From: Thiothrix litoralis
GTDB taxonomy: Bacteria > Pseudomonadota > Gammaproteobacteria > Thiotrichales > Thiotrichaceae
Assembly: GCF_017901135.1 (NCBI RefSeq)
Contig: NZ_CP072801.1
Span: 3,345,501 to 3,409,500 of the forward strand
DNA: 64,000 bases
Direction of reading: 5' to 3'
This document shows, piece by piece, positions 1 to 64,000 of this stretch (position 1 is the stretch's first letter; each line of letters starts with the position of its first letter). The translations under genes and the position numbers were made by a program. Below the pieces are notes generated by a model. That model was not told the origin of the DNA. It did no database searches and saw only the letters and a program-made list of their open reading frames with translations.

Positions 1-561
1 GCGTGGCTGGCATTACGTCGCTTTGATTGCCATGCAGCATCCCCCACGACTGGGCGTTATCATCTGCATAGCCTGTGCGGTTTGCTGGATGCGGATTTCC
101 GAATGCCTTCGCTGGATTATGAAGACTTGATCAAAGCCAGCCAGATATTGTGTAAAAGCCCGGCAGTGGGGCAAATCCAGTTTACCCGTGCGGTTTTCAA
201 CCTGTTTGCCTGTAATCAGGATGACCACAGCAAAAACTGGGCATTCCTGCTGGATGATGCTGGCAACTGGCGGCCTAGCCCTTGTTACGACATTACTTTT
301 AGCCCCAACCCGCATGGGGAACACAGCACCGCGTTTGGCGGTTACGGCAAAGCACCCCCCGTGAAGGTGATGCAGCGGCTGGCACAGCAAGCCAATTTCA
401 GTAGCTGGAAACAGGCACAAGCCGTTATCGAACAGGTCGTGGCTGCGGTGCAGAACTGGGAGACAGTAGCCAGTGGGTTGGGTATCCAGCCAGATACCCG
501 CCAGTTGATTGCGCGTCAGCTCGATAATATTTACCAACAGAACAAGTCCCTTTTAACATGA
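1..561 (+). CDS. hipA: HipA-type Ser/Thr kinase toxin, C-terminal part (5' end outside the window)
   Basis: The reading frame is open from base 1, so the N-terminus lies to the left. The 186 visible residues carry the HipA C-terminal kinase signature: a RYHLHSLCGLL stretch, the catalytic-loop motif NQDDHSKN and the metal-binding aspartate in PCYDITFS. HipA proteins phosphorylate an aminoacyl-tRNA synthetase (GltX in E. coli) and are held in check by the DNA-binding antitoxin HipB, usually encoded just upstream, which cannot be seen here. The stop (TGA 559-561) overlaps the ATG of the following cupin gene in an ATGA arrangement, so the two are probably translationally coupled. The kinase residues look intact; activity cannot be judged from a fragment. 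Confidence 0.85.
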   Translation, partial: AWLALRRFDCHAASPTTGRYHLHSLCGLLDADFRMPSLDYEDLIKASQILCKSPAVGQIQFTRAVFNLFACNQDDHSKNWAFLLDDAGNWRPSPCYDITFSPNPHGEHSTAFGGYGKAPPVKVMQRLAQQANFSSWKQAQAVIEQVVAAVQNWETVASGLGIQPDTRQLIARQLDNIYQQNKSLLT

Positions 562-899
562 AACTGACTACCCTCACCCAAACGCCTATTACCACCGTCA
601 GCCATAACGCCCGTATCCAGAAGCAAGCGTTAATCACCTACGGTGAATTCCCCCCACTCACCAACTTTTCGCAAGCGACTTTCCCGCCTGGCGAAATCGC
701 CCACGCTCACCAGCACAGTGATATGCTGGAAGTATTTTTCATCCAATCCGGCCATGCTGCGATGACGGTTGATGGCATCGAATACGACCTCCCCGCCGGA
801 AGTTGCATCAGCATCGAACCCGGTGAAACCCACGAACTGCGCAATGCCAGCGCTACCGAGGCCATGCTCGTCACATACTTCGGTGTACAGGTACACTAA
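558..899 (+). CDS. Small cupin-domain protein
   Basis: A single-domain cupin of 113 residues. Cupin motif 1 is visible as PGEIAHAHQHSDMLEVFF (metal-binding His, His and Glu) and motif 2 as GSCISIEPGETHEL with a third His, so a metal-bound beta barrel is expected. The family ranges from dioxygenases and isomerases to small-molecule sensors, and nothing here fixes the substrate. It begins inside the stop codon of the hipA-like gene, which implies coupled translation. No signal peptide is seen, so it is cytoplasmic. It might be a metabolic enzyme or an accessory of the HipA module; the second is only inferred from position. Confidence 0.8.
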   Translation: MKLTTLTQTPITTVSHNARIQKQALITYGEFPPLTNFSQATFPPGEIAHAHQHSDMLEVFFIQSGHAAMTVDGIEYDLPAGSCISIEPGETHELRNASATEAMLVTYFGVQVH

Positions 900-938
900 G
901 CGCAGTTCCTTCACGTCAAGCCCACCGCTCATCGGAAA

Positions 939-1027
939 AACCGAACAAAAAACGAATAAATGGCAAGTATTTTTGATTTGCTTGTCGTAGCCCTAAACCG
1001 TATATTTGGTTCGTGTTTTGTTCGGTT
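939..1027. promoter_or_regulatory. lexA promoter with two inverted LexA-operator-like sites
   Basis: Two 18-base sites, 939-956 and 1010-1027, are inverted copies of each other with a single mismatch. The right one contains GTTC-N7-GTTC (1009-1023), the operator form described for alphaproteobacterial LexA. The left one, on the other strand, is GTTC at 943-946 paired with an imperfect half site at 954-957. A plausible sigma70 promoter lies between them: -35 TTGCTT (978-983), 17 bases, -10 TATATT (1001-1006). The right site would therefore cover the transcription start, as expected for LexA autorepression. Seen: the repeats. Inferred: LexA binding. Confidence 0.6.
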
Positions 1028-1046
1028 TGTTAACAAGGAGTTCACG

Positions 1047-1658
1047 ATGCTCACACGACGACAACAGCAAATAATGGACATCATCCAGTCCCTCTACGCC
1101 CGCAATGGCTACACCCCTACTTTGGATGAAATTGCCAGCGCTGTCGGAATTTCCACCCGCAGCACGGTTCACCAACATGTGCAGGCGCTGATCAGGGAAG
1201 GTCGCCTGCACGCAACGCCGGGCAAACGTGCCTACCGGATGCCCGAAACGGCAGTGGCGCGTCACCCGCAAATGCCGCTGAGGCTGGGCTTACCACTGGC
1301 AGGCCGTATCGCTGCCGGTAAGCCGATCGAGGCAATCAGTGGCAAGGATGAAATCAACCCCGGCGACCTATTCCGTGGCAATGGGCGTTACGTACTGGAA
1401 GTGCGTGGTGAGTCGATGATCGACATCGGCATTATGGATGGCGATTTCGTCGTGATCCAGCAACAGGAAGATGCCTGCGATGGCGACATCGTGGTGGCAC
1501 TGGTGGAGCGTGAGGAAGTAACCCTCAAACGCATTTACCGCTTAGCAGATGGCCGCATCGAATTACGCCCAGAAAACCGTACCTTGCAGCCGATGGTTTA
1601 CCCAACAGAAAGCGTACAGGTACAGGGCAAAATGGTGGGCTTGTTCCGCAGTTATTAG
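1047..1658 (+). CDS. lexA: LexA repressor / S24 autoprotease
   Basis: SOS-response repressor of 203 residues, the usual LexA length. The N-terminal winged helix (residues about 1-65) is followed by the cleavage site Ala85-Gly86 in PLAGRIAAG and the peptidase S24 domain with catalytic Ser123 (GESMIDIG) and Lys161 (VTLKRIY). RecA filaments trigger self-cleavage and derepress DNA-repair genes. The ATG at 1047 is chosen because AAGGAG sits 7 bases upstream (1035-1040) and the protein then starts MLTRRQQQIMDII as in other LexA proteins; an in-frame upstream start at 960 would fall inside the operator region. The recognition helix was not compared base by base with other LexA classes. Confidence 0.97.
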   Translation: MLTRRQQQIMDIIQSLYARNGYTPTLDEIASAVGISTRSTVHQHVQALIREGRLHATPGKRAYRMPETAVARHPQMPLRLGLPLAGRIAAGKPIEAISGKDEINPGDLFRGNGRYVLEVRGESMIDIGIMDGDFVVIQQQEDACDGDIVVALVEREEVTLKRIYRLADGRIELRPENRTLQPMVYPTESVQVQGKMVGLFRSY

Positions 1659-1820
1659 TGAGGAAGCAACAATAGCAGTAAAGACTGGAACTGAATTCCC
1701 AAAGCGCTGTTGGCAAGCCGCTGGGTGAATCAGCCTGTACCGGAAATACCGCTGTCCGGGCACGCTGTCCGGTAAACCGTGCAGACCAGCTAACATCAGG
1801 TTATGATAATGAGGGCTATT

Positions 1821-1853
1821 GACGATCCGGCAGCATTCTATGCTGGAATCGTC
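1821..1853. other. Imperfect inverted repeat upstream of the FimV-like gene
   Basis: GACGAT...CAGCAT followed by ATGCTG...ATCGTC forms two 6-bp stem blocks split by a small internal loop, with a TCT tip. It lies 41 bases before the ATG of the FimV-like gene, so it could be a leader-RNA hairpin, an operator, or the terminator-like end of lexA, though no T-run follows. The rest of the 235-base gap after lexA shows only a possible -10 (TATGATAAT at 1802-1810) and no convincing -35. Confidence 0.3.
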
Positions 1854-1893
1854 TATATAAATGATTAACTTAGATTGTCTGCGCGGAACTGTC

Positions 1894-3060
1894 ATGAAAT
1901 ACAAAACACTTGCCGTTACTACGGGACTGTTGCTGGCGGCATCCCTTTCCTTGCAACCTGTCACTGTTCGGGCTGGCTCGTCTTATGGGCCGGTCAAAAA
2001 TAATGACACCTTGTGGGATATTGCCAGCCGCAGCCGTCCTTCCTACGATATCAGCGTGCCCCAGATGATGGCAGCCATTCAGGCGAAAAATCCCCATGCT
2101 TTTGTGGGGGGTGACATTAATATTTTGCGTCAAGGCGTTCACCTGAATATTCCGCTTGTACCTGAAGTCCAACAAAGTGCGGGCAAGCAGGCCAGTCAAG
2201 CCAGCCTTGAGGGTGAAATCAGCCAATTGCGTACCCAACTCAAAGAAGAGCAGGCACGTAGCACGAAACTGGCGGAACAACTCCAGCAGCTACAAGCTTC
2301 CCAGACGGCAGCAACCGCCAACCCAAGCACTGATCAGGAACAGGTAGCCAAATTGCAGAATGACCTGATGGTGAAATTACAGACTGAACTGGCAGACCTG
2401 CGGGAACAGTTGCAAGCCAAAGATGCGCGTATCGCCGAATTGCAGGCCGCTTCGGTGCAAGTTGCCGCCTTGCCGAATACCACGGCTGACCCGCAAGCCG
2501 CGACTCCAGCACAAACCCAGCAAGCTGACGCCACCATGCAGGCCGAGTTGACAGAACTCAAGCAATTGCTGGAACAACGCGATACCCATATCCAGAACCT
2601 GCAAGCCTCCTTGCGCGAAGCCAGCATTTCCATCAAGCGCCAGTACGCCGAAAGTCAGGAACTGCACACCCAACTCAAAAAACTCGACCCCGGTAATACT
2701 GCCGAAGTACCCCCACCGCCTGCCGAACCCGGCACCACCCACGCGCCGAGTTTGACGCTGGCAGCAGGGGAGGAAACCCCTGCACCCGTTAAAGTGAATG
2801 CTCCGGTGTTTATCGACCAGATTGCGAAGCCTGATGCGGGCAACGGTCAGCCAGTTTCCTTGCAGAATATGTTGGAGCAAACCGTGACGGGAAGTGCTTC
2901 CGGTACTAACAACGTTAGTTTACCTACCCCGTCGCGGGTATCGTTGGTTATAGCCTTGGTGTCCTTGATGTTTGTGCTGGCTTTGCTGTGGCGTTCCTGG
3001 TCGCAGCGCCGGGCACTCAGCAAGGAAGAGGCGCGGCTGCGGGCAGAGCTGGAGGCTTAG
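1894..3060 (+). CDS. FimV-like protein: N-terminal LysM-like domain, coiled coil, C-terminal membrane anchor
   Basis: Secreted, membrane-anchored protein of 388 residues. A signal peptide (about 1-27, ending VTVRA) is followed by the FimV core domain (YGPV..NDTLW.IA..., ISVPQMMAAIQ, NP.AF, NILRQGVHLNIP), a LysM-like fold that binds peptidoglycan. Residues about 100-270 are a Gln/Glu/Leu-rich coiled coil, then a Pro-rich linker and one transmembrane helix near residues 352-372. FimV proteins organise polar machinery such as type IV pili, but normally continue into a long acidic cytoplasmic part with TPRs; here only about 20 residues follow the helix. The ATG at 1894 gives the clean signal peptide; a start at 1861 would add 11 unlikely residues. 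Confidence 0.75.
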   Translation: MKYKTLAVTTGLLLAASLSLQPVTVRAGSSYGPVKNNDTLWDIASRSRPSYDISVPQMMAAIQAKNPHAFVGGDINILRQGVHLNIPLVPEVQQSAGKQASQASLEGEISQLRTQLKEEQARSTKLAEQLQQLQASQTAATANPSTDQEQVAKLQNDLMVKLQTELADLREQLQAKDARIAELQAASVQVAALPNTTADPQAATPAQTQQADATMQAELTELKQLLEQRDTHIQNLQASLREASISIKRQYAESQELHTQLKKLDPGNTAEVPPPPAEPGTTHAPSLTLAAGEETPAPVKVNAPVFIDQIAKPDAGNGQPVSLQNMLEQTVTGSASGTNNVSLPTPSRVSLVIALVSLMFVLALLWRSWSQRRALSKEEARLRAELEA

Positions 3061-3077
3061 CCATCGCCACTGAAACC

Positions 3078-3680
3078 GTGGTGCTGTTGCACGGTATCTG
3101 GATGCGCCCCTGGGCACTGGGGGTGCTGGCTGGCAGGTTGCGGCAGGCGGGGTATGCGGTCAGTATTCCCGCTTATGCATCGGTGAGGCTGACGCCCGCG
3201 CAAAACGCCGAGCGCCTGTACGCTTTTCTGAAAACCTTGCCGACGGATTCGCTGCATGTGGTTGCCCACAGTCTGGGTGGGATTGTTGCCTTACATTTGC
3301 TTGAAAAATACCCAGAGCTTCCACCGGGGCGTTTGGTGACACTGGGCACGCCCGCGCAAGGCAGCAAGATTGCCCGCGCCATTAAACCCGTACCGGTACT
3401 GGGCATGGCGTTTGGTAACAGCATGGTGGAAGGCTTATCCGGCGATGATGTGCCGCAAACCATTGGGCGTGATTGGGGAGCCGTGATCGGGACGCTTCCC
3501 GTCGGGCTGGGTTTGCCTTTTCTATGGGGCGAGGCCAGTGATGGTGCGGTACGGGTTAGTGAAGCGCAACACCCGGCGCAAACCGCGCGTATTGAACAGC
3601 GGGTGTCGCATACCGGCATGTTGTTTTCACCCTTGACGTTCACTTATATCCAGCGCTTTCTTCAGACCGGGCAGTTTTAG
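3078..3680 (+). CDS. Alpha/beta hydrolase, lipase-like
   Basis: Alpha/beta-hydrolase fold protein of about 200 residues: oxyanion-hole HG in VLLHGIWM, nucleophile elbow HSLGG in VVAHSLGGIVAL, and a likely catalytic His in the C-terminal SHTGMLF. The sequence resembles small cytoplasmic lipases and PGAP1-like esterases; the substrate is unknown. The start is uncertain. GTG 3078 keeps the first core strand but has no good ribosome site; a GGAGG at 3051-3055 points to a start near 3063, where only ATC is available; a GTG at 2988 would overlap the FimV-like gene by 73 bases. Its stop overlaps the convergent stop of waaC. Confidence 0.75.
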   Translation: MVLLHGIWMRPWALGVLAGRLRQAGYAVSIPAYASVRLTPAQNAERLYAFLKTLPTDSLHVVAHSLGGIVALHLLEKYPELPPGRLVTLGTPAQGSKIARAIKPVPVLGMAFGNSMVEGLSGDDVPQTIGRDWGAVIGTLPVGLGLPFLWGEASDGAVRVSEAQHPAQTARIEQRVSHTGMLFSPLTFTYIQRFLQTGQF

Positions 3681-4669
3681 TCCGCTAGCAAGCTCAGTAA
3701 ACGCTGGCTAACGGCATCAGCATCCTGCGTTTCTACACCACTCAGGTTTTCCAGCAGCGTCGCTTGGGCAGGATGGCTATTGCCTTGTACGCCGGTGAGT
3801 GCCGGTTGGGTAACGGGGTAAAGCGCCAAGCCCGGTTTGTCGAGTGCCGCTGCAATGTGCATCAGGCCGGTATCCATACCAATCACCCCTAAGGCTTGCT
3901 GCAAGATCGCCGCCAATTCCCCCAAGCGGCAGCGTGGCAGTACCTGTACGCTGCCGGGTACGGTTTGTGCCAGCCGTTCAGCGCGTTGCTGTTCCCGCAC
4001 ATTTCCCCACGGTAGCAGGGTGCTGATGCCGTGTTGGGCAAGGGTGCTGATCAGGGTTTGCCAGTGGGTTTCCGGCCATTCCTTGTCGACGCGGCTGGTA
4101 CCGTGCAGGGCGACGACGTAACGTGGTGGCAGGGTCATGCTGGGTAATGGGTAATGGCTGTGGGCAATGCCGTGGTCGAGTGGCAGGCTTTCAATGCTAT
4201 AGCCGAGCGCGTGTGCCATCAGCAGGCGGTTGCGGGTAATGGCATGGCGTTGCTTGGCGACGCTAAAGCCTTGTTGGTAACTCAGGCTGGCGAGCGGTTC
4301 GCGGCTGCTGTGATGGTCATAACCGTAGCGTTTGCCGTGTGCCTGCATGGCGATCAAAGCGCTTTTCAGCAGACCTTGGGTATCAATAATGGCGTCGTAA
4401 TGTTCTTGTTGCAGCCGCTGGCGGAATTGGCTGATTTCCTGCCAAGTCTCTTTACTGAATAAGTGTTTGCGCCAGCGTCTTACGGCAATCGGTAGAATAT
4501 TTCTGATGGACGGATGCCAAGCGGGTACTTCTGCAAAATTTTCTTCCACTACCCAGTCAATGATCAGGTCTGCCTGCTGATGGTTGGCATCGGTAATAGC
4601 CGGTAGCATGTGTACCACGTCGCCAAGTGATGATGTTTTTATGATCAAAATTTTACGCACGGGCGTCAT
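3677..4669 (-). CDS. waaC: Lipopolysaccharide heptosyltransferase I
   Basis: GT9-family glycosyltransferase of 330 residues that adds the first L,D-heptose to the Kdo of the LPS inner core on the cytoplasmic face of the inner membrane. Family marks are the N-terminal KTSSLGDVVHMLPA, the WVVEENFAEVPAWHP segment, the RRWRK basic patch and the C-terminal GMDTGLMHIAAALDKP nucleotide-sugar motif. The length matches WaaC. No other LPS-core gene lies next to it: the left neighbour converges and the right neighbour diverges across a long gap. The start at ATG 4669 gives MTPVRKILIIKTSSLGD, normal for the family. Confidence 0.93.
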   Translation of the reverse strand: MTPVRKILIIKTSSLGDVVHMLPAITDANHQQADLIIDWVVEENFAEVPAWHPSIRNILPIAVRRWRKHLFSKETWQEISQFRQRLQQEHYDAIIDTQGLLKSALIAMQAHGKRYGYDHHSSREPLASLSYQQGFSVAKQRHAITRNRLLMAHALGYSIESLPLDHGIAHSHYPLPSMTLPPRYVVALHGTSRVDKEWPETHWQTLISTLAQHGISTLLPWGNVREQQRAERLAQTVPGSVQVLPRCRLGELAAILQQALGVIGMDTGLMHIAAALDKPGLALYPVTQPALTGVQGNSHPAQATLLENLSGVETQDADAVSQRLLSLLAD

Positions 4670-5085
4670 GCAGGCTCCACGTGAAACATTGTTGGTTATT
4701 GAGGGTATGGTGAGGCATTGCTGTGGATAAGTCAGTGAATATCATAAAAAAGCGGGGATGGCTATGACTTGATGGCGATTTGATTGTCTTCATGGCTTAC
4801 CTTAATGCACGATTAAAAAACAGTATTATTTGATAAGTGGCGCTATTTTTCTGATGAATGACTCGTTCAATCCAATTATAGCAATGTTCAAAGGGACTAA
4901 TAAGTTTTTTTTATTGCAATCAGGGATGGCGCGAATAAATTCCTTTCCTGTGGATAACTTCGTGGATAACTGTGCATTAATGCGTTGGTTCATCGCAGAA
5001 AAGTGTAGCAGATTGTAGGTAGAGTGCTGGAAAAGAAAAGCTAGATAGGGTACAAGGCATTTTCGAGCAAATATCTGATAGGGAC
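4670..5085. other. Candidate replication origin / DnaA-box cluster in a gene-free AT-rich gap
   Basis: A 416-base stretch between divergent waaC and adenosine kinase with no credible gene. It holds perfect DnaA boxes (TGTGGATAA) at 4722-4730 and 4949-4957, a one-mismatch box CGTGGATAA at 4961-4969 and a one-mismatch TGTGCATTA at 4971-4979, all in one orientation, the last three spaced 12 and 10 bases apart. Between them, about 4795-4930, runs strongly AT-rich DNA with a T8 tract that could serve as an unwinding element. A parS-like 16-mer flanks the left end. Against it: no dnaA, dnaN, gyrB, rpmH or mnmG nearby, and gene strands do not diverge from here. Confidence 0.4.
4673..4688. promoter_or_regulatory. 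parS-like ParB-binding site (imperfect)
   Basis: Read on the minus strand this 16-mer is TGTTTCACGTGGAGCC. It has the CACGTG core and the full left half of the parS consensus (TGTTNCACGTGNAACA) with two to three mismatches in the right half. parS sites load ParB near bacterial replication origins. It lies four bases before the waaC start, at the edge of the DnaA-box region. A single imperfect copy could be chance. Confidence 0.4.
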
Positions 5086-6084
5086 ATGATGAAATACGAC
5101 GTATTCGGTATCGGCAACGCGCTGGTGGATAAGGAATTTGAGGTAACGGAAGACTTTTTGGCAGCTAACGGCATCCAGAAAGGCATGATGACCCTGATTG
5201 ATGAGGCAACCCAGCAGCAATTGCTGTCAGGTTTGAGTGCTACCTTTGGCATGAAAAAGCGTGCCAGTGGCGGTTCCGCCGCTAACAGCATCGTGGCGGT
5301 GAGCCAGTTTGGTGGCAAGACCTTCTATGCCTGCAAGGTGGCGAATGATGAAACCGGCGAATTTTACATGCATGACCTGCACGCGGCTGGTGTGAATACC
5401 AAACTGGATCAAGTGCGTTGCAGTTCTGAGGGCGTAACCGGCAAGTGCATGGTGATGGTGACGCCGGATGCGGAACGTACCATGAATACCTTTTTGGGGA
5501 TTACGGCGGACTTTTCCGAAGCCGAATTGCATTTGGATGAGTTGAAGCAAGCCCAATACTTGTACATCGAAGGCTATTTGGTCACTTCGGATATTTCGCG
5601 TGCAGCGGCCTTGAAAGCGCGGCAAGTAGCGAAGGAACACGGGGTAAAAACTGCGATGACCTTCTCTGACCCGGCGATGGTGCGTTTCTTCCGCAGTGGT
5701 GTGGATGAAATGCTGGGCGACGGTGCGGATATTCTGTTCTGTAACCAAGAAGAAGTCAGTGTGTTTACTGGCAAAGACGATCTGGAAGAGGCGATTGTCG
5801 CGATCAAGCCCTATGCAGGCAAGCTGGTGATTACGCTGGGCAGCAAGGGTGCGCTGGTGGTAGACGATTCAGGCCGTACCGAAATCGCAGCACATCCGGT
5901 TAAAGCGGTGGATACCAATGGCGCGGGCGATATGTTCGCCGGGGCATTCCTGTATGGCATCACCCAGGGGATGGATAATGCACAAGCGGGTAAGCTGGCG
6001 AGTCTGGCAGCGTCGCGTATTGTGACAGTATTCGGGGCGCGGCTGGGTAAGGATGCGCACGCTGAAGTATTGGCAGCGGTTTAA
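5086..6084 (+). CDS. Adenosine kinase-like PfkB-family carbohydrate/nucleoside kinase
   Basis: Ribokinase (PfkB) family enzyme of 332 residues. It has the N-terminal GIGNALVD strand, the substrate-site SGGSAANSI, and the C-terminal signature AVDTNGAGDMFAGAF with the catalytic Asp of GAGD near residue 282. The closest family is the bacterial adenosine-kinase group, which phosphorylates adenosine to AMP with ATP in purine salvage; a sugar kinase role cannot be excluded from sequence alone. Tandem ATGs at 5086 and 5089 follow an AGGGA site. It diverges from waaC across the DnaA-box region and meets ribF tail to tail with a four-base overlap. Confidence 0.85.
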   Translation: MMKYDVFGIGNALVDKEFEVTEDFLAANGIQKGMMTLIDEATQQQLLSGLSATFGMKKRASGGSAANSIVAVSQFGGKTFYACKVANDETGEFYMHDLHAAGVNTKLDQVRCSSEGVTGKCMVMVTPDAERTMNTFLGITADFSEAELHLDELKQAQYLYIEGYLVTSDISRAAALKARQVAKEHGVKTAMTFSDPAMVRFFRSGVDEMLGDGADILFCNQEEVSVFTGKDDLEEAIVAIKPYAGKLVITLGSKGALVVDDSGRTEIAAHPVKAVDTNGAGDMFAGAFLYGITQGMDNAQAGKLASLAASRIVTVFGARLGKDAHAEVLAAV

Positions 6085-6998
6085 AACATTGTCCTTGCCT
6101 GCACCGCATCCCGTGCAATCTGTGCCTTCAAGTCGTCAAAGGATGCAAATTTCATTTCATCGCGAATGAAGGCGACAGGTTCTACACAGATATGCTGGCC
6201 GTACACCTGTTGCGCAAAGTCGAACAGGTGGGCTTCCAGCCGATTTTCTACACCGTGTACCGTGGGGCGTGCGCCGAGGTTGGCGACCCCGTGTACAGGG
6301 TTGGCTTCCAGACCGTAGACTTTCACCGCATACACACCCTTGCGCAGTGCGATGTGTTGCGGAACCCGCATGTTCAGCGTGGGAAAACCGATGGTGCGCC
6401 CGCGCTTGTCGCCGTGGCGTACTCGCCCGGAAATGCGGTAAGGTTTACCCAGCAATTCTGTGGCAAGTGCCAGTTCCGCCGTACTTAACGCCAGCCGGAT
6501 GCGGGTGCTGCTGACGCGCTCGTCTTCGTGCAGGAACGTCGGGGTATCCACAACTTCCATCCCGGCGGCTGCGCCCATTGCTTGTAGCAAGTGGTAATCG
6601 CCGCGCCGCCCCTTGCCGAAACGGAAATCATCACCAACCACCAGATAGCGCACCTTCAAGCCATCCAGCAGGATGTGTTGCACGAAATCTTCCGCTTCCA
6701 TGCTGGCCAATTGCTGGTTGAAACGCAGGCAGGCGAAGCGCTCGACCTTCATGGCCTGTAACAGCCGCAGCTTGTCACGCAGCGCATAAATACGCGGTGG
6801 CGGGGGGCGGCGGAAAAACTCGATTGGTAACGGCTCGAAGCTGATCACGGTGGCGGGCAGATTCAAGGCCTGCGCTTTTCGCTCGACGTGTTGGATAACG
6901 GCCTGATGCCCTTTGTGCAAGCCATCGAAATTGCCGATGGTGGCAACACAACCGGGGTCATGGGCGGGAGCGGGTAAGATGCGGCGTATCAGTTTCAT
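6081..6998 (-). CDS. ribF: Bifunctional riboflavin kinase / FAD synthetase
   Basis: 305 residues, normal for RibF. The N-terminal nucleotidyltransferase domain has the GNFDGLHKGH motif and a later SSTRIR; the C-terminal flavokinase domain begins near residue 185 with GRVRHGDKRGRTIGFPTLNM. The enzyme makes FMN from riboflavin and then FAD in the cytoplasm. It is the last gene of a leftward cluster pyrB-pyrC'-trmL-ribF, 9 bases after trmL. In many gammaproteobacteria ribF sits next to ileS-lspA instead, so the placement is slightly unusual. It ends in a four-base overlap with the convergent adenosine kinase gene. Confidence 0.96.
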   Translation of the reverse strand: MKLIRRILPAPAHDPGCVATIGNFDGLHKGHQAVIQHVERKAQALNLPATVISFEPLPIEFFRRPPPPRIYALRDKLRLLQAMKVERFACLRFNQQLASMEAEDFVQHILLDGLKVRYLVVGDDFRFGKGRRGDYHLLQAMGAAAGMEVVDTPTFLHEDERVSSTRIRLALSTAELALATELLGKPYRISGRVRHGDKRGRTIGFPTLNMRVPQHIALRKGVYAVKVYGLEANPVHGVANLGARPTVHGVENRLEAHLFDFAQQVYGQHICVEPVAFIRDEMKFASFDDLKAQIARDAVQARTMF

Positions 6999-7007
6999 GT
7001 CTGGAGT

Positions 7008-7472
7008 TTACCCCAAACTGGGAAACTGTTGTTGCCGTAATGCCTCATACACGACTACCGCTACCGTATTCGACAGGTTGAGGCTACGGCTATCCGGCAG
7101 CATCGGCACGCGCAGTTTTAGCTCTTCCGGCAGGCTCAGCAGCAAGGCTTCTGGCAAGCCACGGGTTTCTGGGCCAAACAGCAATACATCACCCGCTTCA
7201 AAGACTGCATCGCTGTAATGGGTGCTGGCTTTGGTGCTCAGGGCGAATACCCGCTTGCCCTGTATAGCCAGGTTAAACGCGGCGAAACTCTCATGTTCTT
7301 GCACCACCGCGAGGTCACGGTAATCCATCCCCGCGCGGCGTACCTGCTTTTCATCCAGTGAAAAGCCTAGCGGGTGGATCAGGTGTAAACGGCAACCTGT
7401 ATTGGCACACAGGCGCATGATGTTACCGGTATTCGGGGGAATTTCCGGTTGGTAAAGCGCAATATCAAACAC
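7008..7472 (-). CDS. trmL: tRNA (cytidine/uridine-34 2'-O)-methyltransferase
   Basis: SPOUT-class methyltransferase of 154 residues that methylates the wobble ribose of leucine tRNAs using S-adenosylmethionine. Seen: the N-terminal YQPEIPPNTGNIMRLCANTG block, the LLFGPETRGLP knot motif and the C-terminal PMLPDSRSLNLSNTVAVVVYE, all diagnostic of TrmL/YibK. The start is a GTG at 7472, overlapping the 3' end of pyrC' by 8 bases, so it is likely translated by coupling from the pyrimidine genes upstream. Confidence 0.95.
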   Translation of the reverse strand: MFDIALYQPEIPPNTGNIMRLCANTGCRLHLIHPLGFSLDEKQVRRAGMDYRDLAVVQEHESFAAFNLAIQGKRVFALSTKASTHYSDAVFEAGDVLLFGPETRGLPEALLLSLPEELKLRVPMLPDSRSLNLSNTVAVVVYEALRQQQFPSLG

Positions 7473-8739
7473 TAAAAACAGTCTTCCCTGCCAATAAGGT
7501 ACGTTTTACCGCACCGTTAAAATTCCAGCCACCGAACGGCGAATTGCGCCCGTCACTGTGCATGTGATTCAAATCCAGTTCCCACAGGGCTGAGGGGTCG
7601 AACAGCACCAGATCGGCGGGTGCGCCAACACTGAGATGCCCGGCTTCATTGTTAATGATATGCGCGGGGCTGTCGGTGACTTTACGCAAGGCTTCCGGCA
7701 GGCTCAATACCCCGTCTTCCACCAAGCGCAAGGTCAGCGGCAACAAGGTTTCCAGCGCGGAAATCCCCGGTGCGGTCTGTTGGAATGGCGCGAGTTTGGC
7801 ATCGACTTCATGCGGCTGATGGTCGGAACAAATCGCATCAATCGTGCCATCTGCCAGCCCTTCGCGCAGTGCATCGCGGTCACGGTCAGCCCGTAACGGC
7901 GGCATGACGTGGCATAAGGGGTTAAAATCACTCACATCCATATCAGTCAAAAACAGTTGGTGTGCTGCGACATCGGCGGTAATGTCGAGGCCACTGGCTT
8001 TAGCCTGCCGGATCAGGCGCACACTCATGCGGGCAGACAAGCGACAGAAATGCACTTTCGCCCCGGTGTGGCTGGCAAGCGCCAAGGTTTGCGCGACCGC
8101 GACCGTTTCCGCTGCTGACGGAATCGCAGGCAAACCCAGCCGTGCTGACACTTCACCCTCATGCATAAAGCCACCCGCCGCCAGCGCGTGTTCCACCGGG
8201 TAGATGAACACCGTCAAATCATGGGTAGCGGCGTATTCCATCGCCCGCCGCAAGGTTTGCAGGCTGTGGAAAGGCTGTTGCCCATTGCTGACCCCTACGC
8301 ACCCGGCACGTTTCAGGCTCGCCATATTGCTGAGGTGCTCGCCCTGCAAGCCTTTGGTCAGATTGCCGATGATTTCGACATTGGCGTAGTGCGAACGGCG
8401 GTTGAGGTCGCAAATCAGCTTGACCTGTGCGGCATTGTCAAAGTTGGCTTTGGGTTCCGGCTGGTAACATAGCGTGGTGATGCCACTGCTGGCGGCAGCA
8501 AAGGTTTCGCTGGCGAGGGTGGCTTTGTGGTCTAGCCCCGGTTCGCGCAGGCAAGCCGCCAAATCCACCAAACCGGGGAAGACCCACAGCCCTTTAGCGT
8601 CCAGCGTTTCGTCGGCAGCAAAGGCGGCAGAGGCTTCTGCCAACGCGGTAATGCGACCGTTGTCGATGAGGATAGTGCGTTGCCCATCCAGCCCGCTTGC
8701 TGGGTCGATGACCCGCGCATTGCGTATTAATAAGCTCAT
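7465..8739 (-). CDS. pyrC': Dihydroorotase-like protein lacking the zinc motif (PyrC' / PyrX)
   Basis: Amidohydrolase of 424 residues in the class I dihydroorotase family, immediately after pyrB with an ATGA overlap. The first zinc-binding motif, normally DxHxHLREPG, reads [10 protein letters not shown] here (Asp59 kept, Ala61 and Cys63 in place of the two His), so hydrolase activity should be lost. Later elements such as ADVAAHQL and CSDHQPH remain. In Pseudomonas an inactive homologue, PyrC', is a structural subunit needed for the aspartate carbamoyltransferase dodecamer; the same role is inferred here, with a true dihydroorotase expected elsewhere in the genome. Confidence 0.9.
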
Positions 8740-9731
8740 GCTGTTCCCCCTTGTGGCCCCATGATCATCGACATGACCGCCATGCGCACGGCAATCCCGT
8801 TGGTGACTTGTTCAAGAATCACCGATTGCGGGCCATCGGCCACCCGCGAATCAATTTCCACCCCGCGATTGATGGGGCCGGGGTGCATGACAATGGCATC
8901 GGGTTTGGCGAGTTTCATGCGTTCTTCGGTGAGGCCGTAGAGTTTGAAAAATTCCCGTTCGGAAGGCAGCAGCGCGGTTTGCATCCGTTCGCGTTGCAGG
9001 CGCAGCATAATGACCACATCCACGTCGGCAATGCCTTGTTCCATGTGGTGGAACACGTTGACACCCATTTTTTCTATCCCAGCGGGAATCAGCGTTTTCG
9101 GGGCAATCACCCGCACTTCGCCGGTGGCCAGCGTGGTCAGGGCGTGGATTTGCGAACGCGCCACCCGCGAATGCAGCACATCGCCGACAATCGCCACTTT
9201 TAAAGGCTGGAAACTACCCTTTTTCTGGCGGATGGTGAACATGTCCAACATCGCTTGGGTGGGGTGAGAATGCCGCCCATCGCCTGCATTCAGCACGCTG
9301 ATGTGCGGGGCGCAGTAACGTGCAATGAAATGCGCTGCCCCGGCGTGTTCATGGCGCACCACAAACATGTCGGCGTTCATCGCTTCCAGATTGCGCACTG
9401 TATCCAGCAAGGATTCGCCTTTGGAGGCAGATGAGGTACGAATATCGAGGTTGGTGACATCCGCACCCAGTCGTTGCGCGGCAATTTCAAAGGTGACGCG
9501 GGTACGGGTGGAATTCTCGAAAAACAGGTTCATGACCGTTTTGCCGCGCAGCAGGGGGGCTTTTTTCTGCTGTTTATTCGGCAAGGTAACGAATTGTTCC
9601 GCGCGATCGAGGATCTCTTCCAACAATAGCGGCGGCAAACCTTCGATAGTCAGAAAGTGTTTCAACTTGCCGTCTTTGGTCAATTGCATACGCGACGGTA
9701 GCGGCCCTGGGGAAAGGTGAGCGTGGAGCAT
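8736..9731 (-). CDS. pyrB: Aspartate carbamoyltransferase catalytic subunit
   Basis: First committed enzyme of pyrimidine synthesis, joining carbamoyl phosphate and aspartate. Seen: the carbamoyl-phosphate loop [25 protein letters not shown], and the aspartate-side LRLQRERM and [12 protein letters not shown]. The ATG at 9731 gives 331 residues, typical of the Pseudomonas-type enzyme; a GTG at 9758 would add nine residues without a ribosome site. The N-terminal extension and the coupled pyrC' mark the PyrB/PyrC' complex class that lacks a PyrI regulatory chain. It diverges from ispH across about 115 bases that must hold both promoters; no clear pyrR site or leader attenuator was recognised. 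Confidence 0.95.
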
Positions 9732-9847
9732 GGATGCACTCGCTGTTATTTTGAACACTAAAGGTGCGAGTATCTTACAAGGTTGCGCCTGTAAAGCGAA
9801 TAGCGTAGCTTAGTTTTCCTGTAACAAACGACCGACGGAAGCCTTTC

Positions 9848-10786
9848 ATGCAAGCCATTCTCGCCAACCCACGCGGCTTTTGTGCCGGTGTTGATCGTGC
9901 CATCGAAATTGTCGACCGAGCACTGGAAATCCTCGGCGCACCCATCTACGTGCGTCACGAAGTCGTGCATAACCGCTTTGTGGTGAACAATTTGCGCGAA
10001 AAAGGTGCGATTTTCGTGCAGGAACTCGACGAAGTGCCCGACGATGCCACGGTCATCTTCAGCGCCCACGGGGTGTCGCTGGCGGTGCAGGAGGAAGCCA
10101 AACGCCGTGGCCTGAAAGTATTCGATGCCACTTGCCCGCTGGTCACGAAAGTGCATATCGAAGTGATGCGTTACAGCCGCGAAGGCCGCGAAACCGTCCT
10201 CATTGGCCACAAAAATCACCCGGAAGTCGAAGGCACAATGGGTCAATACGACACGTCACACGGCGGCGCGGTCTACCGGGTCGATTCCCCGCAGGAAGTG
10301 GCGGAATTGGACGTGCGTAACCCGGACAAGCTGGCTTTCGTTACCCAGACTACCTTGTCGGTGGATGATGCCTCCATCGTGATTGATGCCTTGCGCAGCC
10401 GCTTCCCCGCCATCATCGGCCCGAAAAAAGACGACATTTGCTACGCCACCCAGAACCGTCAGGATGCGCTGAAAAAGCTTGCCGATGAAAGCGATATGAT
10501 CCTCGTGGTGGGTTCACCCAACAGTTCCAACTCCAACCGTTTGCGCGAAATTGCCGAAAAGCGCGGCACACCCGCTTACCTGATCGACGGCGCGGAAGAC
10601 ATCCGTGACGAATGGCTGGTTGGCAAGCAAAGCATTGGCGTGACCGCAGGCGCATCCGCCCCGGAAGTGCTGGTGGAAGGCGTGATTGCCCACCTGCAAG
10701 CGCACGGTGCGAATGTGCGGGTGCAGGATTCGGGTATCACTGAAAATGTCTCGTTTGTGCTGCCGAAAGCCTTACGGCGGGATTAA
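9848..10786 (+). CDS. ispH: 4-hydroxy-3-methylbut-2-enyl diphosphate reductase
   Basis: Last enzyme of the MEP isoprenoid pathway, an iron-sulfur reductase that yields IPP and DMAPP. The three cluster cysteines are visible in [25 protein letters not shown] and [10 protein letters not shown], together with the [14 protein letters not shown] and [10 protein letters not shown] motifs. Length (312 residues) is normal. It stands alone between divergent pyrB and the convergent end of the glycogen operon, whereas lspA-fkpB-ispH is the frequent gammaproteobacterial arrangement. Confidence 0.97.
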
Positions 10787-13285
10787 TTAATCCCCATTGC
10801 CACCCGGTTTCAGCTTCCAAATCTCGCGGTTGTACTCTTCCATCGTGCGGTCGGTGGAGAAGAACCCGCTGCTGGCGGTATTGAGGATGCTCATGCGTGT
10901 CCAGTGTTCCTGATCCTGCCAAGCCACGGCTACATGTTCTTGCGCATTCACGTAGCTGCGGAAGTCAGCAAGGGTCATCCACGGGTCGTTCTGGCTCATC
11001 AGCGCATCCAGCACCATGTCGAAAATGCCCGGTTCGCTCATGCTGAAATGCCCGCTGCGGATCAGTTCCAGCACGCCGCGCAAGTCTTCATCCTGCTCGA
11101 CGTAATGCCACGGGCGGTAGCAATGGCGTAACTCATCCACATCATTGGCGCGTAAGCCGAACAGGAAGAAGTTTTCCTGCCCCACCGCATCCATGATTTC
11201 GATGTTTGCACCGTCATACGTGCCGATGGTGAGCGCCCCGTTCATCATGAACTTCATATTGCCCGTGCCGGACGCTTCTTTGCCTGCGGTGGAAATCTGT
11301 TCGGACAGGTCGGCTGCCGGAGCGATGACTTCCATGCTGGAAACGCGGTAGTTGGGGATGAACGCAACTTTCAGCTTGCCATTCACTTCCGGGTCGCTAT
11401 TGATCACTTCCGCCACGCTGTTGATCATCTTGATAATGCGTTTTGCCATCACGTAACCGGGGGCGGCCTTGCCACCAATCAGCACGCAACGGTTTGCCCA
11501 GTTCTCCAGCTTGCCCAGCTTGATGCGGCGGTAGAGGTGGACAACGTGCAGCAGGTTGAGCAACTGGCGCTTGTACTCGTGGATGCGTTTGACCTGTACA
11601 TCGAACAGCGCGGTAGGGTTGAAATCGACCCCGCATTCCTGTTTTACCAAGGCTGCCAAGCGCTGTTTATTGGCGAGTTTGACTTCGCGCCAGCGGGCAT
11701 GGAAGTCGATTTGCGCCGGGTTGGCCAATGGTTTGAGTTTTGCCAGTTGGTCAAGGTTGCGTATCCAGTCGTTGCCGATGTGTTCGCTGATCAGTGCGGT
11801 CATGCCGGGGTTGGCATGGGCAACCCAGCGCCGGGGGGTAACACCGTTGGTTTTGTTGTTGAACTTGTGCGGCCAGAGTTGGTAGAAGTCGTGGAACAGG
11901 CCATCAACCAGCAATTGCGAATGCAGGGCTGCCACGCCGTTGACCGAGAAGCTGCCAACAATGGCGAGCCACGCCATGCGTATTTGTTGTTCCGCGCCTT
12001 CTTCAATGATCGACATGCGGCGCTGACGCTCAGTGTCGCCCGGCCATTTCATGGCCACTTGGCGCAAGAAGCGTGCATTGATTTCGTAGATGATTTCCAG
12101 CAAGCGCGGCAGCAGTTTGACGAACAAGTGGACTGCCCAGCGTTCCAGTGCTTCCGGCAACAGGGTGTGGTTGGTGTAAGCCATGCAGTTGGCAGTAATG
12201 CTCCAAGCCTCATCCCAGTTCAAGCCTTTGTCATCCATCAGGATGCGCATCAGCTCCGCCACCGCGATGGTCGGGTGGGTGTCATTCATCTGGAACACAT
12301 GTTCGGCAGCGAACTTGCTGTAGTCGCTATTGCCCTGACGTTCCCACAAGCGGATGGCGTCTTTCAAGCTGGCGGATGCGAGGAAATATTGCTGGCGTAA
12401 GCGCAATTCCTTACCGTTTTCACTGCTGTCATTGGGGTAGAGCACCATCGAAATGTGTTCGGCGTGGTTCTTGGCTTCCACCGCTTCGGTGTAACTGCCT
12501 GCGTTGAATTCGTCGAGGTTGAATTCGTCGGTGGCGGTGGCTTTCCACAAGCGTAAGGTATTGACAGTATTGTTTTTATAGCCTGAAATCGGCATATCGA
12601 ACGGTATGGCCAGCACGTCATTGGTGCCAACCCAACGTACTCGCTGATTGCCGCTGTGGTCGATAAAATGTTCGGTGTAACCGCCAAACTGGACGCGCTG
12701 GCTGTATTCGGCACGCTCCACTTCCCAGGGGTTATCGTCGCGCAGCCAATGGTCGGGGTCTTCGATCTGGTAGCCGTTTTCAATGTGCTGGCGGAACATG
12801 CCGTATTCGTAACGGATGCCATAACCCACCACCGGCAAGCGTAAGGTGGCGCAACTGTCCATGAAACACGCGGCGAGTCGCCCCAAGCCACCGTTGCCCA
12901 GACCCGCATCCGGTTCTTGCGAGGCAACCTCTTCCATATTGGTGCAATAGTTCAGCAAGGCAGTTTTGGTCGGCTCACAAATATCGAGGTTCAGCAGGTT
13001 GTTACTGAGGGAACGCCCGATCAAAAATTCCAGCGACATGTAGTAGGCGCGGCGTTTGCCCGGTTGCAGGTAATCGCCCCAAGTCGCACGCCAATCCACC
13101 ATCAAACGGTCGCGCAAGGTGTACGCCAGTGCCTGATACAAATAGACCGGCTTGCACCCCTGAAAACGCCCCAAGTGGTAGGACAGGTAACGCTGGAAAT
13201 CTTCACCGAGTGCCTCTGCATCATTCGACAGCGGATCTAGCGGTACGGGTACATAAGGAATGTGGTGAGAAAAATGCTCTGTCAC
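10787..13285 (-). CDS. glgP: Glycogen phosphorylase
   Basis: GT35 family enzyme of 832 residues that releases glucose 1-phosphate from glycogen with inorganic phosphate. The pyridoxal-phosphate site [15 protein letters not shown] is intact and [15 protein letters not shown] marks the glucan-binding part. It is the last gene of the seven-gene leftward glycogen operon. The GTG start at 13285 overlaps the glgA stop as GTGA. Its 3' end abuts the convergent ispH stop, and no intrinsic terminator is visible between them. Confidence 0.97.
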
Positions 13286-14751
13286 GGTGTTGCTCCTTTG
13301 TTGTATAGCGCCAGATAGTCTGCCGCACTGTTATCCCATCCGAATGCATGATTCATGCCGGTTGTTTGTATTTGTTGCCACAAGCGTGGTTGGTAAAAAC
13401 AATCCAGCGCCCGCAGGATCGTGCCTTTCAAAACACTGGTGATCGGTTCGTGGAACACGAAACCGTCGGCAATACCCCGTTCCAGATTGGCTTGGGAAGC
13501 ATCCACGACCGTATCCGCCAACCCGCCGGTATGCAGCACGATGGGGGGCGTGCCGTAGCGCAAGCTGTACATCTGATTCAAACCGCACGGTTCAAAGCGC
13601 GACGGCATCAGGAACATATCTGCCCCGGCTTCCAGCAAATGCGCCAATTGTTCGTCATAGCCGATGAACACAAACACCCGCTCGGGGTGCAGCGTTGCCA
13701 GTTCCCGCAGGCGTTGTTCAAAATGGCTGTGCCCTGCGCCGATCAGCACGAAACGCGCATCGGTGGTCGCCAGTAAATCGGGGATGGCGTTGATGATCAG
13801 ATCCACACCTTTCTGTTCCACCAAGCGGCTGACCATGCCCAGTAACGGGAATGGCAGGTGGGGTTCAGGATTTTCCACCCCAAAACGTTGCAGCAAGGCC
13901 AGCTTGTTACGGCTTTTGCCGGGCTGAATCTGTTCGGCGGAATAATGCGCGGGCAAGTGGGTATCGGTGGCAGGGTTCCATACCTCAGTATCAATGCCGT
14001 TAAGGATGCCGTGCAGTTTGTAGCGCCGCGATTGCAGCAAGCCATCCATGCCGTAACCAAACGCCGGGGTGCAAATTTCGCGGGCATAGGTAGGGCTGAC
14101 CGTCGTCACCGCGTCCGAATACACAATGCCTGCTTTCAGCATCGAAAAGCCGCCGTAAAATTCCGCGCCTTCTGCCGACCACCAATAGCTGGGCAGTTTC
14201 AGGCTGACGAAATCCGCCTGCGAAAAATGCCCGCCGTAAGCCATGTTGTGGATGGTGAAAATCCGTTGCGGGCACTGTTGCAAGCCATCCAGAAACGCGG
14301 GAACCAGCCCGGTTTGCCAGTCATGCGCGTGCACCACCTCCGGCTTCCAGCCAATATCCAGCGCATCCCGCGCCAGTTCGGTGGCGGCTCGCGCAAACAC
14401 GGTGAAGCGCTCGGCATTATCCGCCCAATCGTAGCCATTCGGTTGCAAATACGGGTTGCCGGGGCGGTCAAACAGCGCCGGACAATCCACAATCCACAGC
14501 GGGAACGGGTAGTCGGGGTGGTGGCTTTGCAGAATGCGCACGGTGTGCATTTGCCCCGCGCCTTGCAGTTCCAGCCAGCCGAGGATGCGCACGCTACTTA
14601 ACTTGCGTAACAACTCACGGTAGCCCGGCAGCAAGAGCCGCACATCCACATCCGCACCATGCAGGGCAACGGGTAGGCTGTAGGCGACATCGCCCAAGCC
14701 CCCGGTTTTGACCAGTGGATAGACTTCACTGGCAACAAACAGTAGTTTCAT
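13282..14751 (-). CDS. glgA: Glycogen synthase (ADP-glucose)
   Basis: GT5 glycosyltransferase of 489 residues that elongates alpha-1,4-glucan from ADP-glucose. Seen: the N-terminal KTGGLGDV motif that binds ADP-glucose, HAHDWQTGL, and the C-terminal [20 protein letters not shown] acceptor/nucleotide motif. ATG 14751 is preferred because it overlaps the glgB stop by one base (TGATG); a GTG two codons upstream (14757) is possible. It lies between glgB and glgP in the operon, so polymer elongation, branching and breakdown enzymes are co-transcribed. Confidence 0.96.
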
Positions 14752-16919
14752 CAGCACGCTTGTAAGAACAGCGCCGCGAGTGGCGGCAGGGTTACTTCGA
14801 CCGAATGCTCAAACCCCATCCAGGGATGGGCTTGCACCGGAATCATGCCTGCATTGCCGCAATTGCTCCCGCCGTAGTATTCCGAATCGGTATTCAGCAC
14901 TTCGCGGTAGTGATCGGCAGCAGGAACCCCAATACGGTAGGCGTAACGGGGTACAGGGGTAAAGTTTAGCAATATAACCAGCTTATCGGCGGGGTTTTCC
15001 CCGTGACGAATCAAGCTCAGCACCGACTGATCAGAATCGTGGCAATCAATCCACTGGAAGCCGCGCCCATCAAAGTCGTAATGGTGTAACGCGGCTTGTT
15101 CCCGATACAGGTGGTTCAAGTCGCGCAGCAAATGGCGGATGCTGTCATGTGCCGGGAAGTTGCACAGTGCCCAATCCAGTTCCTTTTTCACGTTCCATTC
15201 TGCCCACTGCCCGAATTCACTGCCCATGAACAGCAGCTTTTTGCCGGGGTGTGCGTAATGCCACGCATAAAACAGCCGCAGGTTGGCGAAGGCTTGCCAG
15301 TAATCCCCCGGCATTTTATCCAGCATACTGTGCTTTAAATGCACCACTTCGTCGTGGGACAGCGGCAGTACGAAGTTTTCCGAATAGGAATACACTTGGC
15401 TGAAGGTCAGCAAGTTGTGGTGGTATTTGCGGTGTACCGGGTTCTGCTCGATGTAGGACAGGTTGTCGTTCATCCAGCCCATGTTCCATTTCATGCTGAA
15501 ACCCAAACCACCGATTTCCACCGGGCGCGATACCGCAGGCCATGCGGTGGACTCTTCCGCAATCGTGAGTATGCCGGGGAAGTAGCCATGCACCACGGTA
15601 TTCATTTCACGCAGGAAGGCAATCGCTTCGATATTCTCGCGCCCGCCGTACTGGTTGGGCAGCCATTCCCCGGCATTGCGTGAGTAATCCAGATACAGCA
15701 TCGAGGCCACGGCATCCACCCGCAGGCCGTCGATGTGGAATTCATCCATCCAGAACAGCGCGTTGGAAATCAGGAAGTTTTTCACTTCATTACGCCCGAA
15801 ATCGAAAATCAGCGTACCCCAGTCCTGATGTTCGCCCCGGCGTGGGTCAGCGTGTTCGTAGAGCGGTTCGCCGGTGAATTTCGCCAGCGCAAAATCATCT
15901 TTGGGGAAATGCGCCGGAACCCAGTCCAGCAACACGCCCAGCCCCGCTACGTGGCAAGCATCCACGAAGGCGCGGAAATCATCCGGTGTGCCGTAACGCG
16001 CGGTGGGGGCGTAATAGCCGGACACCTGATAACCCCATGATTCATCCAGCGGGTGTTCCGCCACTGGCATTAGCTCGATGTGGGTGTAGTTCAGGTCGGT
16101 CACGTAGGGGATCAGCGTAGCGGTTAATTCTGCCCACGAATAAAAGCGCCCGTCGGGGTGCTTACGCCATGAACCGGGGTGTAATTCGTAAACGCTGAGT
16201 GGCTTATGTTGCCAGTCGAAGGTTTCGCGAGCGGTAATCCACTCGCCATCTTGCCAGCCGTAAGGCGTGGCAACAGGTACGCAGGACGTGGTTTCCGGGC
16301 GCATGAACATTTGCTGTGCATACGGGTCGGTTTTCACCACAATCGCATCGTGACGGTTAAGGATTTCGTACTTGTAAGCCGTGCCTGCTGCCAGACCGGG
16401 GATGAAGATTTCCCAGATGCCAGAATCGCCGCGTACCCGCATGGGGTGACGTCGCCCATCCCACGCATTGAAATCGCCGATCACGCTGACACGCTTGACC
16501 GCTGGTGCCCACACCGCAAACAGTGAGCCGGTCACGCCATCCACTTCGGTGAAACGTGCACCCAGCACTTTCCAGGCGTGGTGATGGCGACCTTGCCCGA
16601 GGAGATGCAGGTCAAGGTCGCCTATTTGTGGCGTAAACGTATAGGGACAGACGGCATCGTGCCAGTTACCTGCTTGTTTGTCCTGCCAGCTTAGGGCGGG
16701 ATGCGAGGCGAAGGGGGTAGCCGAAGGGGGAAACCTCGCTTCAAAACAATCAGTACCTTCCAGGCGTGCCATGAGACCATGCCCGACGATTTCAACCGCT
16801 TCAGCGGCAGGCATGAAACTACGCAGCACCCAGTGGCCATCCGGTAGCGGATGCCATCCCAGCCAATCAAACGGGTCGTGATGTGTGCCTTGTTGTATCC
16901 GACGCAAGTTCTCGTTCAT
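14751..16919 (-). CDS. glgB: 1,4-alpha-glucan branching enzyme
   Basis: GH13 enzyme that makes alpha-1,6 branch points. With ATG 16919 it has 722 residues, close to E. coli GlgB (728). Domains in order: a CBM48-type N domain, then a TIM barrel with [18 protein letters not shown] (nucleophile Asp), [14 protein letters not shown] (acid/base Glu) and [10 protein letters not shown] (transition-state Asp), and a C-terminal beta domain. The start at 16919 has an AGGGA site 11 bases upstream; longer in-frame starts (16946, 16991) lack one. Even so the gene begins 53 bases inside the 3' end of malQ, a long overlap. Confidence 0.95.
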
Positions 16920-18276
16920 TTCGCTGGTGTCCCTGTAGTGTTTCATGCAATTGTGATGCCAGAGTTTTTGGTATGTCTGACCAGTCGACACGCCACGCCC
17001 AATTACCCTCCACTGTGCCGGGGGTATTCATGCGGGCTTCGCTGCCTAAGTGCAGTAAATCCTGCAAGGGGATGATCGCGAGCAAGGCGCGGCTGCCGAA
17101 GATGGTATTCAGCATCGCATCTGTCACCTGTGAGGTGTCGTGAATGCCCAGCACTTGCATGACGTGCTGCTGCATTCCCGAGTCCAGACTGGTGAACCAG
17201 CCTTGCAAGGTGTCGTTGTCGTGTGTACCCGTATAATACACGGTATTGTCGCGGACATTTTGCGGCTTGTGCGGGTTATCTTCAAAGTGGTCAAAACCAA
17301 ATTGTAATACGCTCATACCCGGCAAGCCGTATTTGTCACGCAGCGCAGTCACATCCGGGGTAATCACGCCCAAATCTTCAGCAACCAGCGGGATATTGCC
17401 CATAGCGGCTTGAATGCTGGCGAGCATCGCGTCCCCGGCAACGTCTTGCCAGTAACCGTTGATGGCGGTTGGCTCACTGACCGGAATCATCCAGCTTGCT
17501 GCCAGCCCCCGGAAATGGTCAAGCCGTACCAGATCAAAAAATTCAAAGTGATAAGCCAGCCGTTGCCGCCACCACTCGAAGTTTTCGGCCTGCATGTGTT
17601 CCCAGTTATAGTGCGGATTGCCCCAACGCTGCCCCGTTTCGGAGAAATAGTCGGGGGGAACGCCGGTCACAAACGTCGGCGTGCCGGTGTCATCCAGCAG
17701 GAAACGTGCGGGGTGCGCCCACACATCAGCACTGTCGTAAGCCACAAAGATGGGCATGTCACCGAACAGGTACACGCCGTGTTCCCGCGCATAGCTGCGT
17801 AATGCCTGCCACTGCCGCCAGCAGTCGTATTGCTCGTGGATGATGGCAGCGATGTCTTCGGCGTGTTCACCGCGTGCCGCAAACAGGGTCTGCGGGGTGC
17901 GGCTGCGGAAGGCTTCTGGCCATGCGCTCCATTCCTGCCCGTTGAATTGCTGCTTGAGCACCATGAACAGGGCGTAGTCTTCGACCCAGTGCTTCTGGTT
18001 TTCGTACCAGTGCTCATACTCCCCCCTTTGCAAAAGGGGGGCTGGGGGGGATTTTCCCCCAAACAATCCCGGATTCACGGCAAAGGCGGAGGCGCATTGG
18101 TAGGGTGATAACCCCGCCAGCGGTACACCCAGCGGCAACATTTGCCAGACCTTGAAGCCTGCTGTTGCGAGCCAGTCGACCCAGCGGTAAGCGTCTGCGT
18201 CCAGTTTGCCGGAGGGCAATGAGGTAGGGTGCAGCAGGATGCCTGCCGCGCGTCCAATCGTTTGTAAATTGCCCAT
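16867..18276 (-). CDS. malQ: 4-alpha-glucanotransferase (amylomaltase) with a repeat-derived segment
   Basis: GH77 enzyme that disproportionates maltodextrins. Typical elements are the N-terminal GILLHPTSLPSG, GDMPIFVAYDSADVWAHP, PPDYFSETGQRWGNP, LVRLDHFRGL (nucleophile Asp), VAEDLGVITP (acid/base Glu) and YTGTHDNDT. At 469 residues it is shorter than the roughly 500-residue family norm. Between FAVNPGLFGG and HWVEDYALFMVLK, where the family usually has about 70 residues, only about 30 are present, and the middle of these is encoded by a C-rich/G-rich palindromic repeat read in frame. The catalytic core is untouched, so it may still be active. ATG 18276 overlaps the preceding stop as TGATG. 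Confidence 0.92.
   Translation of the reverse strand: MGNLQTIGRAAGILLHPTSLPSGKLDADAYRWVDWLATAGFKVWQMLPLGVPLAGLSPYQCASAFAVNPGLFGGKSPPAPLLQRGEYEHWYENQKHWVEDYALFMVLKQQFNGQEWSAWPEAFRSRTPQTLFAARGEHAEDIAAIIHEQYDCWRQWQALRSYAREHGVYLFGDMPIFVAYDSADVWAHPARFLLDDTGTPTFVTGVPPDYFSETGQRWGNPHYNWEHMQAENFEWWRQRLAYHFEFFDLVRLDHFRGLAASWMIPVSEPTAINGYWQDVAGDAMLASIQAAMGNIPLVAEDLGVITPDVTALRDKYGLPGMSVLQFGFDHFEDNPHKPQNVRDNTVYYTGTHDNDTLQGWFTSLDSGMQQHVMQVLGIHDTSQVTDAMLNTIFGSRALLAIIPLQDLLHLGSEARMNTPGTVEGNWAWRVDWSDIPKTLASQLHETLQGHQRNERELASDTTRHTSRPV
18019..18060. repeat. C6-T3-G-C-A4-G6 palindromic repeat inside malQ
   Basis: An inverted repeat of six C, three T, GC, four A and six G is followed by CTGGGGGGG and ATTTTCCCCC. 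This resembles the dispersed palindromes common in many bacterial genomes that encode peptides like PPAPLLQRGE when they lie in genes. Here the repeat is read in frame on the minus strand within malQ. No second copy was found in this window. Confidence 0.7.
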
Positions 18277-19997
18277 CAGGTATTCCTACGCATTGTGCCA
18301 GCGTTTTCAGCTATTGCCCCGCCGTGGGACATGGGTTTATCCAGATAATCCGGCGCTGCTACTGCCAGCATTTCGTAAAGTTTGCGCAATTGTTGCCGGA
18401 ACAGGCGTTCAAAGTCGCGCACACTGTCCGCCGGGTTGTAATCGCCGAACCACCAGAACCAGTCGGAACCTTCACAGATCCCCAGTTGGCGGCTGGCGAG
18501 TTCCTGTTGCTGTTTATCCAAGGTGCCTGCTGCCATCACCGCATCGAAAGCGACTTTGGCGGCGGCGAGATAATCCCAGCCCCGGTTCTTGTCGACTGAA
18601 CCGATCCACGTGGAGAATGAGCCATACACCCAGCTTCCCGCGCAAATGGCAGGCAGGGGGCGCGTCGGCAAGTGGCTGGCCTCAGCAAACGTGACCATTT
18701 TGATCTGGTCGGAACTGCTGAGGGCGGCGTACAGGGCATCGAGGAAATACGTACCGTTTTTCGGGTAATATTCCCATGCATTTTCGCCATCCAGAATGAT
18801 CGAGACCACTTGTTTTGAGGCATTCTGGTTGAGGAATACCGCAATGTTTTCCAGATGTTGCACAAAATCGGCCACTGCATCGCGGGCGTGCCAGTCGCTG
18901 TATTTGAAGCCAATCAGGTCAGACAAGCCATCATCGCGGAAGAACAGGCGCACACTGCTGTCGGGTTGCTGATACGGCATGAACAGGCTGCGTTTACTGT
19001 GCTCGTCTGCGCCATCATAAGCGGACAGGCGGCAACTGTTACGCCACACACCTTCACCGGAAGCCGTCCAGCGGATACCGATTTCATCCAGCAATTGCAC
19101 AGCGTCATCGCTGATCCCGCCTTCCGAGAGCCATACGCCCTGTGGTTTCAGGCCGAAATAGTGCTCGAACACCGCAATGCCCCGTTCCAGATGCCAACGC
19201 GACCGCACTACCCCGCCGGGGTATTCGCTGGCCTGCGGCACCGGTGCTTCCGGCAAGGAACAGTGCAGGTTCTGGAAGTCATTCAGCAGCGGTACAATCG
19301 GGTGCATGTAAGGCGTCATCGACAGTTCCACCTGCCCGCGCTCCGCCAGTTTGCGGTAGCGCGGGATCAGGCTGCCCAGACAATCACGCATCACACCCAG
19401 CAAGTCGCGCCGGTCAGCCAAACTGAATTCGCTGCCCTGCTGTAACAGGCGCTGAATGATCGGCAAATCCTGCAACGATTGCCCCATCCATGCCAAGTGA
19501 TACCACGTCAGCAAATCCAGAAAGTACTGGTCGCTCAAATACGCCAGCGAACAACGGAAATGTTGGCTGCCCACCCCTGAGTCATCGGTTGCGCCAATCA
19601 TTTTGAACAGGCGCTGAAACGGTGCGTGCGGGTGGATCATGGTTGGCGCATGGCACCGCTGGCACTCGGCAATCAAGTCTGCCCGTCCCGCCGTGTCGGT
19701 GGGGACGGGAATTACCCCTGCCAGCAAGTTCAGCAATTTGTCCTGCATGGCAGTGCCCTTGCTCAAAAAGGCACTTAACTGCTGGGCGTAATCATCAATT
19801 TGCTCCAGTAAAACCGGGGCAAAGTTGACCACGGTGCGCATCCGGGCATTCTTTTCCAGATGCGCAGCCATGTCGCTGTAATCCTTGATGCCATGCAAGT
19901 AAACCCACGGCAGGCGGTATTCACCGTCTAACCCATTGCGATACCACGGCTGATGCATGTGCCAGCAGAGAACAACATTTAACTGGCCATTCGCCAT
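18276..19997 (-). CDS. Glycoside hydrolase family 57 protein
   Basis: GH57 protein of 573 residues, a retaining alpha-glucan-active fold with a seven-stranded barrel. Family marks: the N-terminal LCWHMHQPWY (His-x-His), WLSEGGISDDA holding the candidate nucleophile Glu, and IILDGENAWEYYP with the candidate acid/base Asp, followed by the helical C-terminal region. Members act as alpha-amylases, amylopullulanases, 4-alpha-glucanotransferases or branching enzymes; sequence alone does not decide which. Lying between glgC and malQ in a glycogen operon, it probably trims or remodels glycogen or maltodextrins. It overlaps the 3' end of glgC by 19 bases. Confidence 0.88.
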   Translation of the reverse strand: MANGQLNVVLCWHMHQPWYRNGLDGEYRLPWVYLHGIKDYSDMAAHLEKNARMRTVVNFAPVLLEQIDDYAQQLSAFLSKGTAMQDKLLNLLAGVIPVPTDTAGRADLIAECQRCHAPTMIHPHAPFQRLFKMIGATDDSGVGSQHFRCSLAYLSDQYFLDLLTWYHLAWMGQSLQDLPIIQRLLQQGSEFSLADRRDLLGVMRDCLGSLIPRYRKLAERGQVELSMTPYMHPIVPLLNDFQNLHCSLPEAPVPQASEYPGGVVRSRWHLERGIAVFEHYFGLKPQGVWLSEGGISDDAVQLLDEIGIRWTASGEGVWRNSCRLSAYDGADEHSKRSLFMPYQQPDSSVRLFFRDDGLSDLIGFKYSDWHARDAVADFVQHLENIAVFLNQNASKQVVSIILDGENAWEYYPKNGTYFLDALYAALSSSDQIKMVTFAEASHLPTRPLPAICAGSWVYGSFSTWIGSVDKNRGWDYLAAAKVAFDAVMAAGTLDKQQQELASRQLGICEGSDWFWWFGDYNPADSVRDFERLFRQQLRKLYEMLAVAAPDYLDKPMSHGGAIAENAGTMRRNT

Positions 19998-21307
19998 AAC
20001 ATATCCCTATCGCCTGTGCGTAATTTCTGCCCCATCATCTCCGCCGTGACCAGCACAATGCCTTCGGGCGTAACGTGGAAGCGTTTGCGGTCGAGTTCGA
20101 GGTCTTCCCCGATAATCGTACCGTCGGGGATCACCGTGCCTTTGTCGATAATGGCCTTGGTGATCCGGCAGTTCTTGCCAATGCTGACCTTGGGTAAGAT
20201 CACGCTGTCCTTGATCGAGGAATAACTTTCAATGGTGGTGGCAAAGAACACCAGCGAGCGTTTCACCCGCGCCCCGGAGAGGATGCACCCGGCTGAAATC
20301 AGCGAGTCAATCGCCTCACCCCGGCGACCGTCGTCGTCGAAGACGAATTTGGCAGGCGGGTATTGCGGCTGGTACGTCCAAATCGCCCAATCACGATTAT
20401 ACAAATTCAGTTCAGGGTCGACCGCGCACAGTTCCATATTGGCTTGCCAGTAGGAATGCACCGTGCCCACATCGCGCCAGTAGCCCGGTTCGCCTTTATC
20501 GGTGCGGAACGGGAAAGCCATCGCGGTGGAGGTGTGGATGTTGGAAGGAATAATATCCCGCCCGAAATCCCGCGAGGAATGCACTTTCGCCGCATCTTCG
20601 TACAACACCTTGTAGAGGAAGTCGCGCGAAAAAATGTAAATGCCCATCGACGCCAGCGCCATGCCCGGTTTGTCAGCAATCTCTTCCGGGTGTGCAGGCT
20701 TCTCGGTAAATTTGGTAATGCGCAAGTTTTCGTCGACTGACATTACCCCAAAGCCTTTGGCCTCTTCCACCGGCACTTCAATGCAACCGACGGTGAAATC
20801 GGCTTTGGAGTTGACGTGGTGCAACAACATCTTGGAATAATCCATGGTGTAGATGTGGTCGCCACCCAGCACCAGCACGTATTCCGGGTCATGGCGTTGC
20901 ACGATGTCGATGTTCTGGAACAAGGCGTCTGCCGTGCCCTGATACCATTCCTTTTTGCTGGTACGTTGCTGCGCGGGCAGGATTTCAACAAATTCACCGA
21001 TTTCAGCCCGCATGAAACCCCAGGCGCGTTGCAAGTGGCGGATCATGGAATGCGATTTGTACTGGGTCAGCACCCCAACGCGGCGGATGCCGGAGTTCAC
21101 ACAGTTCGACAGGGCGAAGTCGATAATGCGGTATTTGCCGCCAAACGGCACGGCAGGTTTTGCCCGCCATTGGGTCAGGTCTTTAAGGCGCGAACCTTCG
21201 CCACCTGCCAGCACCAAGGCCAGGGTTTTACGGGTGTATTCGGTGACCATTTTAGGCTCGGTGTAATAGCGGTACAGTTTCGCCTGTTGATCTTTGTCCA
21301 GTGTCAT
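19979..21307 (-). CDS. glgC: Glucose-1-phosphate adenylyltransferase (ADP-glucose pyrophosphorylase)
   Basis: Makes ADP-glucose from ATP and glucose 1-phosphate, the regulated entry step to glycogen. 442 residues with the N-terminal LVLAGGEGSRLKDLT pyrophosphorylase loop, RAKPAVPFGGKYRIIDFALS, and the glucose-1-P region TEKPAHP, followed by a C-terminal left-handed beta-helix. It lies 12 bases after pgi. Allosteric behaviour (for example fructose 1,6-bisphosphate activation, as in enteric enzymes) cannot be read from the sequence. Confidence 0.97.
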   Translation of the reverse strand: MTLDKDQQAKLYRYYTEPKMVTEYTRKTLALVLAGGEGSRLKDLTQWRAKPAVPFGGKYRIIDFALSNCVNSGIRRVGVLTQYKSHSMIRHLQRAWGFMRAEIGEFVEILPAQQRTSKKEWYQGTADALFQNIDIVQRHDPEYVLVLGGDHIYTMDYSKMLLHHVNSKADFTVGCIEVPVEEAKGFGVMSVDENLRITKFTEKPAHPEEIADKPGMALASMGIYIFSRDFLYKVLYEDAAKVHSSRDFGRDIIPSNIHTSTAMAFPFRTDKGEPGYWRDVGTVHSYWQANMELCAVDPELNLYNRDWAIWTYQPQYPPAKFVFDDDGRRGEAIDSLISAGCILSGARVKRSLVFFATTIESYSSIKDSVILPKVSIGKNCRITKAIIDKGTVIPDGTIIGEDLELDRKRFHVTPEGIVLVTAEMMGQKLRTGDRDMLWRMAS

Positions 21308-21319
21308 GGTGTGTCGTCC

Positions 21320-22972
21320 TTAATGGTGCGGCGCTTTGCCACTCTGCATCGCTGCATGGCGGCGCTGGCGATAGTGGTTGATCAGGCCATTGGTGGAAGC
21401 ATCGTGGCTGGTGACGGCTTCGGTCATATTCAGTTCGGGTTGGATGCGTTTGGCGAGTTGCTTGCCGAGTTCCACGCCCCATTGGTCGAAGGAGTTCAGG
21501 TTCCAGATAATGCCTTGCACGAAAATCTTGTGTTCGTAGAGGGCAATTAGCATTCCCAGACTGTGCGGGGTGAGCGCATCCAGTAACAGGGCGTTGCTGG
21601 GGTGGTTGCCTGCAAAGACTTTGGGAGCATGGGGTTCGCTGACACCACCGCTGATGGTTTCCTCAAGGGAGCGCCCGTGCATTAAGGCTTCGGTTTGCGC
21701 CAGAAAGTTGGCCATAAGAATGTCATGCTGCTCGTGCAAGCCGTTGGGCTGGGTGGCTGAAATGATGAAGTCCGCCGGAATCAAGCGCGTTCCCTGATGG
21801 ATCAACTGGTAAAAAGCGTGTTGCCCGTTAATGCCACTCGTGCCCCAGATGATTGGGCCGGTTTCGTAATCCACGTTGTGCCCGTCGCGGTCGACGGATT
21901 TGCCGTTACTTTCCATGTCAGCCTGTTGCAGGTACAGCGGCAAGCTGCGCAAGTAATGGTCGTAAGGCAAGATTGCTTGCGTGGCTGCCCCAAAGAAATT
22001 GCTGTACCAAACGCCTAACAGCGCCAGGATGACTGGCATATTGCGTTCAAACGGTGCTTCCCGGAAGTGTGTGTCCATCTCGTGTGCGCCACCCAGCAAG
22101 CGGCGGAAGTTGTCTGCACCGACCGCCAGCACGATGGAAAGCCCAATGGCTGACCACAGCGAATAGCGCCCGCCTACCCAGTCCCAGAAACCGAACATAT
22201 TGTCCGGGTCAATCCCGAAGTCGGTGACGGCTTCACGGTTGGTGGAAACGGCGACGAAATGCTTGGCGATATGCGCGGCATCCCCCGCGTGTTGCAGGAA
22301 CCAGTCACGCGCATAGGCGGCATTGGTCATGGTTTCCTGCGTGGTAAAGGTTTTCGAGGCGACGATGAACAGGGTGGTTTCGGGGTCGAGGGTTTCCAGT
22401 TTTTCCTTGATGTGCGCACCGTCAACGTTGGAGACATAATGCATCTCCAGCCGTGAATGCCGGTAGGTTTTGAGCGCCTGATACACCATGTGTGGGCCGA
22501 GGTCGGAACCCCCGATGCCAATGTTCACCACATCCACAATGGCTTTGCCAGTATGGCCTGTCCAAGTACCGCTGCGTACCCGCTCGGCGAATGCGCTCAT
22601 CTGGGCGATGACCGCGTTGACATCAGGCATGACATCTTCGCCATCCACCCTCACGGGTGTATTGCTTTGGTTACGCAAGGCCGTGTGCAGCACGGCACGC
22701 TGTTCGGTATTGTTGATTTTGTCGCCTTGGAACATGCGGTCGCGCCAGCCTGCCACATCGGCGACTTCCGCCAGTTGTGTCAGCAATTGCAGGGTTTCAG
22801 CGGTGATACGGTTTTTGGAATAGTCGAGCAGGATATCGCCGACTTGCAGGGAAAAGTGCTCGAAGCGTTCGGGGTCAGCCGCGAACAGTTCACGCATGTG
22901 GACGGTGCGCAGCGTTTGGTAATGGTGTTGTAAGGCATGATTGACGGTGTGGTGAAGTGGTGGCTTCTGCAT
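21320..22972 (-). CDS. pgi: Glucose-6-phosphate isomerase
   Basis: Interconverts glucose 6-phosphate and fructose 6-phosphate. 550 residues; seen are [50 protein letters not shown] and the C-terminal [16 protein letters not shown] 22972 is chosen because AAGGAGAG lies just upstream; the reading frame extends another 15 codons without a better site. As the first gene of the glycogen operon it links gluconeogenic carbon to glgC. A -10 TATAAT lies about 45 bases upstream. Confidence 0.97.
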
Positions 22973-23017
22973 GATCTCTCCTTGTTCGGGTGGCCGGCAG
23001 AATCTTGATTTATGCAA

Positions 23018-23023
23018 ATTATA
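23018..23023 (-). promoter_or_regulatory. Putative -10 box for the glycogen operon
   Basis: On the minus strand a perfect TATAAT lies 46-51 bases before the pgi ATG. The sequence about 17 bases further upstream has no good match to TTGACA, so an activator may be needed. It is the only convincing promoter element found ahead of the seven co-directional glycogen genes. Confidence 0.4.
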
Positions 23024-23144
23024 TGCCGGAAAACTGTTACGCCACCTTGATCTGGCGCATGTTTATTGTTGTAAACCCTGCAAGATTTTCCGCGAAACCA
23101 ACTGAACACGCAATTAAATTTTATTCATGCCAAGGGGTTTTGCA

Positions 23145-23741
23145 TCAGCAGCCACTGGTACCCACCTTGCAAGAGGCTATCCTGCCCGTTGCGGATTGTA
23201 TTTTGATTTTGTAGCGGGGGGTGGAGCCGAGATTCAGTGTTTGCTCATATTCTGTTGCGCCTGTCGCCAGGGTCAGGCTACCGCTGATACCAGCAATGCC
23301 GCCATTGGGTTTGTAGCGGAGAGTGGGCGCGGTGGATGAAGTACCCGTAATGGTAATGCCGTTGAAGTCTGGCGTGGTATCCAGCAGGATTTCTTCAGCC
23401 GCATTGGTATTACCGGGGCCATAGTTGCAGCCCGTGGCATCGACGGCACCGTAATTGCCACAATCGACAAACACGATCCAGCCATTTTCAAAGCCGCCGC
23501 TGGTAGCGCAGCCAGAGCCTGTGCTATTACGCACACACATGGTAACGGGGAATGAGCGTTTGATGGCTTCAGCACGCACGTAGTTGAGGGTGGAAACCAG
23601 TTGGTTGTTCAAGGCGGTTAGACGGTTGCTTTCAACCATTTCGCGTAGCGAGGGTGCTGCCATGGTTGCCAGAATCGCCACAATGCTGATGGTAACGAGC
23701 AGCTCAATCATGGTCAGGCCGGTTTGTGAGTACTTGCTCAT
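23145..23741 (-). CDS. GspH/FimT-type minor pseudopilin
   Basis: Type IV pilin-like protein of 198 residues. It has a short basic leader ending in Gly, then LTMIELLVTISIVAILA: a class III (prepilin peptidase) signal with Glu5 and a hydrophobic helix, followed by the GspH/FimT globular domain with several Cys (CVRNSTGSGC, CGNYG, CNYGPG and a C-terminal CKVGTSGC) that could form disulfides. Such proteins prime type IV pilus or type II secretion pseudopilus assembly. It stands alone here, without pilV, pilW, pilX or pilE beside it, with about 154 bases to the end of trkH. Confidence 0.88.
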   Translation of the reverse strand: MSKYSQTGLTMIELLVTISIVAILATMAAPSLREMVESNRLTALNNQLVSTLNYVRAEAIKRSFPVTMCVRNSTGSGCATSGGFENGWIVFVDCGNYGAVDATGCNYGPGNTNAAEEILLDTTPDFNGITITGTSSTAPTLRYKPNGGIAGISGSLTLATGATEYEQTLNLGSTPRYKIKIQSATGRIASCKVGTSGC

Positions 23742-23895
23742 GAGGTGTTCCCTTGGCTGTTATATTATTTGGGATTCATGGGAAAAAAGGCGTCCATGCC
23801 ATGCACATACTTCCTTGTGTGGCGGAGTATACAGAAGCTGATGATCGGTATGGGTACAAAGGAGATGAACGGCTTGGCAGGGCGGACTAGCCGTG

Positions 23896-25347
23896 TTATT
23901 TACGCCAGAATGCCGGGGTCAGGATCACCAGCATGGTAAACAATTCCAGTCGCCCCATCAACATGGCTAGACACAGCCACCATTTGGAGAAATCATCCAT
24001 GCTGGCAAAGTTTCCCGCGACCTCCCCCAGCCCCGGCCCAAGGTTGTTCAGTGTGGCAGCTACCGCAGAAAAAGCGGTGATCTGATCATGCCCACGTGCC
24101 ATCAAGACCAGCATGAACATCACAAATACCGCAATATATACTGAGAAAAACCCCCACACGGCTTGCACCACATCTTCGGGCAGCGGGTGGCGGTTGATTT
24201 TGATACGGATACGCGCATTGGGGTGAATCAGGCGATTCACCTCGCGTATGCCCTGTTTCACCAGCAGCAAAAAGCGGATGACTTTCATCCCCCCAGCCGT
24301 AGAAGCTGCGCACCCCCCCACAAAGCTGGCAAACAGCAACAAGACTGGCAAGAAACCGGGCCATTCGCTGTACCCGGTGGTGGTGAAGCCGGTGGTCGTA
24401 GCGATGGAGACCACATGAAACAGCGAGTGCCGCCATGCTTGTGACAGTTCCGCATGGGTTTCGGTGTAAAACAGATAAGTGGTGCTCACCAGCACCAACC
24501 CCGTCATCATGAGGGCATAGGCACGAAATTCCGAGTCGCGCAGATAGCCCCGCACACTGGCATTACGCCATGCCATGAAATGCAAACCGAAATTGACCCC
24601 GGCAAGCAGCATGAAAACAATCGCCACGGATTCAATCGCACTGTTGTCAAAGTGCCCGATACTGGAGTCATGCGTTGAAAAGCCGCCAATCGCGACCGTG
24701 CTGAAACTGTGCGAAACCGCATCGAACCAGTCCATACCCGCCACCCGGAAGGCTAGCGTACACAACACGGTTAGCGCGAGGTAGATATACCATAGCAACT
24801 TGGCCGTTTCGGTAATACGTGGAGTCAGTTTGGCATCTTTCATCGGCCCTGGTGTTTCCGCACGGTAAAGCTGCATTCCGCCGACACCCAGAATCGGCAA
24901 GATAGCCACGGCGAGCACAATGATCCCCATGCCGCCCAGCCACTGCAATTCCTGTCGGTAAAACAGCACGGAACGGGGTAAGCCATCCAGCCCGACAATG
25001 ACCGTTGCCCCGGTGGTTGTCAGGCCGGAAATGGATTCAAATATCGCATCGGTTGCTGAAATTTCGACAGCATCCGACAAGATAAACGGGAGCGAGCCTG
25101 AAACACCCAGTACTACCCAGAACAGTACCACAATCAGGAAGCCATCCCGCGAGCGCAATTCCCCTCGCTGTCGATGCATCGGTAGCCACAGCAAGCCCCC
25201 CCCTGCCAGCAGCAAGGCCATACTTTTCCAGAATGGCAGGGTATCGGGGTCGCCCATTACCTTGCCAATCAGGATAGGCGGCAACATGGTCAAGCTGAAT
25301 ACCATCAGTAATAGACCCAGTACCCGTTGTATGACTTTGAACTGCAC
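23896..25347 (-). CDS. trkH: Trk potassium transporter membrane subunit, second copy
   Basis: 483-residue polytopic membrane protein with the four pore-loop repeats of the TrkH/KtrB superfamily: filter regions SGLTTTGATV, VAIGGFSTHDSS, ATTTGFTTTGYS and LNNLGPGLGEVAGNF, each with its central glycine. With TrkA it imports potassium. It is closely related to the trkH gene just upstream (same length, long shared blocks such as LLWLP, ITETAKLLWY and GGMGIIVLAVAILP) and lies 16 bases after it, a tandem duplication. The third filter loop keeps the classic TTTGF form, unlike its partner. Confidence 0.94.
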   Translation of the reverse strand: MQFKVIQRVLGLLLMVFSLTMLPPILIGKVMGDPDTLPFWKSMALLLAGGGLLWLPMHRQRGELRSRDGFLIVVLFWVVLGVSGSLPFILSDAVEISATDAIFESISGLTTTGATVIVGLDGLPRSVLFYRQELQWLGGMGIIVLAVAILPILGVGGMQLYRAETPGPMKDAKLTPRITETAKLLWYIYLALTVLCTLAFRVAGMDWFDAVSHSFSTVAIGGFSTHDSSIGHFDNSAIESVAIVFMLLAGVNFGLHFMAWRNASVRGYLRDSEFRAYALMMTGLVLVSTTYLFYTETHAELSQAWRHSLFHVVSIATTTGFTTTGYSEWPGFLPVLLLFASFVGGCAASTAGGMKVIRFLLLVKQGIREVNRLIHPNARIRIKINRHPLPEDVVQAVWGFFSVYIAVFVMFMLVLMARGHDQITAFSAVAATLNNLGPGLGEVAGNFASMDDFSKWWLCLAMLMGRLELFTMLVILTPAFWRK

Positions 25348-25363
25348 TAAACCTCAAATACTG

Positions 25364-26815
25364 TTAGCGTCGCCAGAAGGCAGGCGTCAGTAATACTAGC
25401 ACAGTAAACAGCTCCAGCCGCCCCATTAGCATAGCGAGCGACAACCACCATTTAGAAAAGTCATTCAGCCCGGCAAAATTGGAGGAAACATCACCCAAAC
25501 CAACACCCATATTGTTCAACGTGGCAGCCACCGCAGAAAAGGCCGTCACCTGATCAGCACCCGCTGCGATCAGGCCGAGCATGAAAACGGTAAATACCGC
25601 GATATACATGGCAAAAAATCCCCAGATGGATTTCACGATTTGCTCGGATACGGGTTCTCCATTGATCTTGATGTGAAGATGGGCAGTGGGGTGTGGTAAT
25701 AACGTGACTTCACGGATACCTTGTTTCATCAACAACAGGAAGCGGATAACTTTGATGCCCCCGCCTGTTGAACCCGCACAGCCGCCGACAAAACTGGAAA
25801 AGATCAGCAAGGTTGGCAACAGGTTGGGCCAGGCTGAATGATCGGTGACGACCAAGCCTGTCGAGGTCATCACCGATGTCACATGGAACAATGCGTAACG
25901 GAAAGCCTGCTCAGGGTCGGTGATGGTATGAAAGCCCAGCAACAAAGCAAAGGCTGTCAGGGTCAGTAACACAATCACACTGATATAGGCACGGAACTCC
26001 GAATCCCGCCAATAAAGCCCCGGTTTGCGGCGGCTCCACACCACAAAATGCAGGCTAAAATTCATGCCTGCCAGTAACATGAATAGGATGCTGATGTAAT
26101 CAATCGCACTGCTGTCAAAATAAGCCATGCTGGAATCATGGGTAGAAAATCCCCCGGTGGATAACACCGAAAACGCATGACAAACCGCATCAAACCAGCT
26201 CATGCCTGCAATACGATAGGCCAGCACACACAACAGTGTCAGTGCCAGATACACATACCACAACAGTTTGGCGGTTTCGGTAATGCGCGGGGTCAGCTTG
26301 GCATCCTTGATCGGGCCTGGGGTTTCTGCCCGGTAGAGCTGCATTCCCCCCACCCCCAGCATAGGCAGGATGGCAACCGCCAGCACAATGATACCCATCC
26401 CCCCCAACCAATGCAGTTCCATGCGGTAAAAGTTCAGGGAGCGAGGCAAGCTGTCAATGCCCACCAGAACTGTTGCGCCCGTGGTGGTGAAACCTGAAAC
26501 TGTTTCAAAAAAAGCATCTGCCGCACTCAAGTCCAACTGGTCTTCCAGTAGGAAAGGTACTGCCCCTGCCGCACTCAGGGTTGTCCAGAACAACACGGCG
26601 ATCAGGAAGCCATCGCGCAGGCGCAGGTCACGCCGTTCCCGGTGTACCGGCAGCCACAGCAGAAATCCCACCAACAGGGTCAGCAGAAAACCATCGAAAA
26701 AGGGCGCTAGCTGGGGGTCGCCCATCACCCAGCCTACCAGCACCGGCGGTAACATGGTTAGGCTGAAGACCATGATCAGTAAGCCCAGAATCCGCTGAAT
26801 GACTTTGTACTGCAT
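25364..26815 (-). CDS. trkH: Trk potassium transporter membrane subunit, first copy
   Basis: 483-residue TrkH paralogue directly after trkA. The filter loops read SGFTTTGATV, LSTGGFSTHDSS, MTSTGLVVTDHS and LNNMGVGLGDVSSNF; all four glycines are present, but the third loop deviates from the usual TTTGF/Y pattern (STGLVV). The two copies may differ in ion selectivity or kinetics, or form a mixed dimer, since TrkH works as a dimer with a TrkA ring. Two trkH genes per genome are not rare (trkG and trkH in E. coli), but side-by-side copies after trkA are less usual. Confidence 0.94.
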   Translation of the reverse strand: MQYKVIQRILGLLIMVFSLTMLPPVLVGWVMGDPQLAPFFDGFLLTLLVGFLLWLPVHRERRDLRLRDGFLIAVLFWTTLSAAGAVPFLLEDQLDLSAADAFFETVSGFTTTGATVLVGIDSLPRSLNFYRMELHWLGGMGIIVLAVAILPMLGVGGMQLYRAETPGPIKDAKLTPRITETAKLLWYVYLALTLLCVLAYRIAGMSWFDAVCHAFSVLSTGGFSTHDSSMAYFDSSAIDYISILFMLLAGMNFSLHFVVWSRRKPGLYWRDSEFRAYISVIVLLTLTAFALLLGFHTITDPEQAFRYALFHVTSVMTSTGLVVTDHSAWPNLLPTLLIFSSFVGGCAGSTGGGIKVIRFLLLMKQGIREVTLLPHPTAHLHIKINGEPVSEQIVKSIWGFFAMYIAVFTVFMLGLIAAGADQVTAFSAVAATLNNMGVGLGDVSSNFAGLNDFSKWWLSLAMLMGRLELFTVLVLLTPAFWRR

Positions 26816-26827
26816 AAGCCTGATGCG

Positions 26828-28201
26828 TCAGAAGTAGTGGAGGCCAACCTGGAAGAGTTTTTCCACGGCAGGTACATAGCGTTTGTCGGTCACGAGCATG
26901 ATGATGTGATCTTCTGCCTGTACAATGATGTCATGGGCTGCCATCAGAATGTTTTCGCCACGGATGATTGCGCCAATGGTGGTGCCGGGTGGGAGTTTGA
27001 TTTCATCCAGCCGTCGGCCCACCACACGGGAGGTTTTGTAGTCGCCGTGGGCAACCACTTCGATGGCTTCGGCAGAACCCCGGCGCAGCGCGTGTACGGC
27101 CACAATGTCGCCCCGGCGGATGTGGGTCAGCAACGCCCCGATGGTGATTTGCTGGGGGGAAATGGCAAGGTCGATGCTGCTTTCCACCAGATCAATGTAG
27201 CTGGGGCGATTAATCAGGCACATGACCCGTCTTGCCCCTAAACGTTTGGCGAGCATGGAGGAGAGGATATTGGCTTCGTCATCATTGGTGATGGCGACAA
27301 ATACATCGGTGTTTTCGATGTTTTCTTCGATCAGCAAGTTTTCGTCGGCGGCATCGCCTTCCAGCACGATGGTTTTGTCGAGGCGCTCGGCTAGTTTGGC
27401 GGCGCGGTCATTGTTTTTTTCAATGATTTTGACCTGATAACGCGAGGCTTCCAGCAAGCGTGCCAGCCGGTTGCCGATATTGCCGCCACCCGCCAGCATG
27501 ATGCGCTTGTAAGGTTTATCCAGTTTGCGCAGCTCACTGATAATGGCGCGGATGTGTTTGGGGCTGGCGATAAACAGAATTTCATCGTTGACTTCGACAA
27601 TGGTGTCTTCGCTGGCCTTGATGGGCTTGCCTTTGCGGAAAATGGCGGCGACGCGTGCTTCCACGCCGGGCATGTGTTCACGCATGGCTTTCAGAGGGGA
27701 GCCAATCAGTGGGCCGTCATGCAGTGCCTTGACCCCGACCATTTGCACTTTGCCGTCGGCGAAGTTGATGATTTGCAAGGCTCCGGGGTGGGAAATCAGG
27801 CGGAAAATGTGTTCCGTGACCAGTTGTTCCGGGCTGATCAACACATCAATGGGCACGGACTCGGGGGTGAACAGCTCCTTGTGATCGAGGTAGTGCGAGG
27901 AGCGGATACGGGCAATCTTGGTCGGCGTGTGGTAGAGGGTATGCGCAATCTGGCAGGCTACCATATTGATTTCGTCGCTGTTGGTGACGGCAATGATCAT
28001 GTCGGCGTCTTCTATCCCGGCGCGTTCCAGCACGCGCGGGTAGGAAGCTTGACCGACTTCCACCCGTACATCCAGTTTTTCACGCAAGTCCCGTAAGGCG
28101 GCGGCATTAGTGTCGACGATGGTCACATCGTTATCTTCGTTCGCCAGTGAGGCTGCGACGGAATGGCCTACTTGCCCCGCGCCCAGGATCAGGATTTTCA
28201 T
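26828..28201 (-). CDS. trkA: Trk potassium uptake regulator TrkA
   Basis: Peripheral NAD(H)-binding gating subunit of the Trk system, 457 residues. Two Rossmann RCK halves are visible: [16 protein letters not shown] at the N-terminus and [17 protein letters not shown] near residue 235, each followed by a TrkA-C domain. It forms a ring on the TrkH dimer and couples transport to nucleotide state. The order trkA-trkH downstream of ntrYX is the conserved gammaproteobacterial arrangement. Confidence 0.97.
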
Positions 28202-28210
28202 AAAGTGCGG

Positions 28211-29593
28211 TTAGCGTCCGTATTTTTTGGGGTCGACGTTGAGGGAGCGCATTTTTCGGTACAAATGGGTACGTTCCATTTTGACCTGATCCGCCAGTTT
28301 ACTGACATTACCATCCGCCTGTTTGAGCTGGTAAATCAGGTAGTCGTGTTCAAACTGTTCGCGTGCCTGGCGCAGTGGCAGGTCGAATAAGCTTTCGGGA
28401 ATATGCCCGATTTCTTGCGAAAATACTGGGATACGTGCGCCGACGGCTTCTTCTGCTTCCTCCAGCGAGACTTCGGTTTCGGTGCCGAGGATCAGTAAGC
28501 GCTGCACCAGATTGCGCAATTCGCGGATATTACCGGGCCAAGAGTGGTTGCGCAGAAAGTTTTGCGCCGCCAGTGAAATATGCCGGTACGGCAAGCCATC
28601 TTGTGCGGTGAGAATGTCGACGTAATGGTTGAGCAGTTCGGGCACATCTTCCGGGTGTTCGTGCAAGGGCGGAATCATCACCGGCACGACATTGAGCAAG
28701 TAATACAGTTCTTCGTTGAACTTGCCGCCTTTGACATCATCCTGCAAATCGTGGGAAGAGGACGCCATCAAGGTAATATCCATGTCCACCCAGTCGTTGC
28801 CGCCGATGCGCATGTAACGGTTTTCCTTGAGGGCATTCAGCAGGCGGTTTTGGGTGTCATGATCCAGCTCAAAGATTTCTGCCAGAAACAAGACCCCGCC
28901 ATTGGCTTCGTCGAGCAGGCCGTACTGGATTTTGCCGTGGTCTTCGCGCCCAAACAGCACGTTGTTGAGGGAGTGGTTGCTATCTTTATTGGTGGGTAGT
29001 GCGGCGCGTACAAACGGGCGGTCTTTGCGGTTGCTGAGGGCGTGGATGTGGCGGGCAAAGGTTTCCTTGCCCACCCCCGGTTCCCCGTACAGCAGTACGC
29101 GGGTGTCGTGCTGGGCAATGCGTTTGGCCTGTTCGCGCAGGCGTTGCATGGTCTGGCTATTGCCCACGGGTTCCAGTGAGCTGCTCATTTGTTTGCGCAA
29201 GCCCCGGTTTTCTTTTTCCAGTTGGCTGGCGCGTAGGGCATTGCTGATGGTCAGCAGCATTTTGGCCATCGACAGCGGTTTTTCGATGAAATCCTGAGCG
29301 CCCAGTTTGGTGGCTTCCACGGCTGTTTCAATCGTGCCGTGACCGGACATCATGATCACCGGGCAGCACAGGGTGTCGTTTTCACGCCATTCCTTGAGCA
29401 GGGAAATGCCGTCTTGCCCGGGCATCCAGATGTCAAGGAGTACCAGGTCGGGTTTGCGGCTGCGGTGCAGTTCCTTGGCTTTGGCGGCATTTTCGGCCGT
29501 CACGACCCGATAGCCTTCGTCTTCCAGAATTTCACTGACAAGTTGGCGGATATCCGGCTCGTCGTCTACGACCATGATGTATTGTGCTGTCAT
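28211..29593 (-). CDS. ntrX: NtrX-family response regulator with a degenerate sigma54-activator domain
   Basis: 460 residues: an N-terminal receiver (acidic pair near residues 10-11, phospho-acceptor Asp54, Lys105), a central AAA+ domain and a C-terminal Fis-type HTH (DGNVSKLADQVKMERTHLYRK). Walker A GEPGVGKE (170-177) is present, but the sigma54-contact loop GAFTGA is absent (GREDHGKIQYG stands there) and Walker B reads LFLAEI with Ala238 where Asp is expected. It therefore probably does not drive sigma54 open-complex formation and may act as a plain DNA-binding regulator. ntrY lies 12 bases upstream. NtrYX is linked to nitrogen and redox control and envelope functions in other proteobacteria. 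Confidence 0.9.
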   Translation of the reverse strand: MTAQYIMVVDDEPDIRQLVSEILEDEGYRVVTAENAAKAKELHRSRKPDLVLLDIWMPGQDGISLLKEWRENDTLCCPVIMMSGHGTIETAVEATKLGAQDFIEKPLSMAKMLLTISNALRASQLEKENRGLRKQMSSSLEPVGNSQTMQRLREQAKRIAQHDTRVLLYGEPGVGKETFARHIHALSNRKDRPFVRAALPTNKDSNHSLNNVLFGREDHGKIQYGLLDEANGGVLFLAEIFELDHDTQNRLLNALKENRYMRIGGNDWVDMDITLMASSSHDLQDDVKGGKFNEELYYLLNVVPVMIPPLHEHPEDVPELLNHYVDILTAQDGLPYRHISLAAQNFLRNHSWPGNIRELRNLVQRLLILGTETEVSLEEAEEAVGARIPVFSQEIGHIPESLFDLPLRQAREQFEHDYLIYQLKQADGNVSKLADQVKMERTHLYRKMRSLNVDPKKYGR

Positions 29594-29605
29594 CTTCCCT
29601 GCTCC

Positions 29606-31774
29606 TTAGTTCAACGGAAACCTCACGCTGATTATAGCGCCTCCGTTGTCATGATTGCGGGCGGTGAGGTGTCCGCCGTGTTCTTCAACGATTTTTTTCA
29701 CGATGGCCAAGCCTAGTCCAGTACCTTTGTGTTTGCTAGTGACGTAAGGCTCGAACAGGCGTGGCAACAATTCCACCGGAATGCCGGGGCCATTGTCGTG
29801 AATGTTAAGCATAGCTTGCTTGCTGTCCGGTTGATACTGGGTACTGATGGTGATGTTGGCGGGGCTGACGTGGTGCTCTTCCAGTGCTTCGAGTGCATTC
29901 TTGGTTAGATTGACCAATAGTTGGCGGAGACGGTGGATGTCGAGTCGCAGGCGTGGTAGATCCGTGTCCAGTTGCAGGATAATGTTGACCTGACCTTCAT
30001 TGAGGCGGTATAGCTCTGCGACTTCCTGTACCAAGGCATTCAGATCGACCGGTTGGACGTGTAGGTTAGGAGCACGCGCATAGTCACTGAAGGCATTGAC
30101 CATCGACTTCAGGTTGTCAACTTGCTGCACGATGGTGTTGGTCATGCGTTTGAGGAAGTTGGCAGATTCCTCATTCAGTTCGCCGGAAAGTTTACGGCTC
30201 AGGCGTTCGGCGGATAGCTGGATCGGCGTCAGTGGATTTTTGATCTCGTGCGCCAGTCGTCGCGCTACTTCGCCCCAAGCGGCGTCATGTTCGGACTGGA
30301 TCAGGTCGGTGACATCATCAAACACCAGCACGGAACCTTGCTGACCCGCTGCACCGTGTGGTAGGGATGCGCCCCGGCAGACCAGAATCAGGCGGCCGTT
30401 GTCGGTGTTCAGGGTGATCTCAGACTGCCATTCCTGACCGGCCTGCATGTCTTGCCAGTGGGTTTGCACCATGTCCAGAAAGGGTTGTAAGGGGGGCAGG
30501 TCGTCACGGAGTTGGGTAAGGGGTTTGCCTACCTGTTCCAGCAGTGCCAGGTTAAGGATAGTGCTGGCAGCCGTGTTGACCCGGCGAATAATGCCGCTTT
30601 CATCGAGCGTAATCACGCCGGAGGATAAGTGTTCCAGTACTACATGCAGGTAATCGTGTTCCTGTTGCAACTGGCGGCGGGCTTGTTCGCGTTCCGCCCG
30701 GGCATCGGAAAGGCGTTTGGTCATGGTATTGAACGACAGCGCCAACATGCTGAAATCATCGCGTTCCGAGACAGGAATTTTTTTGTCCAGATCCCCCGCC
30801 GCAACCGCCAGCGTGCCTTCCACCAGATCGCGCACCGGGCGGGTCAGGCGGCGTGAGAAGATAAATGCCGCCCACAAGGAAAATAGCGCGGTCAGCACCA
30901 TAATCACCAGTATCATCAGGCGGAATACGCTTTTGAGGATATCGCGCTGGAACAGCAAACTTTTGTATTCATCGCGGGCTTTTAACACGCTTTCTGCCAA
31001 TACCCGTTCATTTTCGGCAACCGGAAAGCGGGCGGTCAGGATGGCGCTCAGCTCGTTTTTTTTGCCGTAGCGCACGCTGATCGCCACCCGTGAAAACAGC
31101 TTGTCGGTGCCGTCGGGTTCCAGCGCGTAGTAATAATTACGGATTTGCATGGCGCGGAACAGGCTACGGTCAGGCATCCGTGGAATCAGGGTTTCGGTGT
31201 CCTCGATGGCTAAGGCCAGCATTTGTTGGGAATCATCCAGCAGCAGGATTTCGCTCGCGCCGATACTGAGTAATTGTTCCAGCATGGGGGGGATCTCATA
31301 CAGCTCCTTGCCCTGAAGTGAGGGTTTGAAACGTTCCAGTGTGCCTAGGTACTGGCGGTTGCGGGTTTCCAGTGCCAGTTGGCTTAACTCCAGCGAGTCT
31401 TCCAGCGCCCGTTCGATCGAGACAGAAAACCAGCGGTCGATACGTGTACCGATCAGGTTGACGGCAAACAGCGACACGAATAATACCGGCAACAGGGTCA
31501 TCACCAAAAACCCGGTCATCAGCCGCACGGTAAACCGCGAACCCGCTTGACGGGTACGCCACTGGTTAAAGACCCGCACCAGATTAATCAGGATGACGAT
31601 ACTGAGTAACACCAGCACCAGAGCACTCAGGTAGAAATGCCAGTCGCCGTAGCGTGCCAGATTGGCGGGGCTGAGGGTGGCAAGATTCAACAACGTTAAG
31701 GAAGCCAGTAGCAGCAGAAAAATCAGTGCTAACGGCAACCACTGCCATAGACGGCTTTTCAAGGTATCGGCCAC
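29606..31774 (-). CDS. ntrY: NtrY-like membrane sensor histidine kinase
   Basis: 722-residue kinase, partner of the adjacent NtrX. Two N-terminal helices and a third span precede a periplasmic-type sensor region (about residues 110-280), another helix near 285-305, a HAMP linker, a PAS domain (about 365-475), the phospho-acceptor helix RRLAHEIKNPLTPIQLSAER with its His, and the ATPase domain with NALEALEEH (N box), DNGPGIP (G1) and GTGLGLAIV (G2). It overlaps the end of the DUF4390 gene upstream by 16 bases. The signal sensed is unknown. Confidence 0.93.
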   Translation of the reverse strand: MADTLKSRLWQWLPLALIFLLLLASLTLLNLATLSPANLARYGDWHFYLSALVLVLLSIVILINLVRVFNQWRTRQAGSRFTVRLMTGFLVMTLLPVLFVSLFAVNLIGTRIDRWFSVSIERALEDSLELSQLALETRNRQYLGTLERFKPSLQGKELYEIPPMLEQLLSIGASEILLLDDSQQMLALAIEDTETLIPRMPDRSLFRAMQIRNYYYALEPDGTDKLFSRVAISVRYGKKNELSAILTARFPVAENERVLAESVLKARDEYKSLLFQRDILKSVFRLMILVIMVLTALFSLWAAFIFSRRLTRPVRDLVEGTLAVAAGDLDKKIPVSERDDFSMLALSFNTMTKRLSDARAEREQARRQLQQEHDYLHVVLEHLSSGVITLDESGIIRRVNTAASTILNLALLEQVGKPLTQLRDDLPPLQPFLDMVQTHWQDMQAGQEWQSEITLNTDNGRLILVCRGASLPHGAAGQQGSVLVFDDVTDLIQSEHDAAWGEVARRLAHEIKNPLTPIQLSAERLSRKLSGELNEESANFLKRMTNTIVQQVDNLKSMVNAFSDYARAPNLHVQPVDLNALVQEVAELYRLNEGQVNIILQLDTDLPRLRLDIHRLRQLLVNLTKNALEALEEHHVSPANITISTQYQPDSKQAMLNIHDNGPGIPVELLPRLFEPYVTSKHKGTGLGLAIVKKIVEEHGGHLTARNHDNGGAIISVRFPLN

Positions 31775-32346
31775 AATACTCCGTCACTTTGCAGGGAATA
31801 GCGGTCAGAAAATAGCGATTTCAGTTTCAGGGGCAATTCCAGTGATTGTTGGGTCAGGCTTGCCTCAACAAAAATGGCGGCATTATCACCCCAGGCATCG
31901 CTGGGTAAGGCAGGTAAACGGTAATCAGCCAGCGTGCCCATTTGCTCGACGGCTGTTGGCAGGGTAGGGAAGCTCCAGTTTTCCTTGGTATCCAGACGTA
32001 CTACCTGATATTGCTTACTCAGTGGGTGGTATTTTAGTTCGGTTTTCACCCTTGCCAAGGGTTTTTGGGTATTCCACCACCAATTGTTGTGCCATTCGAG
32101 GGTAAACAGGGTTTCACTTTTCAGGGTCAGGCCATTGAGTAAACCTTCCCGCAAGTAATCGCTGAGCTCGTAATCCAGTTTGAGGCTGGTGACCAACTGT
32201 TTGGGTTTCTGAATGCGGATGGAAAACTCACGGAAATGGATGCCGTTTTCCGCCGCACTGGCTTGCCCCCACAAACTGACCAGCAATAGCCCTGCCAGCA
32301 GTAAGCGGGTGAGGTGAGACATTATTGAAAGGTTTGTTATTGTCAC
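31759..32346 (-). CDS. DUF4390-domain exported protein
   Basis: 195-residue protein with an N-terminal signal peptide (LTRLLLAGLLLVSLWGQASA) and a mature domain that begins HFREFSIRIQKPKQLVTS, matching the DUF4390 family always found between rsmB and ntrY in this cluster. Function unknown; the genomic link suggests an envelope role sensed by NtrY. The start is a GTG at 32346 that overlaps the rsmB stop (GTGA); an in-frame ATG at 32322 begins closer to the signal peptide and is the alternative. Confidence 0.85.
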   Translation of the reverse strand: MTITNLSIMSHLTRLLLAGLLLVSLWGQASAAENGIHFREFSIRIQKPKQLVTSLKLDYELSDYLREGLLNGLTLKSETLFTLEWHNNWWWNTQKPLARVKTELKYHPLSKQYQVVRLDTKENWSFPTLPTAVEQMGTLADYRLPALPSDAWGDNAAIFVEASLTQQSLELPLKLKSLFSDRYSLQSDGVLWPIP

Positions 32347-33656
32347 TGCGTTGATTCCTGCACTGCTTTGCTAAGCAGCGCGTAGTAAAACCCGTCCATT
32401 GCGTGTTCGCCTGGCAGGATTTGGCGTCCGGCAGCTTGTGCCCGACCCCAGGCGACACTCAGCGGCTCAAGGGTGGCATCGGGGTGTTCTGCCAGAAAGG
32501 CTTCGACCTGACGACTGTTTTCTTCCGGCAGGATTGAGCAGGTTGCATACAGCAACTTGCCGCCGGGGCGTAAAGTATGCCACAAATTGCGCAATAATTG
32601 CGCTTGTTCTTGCTGCAATTCGGCGATGTCACTGGCGCGGCGCAATACCTTGATGTCAGGGTGACGGCGGATAACGCCGGTCGCCGAGCAGGGTGCATCC
32701 AGCAGAATACGGTCAAACGCTTGCCCATCCCACCAGGTAGCGGTATCTCCGGCATCGGCGGCGACCAAGGTGGCTTGCAAGTGCAAGCGGGTGAAGTTTT
32801 CGGTGACACGTTTGAGGCGTGCTTCACTCTCATCAAGCGCGATCAGGTGTAAGCCATCGGTCATTTCCAGCAAGTGACTGGTTTTACCACCGGGGGCGGC
32901 ACAGGCATCCAGCACCCGCATTCCCGGCTGACAATCCAGCAAGCCTGCGGCGAGTTGTGCGGCGGCATCTTGCACCGACACCGCACCCGTGAAAAAGCCC
33001 GGCAATTGCTCAACGCCGACTGGGGTTTGCAACATCAAGGCGCTATCCACAGTGGGAATCAGGTCGGCGGCAATATCGGCGGCTTGTAATAGCGCCTGAT
33101 AAGCGCTGGCAGTGTGCTGGCGCTGGTTGACCCGTAAGATCATCGGCGCGTGGGTATTGCTGGCGTTGAGGATGGCTTCCCAATCGTCCGGCCATGCTTG
33201 CTGGATGCGGGTAAGCAGCCAGTCGGGAAAGGCGTAACGCGCCGGAACACGGCTATCCGCTTTTACCAGCAATTCCGCCGGACTGCGCAGGAAGTTGCGT
33301 AACACACCGTTGACCAGTTTGCCTGCCCAGTCTTTTTTGAGCTTTTTGGTGGCCTTGACGGTTTCGTTGACGGCGGCATGGTCAGGGGTGCGCTGGTAAA
33401 TGAGCTGGTAGAGGCCGATGCGTAACAGGCATTCCACATCCTTATCGGCGGGCTTCAGGGCTTTTTTCACCAACTGTTTGAGAATGGCGCTTAAACGTTC
33501 GTGCCAGCGCAAGGTGCCGAAACACATATTGCGTAACAGCGCTTGATCTTGCGGGTTGAGGTTGGCAACGCTGGGGTCTTGCAACACTTCGGTGAGGGAT
33601 TCGCCTTCGTAAATGACTCGTTGCAGGCACAAGGCTGCGGTGGCACGGGCGCTCAA
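32343..33656 (-). CDS. rsmB: 16S rRNA (cytosine-967-C5)-methyltransferase
   Basis: 437 residues. The N-terminal NusB-like RNA-binding domain (about 1-140) is followed by a Rossmann methyltransferase domain with VLDACAAPGGKTSHLLE (SAM site), LLDAPCSATGVIRRHPDI (motif IV Cys) and YATCSILPEEN (catalytic Cys). It methylates C967 of 16S rRNA. It overlaps fmt by four bases, the standard def-fmt-rsmB order. Confidence 0.97.
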   Translation of the reverse strand: MSARATAALCLQRVIYEGESLTEVLQDPSVANLNPQDQALLRNMCFGTLRWHERLSAILKQLVKKALKPADKDVECLLRIGLYQLIYQRTPDHAAVNETVKATKKLKKDWAGKLVNGVLRNFLRSPAELLVKADSRVPARYAFPDWLLTRIQQAWPDDWEAILNASNTHAPMILRVNQRQHTASAYQALLQAADIAADLIPTVDSALMLQTPVGVEQLPGFFTGAVSVQDAAAQLAAGLLDCQPGMRVLDACAAPGGKTSHLLEMTDGLHLIALDESEARLKRVTENFTRLHLQATLVAADAGDTATWWDGQAFDRILLDAPCSATGVIRRHPDIKVLRRASDIAELQQEQAQLLRNLWHTLRPGGKLLYATCSILPEENSRQVEAFLAEHPDATLEPLSVAWGRAQAAGRQILPGEHAMDGFYYALLSKAVQESTQ

Positions 33657-34579
33657 AACTGCACGCCCAGTAAAGAACGCCCGTTGAGGAATTGCGCTGC
33701 ATTCAGGCGTTTGCCACCGGGGAGTTGCAGGCTGAGGATGCGTACTGTGCCGTCGCCAGTGGCAATGTCGATACCGGCTTTGCTTTCAGCGATGACCGTG
33801 CCGGGGGGGGCGTTTCCTTCGATTTCGCTCAGGGAGCGGGAGGCAAAAAACCGTAACGGTTGCCCTTCATACAAGGTAAACGCCACCGGGTAGGCGTCAA
33901 AGGCGCGGATAGTGCGGTCAATAGCTGCCGCTGATTGTGTCCAGTCGATTTGTGCTTCTGCCTTGGTGAGTTTGTGGGCGTAGGTGGTGAGGGTTTCATC
34001 CTGCACTTCGGGTTGCAATGTGCCCGCTGCCAGCAAGTCGAGGGTGTGTAACAGTGCCGTAGCTCCTTGCGTGGCGAGGGTGTCGTGGATGCTTTGCCCG
34101 CCAGCGTCCGGGTTAAGCGGGCACACAACTTTGTAGAGCATGTCGCCAGTATCCAGCCCTGCCGCCATTTGCATGATGGTGACGCCGGTTTCAGCATCCC
34201 CACTCTGAATGGCGCGTTGAATCGGTGCCGCACCCCGCCAGCGTGGCAACAGCGAGCCGTGGATATTAAGGCAACCGTGGCGCGGAATATCCAGCACCAC
34301 TTGTGGCAGGATCAAGCCATAAGCGGCGACGATCATCACATCCGGCGCGTAAGCCCGCAGTTTGTCTTGTTCTTCGGGCGCTTTCAGGGAAAGCGGTTGT
34401 TCGACAGGAATGCCCGCATCCACGGCGACCTGTTTCACTGCGCCAAAGGTCAGCTTGCGCCCACGCCCGGCGGGGCGGTCAGGCTGGCAATACACCGCGA
34501 CGACTTCATGCCCGGAAGCCAGTAGGGCTTGCAGGGCGGGGACGGCAAATTCCGGTGTGCCTGCGTACACAATCCTCAT
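33653..34579 (-). CDS. fmt: Methionyl-tRNA formyltransferase
   Basis: 308 residues. Formylates initiator Met-tRNA with 10-formyl-tetrahydrofolate. The catalytic region [21 protein letters not shown] holds the Asn and His, and the Asp follows in [10 protein letters not shown]. The C-terminal OB-like domain ends [12 protein letters not shown]. It overlaps def by four bases at its start and rsmB by four at its end, so the three genes are tightly coupled. Confidence 0.97.
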
Positions 34580-35106
34580 GACTGCGCGGCCTTAGCAGCT
34601 TTTTGTACTTGCTCTTTTTCCCACTTTTGCACGACTTTACGGGCTTTTTGCTGCTTGGGCGTGGATAGGTAATCGACGAACAGCTTGCCATCCAGATGAT
34701 CTATTTCGTGTTGGACGCAAATGGCGAGTAACTCATCGGCATCACGTTCAAACACTTCACCGTCAGCGTTCAGGGCGCGGAAGCGGATGCGCTCGGCGCG
34801 GGTAACTTTTTCGTAGTAATCGGGGACGGACAGGCAACCTTCTTCGTGTTCAAGCTGGCCTTCCTTGTGCAGGATTTCAGGGTTGATCAGGCACAGCGGC
34901 GCATCTTTGTTCTCGGACACGTCAATGGTGATAATGCGCTGGTGGATATTGACCTGAGTTGCAGCCAAACCAATGCCCTGATTGGCATACATGGTTGCAA
35001 ACATGTCGTCCACGATACGACGGATCGTGTCATCGACCTGAGTGACGGGCGCGGCTTTCTTGCGCAAGCGCGGGTCGGGATGGTGTAAAATCTCTAGTTT
35101 TGCCAT
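34576..35106 (-). CDS. def: Peptide deformylase
   Basis: 176-residue metalloprotease that removes the N-formyl group from new proteins. All three motifs are present: [17 protein letters not shown] (metal Cys) and QHEIDHLDG (HExxH). It is the first gene of the long leftward cluster that continues through fmt, rsmB, DUF4390, ntrY, ntrX, trkA and two trkH genes. A TATAAT is found on the minus strand about 51 bases before the ATG (35157-35162). Confidence 0.97.
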
Positions 35107-35156
35107 TGTAAATACCGAAAATCTAAAAGTTCTGAATGTTTTTCAGGCCATAGTTT

Positions 35157-35162
35157 ATTATA
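35157..35162 (-). promoter_or_regulatory. Putative -10 box for the def cluster, in a divergent promoter region
   Basis: TATAAT on the minus strand inside the 97-base gap between def and the LysM lipoprotein gene. The overlapping plus-strand sequence TATAAC could serve the LysM gene. No strong -35 hexamer was found for either direction. Confidence 0.35.
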
Positions 35163-35203
35163 ACCCGCACATCCAACCCATAATAACGACTAAGGATACC
35201 ACC

Positions 35204-36319
35204 ATGCGGCATTCTCCTACTTTTTTCTTGAGAACCCTGTGTCTTGGCATCGGGTCTGCGCTGATTCTCAGCGCGTGCGCCACGACAGGCACTACCAACG
35301 CATCAGCGCCACACAGTGGTACAGATCCTTATGACAAGTATTATGGGCAAACGACTGCACAATCAAGCGATGCGGTTGGTGGCAGTATGATTCTTAATCC
35401 CAATGCCCCCAACAGCTACGTGGTGAAAAAGGGCGATACGCTCTGGGGCATTGCTCGTAAGTTTCTGAACACCCCGTGGCATTGGCCAGAAATCTGGGAC
35501 AAGAACCAGCGCATCGCCAACCCGCACCAGTTATACCCCGGTGATGTCCTGAGTCTGGATTACGCTTCAGGCAATAAACTGCAACCGCGCATCCGGGTTG
35601 ACCGCAAGGGCTACGGCGAGCCGATTGCCACGCTGGTGTCGTTTATGGTGTGGCCGAAAGTGCTGGATGAGGCGACCATCAAGAATGCGCCTTACATTCT
35701 GGCATCACGCGATGACCATCATTTGATCGCGGAAGGCGAAACCGTTTACGTGAAAAACCTGCGCAATGCGCCGGTGGGAGCGCGTTACGGGATTTTCCAC
35801 CCCGACAAGGCGTTGCACGATCCACGTACTGGGCAATTGCTGGGCTATGAGGTCACTTACGGCGGTTACGGGCGTATCGAGCGTGTAGAGGCGACGTCCA
35901 CCGCGACAGTGCTGGAAGCACACCGCGAAATCCGTAAAGGCGACCGCTTGCTTGCCCCGGTGAATGAAGTGGCTAACCTGAAGGGGGTCATCCACGCGCC
36001 GACGACCAAGGTGCGAGCCGATATTGTGACGCTGTTTGATGCCGAATACATCAGCGGTAATTACATGATTGCGGTGATCAATAAGGGGCAGCGTGATCAC
36101 ATTGAGGTGGGGCATACCTTGGGTGTGTATACGCCGGGTCGATACGTGGTGGATGAGGTGGAAACCTGCAAACGCAAATCCGGCGCGGTGTGTAGCCAGT
36201 TACCGCCTGAAAAGGTTGCCAATCTGGTGATTTATAAAGTCACTGATCGGGTCAGTTACGGGCTGGTGATGGATGCGAGTCGTGAAGTGCGGGATGGGGA
36301 TGAGATCGGCAATCCCTGA
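35204..36319 (+). CDS. LysM-domain lipoprotein (dprA-neighbour type)
   Basis: 371 residues. The N-terminus is a lipoprotein signal ending LILSAC, with acylated Cys near residue 25. A LysM domain follows (YVVKKGDTLWGIARKFL to NPHQLYPGDVLSL, about residues 67-120), then a roughly 250-residue domain typical of the LysM proteins found upstream of dprA in gammaproteobacteria. It likely binds peptidoglycan in the periplasm. ATG 35204 gives the clean lipobox signal; an in-frame start at 35042 would add 54 residues and overlap def. The usual dprA gene does not follow. Confidence 0.88.
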   Translation: MRHSPTFFLRTLCLGIGSALILSACATTGTTNASAPHSGTDPYDKYYGQTTAQSSDAVGGSMILNPNAPNSYVVKKGDTLWGIARKFLNTPWHWPEIWDKNQRIANPHQLYPGDVLSLDYASGNKLQPRIRVDRKGYGEPIATLVSFMVWPKVLDEATIKNAPYILASRDDHHLIAEGETVYVKNLRNAPVGARYGIFHPDKALHDPRTGQLLGYEVTYGGYGRIERVEATSTATVLEAHREIRKGDRLLAPVNEVANLKGVIHAPTTKVRADIVTLFDAEYISGNYMIAVINKGQRDHIEVGHTLGVYTPGRYVVDEVETCKRKSGAVCSQLPPEKVANLVIYKVTDRVSYGLVMDASREVRDGDEIGNP

Positions 36320-36340
36320 GGTGAGGGAGGCGTGTGCTAT

Positions 36341-36390
36341 ACTGGCAAGATGAAAATCCCTCCTACTTACCGCGATAGGATTTAGCCAGT
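36341..36390. promoter_or_regulatory. Two-block inverted repeat touching the start codon of the AlbA-type gene
   Basis: ACTGGC (36341-36346) and AAATCC (36354-36359) pair with GGATTT (36378-36383) and GCCAGT (36385-36390). The right arm ends directly before the ATG at 36391, so as RNA it would occlude the ribosome-binding region, and as DNA it could be an autoregulatory operator next to a possible -10 TATACT (36338-36343). It is not followed by a T-run, so it is not a terminator for the LysM gene. Confidence 0.4.
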
Positions 36391-37551
36391 ATGACCTTTG
36401 ATGAACTTAATACTCAGATTGCCCTCGGTGAAGACAGCCGTCGTCAGTTTAAGCAAGACATCAGTAATACCGATGCGTTAGCCGCTGAAATGGCAGCCTT
36501 CGCCAATACGGATGGGGGCGTGATTTTCTTGGGTGTCGCGGATGACGGCACATTGCTGGGTTTGACCTTGGCAGATGTGGCGCGTTTAAACCAGATGATT
36601 AGCAATGCGGCTTCTCAGCATATCCGCAGCCCGCTGGCGGTGCAGACTGAAAATATTGCACTGGTTGACGGACGTTTGTTGATAGCGCTGACGATTCCCA
36701 AAGGTTTGGATAAGCCTTATTTTGATCGTAATGGCGTGATTTGGCTGAAAAGTGGCGCGGATAAACGCCGAGTCAATTCCAAAGAGGAATTGCGACGCCT
36801 GTTCCAGAGCGTGGATTTGTTACACGCTGATGAAGTGCCGTGCAAAGTAGGTGTTGAGGCGATTGATGGTCGCAGTTTGGCGGATTTCTTACAGGCAACT
36901 TACGGCTTGGATATTCCTGAGAAAAGTGCGGATTTGTTACGTCTATTGCAAAACATGAACCTTGCGACAGGTGAGGGTTTCTTAAACCTCGCTGGGGTAT
37001 TGTTGTTTGGCAAACACCCTGAATGGGTAAAGCCTGCTTTCATCGTCAAAGCGGTGGCGTTTCCCGGCAATGTGATTGAATCCAGCACCTATGTGGATAG
37101 CGAAGACATTGGTGGCAGGCTGCGCAATGTGTTTGATGACACCTTGCGTTTTATTATGCGTAATCTGCACAAAAGGCAAGGGCAACAAAGTTTCAATTCG
37201 GTGGGTGAGCCTGAAGTACCGCGTTTAGTGTTTGAAGAGTTGCTGGTTAATGCACTGATTCATCGCGATTATTTTATCAGTGCGCCGATTCGGGTGTTGA
37301 TTTACGCTAACCGCATTGAAATTATTAGCCCCGGTCATTTGCCTAATAATCTCACCGTTGAAAAAGTGAAAGCGGGTAACTCGAATTTGCGTAATCCTAT
37401 CTTGGCATCGTTCATTGCTAAGAAACTATTGCCCTACCGTGGCTTAGGTTCAGGGATTCTGCGAGCGTTGGAAGCGTGGTCGCAGATTGATTTTAAGGAC
37501 GATCGTGAAAGTTGTTTGTTTACCGTCACGGTGTGGCGGCCTGTGGATTAA
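36391..37551 (+). CDS. AlbA_2 (Schlafen-like) and HATPase_c_4 domain protein
   Basis: 386 residues. The N-terminal AlbA_2 domain (about 10-125) shows the ESRRQFK-type start, AEMAAFANTDGGVIFLGV and GVIWLKSGADKRRV. The C-terminal GHKL-type ATPase half has LLVNALIHRDYF, NRIEIISPGHLP and RGLGSGILRALEAW. These proteins are often labelled RecG-like helicase or transcriptional regulator, without direct proof of either; several occur in defence or mobile contexts. It sits where dprA is normally found after the LysM lipoprotein, and looks lower in GC than its neighbours, which hints at acquisition. No obvious ribosome site precedes the ATG, only the inverted repeat. Confidence 0.82.
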   Translation: MTFDELNTQIALGEDSRRQFKQDISNTDALAAEMAAFANTDGGVIFLGVADDGTLLGLTLADVARLNQMISNAASQHIRSPLAVQTENIALVDGRLLIALTIPKGLDKPYFDRNGVIWLKSGADKRRVNSKEELRRLFQSVDLLHADEVPCKVGVEAIDGRSLADFLQATYGLDIPEKSADLLRLLQNMNLATGEGFLNLAGVLLFGKHPEWVKPAFIVKAVAFPGNVIESSTYVDSEDIGGRLRNVFDDTLRFIMRNLHKRQGQQSFNSVGEPEVPRLVFEELLVNALIHRDYFISAPIRVLIYANRIEIISPGHLPNNLTVEKVKAGNSNLRNPILASFIAKKLLPYRGLGSGILRALEAWSQIDFKDDRESCLFTVTVWRPVD

Positions 37552-37678
37552 TCACTGTATTTTCGATTCACTACCCCTTCCGTACTAGATTCTCTGCAAG
37601 TACCGCTATCTCTTAGGGGTAGCCTTATCCTCGAATAGAAAAAATCTATTGGTACAAATAATTTTTCTTATTGATTCC

Positions 37679-37710
37679 TTGACCTATCTCAAGCACTATC
37701 GGTATATACT
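37679..37710 (+). promoter_or_regulatory. Putative soeABC promoter with an FNR/DNR-like dyad
   Basis: TTGACC at 37679-37684 and TATATA at 37703-37708 are 18 bases apart, a workable sigma70 pair. The -35 lies in a TTGA-N6-TCAA dyad (37679-37692), the core of FNR/CRP-family sites. Its centre would fall near -31, not the usual -41.5, so it may repress, or be coincidental. The rest of the 195-base gap before soeA shows nothing else. Confidence 0.35.
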
Positions 37711-37746
37711 GTATTTCAGTAATTCCTTATTTAGTTACGTACTGAT

Positions 37747-40647
37747 ATGACTACCCAAACAAATCAAACAACCGAAATCAAAAGCACTACATGCTATATG
37801 TGTGCTTGCCGCTGCGGCATTAATGTCCACCTCAAGAACGGTGAGGTGAAATACATCGAGGGCAACCCAGATCATCCTTTGAACAAAGGCGTGATCTGTG
37901 CGAAAGGCTCTTCCGGCATTATGAAACAGTATTCCCCTGCGCGTTTGACCACGCCGCTACGCCGCAAGGCCAATGCGATCCGTGGCGAAGGCCAGTTTGA
38001 AGCCATTACCTGGGAAGAAGCGTTCGATACGCTGGAAACCCGTCTGCGCCATATTCGTGCGACTGACCCGAAAAAATTCGGGCTGTTCACCGGACGTGAC
38101 CAGATGCAAGCCCTAACCGGCTTGTTTGCCAAGCAATTTGGTACGCCGAACTACGCGGCACACGGCGGTTTCTGCTCGGTCAATATGGCGGCAGGCATGA
38201 TTTACACCATCGGCGGTTCCTTCTGGGAATTCGGTGGGCCGGATCTGCATCACGCCAAGCTGTTCGTGATGATCGGCACGGCAGAAGATCACCATTCCAA
38301 CCCGCTGAAAATGGAAATTGGTCATTTTAAGCGCAACGGCGGGCGCATGATTGCGATTAACCCGGTGCGTACTGGCTACGCGGCGGTGGCGGATGAGTGG
38401 ATTCCCATTCGCCCCGGCACGGATGGCGCATTGTTGCTGGCGATTACCCGCGAAATCATTGAGCAAGGTTTGTACGACCGTGACTTCGTGGTGAATTACA
38501 CCAACGGGCCAGAACTGGTCAATATGGACCCGAAAAACCGTGAATACGGCATGTTCCTGCGCTTTGAAGTGCCACCAGAAGAAGGCTGTTTTGACCCGCA
38601 AAACAAGCTGTGGTGGGATCGCGAACTCAATAAGCCTATTTCCACGCATACCCCCGGTGCTGACCCGTTTCTGTTTGGTGATTTCAAACTGAAAGACGGT
38701 ACGCCAGTAAAACCTTCCTTCCAGTTGCTGCGCGAGCGTGTTGACTCGTATACCGCCGAGTGGGCAGAAGGCATTACGGGTATCCCCGCCAAAACCATCA
38801 AACGTCTCGCGCATGAAATGGGGATTACGGCGCGTGACCAGAAGATCGAATTGCCGATTTCTTGGACGGATGTTTGGGGTAACGAACACGATCACGTTAC
38901 CGGTAACCCGGTTGCCTTCCATGCGATGCGTGGTTTGGCGGCGCACTCTAACGGTTTCCAGAGTATCCGCGCACTGAGCATTCTGATGTCATTGCTGGGC
39001 ACGATTGACCGTCCGGGTGGTTTCCGCCACAAAGCACCGTATCCGCGCCCGATTCCGCCTTGCCCAAAAACCGGCACGTCACCGGATGCGGTCAAGCCGA
39101 ATACCCCACTGGATGGGATGCCGCTCGGCTGGCCTGCTGACCCGGATGATTTGTTCGTCGACGACAAAGGCGAACCAGTACGGATCGACAAAGGTTTCTC
39201 GTGGGAATACCCACTCTCCGTCCACGGCTTGATGCACAATGTCATCACCAATGCCTGGCGCGGCGACCCGTACCCGCTGGATACCTTGCTGATTTTCATG
39301 GCGAACATGGCGTGGAACTCGTCGATGAATACCACCGAAGTCCGCGACATGCTCAAGGACAAGGACGAAAACGGCGAGTACAAAATCCCGTTCCTCGTGG
39401 TGTGCGATGCGTTCCATTCGGAAATGACCGCGTTTGCTGACCTGATCCTGCCGGATACCACGTATCTGGAACGTTATGACGTGATGTCGATGCTGGATCG
39501 TCCGATTTCAGAATTCGATGGTCCAGTCGATTCCGTGCGGATTCCGATCCTGCCTCCCACCGGCGACTGCAAACCGTTCCAGGAAGTGCTGATCGAACTG
39601 GGTTCACGTCTGGGCTTCCCGGCTTTCACCGAGAAGGATGGCAAGCGTAAGTTCAAGAACTACCCGGATTTCATCGTCAATTTTGAAACCGCACCGGGTT
39701 CCGGTATTGGTTTCTTGAGTGGCTGGCGTGGGCAGAATGGTCAAAAGACCATGCGCGGCGAACCGAACCCGAACCAATGGGAACAGTACGCCAAGAACGA
39801 CTGTATGCACCACACGGTCATGCCCAAGTCTTACCAGTACATGCGTAACTGGAATGCAGGCTACCTGAAATGGGCGAAAGACAACGGCATGGTACGCCAC
39901 GCCGAGCCGATCAATATTCACCTGTATTCCGAGGTGTTGCACAAGTTCCGTCGCGCTGCCCAAGGCATTTCGCACGGCAAGCAACCGCCGGATCGTTTGC
40001 GTAAACGGGTGGAACGTTTCTTCGATGCGCTGCCGTTCTACCACGAGCCGCTCGAAAACGAGATGATCAACAAGCAGGACTTCCCGTTGAGCGCCCTGAC
40101 GCAACGCCCGATGGCGATGTACCACTCGTGGGATTCGCAGAATGCGTGGTTGCGCCAGATTCACGCGCACAACTACTTGCACATGCACCCCAGCGTCGGT
40201 GAAAAGTACGGCTTTGACGATGGCGACTGGATCTGGGTGGAATCGGTGAACGGGCGGGTACGTTGCGAAGCACGTTATTCCCAATCGGTCGAGCCGAACA
40301 CGGTGTGGACGTGGAACGCGATTGGTAAAGCTTCCGGCGCATGGGGTCTGGAAAAAGACGCCAACGAATGCACCCGTGGCTTCCTGCTCAACCACATTAT
40401 TGGCGAAGAGCTGCCCAATCAGGCGGAAGGCGAGCATATCTCTAATTCCGACCCGATCACCGGGCAAGCCGCATGGTTTGACCTGCGTGTCAAAGTGTAC
40501 AAGGCGGAAAAGCACGAGCAAGGTTCCACCTTCCCGCAGTTCCCGACCCAGCCGCGTTACCCCGGCATGGCGAAACCTGTTGGCAAGTGGCTGACCTACA
40601 TCGGTGGTTCCGGCAAATTCAAGAACATGTTCAAAGGGGGTAAGTAA
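37747..40647 (+). CDS. soeA: Sulfite dehydrogenase (quinone), molybdopterin catalytic subunit
   Basis: 966-residue molybdopterin oxidoreductase of the DMSO-reductase/complex iron-sulfur family. An N-terminal [4Fe-4S] site is formed by Cys16, Cys19, Cys23 and Cys51. HGGFCSVNMAAG near residue 140 probably carries the molybdenum Cys, and the C-terminal molybdopterin dinucleotide-binding domain begins near residue 790. There is no twin-arginine signal, in line with the cytoplasmic SoeABC of Allochromatium, which oxidises sulfite directly to sulfate and passes electrons to quinone. The B (four-cluster ferredoxin) and C (NrfD-like) genes follow at once. Polysulfide or thiosulfate reductase is the alternative, but the missing signal peptide and the B/C type favour Soe. 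Confidence 0.88.
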   Translation: MTTQTNQTTEIKSTTCYMCACRCGINVHLKNGEVKYIEGNPDHPLNKGVICAKGSSGIMKQYSPARLTTPLRRKANAIRGEGQFEAITWEEAFDTLETRLRHIRATDPKKFGLFTGRDQMQALTGLFAKQFGTPNYAAHGGFCSVNMAAGMIYTIGGSFWEFGGPDLHHAKLFVMIGTAEDHHSNPLKMEIGHFKRNGGRMIAINPVRTGYAAVADEWIPIRPGTDGALLLAITREIIEQGLYDRDFVVNYTNGPELVNMDPKNREYGMFLRFEVPPEEGCFDPQNKLWWDRELNKPISTHTPGADPFLFGDFKLKDGTPVKPSFQLLRERVDSYTAEWAEGITGIPAKTIKRLAHEMGITARDQKIELPISWTDVWGNEHDHVTGNPVAFHAMRGLAAHSNGFQSIRALSILMSLLGTIDRPGGFRHKAPYPRPIPPCPKTGTSPDAVKPNTPLDGMPLGWPADPDDLFVDDKGEPVRIDKGFSWEYPLSVHGLMHNVITNAWRGDPYPLDTLLIFMANMAWNSSMNTTEVRDMLKDKDENGEYKIPFLVVCDAFHSEMTAFADLILPDTTYLERYDVMSMLDRPISEFDGPVDSVRIPILPPTGDCKPFQEVLIELGSRLGFPAFTEKDGKRKFKNYPDFIVNFETAPGSGIGFLSGWRGQNGQKTMRGEPNPNQWEQYAKNDCMHHTVMPKSYQYMRNWNAGYLKWAKDNGMVRHAEPINIHLYSEVLHKFRRAAQGISHGKQPPDRLRKRVERFFDALPFYHEPLENEMINKQDFPLSALTQRPMAMYHSWDSQNAWLRQIHAHNYLHMHPSVGEKYGFDDGDWIWVESVNGRVRCEARYSQSVEPNTVWTWNAIGKASGAWGLEKDANECTRGFLLNHIIGEELPNQAEGEHISNSDPITGQAAWFDLRVKVYKAEKHEQGSTFPQFPTQPRYPGMAKPVGKWLTYIGGSGKFKNMFKGGK

Positions 40648-40648
40648 G

Positions 40649-41380
40649 ATGACCCAGTTGGCTTTGGTCATTGACCTGAACGTCTGCGTCGGCTGTAGCG
40701 CTTGTGTGACCTCCTGCAAGGAATGGAACACTTCCAGCGAAGGCGGCAAAGGCATGGTGGACAAAAACCCGTATGGCAAAGACCCCACGGGCACCTTCTT
40801 CAACCGCGTACAGACGTTTGAAGTGGGTGAATACCCCAACGTGGAAACGGTGCATTTCCCGAAAAGCTGTTTGCATTGCGAAGACCCGCCATGCGTGCCG
40901 GTTTGCCCGACAGGGGCAAGCTACAAGCGCAAGGAAGATGGCATTGTGCTGGTCGATTACGACAAGTGCATCGGCTGCAAGTATTGCTCATGGGCTTGCC
41001 CTTACGGTGCGCGTGAAATCGACGAACAGCAGAAGGTCATGAAAAAATGCACCTTGTGCGTTGACCGCATTTACGACACGAGCTTGCGCGAAGATCGTCG
41101 CAAACCAGCGTGCGTGCTGGCTTGCCCGACCAGTGCGCGGCTGTTTGGCGACGTGCATGACCCGGATTCGGAAGTGTCGGTGGCGATTAACGAACGTGGC
41201 GGTTATCAGTTGATGCCGGAATGGGGTACGCGGCCTGCGAACCATTACCTGCCTCGGCGTAAAATGAAATCTCAGGTCACTGAGGAGTCGTTGAACCGTA
41301 TTGATAACCCGTTGAAGAAAGAAGAACAGCGTACCCCGGCCAGTAATGACCTGCCGTCGCTGGACGACTTCCTGTTCTAA
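40649..41380 (+). CDS. soeB: Sulfite dehydrogenase iron-sulfur subunit
   Basis: 243-residue electron-transfer protein. Cysteine groups VCVGCSACVTSC, CLHCEDPPCVPVCP, CIGCKYCSWACP and CTLCVDR plus ACVLACP fit four [4Fe-4S] clusters, as in DmsB/PsrB proteins. It carries electrons from SoeA to the membrane subunit. ATG 40649 lies two bases after the soeA stop; the in-frame start at 40604 would overlap soeA and disturb the family N-terminus MTQLALVIDLNVCVGC. Confidence 0.92.
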   Translation: MTQLALVIDLNVCVGCSACVTSCKEWNTSSEGGKGMVDKNPYGKDPTGTFFNRVQTFEVGEYPNVETVHFPKSCLHCEDPPCVPVCPTGASYKRKEDGIVLVDYDKCIGCKYCSWACPYGAREIDEQQKVMKKCTLCVDRIYDTSLREDRRKPACVLACPTSARLFGDVHDPDSEVSVAINERGGYQLMPEWGTRPANHYLPRRKMKSQVTEESLNRIDNPLKKEEQRTPASNDLPSLDDFLF

Positions 41381-41393
41381 GGAGATTGGATTT

Positions 41394-42368
41394 ATGCATC
41401 CTGCTTTTTCGGTCATCTTTTTGACCACATTGATTGGTGCGGGTCAGGGCTTGTTTCTGGCGCTGTATACCGGTCAGGTTTACAACACCTTCGGGGTAGT
41501 TGGTGAACCTGTGCCGGTGGATATGTACATCATGGGCACGTTGATCGTGACCCTGCTGATGGGCTTGGGTCTGTTTGCGTCTTTCTTCCATTTAGGGCGG
41601 CCTGAACGCGCTTGGCGTACCGCCACCAAATGGCGCACCTCGTGGCTGGCGCGTGAAGTCATTGTGTTGCCTGCGTTTGCGGGGGGAGCAGTGATCTGGG
41701 GCGCATTACAGTATTTTGGGTTTGACCCGATACTGGTGACCACCGAAACGCTGGAAATCAAGCTGTCGCTGGTTATCGGTTTCGGCGCAGGCGTGTTGGC
41801 GCTGTTGCTGTATGTGTGCACCGGCATGATTTACGCGGCGATCAAGTTCATTCAGGAATGGGCATCGCCACTGACCATCATCAATTACACCCTGTTGGGC
41901 TTGGCATCGGGCTTTTCGCTGGCGGTGGCGTTGGCAGCTTACTACGGTAGTCCTTTGGTGGATGCGTATGCATTGTGGGCGCTGGTGTTTACCCTGATCG
42001 GTTTTGGAACACGCATGTTGGCGTTGCGTCGCAATGGGCGTATCAAACGTAAGAGCACCGCTTGTACCGCGATTGGGGTGCGTCACCCGAAAATCACCCA
42101 GATCTCGCAAGGGGCAATGGGCGGCTCATTCAATACCCGTGAGTTTTTCCATCATAAAACGCCGCAGTTCATGCAAACCATCAAGGTATTTTTCCTGATT
42201 GTGGCGTTTGTGGTGCCGGTTACCTTGTTGGTGATTGGCTGGTCAAACCACCTGTTTGTGCTGCTGGCGGCAGCGGTGCTGGTGCAGTATGTTGGCTTAT
42301 TGGCGGAACGTTGGTTCTTCTTCGCACAGGCGAACCACCCGCAGAATCTGTATTATCAGGCGACGTAA
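41394..42368 (+). CDS. soeC: Sulfite dehydrogenase membrane subunit (DmsC/NrfD-like)
   Basis: 324-residue integral membrane protein with about eight hydrophobic helices (MHPAFSVIFLTTLIGAGQGL at the start; later VIVLPAFAGGAVIWG, VIGFGAGVLALLLYV and others). DmsC-type anchors bind quinone and hold the SoeAB head at the inner face of the cytoplasmic membrane. The motif FHLGRPERAWRT between helices 2 and 3 is typical of DmsC. GGAGA precedes ATG 41394. The operon closes with a strong hairpin terminator shortly after the stop. Confidence 0.92.
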   Translation: MHPAFSVIFLTTLIGAGQGLFLALYTGQVYNTFGVVGEPVPVDMYIMGTLIVTLLMGLGLFASFFHLGRPERAWRTATKWRTSWLAREVIVLPAFAGGAVIWGALQYFGFDPILVTTETLEIKLSLVIGFGAGVLALLLYVCTGMIYAAIKFIQEWASPLTIINYTLLGLASGFSLAVALAAYYGSPLVDAYALWALVFTLIGFGTRMLALRRNGRIKRKSTACTAIGVRHPKITQISQGAMGGSFNTREFFHHKTPQFMQTIKVFFLIVAFVVPVTLLVIGWSNHLFVLLAAAVLVQYVGLLAERWFFFAQANHPQNLYYQAT

Positions 42369-42399
42369 TCGCTGTCTGGTCATCTGGTAACAGAGATGA

Positions 42400-42425
42400 A
42401 AACGCCCGCTTTTGCGGGCGTTTTT
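42400..42425 (+). terminator. Intrinsic terminator of soeABC
   Basis: Stem ACGCCCGC / GCGGGCGT with a TTTT loop (42402-42421), followed by a T-run. It ends the operon 32 bases after the soeC stop and is the clearest rho-independent terminator in the window. Confidence 0.9.
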
Positions 42426-42489
42426 GTGGTGACGCCTTAATTAATGAGCGGAGATTTCGCCTTGGCAAACCATGAAATAAAGGAGGGAT

Positions 42490-43107
42490 ATGATGAAGCA
42501 GCTCTATCTGGTACTATTTTTGATGCTTTATTCAGGAGCTAGCATGGCTATTGAAGAACCAAAATATGATGTCATCGAACAGTCCGGTGACTTTGAATTA
42601 CGCGCTTATGCGCCGAAGATTGTGGCGGAAACGCTGGTTTCAGGCTCGCTGGATAAAGCTTCCCGTGCCGGATTCAGAGTGATTGCGGGCTATATTTTCG
42701 GTGACAACACCGTCGCTACCGGAGGTAATGAGAAAATCAGCATGACCGCGCCGGTGACGATGGAGGCCAGCTCAGCAAAAATCAGCATGACTGCGCCCGT
42801 GAGCATGGAACAAAGCGGGGAGCAATGGCGTATGCATTTTGTCATGCCCGGCGAATACACCTTGGCCACCTTACCCAAACCGAACAACCCGGCGGTAACG
42901 TTGCGTGAGATACCGACAAGCCACTATGCGGTGATACGTTTTTCTGGTTTTGCTGGCGAAGAAAAAACGGCTAAGAAAACAGCCGCGTTGTTAGCTTGGC
43001 TGGAAAGCAAAGGCATCAAGCCTACAGGCAAACCTGAGCTGGCGCGTTATAACCCACCGTGGACACTGCCGTTTTTACGCCGTAACGAGGTGATGGTAGC
43101 TTATTGA
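42490..43107 (+). CDS. SOUL-family haem-binding protein, exported
   Basis: 205 residues. A signal peptide (about 1-20, LYLVLFLMLYSGASMA) is followed by a SOUL/HBP domain: YDVIEQSGDFELRAYAPKIVAE, then two copies of KISMTAPV about 18 residues apart, and the C-terminal RYNPPWTLPFLRRNEVMV. SOUL proteins bind haem or porphyrins; the role in bacteria is unsettled. AGGAGGG precedes the tandem ATG. It is transcribed alone behind the soe terminator. Confidence 0.9.
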   Translation: MMKQLYLVLFLMLYSGASMAIEEPKYDVIEQSGDFELRAYAPKIVAETLVSGSLDKASRAGFRVIAGYIFGDNTVATGGNEKISMTAPVTMEASSAKISMTAPVSMEQSGEQWRMHFVMPGEYTLATLPKPNNPAVTLREIPTSHYAVIRFSGFAGEEKTAKKTAALLAWLESKGIKPTGKPELARYNPPWTLPFLRRNEVMVAY

Positions 43108-43161
43108 TTCGTGTTAGTATCTGGGCACTTCTTCTCAGCAGCACAACAGACAGGGTTAAGC

Positions 43162-43698
43162 GTGGCAATCAAACCAACCATTTACAAAGCCAGAATTTCG
43201 TTATCGGATATGGAGCGGGATTACTATGACGCTCTGAATCTGACCATTGCTCAGCACCCCTCCGAAACGCTTGAGCGCATGATGGTGCGTATTCTTGCCT
43301 ATTGCCTCAATGCCCAGGAAGGAATTGAGCTGACCAAGGGGCTGGAAGATGTCGAAGAACCGGCAGTTTGGGTTCGCACGATGGATGATCAGATAGCGCT
43401 GTGGATTGAGCTGGGTGAGCCAATCCCGGAACGGGTAAAAAAAGCCACCCATCGGGCGCGACAAGTACGTGTTTACAGCTTTAATAGCAAGTCGGATGTT
43501 TGGTGGTCACAAAATGTGAAAAAATTTAGCCAGTTGGACGCCTCGTTTTACCGTTTCCGCTGGGAGGAGGTGGAAGCGCTGGCTGCCTTGGTGAAACGCA
43601 CCATGGATTTGTCGGTCACGATTACGGGTGATTCCGCCTATGTCGCGGGTGATAATGGTGAGGTGGAGATTCACTGGGAAGTATTGCAAGCGCGGTAG
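43162..43698 (+). CDS. yaeQ: YaeQ family protein
   Basis: 178 residues from the GTG at 43162, close to E. coli YaeQ (181). The start MAIKPTIYKARISLSDMERDYY and the middle EPAVWVRTMDDQIALWIELGEP are family hallmarks. YaeQ has a PD-(D/E)xK nuclease-like fold without proven activity and was reported to suppress RfaH-related phenotypes. AGGGTT lies just upstream of the GTG; the longer frame from 43111 has no ribosome site. Confidence 0.92.
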   Translation: MAIKPTIYKARISLSDMERDYYDALNLTIAQHPSETLERMMVRILAYCLNAQEGIELTKGLEDVEEPAVWVRTMDDQIALWIELGEPIPERVKKATHRARQVRVYSFNSKSDVWWSQNVKKFSQLDASFYRFRWEEVEALAALVKRTMDLSVTITGDSAYVAGDNGEVEIHWEVLQAR

Positions 43699-43786
43699 GG
43701 TTGGCAGAAATACTTCCGCAACACGAGCAGGCGTAAGCGTTGCCCATTTTTCCACTGGGCAGCACCGGATATGCAGAATGTCCACC

Positions 43787-44770
43787 TCAGAGATTCAGAT
43801 TGACCAACATCCGCCCTTGGATGCGCCCCGCCAGAATATCGGTGGCAGCTTGCGGCACTTCTTCCAGCGCAATCGCGCAACCCAAATCAGCGTAAGCACT
43901 GGCTGGCAGTTCTGCCGCGAGACGTTCCCACGTGCGGATGCGGCGTTCCTGCGGGCAACTCACCGAATCGACCCCGCGCAGGCCGACATTGCGCAAAATA
44001 AACGGCATTACCGTGGTATTCAGCTCAAAACCACCCGCCAGACCGCAGGCTGCGACCGTGCCGCCGTACTGCATTTCTGCCAGTACCCGCGCCAGCGTGC
44101 TGCCACCGACCACATCCACCGCGCCTGCCCAGTTCTGGCTTTCCAGCGGATGGGCGGGCTTGCTCATGACTTCGCGGGCAATGAATTCTTTTGCCCCCAG
44201 AGCCGTCAAGAAATCCTGCGTTTCCGGGCGACCGGATACCGCGACGACGTGGTAGCCCAGTTGCGACAGCAGCAACACGGACACGCTGCCCACGCCACCC
44301 GCCGCACCTGTCACCAGTACCTTGCCGGAATCGGGTTTCACGCCGGACTCTTCCAGCGCCATCACGCACAACATCGCGGTGAAACCGGCCGTGCCAATAA
44401 TCATCGCTTGCTTCGCGTCCAGCCCCTTGGGCATAGGCACGAGCCAGTCAGCTTTCACCCGCGCTTTCTGCGCATAACCGCCCCAGTGACGCTCACCCAC
44501 ACCCCAGCCGGTGAGGATAACTTGATCGCCCGGCTTGAAACGCTCGGAGGCGGATTCAGCCACCGTCCCCGCGAAATCAATGCCGGGAACCATCGGGAAG
44601 GAGCGGATGATTTTGCCCGTTCCCGTCACGGCCAAACCATCCTTGTAGTTGAGCGAGGAATAAGCGACATCGACCAATACGTCGCCTTCCGGCAAGTCGT
44701 CAATGTTCAGGCGGCGGACTTCCGCGTGGGTTTTACCTTCGACCTGATTGAGTAACAATGCTTTAAACAT
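43787..44770 (-). CDS. acuI: Acrylyl-CoA reductase-like NADPH:quinone oxidoreductase (AcuI/YhdH)
   Basis: 327-residue zinc-free medium-chain reductase: a GroES-like N domain (YSSLNYKDGLAVTG, PMVPGIDFAGTV) and a Rossmann domain with VLVTGAAGGVGSVSVLLL. The family reduces toxic acryloyl-CoA to propionyl-CoA, for example during DMSP or 3-hydroxypropionate metabolism; in most bacteria YhdH/AcuI acts as a detoxifier. It lies two bases after nadA on the same strand, with no functional link evident. Confidence 0.9.
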   Translation of the reverse strand: MFKALLLNQVEGKTHAEVRRLNIDDLPEGDVLVDVAYSSLNYKDGLAVTGTGKIIRSFPMVPGIDFAGTVAESASERFKPGDQVILTGWGVGERHWGGYAQKARVKADWLVPMPKGLDAKQAMIIGTAGFTAMLCVMALEESGVKPDSGKVLVTGAAGGVGSVSVLLLSQLGYHVVAVSGRPETQDFLTALGAKEFIAREVMSKPAHPLESQNWAGAVDVVGGSTLARVLAEMQYGGTVAACGLAGGFELNTTVMPFILRNVGLRGVDSVSCPQERRIRTWERLAAELPASAYADLGCAIALEEVPQAATDILAGRIQGRMLVNLNL

Positions 44771-44772
44771 AA

Positions 44773-45825
44773 TTAACCTCCTTTACGCATCGCGGAAAAA
44801 TCCAGCATTCGCTGGGTTGAACGCAAGGCTTTTACGCGGACTGCCTCGTCCACAAAAATTTCGTTGTTGCCGGTTTCCAGCACTTGCAGCAAGTTGTGCA
44901 GGCCATTCATCGCCATCCACGGGCAATGCGCACAACTGCGGCAGGTTGCACCTTCGCCCATAGTCGGCGCGGCAATGAATTCCTTGCCCGGTGCAGCCTG
45001 TTGCATTTTGTAGAAAATGCCGCTGTCGGTCGCCACGATAAAGCGCTTATTCGGCAAGGTTTGCGCCGCCTTGATGAGCTGCGAGGTGGAACCTACGGCA
45101 TCTGCCAGTTTGATGATTTCTTCCGGCGATTCGGGGTGAACCAGAATGGCTGCGTCGGGGTATTTCCCGATCAAATCGCCCAGCGCGCGCGATTTGAATT
45201 CGTCATGCACCACGCAAGCCGCTTGCCAGCGCAACATATCTGCACCGGTCAGGCGCTGGATGTAATTGCCCAGATGCTTGTCCGGTGCCCAGAGGATTTT
45301 CTTACCCTGTTCGTGCAACCATGTTACCAGATCGACCGCAATGCTGGAGGTGACCACGTAATCGGCACGTGCTTTCACGGCCGCGCTGGTGTTGGAATAC
45401 ACCACCACGGTGCGATCCGGGTGTTCATCGCAAAACGGGATGAACTGGTCAGCGGGGCATTCCAGATCCAGCGAGCATTCGGCTTCGAGCGTCGGCATCA
45501 GCACGCGCTTTTCCGGGGTCAAAATCTTCGCGGTTTCGCCCATGAAACGTACCCCGGCAACGATCAGGGTTTGCGCGGGGTGTTCTTTGCCAAAACGTGC
45601 CATGTCGAGGGAATCGGAGACGTAGCCGCCGGTTTCTTCGGCCAGTTCCTGCAAATCACTCTCGACGTAGTAATGCGCCACCAGCACCGCATTTTGCGCT
45701 TTGAGGAGGCGCTTGATCTTGTCCTTCACCACGGCTTTTTGTTCCGGGGTGTAATGCGGGTTCAGGGACTCGATCAGCGCGGTGGCTGGGACTTTAATGA
45801 CAGGAATATTGATGGGTTTATTCAT
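44773..45825 (-). CDS. nadA: Quinolinate synthase
   Basis: 350 residues. Condenses iminoaspartate and dihydroxyacetone phosphate to quinolinate for NAD synthesis, using one [4Fe-4S] cluster. Cluster cysteines are in [10 protein letters not shown] and [10 protein letters not shown], and [19 protein letters not shown] marks the substrate site. Its ATG overlaps the stop of the upstream DNA methyltransferase (ATGA), so a housekeeping gene is now translationally coupled to a restriction-modification gene. Confidence 0.96.
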
Positions 45826-47069
45826 ACGGCATTCTCAGCTTCGATACTATTTAATAACGCAATCAGGCTTCTTCCCATCGCCAAGGCTAGGTTAACAGGA
45901 ACGGCATTACCAATTTGCTTATATTGACTGGTGACAGGGCCAGAGAAATGCCAAGCGTCAGGAAAGGTCTGGATACGAGCATATTCTCTCACCGTCAACG
46001 GACGATCTTCTTCGGGATGACAACGCTCGGTTTGTTTTTGTGCTGGACTACAAGTCAACGTGAGGCTTGGCGCATTCCATGCCAAGCGTCGTGCCATGCC
46101 TGTTTTCCCGCCACCGAGAAAATAACTACCTTGCATGTATTCACGCTGCAAGTCATCAGGTAAATCACGCCAATAACCTCCTTGAGGCACTAACTTAAGA
46201 ATTTCTGCCTTGCGTTTTGGGTATTTTTGTCCTTCAGAAATAGGCGCATTGTTAGGGTACAACTCACCGGATTGCAGCGCATCCTTCAATGTAAAAATAC
46301 GTTTATAGGGTGAAGGCCAATTAAATACTGCGTTAGGCAACAAGTCATTGCGAATCCCCACCAACATTAAACGCTCACGTTTCTGAGGCACTTTATAAAA
46401 GATGGCTTTTAATACGTGTGGTTCAATGAGTGTATAACCTAAGTCAGCAATGACTGATTGGATAGCAGCAATGGTTTTGCCATTATCATGTTCCAATAAG
46501 CCTCTAACATTCTCACCCAAGAATACCCGTGGCTGGCACTCTTTAATAGCGCGTGCAAACTCGAAAAACAATGTACCGCGCGTATCTTCAAATCCTAACT
46601 GATTGCCTGCATATGAAAAAGCTTGGCAAGGAAATCCACCGGATAAAAAATCAATACCTTTAAAGGGTGTGAAATCAATACCACATACATCACCTTGCAC
46701 TACATTCCAGTGTGGACGATTTTTTCTCAAGGTATCACAAGCATGTTTATCCAATTCATTCAACGCTAAGGCTTTAAAGCCTGCTTGTTCCAAGCCAATC
46801 GCTAAACCACCTGCACCTGCGAACAATTCAATCGATGAAAAATCCCTGACAGGCTTTATTTGTGTTTCAGCCTCCCACTTAGAATTCAACATTGCTTGAA
46901 TCGGGGCGAAGTCTGCCAACTGCTCAAGCAAATATTTCTTCTCCCCTAACGCATTGTATACAGGTGTTATTTTGCCATTTTTTTCCCATGACAAAAGTGT
47001 CGACTTTGACACCGACACAATATCCGCCAGCAGATTAGCATCAATACTTTGATTACAAGGTGAAATCAT
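45822..47069 (-). CDS. C5-cytosine DNA methyltransferase with N-terminal MerR-like HTH
   Basis: 415 residues. Methyltransferase motifs in order: [18 protein letters not shown] (I), [12 protein letters not shown] (IV, catalytic Cys), ENVRGLLE (VI), [10 protein letters not shown] (VIII) and GNAVPVNLA (X). The first 55 residues precede motif I and look like a MerR-type helix-turn-helix ([20 protein letters not shown], then [12 protein letters not shown]), which suggests self-regulation in place of a controller protein. With the Eco47II-type nuclease upstream, the site is probably GGWCC or GGNCC. AAGG before ATG 47069 supports this start over 47081. The 3' end overlaps nadA. Confidence 0.93.
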
Positions 47070-47796
47070 GAAAACCTTCATATTTTTTTAATGACAGGAG
47101 ATAAATACTTTTCAATAAATTCTCATCAATAGCTTGAAGCTCATCAATAACTGTATTCGTTCTCTCAGCAAGTGTTGATTCTTGAACAACATCTTCAATA
47201 ATTCTTGGCAGAATCGTACATAATTTTTTAAATGCACATTTATCACCCGTAACCATTTCATAGAACTTATCAATAGAAACACGACGAATTCTTTCATCAA
47301 CTACAGACTGTTTATCGAGAGAGGCTCGCCAAGGTATATTTTGGCTGTTAGCAGCAATCACTTCAACTAACATACAGGTTGCCTTGGCATCTTGTAGCAG
47401 CGTATGTTGCATTCTCATATATGTTTTTTGTGAAGAGGATGAATTCATTGTATTATGTTTATTTTTCATCTCAACATATATTTTTCGTTCCAGATGAACT
47501 ATATCATACCCTTCATCAGGTACTATCCAACCATCGCCAATATACTTAAAGATATTTTGATGAAAATAACCAATATGATTAGTGTTGCTTTTATCTAGTT
47601 GCCGAATAACTTCGCTTTCGATAACATCTTTAATATCTTTTTTGTACACTTTTGCATCAAACGTTAGCTTAACTGGGTCAATCAAGTTGCTATTAAAATC
47701 AGCAAGGCCAATTTGAAAGCGATACTTCAGCACAGTATGTTTAACATGCTGAAAAATATCATTATCGCTAATAAAATCCAGATGATAGTTGTTCAT
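47053..47796 (-). CDS. Eco47II/Sau96I-family type II restriction endonuclease
   Basis: 247 residues, markedly AT-rich in codons compared with its neighbours, which points to transfer. The catalytic core GYDIVHLERKIYVEMKNKHN fits a PD-(D/E)xK site (Asp ... Glu-x-Lys), and YVEMKNKHNTMNSSSSQKTY matches the Eco47II family, which cuts GGWCC or GGNCC. It precedes its methyltransferase on the same strand and overlaps it by 17 bases, so nuclease and protecting enzyme come from one transcript, nuclease first. Confidence 0.85.
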   Translation of the reverse strand: MNNYHLDFISDNDIFQHVKHTVLKYRFQIGLADFNSNLIDPVKLTFDAKVYKKDIKDVIESEVIRQLDKSNTNHIGYFHQNIFKYIGDGWIVPDEGYDIVHLERKIYVEMKNKHNTMNSSSSQKTYMRMQHTLLQDAKATCMLVEVIAANSQNIPWRASLDKQSVVDERIRRVSIDKFYEMVTGDKCAFKKLCTILPRIIEDVVQESTLAERTNTVIDELQAIDENLLKSIYLLSLKKYEGFHDFTL

Positions 47797-47799
47797 AAC

Positions 47800-49086
47800 T
47801 TAACGCTTTTTACCCTTGGTTCCATTGGTGCCTTTTTTGGCCGCTGCCTTTTTGGCAAGTTTCTTCTTTTTGCTGCCTGCCGCTTTACCGGAGGCTTTGA
47901 GCTTTTTGGGGCCGGTATACGTGCCTTCAAGACCCTTAATAGTACGGCGATTGATGCGCTGTTTCAAAAACCGTTCGATACCGACCATTAAATTCCATTC
48001 GCTGTCCTGCACCAGCGCAATGGTCAAGCCTTTCGTGTCGTTGCGCCCGGTGCGCCCAATGCGGTGGATGTAATGGATACCGGTGCGTGGCACGTCAACA
48101 TTCACCACCAGTTCAACGCCGGTAATATCGAGGCCACGCGCCGCAAGGTCAGTGCCTAACAATGTGGTGATCGTGCCTTGGCGGAACAAGGCCATGATGC
48201 GATTACGCTCTTTCTGATCCATATCGCCGTGCAACACGCCGCAACGCACGCCTTTGCCCTGTAACACGCCGCCCAACTGGTCGGCTTTGGCGCGGCTATT
48301 GGTGAATACCAGCGCCTTGTTGAAGGTTTCATTCAGCAGCAACCACGTCAGAAGGCGCTGTTTGTGTTCGGCGTTGTCGGCGAGGATAACTTGCTGTTCG
48401 ATATTATCGTGCTGATCTTGCAAGGTATTCAGCCCGACCATTTCCGGGTCACGCAATACGCGATCCGCCATAGTCAGGATGCCATCATGGTTGAGGGTCG
48501 CGGAAAACAGCAAGGTTTGGCGGTGTTTGTTGCACGCTTCGGCGATGGTTTGCAGCTCTTGGCTGAAACCCATTTCCAGCATCCGGTCGGCTTCGTCCAG
48601 AATCAACACCTCCAGCCGGGAAAAGTCGGGGGTTTTCTCTACCATCAACTCCAGCACGCGCCCCGGTGTGGCGATGACGATTTGAGCATTTTTACGCAGC
48701 ATGGTTTGTTGCACGCGGAAATCTGCACCACCCGTGATCAGCCCGACGTGCAGCGGGGTGAATTCGATGAGTTTCTGGCACTGTTCGTAAATTTGCTTCG
48801 CCAATTCGCGGGTCGGCACCAGCACCAACGCGCGAGTACCGTATTCGTCGGAAGGGTTTGCCAGCAAATGATGCAGCGTGGGCAATAAAAACGCGACGGT
48901 TTTACCGCTGCCGGTTTCGGCACTGACCAGCAAGTCGCGGCGCGTCAGAGCGCGGGGAATGGCTGCCAATTGTACCGCCGTGGGTTGGGTAAAGCCCAGT
49001 TTCTGGATCGCTTGAAGCAGCGGTTCGGCCAGCGCGAAATCGGCGAAAGTGGGGGGTGCGAGTTCCGGCGCGAGTGCTTGTTCCAT
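47800..49086 (-). CDS. DEAD-box ATP-dependent RNA helicase
   Basis: 428 residues. Q motif (FADFALAEPLLQAIQKLGFTQP region), Walker A SAETGSGKT, PTRELA, TPGRVLEL, DEAD in ILDEADRML, SATLNHD, and HRIGRTGR are all present. The C-terminal tail is strongly basic (KKKKLAKKAAAKK), common in SrmB/RhlE-type helicases that act in ribosome assembly. The start ATG 49086 is preceded by AAGGA; an upstream in-frame start at 49161 is less likely. It lies three bases before the AT-rich restriction gene, so the restriction locus sits between nadA and this helicase. Confidence 0.93.
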   Translation of the reverse strand: MEQALAPELAPPTFADFALAEPLLQAIQKLGFTQPTAVQLAAIPRALTRRDLLVSAETGSGKTVAFLLPTLHHLLANPSDEYGTRALVLVPTRELAKQIYEQCQKLIEFTPLHVGLITGGADFRVQQTMLRKNAQIVIATPGRVLELMVEKTPDFSRLEVLILDEADRMLEMGFSQELQTIAEACNKHRQTLLFSATLNHDGILTMADRVLRDPEMVGLNTLQDQHDNIEQQVILADNAEHKQRLLTWLLLNETFNKALVFTNSRAKADQLGGVLQGKGVRCGVLHGDMDQKERNRIMALFRQGTITTLLGTDLAARGLDITGVELVVNVDVPRTGIHYIHRIGRTGRNDTKGLTIALVQDSEWNLMVGIERFLKQRINRRTIKGLEGTYTGPKKLKASGKAAGSKKKKLAKKAAAKKGTNGTKGKKR

Positions 49087-49203
49087 GTGTCGTAATTCCT
49101 TGATGCCATGACGGGATGTCATGACGACGTTCCCACCAATTGTACGGCATTTACCAAGCAAGGCGTATCATGTGGGTTAACCTAAGGAGGCGTTTATCTC
49201 ACC

Positions 49204-49557
49204 ATGACTCAAAACGACCAAAAACTTCGCTATTTCCGCCAGCGTATTCCCGCGTTTGCCTGCGTACCCGGTTGCCACGATTGCTGCGGCCCCGTCACCA
49301 CTTCCAGCGAGGAGATGGCGCGGCTGCCAGAAAAAAGTGAAGCGGAACACGATGCAGCGCTTGCTGATTTACGTTGCCCGCATCTTGGTGAGAAGGGCTG
49401 CCAAGTTTACGCCGAACGTCCGCTGATCTGCCGTCTGTTTGGAACCACTCCGCGTTTGGCTTGCCCTAACGGCAAACGCCCGGAGGTGATGATTGACCCC
49501 AAACTGGAGCAGCAGATCATGCGGTTTTTCAAGGAAACCCGCCAAGTGCTGGTGTGA
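49204..49557 (+). CDS. YkgJ-type cysteine-cluster protein
   Basis: 117 residues with a CVPGCHDCCGP motif and further Cys in LRCPHLGEKGCQVYAERPLICRLFG, the pattern of the YkgJ (zinc- or iron-chelating) family. Function is not established; the eight or so cysteines suggest an iron-sulfur or zinc site. It is monocistronic and divergent from the helicase gene, with a good AAGGAGG site shortly upstream. Confidence 0.85.
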   Translation: MTQNDQKLRYFRQRIPAFACVPGCHDCCGPVTTSSEEMARLPEKSEAEHDAALADLRCPHLGEKGCQVYAERPLICRLFGTTPRLACPNGKRPEVMIDPKLEQQIMRFFKETRQVLV

Positions 49558-49577
49558 GCAAAAAAATGCCTGTTCCT

Positions 49578-49862
49578 TTATGTCCGAGCCAAACGTTTGT
49601 TAAGAAAGTAAATGGCAACACCGCTGTAAGACTGAAGCTGACCATCTCTATGGGGAACAGCCCAATGTTCCAGAATTTTCTGAATTTGTGAGGGTGTGCG
49701 GCTGCCTTCTTTTCTGCTTAGAAGAGCGATCATATCCCCCACTATCTTTTTACGGTTTTGTACCAGACGTGAATAATTCAAGTTCAGCACATGGTTTAAC
49801 TGCTGGTCGAACTCTGGATCATCTGAACTGATCTTGCCATTACCCAAGTACTTCAATGTGAA
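49578..49862 (-). pseudogene. C-terminal remnant of a probable HNH effector (TIGR02646 / PtuB-like)
   Basis: About 94 codons are open from 49862, starting right after the stop of the transposase remnant; there is no ATG, only a TTG at 49856. GNGKISSDDPEFDQQLNHV, LNLNYSRLVQNRKKI and a terminal YSGVAIYFLNKRLART resemble, from memory, the C-terminal part of the retron- and Septu-associated HNH proteins. The HNH region itself should lie further 5' and is missing, so the gene appears cut by the insertion element. A small intact protein coupled to the transposase frame is the less likely alternative. Confidence 0.5.
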
Positions 49863-50167
49863 TTAAGGGCATTTTCGTAGCTGATTCCAGAAAACCAGAG
49901 CTGCCGCCAATCGCCAAAGACATGAACGAGCAACCCTTGGTATGAACGTACATTTGATGCGAATTCAATACCGGTTTTCTTCTCAATCCAGGCAACCAGC
50001 GATTCAATCGGTTGGCGTACTTGTGACACAGCGGTTGACAGCCACTGTTCGTCTGCTTCCAGATAGCGTTGTCCCTTCTTCTTTTTGACCGGTGTCCGCA
50101 CAGTCAACTGTTGGGATTGTTCAATGTCGGCAGCATCCGGGCGTTGATAGGCTTTGTCACCGAAGAC
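49863..50167 (-). pseudogene. Frameshifted C-terminal remnant of a DDE transposase
   Basis: The frame opens at 50167 right after a TAA and reads VFGDKAYQRPDAADIEQSQQ, then VRTPVKKKKGQ and STAVSQVRQPIESLVAWIEKKTGIE, a DDE-type transposase C-terminus with the second Asp (GDKAY) and the Glu (ESL). Near 49913 the frame breaks: shifting by one base restores the expected ending RLAAALVFWNQLRKCP and a stop at 49863-49865. The N-terminal two thirds are absent. It is sandwiched between the HNH remnant and the tnpB gene. Family (IS4, IS5 or IS982 group) not settled. Confidence 0.75.
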
Positions 50168-51276
50168 TTATTCTCTCCAAAGGCTAACACCGCCAGTCCG
50201 GCGGCTAAAATGTTACGTGCCGCATTCACGTCACGGTCGTGGGTTGCGCCACATTCGGGGCATTCCCAAGACCGCACGTCCAGCGGCATGTTTGCTTTCA
50301 CGAACCCGCAGCCGTTACAGCGTTTGCTGGAAGGAAAGAAACGGTCGATCTCGACATACGTCCTGCCTGCCCAGTGGGCTTTGTACGCCAGTTGGCGGGT
50401 AAATTCCCCCCAGCTTGCATCAGCAATGTGCTTGGCCAGTGTCGGGTTCTTAATCATGTTCTTCACGGCGAGGTTTTCAACGCAGATCACTTGGTTCTCG
50501 TTTATTAATCTGCGGGACAGTTTGTGCAAGTTGTCCGAACGGCAATCGGAAATCTTCGCGTGAACACGGGCAACCTTGCGTTTAGCTTTCAGCCGGTTCT
50601 TGCTGCCGCGTTTCTTCTTGGCAAGACGGCGTTGATACTTCGCCAGTTTAACCGCGTGTTGGGCGGTATGGCGGGGATTGCCGGACTTAAAACCGTCAGA
50701 GGTGACGAACAAATCCTTGATGCCCACGTCAATGCCTGCCTTTTTGTCGGTGACGGGCAACAGCGTGGGTTCAAATTCACACAAGCAAGACACGAAATAG
50801 CGTCCGGCCTGATCTTTGGACACGGTGACAGTGGTCGGGGCAGCAGGAAGTGGCTGGCTCCATCGAATGTCCAGCGGCGCAGCGCACTTAGCCAGCTTCA
50901 ATTCACCGTTGCGGAATGTAAAAGCACGGTAAGTAAATTCTGCCGACTGTCGGTGCTTTTTGGATTTGAAGACAGGGTACTTTGCCCTGCCCTCAAAAAA
51001 GTTCTTGAACGCGGTTTGTTGGTTCCGCAAGCATTGTTGCAGCGGAACACTGGAAACGTCGTTCAGAAAAAGCCGTTCGGGCAGCTTCTTGATGGCGGTC
51101 AACCGCGCATTAGCACCCAGGTAACTGACTTTTTCCTGAGTCTGATCGTAAGCATCCGTGCGGTAACGCAAGATGCTGTTGTACACGTAACGCACACAAC
51201 CAAACGTCTGCGCCAGCAACGTTTCTTGTTGCAGGTCTGGGTAAAACCGGAATTGGTAGGCGCGTTTCGTTGGCAT
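50104..51276 (-). CDS. tnpB: TnpB-type RNA-guided nuclease of an IS200/IS605 (IS1341-like) element
   Basis: 390 residues. RuvC acidic residues are present: Asp in AGIDVGIKDLF, Glu in VICVENLAVKNM and Asp in HDRDVNAARNI, with the zinc ribbon CNGCG...CPEC between the last two. TnpB homologues are RNA-guided DNA nucleases that work with an omega RNA read from the 3' part of the gene and the element's right end. After NILAAGLAVLAFGEN the frame runs straight into the transposase remnant, so the last 20 residues are foreign and the normal right end is missing. No tnpA is nearby. The start ATG 51276 gives MPTKRAYQFRFYPD, normal for the family. Confidence 0.9.
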   Translation of the reverse strand: MPTKRAYQFRFYPDLQQETLLAQTFGCVRYVYNSILRYRTDAYDQTQEKVSYLGANARLTAIKKLPERLFLNDVSSVPLQQCLRNQQTAFKNFFEGRAKYPVFKSKKHRQSAEFTYRAFTFRNGELKLAKCAAPLDIRWSQPLPAAPTTVTVSKDQAGRYFVSCLCEFEPTLLPVTDKKAGIDVGIKDLFVTSDGFKSGNPRHTAQHAVKLAKYQRRLAKKKRGSKNRLKAKRKVARVHAKISDCRSDNLHKLSRRLINENQVICVENLAVKNMIKNPTLAKHIADASWGEFTRQLAYKAHWAGRTYVEIDRFFPSSKRCNGCGFVKANMPLDVRSWECPECGATHDRDVNAARNILAAGLAVLAFGENKSSVTKPINARMLPTLNNPNS

Positions 51277-51402
51277 GACTCACAGTGTAGTCCATGCCGT
51301 GTTCGTTGTGCCTGTTTAACCAAAATAGCGTAAACGAAAAGAGGAGCGAGAACAGGGTCGGCTCCGCCGACGCGCTATCCCTCCCCGACCTGAAGGACGG
51401 GG
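50168..51402 (-). mobile_element. IS200/IS605-type (tnpB-only) element, right end truncated
   Basis: Comprises tnpB and its upstream region. A hairpin CCCCGACC-TGAA-GGACGGGG at 51383-51402, about 110 bases upstream of tnpB, resembles the subterminal palindromes of IS200/IS605 ends and may mark the left end. The right boundary is placed at 50168, where coding sequence switches to the DDE-transposase remnant. Exact ends and target site are not defined. Confidence 0.5.
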
Positions 51403-51709
51403 TATCTCGCGCAAGATGGATGAAAATGAAATCAAGTTGGGCGCAGCGAATTGTGACGGAAGGGGCACAGCAGTTGTATGACTTGGTTATTCTGTAGCTA
51501 ATGTTCGGTGATCGTGCCGCATAGCCGACTTGCGGGCTGAACCATCATATCCTAGAAAATTTCAGTTGCTGCGGATACCCTTGTATAAATCCAGCTAAAA
51601 TTATCCACCACTCTTGGACAAATTGTTGATAAAGATCACCTATGTCTCGGGGCAATTCCAGATAGACTGTCTCCTGTAGCTTCCGCTCCTAACTATAGGA
51701 TAAAAACAG
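51403..51709. other. Gene-free region between the IS element and the oxidoreductase pair
   Basis: About 300 bases without a credible gene. It contains a short open stretch ending WAQRIVTEGAQQLYDLVIL (stop near 51497) that resembles no family I know, and an AT-richer part from 51550 with a possible -10 TATAAA near 51575. Neither the 5' part of the DDE transposase nor the missing HNH domain was recognised here on the minus strand. Confidence 0.4.
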
Positions 51710-52771
51710 ATGAGCAAGTTTCGGTGGGGAATTTTTGGTACAGGTTTTGTGGCAGGCAAATTTGCCTTGGGTCTCAAAGCACTGGGTGCTCATGAGATTG
51801 TCGCGGTTGCTTCCCGGTCTCCAGAGAAGGCCAAGGCTTTTGCAGCAGGCTTGAAGGTGGCTGCCACCTGTGGCAGTTACGCAGACATTGCCGCGCTTGC
51901 AAACGTCGATGCCATTTACATTGCCACGCCCCCCAACGTACACACGTCGCAAGCGCTGATGTGTATTGCCGCGTCAAAAGCCGTGCTGGTTGAAAAACCC
52001 TTTGCGATGAATGCAGCCGAAGCGGAAGAGATTCGCGCAGCAGCACAGGCAAACGGTGTTTTTTGCATGGAAGCGATGTGGACACGTTTTAACCCGGCTG
52101 TTCAAAAACTCAAAGCCATGGTGGATGCCGGTGAGCTGGGTGAAATACGCCTGTTAAATGGCAGCTTTGGCATTCAGGAAGTGCCATCCGAATCCAATCA
52201 TTTATTTAATCAAGCCATGGGCGGCGGCGCAGTACTGGATCGTGGTGTTTACCCCATTTCGCTAGCCGTCTATTTACTGGGTAAGCCTGATTATGTGAGT
52301 GGCGTGCTCCTGCGTGCGAACGGTGAAGTAGACGAGCAAGCCGCCATTACCTTGGGCTGGCAAGGTAAAACCACCGCGCAATTCAGTGTAAGCCTCATCG
52401 CTGACCTGCCCAATAATCTGAGTATTTCTGGCAGCAAAGCCCGCATGGAGCTGGATGCCCCGATTTATCGTCCTTCCCGCTTAAGGGTTTTTACCTCACA
52501 GCCGCTGGAACGCGCCCCAGCACAACCGCCCGGTAACAAGGATCACATCAGGGAATCGGGAACCTTGCACAAACTCCATCAGCACTTATTGCCACTGTTA
52601 ACGGCAAGAGCAGGCAAAACAGTGAATGCCCTTTATGCAGGCAATGCTTACCACTATCAGGCTGAAGAAGTTCGCCAGTGCGTACAGGGTGGCAAACGCG
52701 AAAGCGCCATTATGCCGCTGTCAGAAAGTGTCGCCATTATGGAAATCGTTGATCGTTTGCTTGCCCAATAA
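51710..52771 (+). CDS. Gfo/Idh/MocA-family oxidoreductase
   Basis: 353 residues. N-terminal Rossmann domain with GIFGTGFVAGKFA and the EKPFAMN motif whose Lys is catalytic in the family; the C-terminal alpha/beta domain includes FGIQEVPSESNHLF and GGGAVLDRGVYPISLAVYLL. Members are NAD(P)-dependent dehydrogenases of sugars, inositol, trans-dihydrodiols or similar. The substrate is not inferable. A second, different family member follows 35 bases downstream, so the two probably act on successive steps or on one modified sugar. Confidence 0.88.
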   Translation: MSKFRWGIFGTGFVAGKFALGLKALGAHEIVAVASRSPEKAKAFAAGLKVAATCGSYADIAALANVDAIYIATPPNVHTSQALMCIAASKAVLVEKPFAMNAAEAEEIRAAAQANGVFCMEAMWTRFNPAVQKLKAMVDAGELGEIRLLNGSFGIQEVPSESNHLFNQAMGGGAVLDRGVYPISLAVYLLGKPDYVSGVLLRANGEVDEQAAITLGWQGKTTAQFSVSLIADLPNNLSISGSKARMELDAPIYRPSRLRVFTSQPLERAPAQPPGNKDHIRESGTLHKLHQHLLPLLTARAGKTVNALYAGNAYHYQAEEVRQCVQGGKRESAIMPLSESVAIMEIVDRLLAQ

Positions 52772-52806
52772 AGCCCATCTTTTTTTAGTTTAAGCGGAGA
52801 GAAACC

Positions 52807-54129
52807 ATGAACATTGCCATCGTTGGTTGTGGCTATGTAGCTGACCCCTACATGGAAACACTGCATTATCACGCTAATTTAACACTGTTGGGCGTTGCGG
52901 ATTTACAGCGCGAGCGTGCCGATATTCTGGCGAATTACTACAAAACCCGCGTATATGATTCAACCGAAGCGCTAATGGCTGACCCGGCGGTACAGATTGT
53001 TGTCAACCTGACCGAACCGGAAAATCATCATCGCGTGAATATGATGGCGCTGAATGCAGGTAAGCACCTGTATTGTGAAAAACCACTGGGCATAAATCTG
53101 GATGAGGCGCGGGAAGTGATAGCGTTAGCCGAAAAAAAAGGGCTGATGGTATCGGGCGCACCTTGCAGCGTATTGAGTGAAACAGCGCAAACCCTCTGGA
53201 AAGCGGTGGAAGATGGCGCGATTGGCAAGCCGCGTATTGTGTATGCCGAGCTTGACGACAACCCCATTTACCGTATGAAACCCGAGAACTGGAAGAACGC
53301 CCGTGGCATCCGCTGGCCTTATTTAAACGAGTATCAAACAGGTTGCACGCTGGAGCACTCTGGCTATTACCTGACATGGCTTTGCTCGATTTTCGGGCCT
53401 GCGAAAAGCATCAGCAGTTTTTCTTCCTGTGTTGTTCCCGATAAAACTGATTTGCCGCTGAATCCGCCCGATACCCCTGATCTCGCCATTGCCTGTATCG
53501 TCTTTGCCTCCGGTGTTGTGGCACGCCTGACGTGCAGCATCGTAGGTACTTATGATCACCGCATCCAGATTGTCGGAGATGAGGGTTTATTAAGTGCCAA
53601 TGAGTGCTGGCATTACGCCACGCCGGTTTATCTTGAGCGATTTTCCCAAATGAGCCTGAATGCCCGCAAAGCACGCAGTGTGCGCGAAAGCCATTTACTG
53701 AAATGGGTTTTTGGCGTAGGCGGCAAGCAACAACAACTGGTTAGCCAACCCCTTTCGCAATATCCCGACCGACTTCGAGAGTTTAAACATAAAGAGCGGG
53801 GAATTTTGGGTTTACTCGTCAAAATGCTGAGCAAGCGGGAGCTGGTATTCATGGATTTTTTCAGGGGAGTTGCCGAACTTGCCGATGCCATCGAAAACAA
53901 GCGTCGTAGCCACATCCCCGCTGATCTTGTTCTGCATGTGAATGAGCTGGCGCTAGCGATGCAAAACGCGGGGGAAACCAGCGAACCCTATAAACTCACC
54001 ACCACGTTTGAACCTGTGCGCCCTTTACCACGCACGCTGGATGCCACACGGCAATACGGTGGCGATTCACGTAACTTTTTAACCGCAGCCATCGAAAAAG
54101 TGATTGAACGTATGCATAGGCATGGGTGA
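52807..54129 (+). CDS. Gfo/Idh/MocA-family oxidoreductase, larger paralogue
   Basis: 440 residues, about 90 longer than its neighbour. Rossmann motif AIVGCGYVADPYMET, NLTEPENHHRVNMMALNAGK and CEKPLGIN with the family Lys. GCTLEHSGYYLTWLCSIFGP corresponds to the catalytic His/Tyr region. It shares the fold but little sequence with the upstream gene, so this is not a recent duplication. AGCGGAGAGA precedes the ATG. Likely cytoplasmic, NAD(P)-dependent; sugar or cell-surface polysaccharide metabolism is a guess from the family. Confidence 0.85.
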   Translation: MNIAIVGCGYVADPYMETLHYHANLTLLGVADLQRERADILANYYKTRVYDSTEALMADPAVQIVVNLTEPENHHRVNMMALNAGKHLYCEKPLGINLDEAREVIALAEKKGLMVSGAPCSVLSETAQTLWKAVEDGAIGKPRIVYAELDDNPIYRMKPENWKNARGIRWPYLNEYQTGCTLEHSGYYLTWLCSIFGPAKSISSFSSCVVPDKTDLPLNPPDTPDLAIACIVFASGVVARLTCSIVGTYDHRIQIVGDEGLLSANECWHYATPVYLERFSQMSLNARKARSVRESHLLKWVFGVGGKQQQLVSQPLSQYPDRLREFKHKERGILGLLVKMLSKRELVFMDFFRGVAELADAIENKRRSHIPADLVLHVNELALAMQNAGETSEPYKLTTTFEPVRPLPRTLDATRQYGGDSRNFLTAAIEKVIERMHRHG

Positions 54130-54244
54130 GGATGCCGAAGATTACCCCCAAAAACCGACCATTCGTCTTGTCAACAGCGGTCTTGCTACCATTCGCCTTA
54201 TACTCTTGCTGTATTGACGAGAAATAACAAGATGGGAGTTTGGT

Positions 54245-55252
54245 ATGCGGAAGTTTATTTGGCCTTGTGGTGTCGCCCTGTTTTGCTTTGCAACAAGCGC
54301 AGCAGCCGTTCCCCCGCCACCGCCACCTACCAGCAACGCGCCAGCCGTAAACGCCGAACCCGGTAATGTGCTGAAGGCTGCCCAACAGGCGGGCGTATTG
54401 CGTGTTGCCACTGAACCGGATTTCCCGCCACTCTATTGGGTTGATGAAGCGGGCAAGGAGCGAGGCTTTGAATACGAGCTGGCGCAGCGCATTGCCAAAG
54501 CCCTCGGCATCCCCAACGTTGAGCTGGTGGAAGACGATTACGACAAGCTGCCCACCTTGGCAAAAGAGGGCAAAGCTGACATTTTCATGGCGGGCTACGT
54601 CCCCGACGACTCGATTGAAGGGATCTCATGGTCAAACAGTTATCTGGATTTCGGTCTGTGCCTGATTGTCCCCAAAGGTAGCCCGGTCAAAACCATCAAA
54701 CAGCTCAAGGGCAAAAACATTGGCGCTTACGATGACCCTGCCGTTACCCGCTGGATCGACGAAAACATTGCCAACCGTAAAGCGGTAAAAACCTATCTGG
54801 GGCCGGGCTGGTTGTTCCACGTGGATAACCGTGAGGTGGATGCTGCCATTTACGACTACCCGCTAGCTTTGGAAGAAATCAAAGCCTTCAAACGCCTGCA
54901 AATTGTTTCCTTCAACCTCAATGAAAGCAACTACGCGGTAGGTTTCAAGTCAGGCAACCCAGAATTGCAGCAAGCCCTCAACAGCGCCATCGAGAGCATC
55001 GAAGCCAGCGATGACTATGTTGGCCTGATCAAACGCTACTTGCCCTTCAAGATTTCTCAGGAAGTCCCCGAAGGCAGCGACACTTACACGATCCAGCGCG
55101 GTGATACCCTAGGAAAAGTTGCCACGGAAAAATTGGGCACGACCGCAAGCTGGAAAACGATCTGGGAACTCAACAAATACCGCATCCCCAACCCCAACCT
55201 GCTGGAAGCGGGTGATATCCTGATCATGCCAAAATCCAAGGAGACGTTATGA
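54245..55252 (+). CDS. Periplasmic solute-binding protein (SBP_bac_3) with a C-terminal LysM domain
   Basis: 335 residues. Signal peptide (about 1-22), a Pro-rich linker PPPPPPTSNAPA, then a family-3 type II binding-protein fold (VLRVATEPDFPPLYW, ERGFEYELAQRIAKALG, ADIFMAGYVPDDS, DFGLCLIVPKGSP, NYAVGFKSGNPELQQALN) to about residue 275. The end is a LysM domain: YTIQRGDTLGKVATEKLG ... NPNLLEAGDILIMPK. SBP_bac_3 modules usually serve ABC importers or sensors, and LysM binds peptidoglycan; the join is unusual. No ABC transporter gene is adjacent. The next gene overlaps its stop (ATGA), so the two belong together. Confidence 0.85.
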   Translation: MRKFIWPCGVALFCFATSAAAVPPPPPPTSNAPAVNAEPGNVLKAAQQAGVLRVATEPDFPPLYWVDEAGKERGFEYELAQRIAKALGIPNVELVEDDYDKLPTLAKEGKADIFMAGYVPDDSIEGISWSNSYLDFGLCLIVPKGSPVKTIKQLKGKNIGAYDDPAVTRWIDENIANRKAVKTYLGPGWLFHVDNREVDAAIYDYPLALEEIKAFKRLQIVSFNLNESNYAVGFKSGNPELQQALNSAIESIEASDDYVGLIKRYLPFKISQEVPEGSDTYTIQRGDTLGKVATEKLGTTASWKTIWELNKYRIPNPNLLEAGDILIMPKSKETL

Positions 55253-55734
55253 GACTTACCCGTTTCTGGATTATTCAAATCTTCATTATTGCATCACTGT
55301 TTGCCATCCTGATCGGCAGCTACCTGTTCTCGTTTGGCTGGTTTGCCACCAAGCCCACTCTAGTGAAACAGGCCGCACCCAGCACTGCGCCAGTCAGCGT
55401 CACACAAACCGAACAAGCAACACTAGCACCGCCCGCAACATGCGGCACAGCGGGGAAAATCCCTTCACTAAGCGACATTGCGGACAGTTTGGGCAGTCAT
55501 GATGCGCAACGGCAAACAAGCTGTTTCAGCTTCTTACAAGCCGAAAGCATGGCAGGCGACAAGGGTGCAGTGTTGTGGCTAGGCCGGGCATACCATAATG
55601 GTTGGGGTGTAGCGAAAAATCTGGAAGAAGCGACCAACCATTACCAGCAGGCCGCGACGGCTGATGACGCCGCTACCCGTGATTCTGCCAAGCAATGGTT
55701 GCAACAGTTGCAGCAAGAACAGCCGCAACTGTGA
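55249..55734 (+). CDS. Membrane-anchored Sel1-repeat protein
   Basis: 161 residues. One N-terminal transmembrane helix (FWIIQIFIIASLFAILIGSY), a Ser/Thr/Pro-rich spacer, then a Cys-containing segment and one clear Sel1-like repeat (GDKGAVLWLGRAYHNGWGVA followed by LEEATNHYQQAA). Sel1 repeats mediate protein contacts, often in the envelope. ATGA overlap with the SBP-LysM gene implies a shared complex or pathway. No enzymatic motif was seen. Confidence 0.8.
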   Translation: MRLTRFWIIQIFIIASLFAILIGSYLFSFGWFATKPTLVKQAAPSTAPVSVTQTEQATLAPPATCGTAGKIPSLSDIADSLGSHDAQRQTSCFSFLQAESMAGDKGAVLWLGRAYHNGWGVAKNLEEATNHYQQAATADDAATRDSAKQWLQQLQQEQPQL

Positions 55735-55740
55735 CTGGCT

Positions 55741-56379
55741 TTAAACCTGCCAGTTAACAAAGTTTTCCAGCAGTTTCAGGCCATCATCGGCGGACTTTTC
55801 AGGGTGCGCCTGAATCGCGAACACATTGTCACGCGCAATCGCTGACGCATAGCTGATGCCGTATTCGGTAGACCCGGCAATCAGATCTGGCGTTACTGGC
55901 TCCACGTAGTAGCTGTGCACGAAATAGAAGCGTGCCCCGTCGGGGATGCCTTTCCACAGCGGGTGTTCCATCTGCTGCCACACCTGATTCCAACCCATTT
56001 GCGGAATCTTCAGGCGCACACCGATTTCCTGATGCACGGTGCCGAAATAGCGCACGTTGCCTTCATACACACCGAGGCATTCGATACCGCTGTTTTCTTC
56101 GGAATGCTGCATCAATACCTGCATTCCCATGCAAATGCCGAGGAAGGGTTTGGTCTGGATGACTTCGCGCACCACGTCCGCCATGCCACGGGTTTCGAGT
56201 TCACGCATACAGTCACGCGCCGCACCTTGCCCCGGAAACACCACTTTGTCCGCTTGCAAAATCATGTCAGGGTCGGCGGTAATCACCACGCTGGCAGCCG
56301 TTCCGGCAGCGTGGGCGACGGCGCGTTCCACCGAGTGCAGGTTGCCCATGTTGTAGTCGATGATAGCGATTTTTTGCAT
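55741..56379 (-). CDS. hisH: Imidazole glycerol phosphate synthase, glutamine amidotransferase subunit
   Basis: 212 residues. Class I glutaminase with nucleophile Cys in FLGICMGMQVLMQ and the His/Glu pair in AIQAHPEKS; starts [20 protein letters not shown]. It feeds ammonia to HisF in histidine synthesis. It overlaps hisB by one base. hisA and hisF, which follow hisBH in many gammaproteobacteria, are not next; the gene meets the Sel1 gene tail to tail with six bases between the stops. Confidence 0.96.
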   Translation of the reverse strand: MQKIAIIDYNMGNLHSVERAVAHAAGTAASVVITADPDMILQADKVVFPGQGAARDCMRELETRGMADVVREVIQTKPFLGICMGMQVLMQHSEENSGIECLGVYEGNVRYFGTVHQEIGVRLKIPQMGWNQVWQQMEHPLWKGIPDGARFYFVHSYYVEPVTPDLIAGSTEYGISYASAIARDNVFAIQAHPEKSADDGLKLLENFVNWQV

Positions 56380-56972
56380 TACAGCGACCCTTTGGTGGAT
56401 GGCATGATGCCCGCCATGCGCGGGTCGAGTTCCAGCGCCATGCGCAGCGCCCGCCCGAAGGCTTTGAAAACAGTTTCGGCAATGTGGTGAGAATTGCGCC
56501 CTTTGAGATTGTCGATGTGCAGCGACACTAACGCATGATTCACGAAACCTTGGAAAAATTCGTAAAACAAATCCGTTTCAAACGCACCAATGCTGGAACG
56601 GGGGTATTCCACCTGATGTTCTAGCCCCGGTCTGCCGGAAAAGTCGATAACCACGCGGGAAAGCGCTTCATCCAACGGCACATAGGCGTGCCCGTAACGG
56701 CGGATGCCTTTCTTGTCGCTGACGGCTTTCGCAAAAGCCTGCCCCAAGGTAATGCCGATGTCTTCGACACTGTGGTGGTCGTCGATGTGCTTATCACCCT
56801 TGCATTCGATGTCGAGGTCGATCATGCCGTGGCGGGCAACCTGATCGAGCATGTGTTCGAGGAAGGGGATGCCGGTGTCAAAGCGGGCTTTGCCGGTACC
56901 ATCGAGGTTGACGGTGACGCGGATTTGGGTTTCGAGTGTGTTGCGTTCTACGCTGGCGGTACGTGCGGTCAT
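56379..56972 (-). CDS. hisB: Imidazoleglycerol-phosphate dehydratase
   Basis: 197 residues, the monofunctional form without a phosphatase domain. Manganese-binding motifs [23 protein letters not shown] and the C-terminal [19 protein letters not shown] are intact. Catalyses the sixth step of histidine synthesis. Upstream lie about 90 bases, then the convergent-free end of the fructosamine-kinase gene on the same strand, so hisBH could have their own promoter there. Confidence 0.97.
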
Positions 56973-57059
56973 AGCTAAACCTGTAACAGTGAGTTTGCCC
57001 AGATTCTAACACAGTGGGTGGCTTGCTCTCTATGCTCCAATACCACAGCCCCTACCGTG

Positions 57060-57941
57060 CTACCCTGCCAGCAGCTTTTCCGTCATCCGCGCCGCCTGTT
57101 CCCCGTAACTCCCGCCGAATAAGTTGAAATGGTTGAGGATGTGATACAGGTTGTACAGCGTCTTACGTACCGCATAGCCGCTATCCACCGGCCATGCCGC
57201 CTGATAAGCCGCGTAAAAATCTTCCCCGAAGCCACCAAACAGCTCGGTCATGGCAAGGTCGGTTTCACGGTCGCCGTAATACACCGCCGGGTCGTAAACC
57301 ACCGGGCTGCCATCCGCGAGATAAGCCAGATTGCCACCCCACAAGTCACCGTGCAGCAAGGAGGCTACAGGCTGGTAGTCAGTGAAGAAAGCGCCTAATG
57401 CATCCTTAAGCTGCATCCCCAATTCATACGACCGACCGGGGTAGCCATTGCGCCGCGCCCGTTCAAGCTGAAAACCGAGGCGGTATTGCTGCCAAAAGCT
57501 CACCCAATCAGCATCTTGTGGATTACGTTGCGGGCTAGCACCAATGGTATTGTCACGGAACCAGCCATGTTGAGCGGCAGTATAACGGTGCAGCGCCGCC
57601 AGTTGTTCACCAGCCTGCGAGAGGTTGCCCAGATTTTGCAGCGGCAAGTATTCCAGCAGTAAGTAAGCGTGATTCCCCTCGACACCATAGCCCAACGGCT
57701 CAGGTGCACGTAGGGTGTTACTGGCGCGAATAGCTGCCAGCCCCGCTGTTTCTGCTGCAAACATTTCCAGCATACTGGCTTGATTCAGCTTAAGGAAATA
57801 GCGGGAACCATCGGCAAGTGTTACCTTATTGGTTTGGTTGATACACCCGCCACTGGCGGCTTCAACGCTGCGGATAACAACAGCATTCCCCACATGGCGC
57901 TGGAGCACAAGTTGGGTCAGGGTGGTGGTGTTAGGTTTCAC
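57060..57941 (-). CDS. Fructosamine kinase family protein
   Basis: 293 residues of the fructosamine-3-kinase/aminoglycoside-phosphotransferase superfamily. Seen: YFLKLNQ (ATP Lys), the Brenner-type HGDLWGGNLAY with its catalytic Asp, VVYDPAVYYGDRETDLAMTELFGG metal motif. Bacterial members (YniA type) phosphorylate ribulosamines or fructosamines on glycated proteins for deglycation. It diverges from the MipA/OmpV gene with 19 bases between start codons, so the two promoters lie inside each other's coding ends. Confidence 0.92.
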   Translation of the reverse strand: MKPNTTTLTQLVLQRHVGNAVVIRSVEAASGGCINQTNKVTLADGSRYFLKLNQASMLEMFAAETAGLAAIRASNTLRAPEPLGYGVEGNHAYLLLEYLPLQNLGNLSQAGEQLAALHRYTAAQHGWFRDNTIGASPQRNPQDADWVSFWQQYRLGFQLERARRNGYPGRSYELGMQLKDALGAFFTDYQPVASLLHGDLWGGNLAYLADGSPVVYDPAVYYGDRETDLAMTELFGGFGEDFYAAYQAAWPVDSGYAVRKTLYNLYHILNHFNLFGGSYGEQAARMTEKLLAG

Positions 57942-57960
57942 TTAATTTGACACTAGGATC

Positions 57961-58698
57961 ATGAATATGAAGTATACATTGTGTGCCGCAATGGCATTGT
58001 TGGCAACCCTTCCCGCCCATGCTGACGACAGCGCCACCGCAGGCTGGAATGTGGGTTTGGCTGCGACCGTTAGCCAATCGCCCTTTGTTGATGGTGATGC
58101 GGCACTGAGTGGCAAACCTGTCATGCTCGGCAACAATGAGTTTGATATTGCAGGCCCTACACTATCCTTAAGCGCCACCCCGCAACGCGAGTTTTATATC
58201 GGCGCGGGTCTGGATGACTGGGATTATGAGCGCGGCGACAGCCCCACGCTGCAAGACATGAAATCACTGGATCGCGCCATCAACCTGCGGGTCGGTGGTG
58301 CATGGAAACTCGCCAGCGGCAGCGCTACCGTTGATCTAGCACAAGATGTAGCGGGCGCACACAAAGGTGCTCAGGTCAAAGCACGTTACACCCAACGGCT
58401 TGCCGGGTCATACGCCGCCGTGCGCCCGTATATGGAAGCGCAATGGCTTTCCGCCGACATGACCGACTATTACGTGGGCGTGGATGCGGATGAGGTCAAA
58501 GCAGGCCGCCCAGCCTATCAAGCCGATGCCGCACTGGCACTGAAAGCAGGCGTGCTGCTGGAACAGCCGATCAGTAAACGCCTGACCTTGGTGGGTGAGG
58601 CAAATGTTACCGGCTACGACAGCGCCATCAGTGACAGCCCGATCATCGACAACAGCACCATTTGGGGTGGCGCGATGGGTGTTGCCTACCGCTGGTAA
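57961..58698 (+). CDS. MipA/OmpV-family outer-membrane protein
   Basis: 245 residues. Signal peptide ending LPAHA at about residue 21 (MNMKYTLCAAMALLATLPAHA), then a beta-rich barrel with alternating aromatic residues, the family motif QWLSADMTDYYVGV...AGRPAYQADA, and a C-terminal aromatic end VAYRW typical of outer-membrane insertion. MipA scaffolds peptidoglycan enzymes in E. coli and OmpV-type porins affect antibiotic passage; which applies here is open. Confidence 0.85.
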   Translation: MNMKYTLCAAMALLATLPAHADDSATAGWNVGLAATVSQSPFVDGDAALSGKPVMLGNNEFDIAGPTLSLSATPQREFYIGAGLDDWDYERGDSPTLQDMKSLDRAINLRVGGAWKLASGSATVDLAQDVAGAHKGAQVKARYTQRLAGSYAAVRPYMEAQWLSADMTDYYVGVDADEVKAGRPAYQADAALALKAGVLLEQPISKRLTLVGEANVTGYDSAISDSPIIDNSTIWGGAMGVAYRW

Positions 58699-58704
58699 AA
58701 CGCC

Positions 58705-58965
58705 TTATTTTCCCCCGCTTAATTGCTGAACTTCGGCGATGGCGGGGGCAGAACCTTCAATATCGAACTGAGGTGGGAACGATTCACGTACCGCAAGTAC
58801 CTTCAACTGACCAGCTTTTTCAAGCGCACGAATCTTCATTTCTACCGGATCGGGTTTGGCGGCAGTGCCGTGTATCGTGGCGCGGCTGGTGGGGCTGTTG
58901 TCCGTTGGCGGAGTGCAAGCACTGAGGGTGGCGAGACAAAATGCCAGTGTGCTGAGGGTTTTCAT
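58705..58965 (-). CDS. Small lipoprotein of unknown function
   Basis: 86 residues. The lipoprotein signal MKTLSTLAFCLATLSAC ends in a good lipobox (LSAC); the mature part is charged and Pro-rich with no known domain. ATG 58965 has AAGGA just upstream; the same frame continues to 59025 without a better site. Lies between the malic-enzyme gene (same strand, 63 bases) and the MipA gene (converging). Confidence 0.65.
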   Translation of the reverse strand: MKTLSTLAFCLATLSACTPPTDNSPTSRATIHGTAAKPDPVEMKIRALEKAGQLKVLAVRESFPPQFDIEGSAPAIAEVQQLSGGK

Positions 58966-59028
58966 GATGCGTCCTTGGGTTGAGTGGAGACACAAAAGCT
59001 TGCGTCTCCACGCCCCCATTGTCAAATC

Positions 59029-61302
59029 TTACGCTTTGCGGCTAACCGCTTCTACGCCTGCAAACGCCGCCATGTTCACAATCCCGCGCACCGTGGTACT
59101 TTCCGTGAGGATATGTGCCGGGTAATTCGTACCCACCAGCATAGGCCCAACAGGTGTGCCTTCGCCCAGCATTTTCACCATATTGTAGGCAATGTTCGCT
59201 GAGTTCAGATCCGGGCACACCAGCAAATTGGCTTCGCCTTCAAACGCGGCGTTGGGGAACAAGCGGTCGCGGATTTCCTGTGACAGCGCCGCATCCGCAT
59301 GCATTTCGCCTTCGGCCAAAATGTGCGGGTACTTCTCGCGCAGGATTTCCAACGCTTTGCGCATCTTGTCGGAATGCTCGTTCATGCGGCTGCCAAAGTT
59401 GGAATGCGACAGCAACGCCGCCTTCGGTTCCATCCCAAACCCCGTAATCAGTTCCGCTGCCAGTGCGGTATTGTCAGCAAGCTGTGCGGGCGTAGGTTTG
59501 ACACCTACGTGGGTATCGGACAGGAAATACGTGCCTTTTTTCAGGATCAGCATCGTGACAGCCGCCACGTCAGCCAAGCCGGGGCGAGCGCCAATCAGGT
59601 CACGCACGTAATGCAGATGGGAAATAAAGTTACCTTCTACCCCGCAAATCATCGCATCGGCATCCCCACAACGCACCATCACCGCCGCGATTTGGGTGGT
59701 ACGTGCGGTCATAACACGACGGCTATAGGTCGGGGTAATGCCTTTGCGGCACATCACCGCGTAATGTTCCGCCACATGCTTTTCGTAGTGGGGGTTGTTA
59801 CGCGGGTCAACCACTTCGATGTCTTTGCCGATCTTCAGGCGCAGGTCGTAAGCGGTAATATTGCGCTGAATGCTTTCCGGGTCGCCGATCAGGATCGGTT
59901 TGCAAATGCCGTCATCCACCAGTTGTTGCACCGCATTGATGACACGTTGTGATTCACCTTCGGCAAACACAATGCGCTGCGGGTTGAGTTTGGCGCGTTC
60001 AAACACCGGCTTCATGGTCATGCCGGAGCGGAACACGAAACTTTCCAGTTGACGCCCGTAAGCCTCGAAATCGGTAATCGGGCGAGTAGCAACCCCGCTA
60101 TCCATCGCTGCCTTGGCAACACGCGGCGGGATAATGGTCATCAAGCGCGGGTCAAACGGCTTGGGGATCAGGTAATCGCGCCCGAAGTGGAATTCCGCAC
60201 CACCGTAAGCGGAGACCACTTCGTCGGAAGCTTCGCGGGTGGCAAGGTCGCCAATCGCTTCGACCACGGCGATTTTCATCGCTTCATTGATTTCGGTTGC
60301 GCCCACATCCAACGCACCCCGGAACAGGAACGGGAAGCACAACACGTTGTTAACCTGGTTCGGGTAATCGCTGCGCCCGGTGGCCATAATCGCGTCGGAA
60401 CGCACTTCGTACACCAGTTCCGGGCGGATTTCAGGCTCAGGGTTGGCGAGTGCGAGGATGAGGGGGTTTTCCGCCATCACCCTGACATGCTCCTGCTTGA
60501 GCACACGCGGCGCAGACAGGCCGAGGAAAACATCCACCCCGTCCATCACATCATCCAGCGTGCGGGCGGTGGTGTCGATGGCGTAAGCGGCATTGTACGG
60601 GTTCATTTCCTCCTCACGCCCTTTGAAAATGATGCCGAAACGGTCGTTGACGATAATGTTTTCTTTCTTCAGACCCATTTCCACCAGCAGGTTGAGGCAG
60701 GCAATCGCTGCCGCACCCGCGCCGGAACACACCAGCTTGATGTCTTCGATATTCTTGCCTGCGACGCGCAAACCGTTACGGATAGCGGCTGCCACGCAAA
60801 TCGCCGTACCGTGCTGGTCGTCGTGGAACACCGGGATTTTCATGCGGGCTTTCAGACGCTTTTCCACCTCAAAGCATTCTGGCGCTTTGATGTCTTCGAG
60901 GTTGATGCCGCCAAAAGTGGGTTCCATCAGGGCGATGGCTTCGACCAATTTATCCACATCCAGCGTGTCCAACTCGATGTCGAAAGCGTTCACACCGGCG
61001 AATTTCTTGAACAGTACCGCCTTGCCTTCCATGACGGGCTTGGAGGCCAGTGCGCCAATCGACCCTAGCCCCAGCACCGCTGTGCCGTTGGAAATCACCG
61101 CTACCAGATTGCCACGGGTGGTGTAATTGGCCGCCAACGTCGGGTCGGCGGCAATCGCCAGACTCGCTGCCGCCACACCAGGGGAATACGCCAGTGCCAG
61201 ATCGCGCTGGTTGGTCATGTTTTTGGTCGGGGTCACTTCGAGTTTGCCCGGCTGCGGGAATTCGTGGTAATCAAGCGCGGCTTGGTCTAGTTCGTCTTTC
61301 AT
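59029..61302 (-). CDS. maeB: NADP-dependent malic enzyme with C-terminal phosphotransacetylase domain
   Basis: 757 residues: malic enzyme N and NAD(P)-binding domains (LALAYSPGVAAASLAI, FHDDQHGTAICVAAAIRNGL, KLVCSGAGAAAIACLNLL) to about residue 430, then a phosphotransacetylase-like domain (ESQRVINAVQQLVDDG, VVDPRNNPHYE, MRCGDADAMICGVEGNF) to the end. MaeB decarboxylates malate to pyruvate and makes NADPH; in these fusions the PTA part binds acetyl-CoA as an allosteric site. Facing the dctPQM operon across 245 bases, it would turn imported C4-dicarboxylates into pyruvate. Confidence 0.95.
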   Translation of the reverse strand: MKDELDQAALDYHEFPQPGKLEVTPTKNMTNQRDLALAYSPGVAAASLAIAADPTLAANYTTRGNLVAVISNGTAVLGLGSIGALASKPVMEGKAVLFKKFAGVNAFDIELDTLDVDKLVEAIALMEPTFGGINLEDIKAPECFEVEKRLKARMKIPVFHDDQHGTAICVAAAIRNGLRVAGKNIEDIKLVCSGAGAAAIACLNLLVEMGLKKENIIVNDRFGIIFKGREEEMNPYNAAYAIDTTARTLDDVMDGVDVFLGLSAPRVLKQEHVRVMAENPLILALANPEPEIRPELVYEVRSDAIMATGRSDYPNQVNNVLCFPFLFRGALDVGATEINEAMKIAVVEAIGDLATREASDEVVSAYGGAEFHFGRDYLIPKPFDPRLMTIIPPRVAKAAMDSGVATRPITDFEAYGRQLESFVFRSGMTMKPVFERAKLNPQRIVFAEGESQRVINAVQQLVDDGICKPILIGDPESIQRNITAYDLRLKIGKDIEVVDPRNNPHYEKHVAEHYAVMCRKGITPTYSRRVMTARTTQIAAVMVRCGDADAMICGVEGNFISHLHYVRDLIGARPGLADVAAVTMLILKKGTYFLSDTHVGVKPTPAQLADNTALAAELITGFGMEPKAALLSHSNFGSRMNEHSDKMRKALEILREKYPHILAEGEMHADAALSQEIRDRLFPNAAFEGEANLLVCPDLNSANIAYNMVKMLGEGTPVGPMLVGTNYPAHILTESTTVRGIVNMAAFAGVEAVSRKA

Positions 61303-61336
61303 AGCGGTCTGTTATCCTCTCTATTTTTAGCGGGAG

Positions 61337-61385
61337 GTGGCGGAATTCCGCCGCCTGACAAAATGCCTTCTGGCGGGATTCCGCC
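61337..61385. repeat. Twin GGCGG-nATT-CCGCC palindromes between maeB and dctP
   Basis: A 20-base near-perfect palindrome around GGCGGAATTCCGCC (core 61339-61352) is followed by GGCGG-GATT-CCGCC (61372-61385), 19 bases later. The similar cores suggest a REP/BIME-like pair or the stem parts of a bidirectional structure. No T-run follows. No further copy was found in the window. Confidence 0.6.
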
Positions 61386-61456
61386 GTTTGTCTGATATTA
61401 CCTGACTTTTGTGCAATGCGAAAATATTTATTAAGCAATTGTTTTTAAAAGACTTT

Positions 61457-61499
61457 AAATATTTATCTGTCAAAAGGGCAACGTTGGCACGTTTCTTCC
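61457..61499 (+). promoter_or_regulatory. Possible sigma54 promoter and direct repeat upstream of dctP
   Basis: TTGGCAC at 61484-61490, five bases, then TTCC at 61496-61499 fits the -24/-12 spacing of sigma54 promoters, but the -12 element should be TTGC. A direct repeat AAATATTTAT at 61422-61431 and 61457-61466 lies just upstream and could bind an activator. dctPQM operons are sigma54/DctD-dependent in several proteobacteria. Confidence 0.35.
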
Positions 61500-61529
61500 A
61501 ATATAAACCACTGAATCACACACGTTTAA

Positions 61530-62543
<1,014 letters not shown>

Positions 62544-62553
62544 CCGGGAAAAG

Positions 62554-62586
62554 CCTCTCCCCTGATCGGGGGAGAGGTTTCTCTTT
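62554..62586 (+). terminator. Hairpin attenuator between dctP and dctQ
   Basis: CCTCTCCCC (62554-62562) pairs with GGGGAGAGG (62569-62577) across a six-base loop and is followed by TTTCTCTTT. It resembles a leaky intrinsic terminator that lets receptor mRNA exceed permease mRNA; an RNA-stabilising stem is the alternative. Confidence 0.6.
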
Positions 62587-62623
62587 ACGTGAGGGGTATT
62601 TAGGGAGAGGAGGGAGAACGTCA

Positions 62624-63160
62624 ATGCTCAAGATCATTCACCGTCTCGAAGAAAACATCATTGCACTGCTGCTGGTTGGCATGACGTTGCTGGTGTTCGT
62701 CGAGACTATTTTGCGTTTCGGTTTCGGCATGGGGCTGATGTGGTCAGAGGAACTGACCTTGCATCTATCCGCGTGGATGGTGCTGTTTGGCGCATCCTAT
62801 GGCCTACGGGTCGGGGCGCATATCGGCGTCGACTTTCTGGTTAAAAAGTTTTCGGAAGAGACCCAGCGCATTATCGGCCTGATCATGGTCGCGGCGGCGT
62901 TGGTGTATTGCATCCTGTTCATGTATGGCGCGTGGGAATATCTGGGCAAGATTTATAAGGTAGGCATTGAGCTGAACGATATGTCTATCAAGAAGTGGCA
63001 GGCTCACAGCATCCTGCTGGTCGGTTTCCTGCTGATCGGAATTCGCCTGATCGAAATCGGTATACGGATGTGGCGCTATGAACAGACCATGATCAGTATG
63101 CACGATGAAGCCAAAGAAGTATTGGAACTGCAAAAAGAAGCCGTGGGAGGTTTGAAATGA
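62624..63160 (+). CDS. dctQ: TRAP transporter small permease
   Basis: 178 residues with four hydrophobic helices. The motif WSEELTLHLSAWMVLFGASYGLR and VGAHIGVDF is the DctQ signature. It partners DctM in the membrane. GGGAGAA lies before ATG 62624 and the stop overlaps the dctM start (ATGA). The C-terminal tail after helix 4 is charged and cytoplasmic. Confidence 0.93.
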   Translation: MLKIIHRLEENIIALLLVGMTLLVFVETILRFGFGMGLMWSEELTLHLSAWMVLFGASYGLRVGAHIGVDFLVKKFSEETQRIIGLIMVAAALVYCILFMYGAWEYLGKIYKVGIELNDMSIKKWQAHSILLVGFLLIGIRLIEIGIRMWRYEQTMISMHDEAKEVLELQKEAVGGLK

Positions 63161-64000
63161 CCATTGCCTTCCTATTTATCCTGCTGTTTGCGCTGATCTT
63201 CTTCGGAATGCCAATTGCCATTTCCTTGGGTTTGGCGAGTATCACCACCATCCTGCTGTTTTCGCACGACTCGCTGGGGTCGATTGCGCTGAAGTTTTTT
63301 GAATCACAGTCGGGTCACTATACTTTGCTGGCGATTCCATTTTTCATCCTGTCATCCGCATTCCTTTCCACGGGTGGGGTCGCACGGCGTTTGATTGATT
63401 TTGCGATTGCCGCTATCGGGCATGTGCGCGGCGGGCTGGCGATGGCCTCGGTACTGGCGTGTATGTTGTTTGCGGCGGTTTCCGGTTCTTCCCCTGCCAC
63501 GGTCGCGGCCATTGGTGCAATCGTCATTACCGGCATGGTGCGGGCAGGTTATCCGATGGCGTTTGGCGCGGGTGTTATCACCACGGCCGGAACGCTGGGT
63601 ATTCTGATTCCGCCGTCCATCGTTATGCTGGTGTATTCCGCTGCAACGGAAGTATCAGCGGCGAAAATGTTTGAGGCAGGCTTTATCCCCGGCATCATGA
63701 TGGGCTTGTTACTGATGGTGGCTATCTACATCGTGGCGCGGGTGAAAAAACTGCCTGCGCAACCCTTCCCCGGTTTCCGCACCCTCCTAGTAACCGGCGG
63801 GCGGGCATTGGGTGGGATGATGCTGATCTTCATCGTACTGGGCGCTATTTACGGCGGGGTTGCCAGCCCGACGGAAGCGGCAGCAGTGGCGGCGGTGTAC
63901 GCTTTCCTGATTGCTGTTTACGGCTACCGTGACATTGGCCCGCTGAAAGGCAAGCCGTGGGTAAGCGAAGGCGAGAGCACTAGCGCTGCAATCATGCGTA
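63157..64000 (+). CDS. dctM: TRAP transporter large permease, 5' part (runs off the window)
   Basis: The frame is open from ATG 63157 to the last base, giving 281 residues of a normally 420-plus residue protein. MTIAFLFILLFALIFFGMPI, then SHDSLGSIALKFFESQSGHY, LAIPFFILSSAFLSTGGVA, SGSSPATVAAIGAI, TTAGTLGILIPPS and GVASPTEAAAVAAVYA are DctM landmarks of this sodium-driven importer. It overlaps dctQ by four bases. The 3' end lies to the right of the window. Confidence 0.95.
   Translation, partial: MTIAFLFILLFALIFFGMPIAISLGLASITTILLFSHDSLGSIALKFFESQSGHYTLLAIPFFILSSAFLSTGGVARRLIDFAIAAIGHVRGGLAMASVLACMLFAAVSGSSPATVAAIGAIVITGMVRAGYPMAFGAGVITTAGTLGILIPPSIVMLVYSAATEVSAAKMFEAGFIPGIMMGLLLMVAIYIVARVKKLPAQPFPGFRTLLVTGGRALGGMMLIFIVLGAIYGGVASPTEAAAVAAVYAFLIAVYGYRDIGPLKGKPWVSEGESTSAAIMR

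Follow-up and report, generated by a model that had tools for sequence, protein, structure and literature searches.

A pair of overlapping genes of Thiothrix litoralis forms one unit, and we hold, with slightly more confidence than doubt, that its products constitute a peptidoglycan-anchored, transporter-free envelope receptor working through a Sel1-like membrane partner. The pair lies in a stretch of 64,000 nucleotides (contig NZ_CP072801.1, positions 3,345,501 to 3,409,500), which was analysed as a whole and is referred to here as the window. The basis of this reading is observed: the domains of the proteins, the gene unit, the missing transporter, a missing arginine in the binding domain and the gene neighbours of the family. 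The evidence is strongest for the missing transporter and the missing arginine, each with a control (a positive one for the transporter), and for the co-inheritance of the overlapping pair; it is weakest for the Sel1 assignment, the predicted interaction between the partners and the putative ligand.

The upstream gene (gene 1; 54245-55252, plus strand) encodes a protein of 335 residues in which a signal peptide and a proline-rich linker precede the SBP_bac_3 domain and a C-terminal LysM domain, and the downstream gene (gene 2; 55249-55734, plus strand) encodes a protein of 161 residues, whose one hydrophobic helix is joined by a variable linker to a helical domain. The features of the pair, in window coordinates, are as follows:

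54245..54307, plus strand: signal peptide, gene 1 residues 1-21, ending in SAAA (hydrophobic stretch at residues 4-22; the cleavage site and the absence of a lipobox were judged by eye)
54308..54367, plus strand: proline-rich linker, gene 1 residues 22-41 (from the sequence, and of low model confidence)
54368..55048, plus strand: two-lobed SBP_bac_3 binding domain, gene 1 residues 42-268 (profile, model, and Foldseek and VIA-align matches to amino-acid-binding proteins)
54611..54613, plus strand: codon of Ser123, aligned with the arginine of ordinary binding proteins
55085..55231, plus strand: LysM domain, gene 1 residues 281-329 (profile and model)
55249..55252, plus strand: ATGA overlap of 4 nt, joining the gene 1 stop and the gene 2 start
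55261..55338, plus strand: single membrane helix, gene 2 residues 5-30 (the one hydrophobic stretch by hydropathy, and a helix in the model)
55348..55440, plus strand: variable linker, gene 2 residues 34-64 (alignment, low model confidence and dN/dS)
55441..55728, plus strand: divergent, putatively Sel1-like helical domain, gene 2 residues 65-160 (profile match below cut-off, columns invariant in 9/9 orthologues, model and Foldseek)

That a periplasmic binding fold is followed by a C-terminal LysM domain, as the original prediction held, is confirmed by profile searches: SBP_bac_3 (PF00497, residues 52-266) scores 73 bits against a Pfam cut-off of 26.4, and LysM (PF01476) scores 32.3 bits against 20.9. 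When eight SBP-LysM relatives were scanned for LysM, seven, including L059, exceeded the cut-off and L060 fell just under it at 20.7 bits. The AlphaFold2 model of the gene 1 protein, built on an alignment of 38 sequences, has a mean pLDDT of 87.6; residues 1-38 are below 50, and the confident part spans roughly residues 40-330. After the two-lobed binding fold comes a small domain containing a strand (279-282), two helices (289-297 and 300-310) and a second strand (325-328), and the model's closest solved structures according to Foldseek and VIA-align are amino-acid-binding proteins (VIA-align Z 24.2 for 5eyf_A). The closest named match is Thiothrix lacustris, at 85-86% identity. In many SBP-LysM relatives an N-terminal hydrophobic stretch is present within the receptor itself, which hydropathy reads equally as an anchor or a signal peptide; in Thiothrix, the gene 1 product looks secreted, with the membrane anchor on the gene 2 product.

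Several lines of evidence tie the two genes together. An ATGA or GTGA overlap is present in all eight contiguous Thiothrix pairs, and in the window a GGAG motif stands five bases 5' of the gene 2 ATG. Nine of the 16 genomes of the genus (G000-G015) have an orthologue of gene 1, the identical nine have one of gene 2 and the other seven have neither; since related species of one genus are not independent, no p-value is given for this co-occurrence. One of the genomes without the pair (G009) has a distant, arginine-bearing SBP-LysM protein, and other Sel1 proteins occur throughout the genus. Across 63 genomes of the family, searched with profile A2, the main SBP-LysM type is confined to the same nine genomes, among which the flanking genes come in several arrangements and the pair persists. 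In the comparison with T. lacustris, gene 1 has a dN/dS of 0.089 and gene 2 one of 0.256. In T. lacustris itself the two genes are found at the ends of two contigs (L050 and L166) that carry the same short string, and the stretch 5' of gene 2 resembles a transposase sequence by eye, so that a mobile element probably splits the pair there. In another genome, one of the nine (G006, L058:8223-9243), gene 1 appears as two overlapping frames beside an intact gene 2, reflecting either a frameshift or a sequencing error. A promoter scan returned none, and terminators were at chance level.

The downstream gene had been predicted to encode a single-helix Sel1 protein. The overlap and the one hydrophobic helix stand, but the Sel1 assignment is less secure, as the single match to PF08238 scores 24.1 bits, below the Pfam cut-off of 30.7; of four orthologues scanned, one exceeds the cut-off (31.3 bits) and three fall below it. 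The model of the gene 2 protein comprises a helix at residues 5-30, a segment with pLDDT below 50 at 33-61 and, between 74 and 160, five helices of high pLDDT. Its top Foldseek match is a Sel1 protein (6orc_A), weak at E 0.036, and the predicted fold thus weakly suggests that the helical domain is Sel1-like. The linker has the highest dN/dS of the three parts of gene 2 (0.495 against T. lacustris). Cys65 and Cys92 are invariant in the alignment of all nine orthologues, a pattern that suits a periplasmic disulphide.

The combination of the two gene 1 domains, described beforehand as unusual, is indeed rare but not unique, since it belongs to a scattered family. A search of 369 genomes of the class (profile A2, E 1e-22, up to five candidates scored per genome) gave matches in 41, and only the window's own gene spanned LysM; in 398 genomes of the phylum (profile A4, 1e-40, likewise up to five candidates per genome), three matched, of which the window's own and one other spanned both domains and the third ended at model position 294 of 355. 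One scan of genome contigs with two short peptide patterns yielded 35 loci: three from Thiothrix, 31 further SBP-LysM loci from several phyla, and L148, excluded from the 31 because its match ends before LysM. Many of the 31 are on contigs of metagenome-assembled genomes (MAGs), as are most relatives beyond Thiothrix and Burkholderiales, and wrong binning is possible for these; L122 and L145 belong to a single MAG, and on the short contigs L119, L122, L126 and L129 absent neighbours mean little. In the tree, 36 aligned proteins of the main type form one clade with support 100/99, a number that overstates their independence, as 19 of them are of the Burkholderiales type and many of these are nearly identical. 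The underlying A4 alignment, which also served for the residue counts, leaves out L131, L135, L136 and L148 and uses the copies from the genus genomes in place of L114-L116. Two arginine-bearing Thiothrix proteins, L059 and L060, join the main clade at weak support (53/31), and the fusion of SBP and LysM may therefore have arisen twice. With profile A2, the arginine-bearing type is found in three of the 63 family genomes, namely G004 (which has both types), G009 and G411 (a fragment). Counted after L059 and L060, the third copy is L164, which belongs to another genus of the family and sits at the end of a contig. Both L059 (7832-12667) and L060 (2735-9583) have a C-terminal extension, lie directly 3' of an FGE-sulfatase-like gene and have PP2C and kinase genes nearby; at L059, a nine-repeat Sel1 protein and a MORN protein are encoded after the receptor.

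Binding proteins of this fold usually accompany a transporter, and the original prediction had pointed to the lack of an ABC permease. For the PAAT type this is borne out: neither a permease nor an ATPase of that type was found near gene 1 in the window. Amino-acid permease genes lie near none of 37 SBP-LysM loci and near none of the nine Thiothrix loci, as opposed to 11 of 12 ordinary family-3 SBP loci; for ATPase genes, the corresponding numbers are one of 37 (L148, without a LysM match), none of nine and 11 of 12. The 37 loci are the 35 from the genome scan, L148 included, plus L059 and L060; three of them, L114-L116, are also counted among the nine Thiothrix loci. Two ordinary loci supplied the permease and ATPase queries, all of the PAAT type, and with several contigs being short a transporter of another kind could have escaped the search. 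The sensor reading therefore survives the search for ABC transporter genes beside relatives. An ordinary transporter-associated binding protein was rejected as the identity of the gene 1 product, on the grounds of the missing permease beside the loci and the missing arginine at position 123.

In family-3 binding proteins, an arginine and a threonine hold the alpha-carboxylate of the ligand, and an aspartate holds its alpha-amine. The main clade was compared at these positions (window protein numbering) with 54 ordinary SBPs, which were chosen by likeness to the family profile and remained from 65 ORF hits after removal of duplicates, five LysM-bearing proteins and those failing on length or coverage. 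Residue 123 is arginine in 54/54 ordinary SBPs and in 0/36 proteins of the main clade, which have serine (16, including the window protein), threonine (14), aspartate (5) or glutamate (1) instead; the arginine of AncQR, solved with arginine bound, aligns to this position. Residue 165 is threonine or serine in 44 of the ordinary SBPs and in none of the clade, and residue 120 is threonine in 48 of them and in a single clade member, proline being commonest there (26). Asp204, in contrast, is kept (36/36 in the clade, 47/54 in the ordinary SBPs). Asp164, Trp189, Tyr205 and Glu211 are present in 36/36 clade members and in 0-1 of the 54 ordinary SBPs, the exact column of Trp189 depending on the alignment, and Tyr203 is likewise invariant in the clade. 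A supposedly clade-specific tyrosine at position 99 was dropped, because pairwise alignment shifts it by one residue. Since the clade has lost the arginine and most of the nearby threonines, retains the aspartate and has gained fixed acidic and aromatic residues, a free alpha-amino acid is probably not the ligand; a reasonable guess would be an amine or another cation that has no carboxylate close by.

These residues also bear on two competing interpretations. The first is that gene 1 encodes a wall-tethered but otherwise ordinary amino-acid-binding protein, which passes its ligand on to a permease whose gene lies elsewhere. Its fold and nearest solved relatives are those of amino-acid-binding proteins, and the window's genome does have a canonical locus with permeases (L149), yet the arginine is missing, no PAAT-type permease lies beside the relatives and the gene is co-inherited with a Sel1-like membrane protein instead, which makes this explanation very improbable. 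The second starts from the point that the loss of Arg123 could mean that ligand binding itself was lost, in which case the SBP fold would be a spacer or docking module tying the inner-membrane Sel1-like protein to the wall. The main clade has indeed lost the arginine in 36/36 cases, Thr/Ser165 in 36/36 and Thr120 in 35/36, and the partner genes of the family encode membrane and coiled-coil proteins. However, six residues (Asp204, Asp164, Trp189, Tyr203, Tyr205 and Glu211) are invariant in all 36, which is unexpected in an unused cleft, although some of them may face away from it, and the dN/dS of the SBP domain against T. lacustris is as low as 0.075; we thus consider a ligand-free scaffold unlikely.

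A further interpretation comes from Pseudomonas aeruginosa, where, according to Wang et al. 2023 (PMC10746161), the periplasmic Sel1-like protein PA3978 (IltA), with three repeats, inhibits the lytic transglycosylase MltF, whose N-terminal domain is reportedly switched by muropeptides. This system resembles the pair in combining an SBP-like domain in a peptidoglycan-acting protein with a Sel1-like envelope partner, and the N-terminal domain of MltF has the same fold as gene 1 (4p11, VIA-align Z 21.1). By analogy, the binding domain of gene 1 would sense muropeptides and the Sel1-like protein would control a lytic transglycosylase. However, the same text places the binding of IltA, in a two-hybrid test, on the catalytic domain of MltF, whereas the gene 1 protein has no transglycosylase domain, and none of the 16 genus genomes reaches the cut-off of the MltF model; such a regulator of wall enzymes is therefore quite unlikely, although the flanks, profile-searched in part, may yet contain a hydrolase gene. 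That gene 1 could be MltF itself was rejected, as an SLT or other catalytic domain is absent. Between the two functions originally offered for the pair, the wall-anchored ligand sensor is the better option, given that LysM passes its profile and that amino-acid ABC genes are absent beside relatives and present in controls, while the chaperone-like scaffold found no direct support.

The receptor reading gains context from the gene neighbourhoods of the family. At 20 of the 31 non-Thiothrix loci (Burkholderiales and uncultured betaproteobacteria), the gene directly upstream encodes a membrane and coiled-coil protein, of about 250-330 residues in all 20 (e.g., L125:7029-7787). One such partner, scanned against profiles, matched no named family above cut-off, and hhalign comparisons of the Burkholderiales partner with the other membrane partners and with PspA revealed no homology (best probability 2.6). 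PspA is encoded at five of the 31 loci (L118, L119, L120, L146 and L147), four of which have genes for an AAA ATPase and a coiled-coil membrane protein as well, and two have a TerB-type gene; at L146 (7785-12817, from Chitinimonas taiwanensis) and L147 (7863-12929), SBP-LysM, coiled-coil membrane protein, PspA, AAA ATPase and TerB-like protein are encoded in a run of five genes on one strand. The AAA proteins of L118, L120, L146 and L147 contain Walker A once, in the C-terminal half. At L118 (12210-14090), a protein with response-regulator, PAS and histidine-kinase parts is encoded directly 3' of the AAA gene. Six loci are Bacteroidota contigs, three with an Ig-like protein encoded upstream. 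One of the 31 loci, L121 (5151-12407, from a Saprospiraceae MAG), has a run of genes for a PP2C phosphatase, a zinc-ribbon kinase, SBP-LysM, a flavin amine oxidase-type protein and a second kinase, both kinases being Ser/Thr kinases, and it is the only one with PP2C and two kinases; its SBP-LysM protein begins, by eye, with a zinc-ribbon-like segment before the hydrophobic helix. In the window, two adjacent genes for Gfo/Idh/MocA-type oxidoreductases (51710-54129) lie upstream of the pair, and further genes around it encode an OrfB/TnpB-type transposon protein (50104-51276, minus strand, by eye), a MipA-family outer-membrane protein (57961-58698, 100.1 bits) and a short lipoprotein-like ORF (58705-59025, minus strand), which has no NCBIfam match but whose central part, by eye, looks like the beginning of an SBP domain.

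The flavin amine oxidase-type gene (PF01593) adjoins the receptor gene at L121 and is one gene away at L117, and these two neighbours would fit an amine ligand. Their products have a Tat-like, lipoprotein-like leader by eye; the L121 oxidase matches monoamine oxidases in the PDB, and no named NCBIfam family matches either protein above its cut-off. Flavin-oxidase matches downstream of SBP-LysM at eight of the 20 Burkholderiales-type loci are not counted in favour of an amine, because by eye they belong to a separate lipid-type cluster of that group. Taken across phyla, these neighbourhoods allow the tentative proposal, which we regard as possible rather than probable, that SBP_bac_3-LysM receptors have abandoned amino-acid transport and now bind, in a rebuilt pocket, a cationic amine that could be a polyamine, passing this signal on to partners that act in membrane remodelling or phospho-signalling (PspA-AAA-TerB, coiled-coil membrane proteins, kinases and, in Thiothrix, the Sel1-like protein).

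Known systems resemble this family in part. With family-3 ABC binding proteins (PF00497; AncQR 4zv1, GlnBP, LAO), gene 1 shares fold and sequence (E 4.8e-23 to AncQR), Asp204 corresponding to their conserved aspartate; it differs in the added LysM domain, in the lack of a PAAT permease and ATPase beside it and in the change of the arginine to Ser/Thr/Asp/Glu, and the clade has its own fixed Asp164, Trp189, Tyr205 and Glu211. BvgS-type sensor kinases use SBP (Venus flytrap) domains as sensors and share the fold, 4q0c being a sequence match, but the gene 1 chain has LysM in place of a kinase. A PspA-AAA operon with a solute- and peptidoglycan-binding protein (PBPB and OmpA) is described by Ravi et al. 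2024 (PMC11237479), who also link PspA systems to polyamine metabolism genes. L118, L120, L146 and L147 likewise pair a solute- and peptidoglycan-binding protein with PspA, a coiled-coil membrane protein and an AAA ATPase, but their receptors are made of SBP_bac_3 and LysM instead of PBPB and OmpA, and no ABC transporter was found nearby; LysM, SBP and TerB are absent from the main text of that article. PspA gave no match in the window's genome and is found at just five of the 31 loci, so the setting of these relatives may not carry over to Thiothrix. The SBP-LysM family thus has the idea in common with the PspA-AAA and MltF/IltA systems and the exact parts with neither. In freely readable papers (main texts, mostly judged by title), no description of an SBP_bac_3-LysM receptor family was found, nor anything relevant on the LAO R77A variant.

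According to the receptor reading, the gene 1 protein would be exported, anchored to peptidoglycan by LysM and able to bind a small solute between its lobes, and it would feed no ABC transporter. The gene 2 protein would sit in the inner membrane by its one helix, with the Sel1-like protein-binding domain probably in the periplasm, where it may dock on the binding protein or read its state. The likely role would be to report on the state of the envelope or of the solute, since receptor relatives are encoded beside membrane-maintenance or signalling genes. Binding proteins of the SBP_bac_3 fold are normally read as parts of transporters; a wall-tethered family with no neighbouring transporter, devoid of the arginine clamp and, in some branches, encoded near membrane-stress genes would constitute another route by which bacteria sense solutes or the state of their envelope, and, if this is true, some PspA/AAA membrane systems would gain a possible outside sensor.
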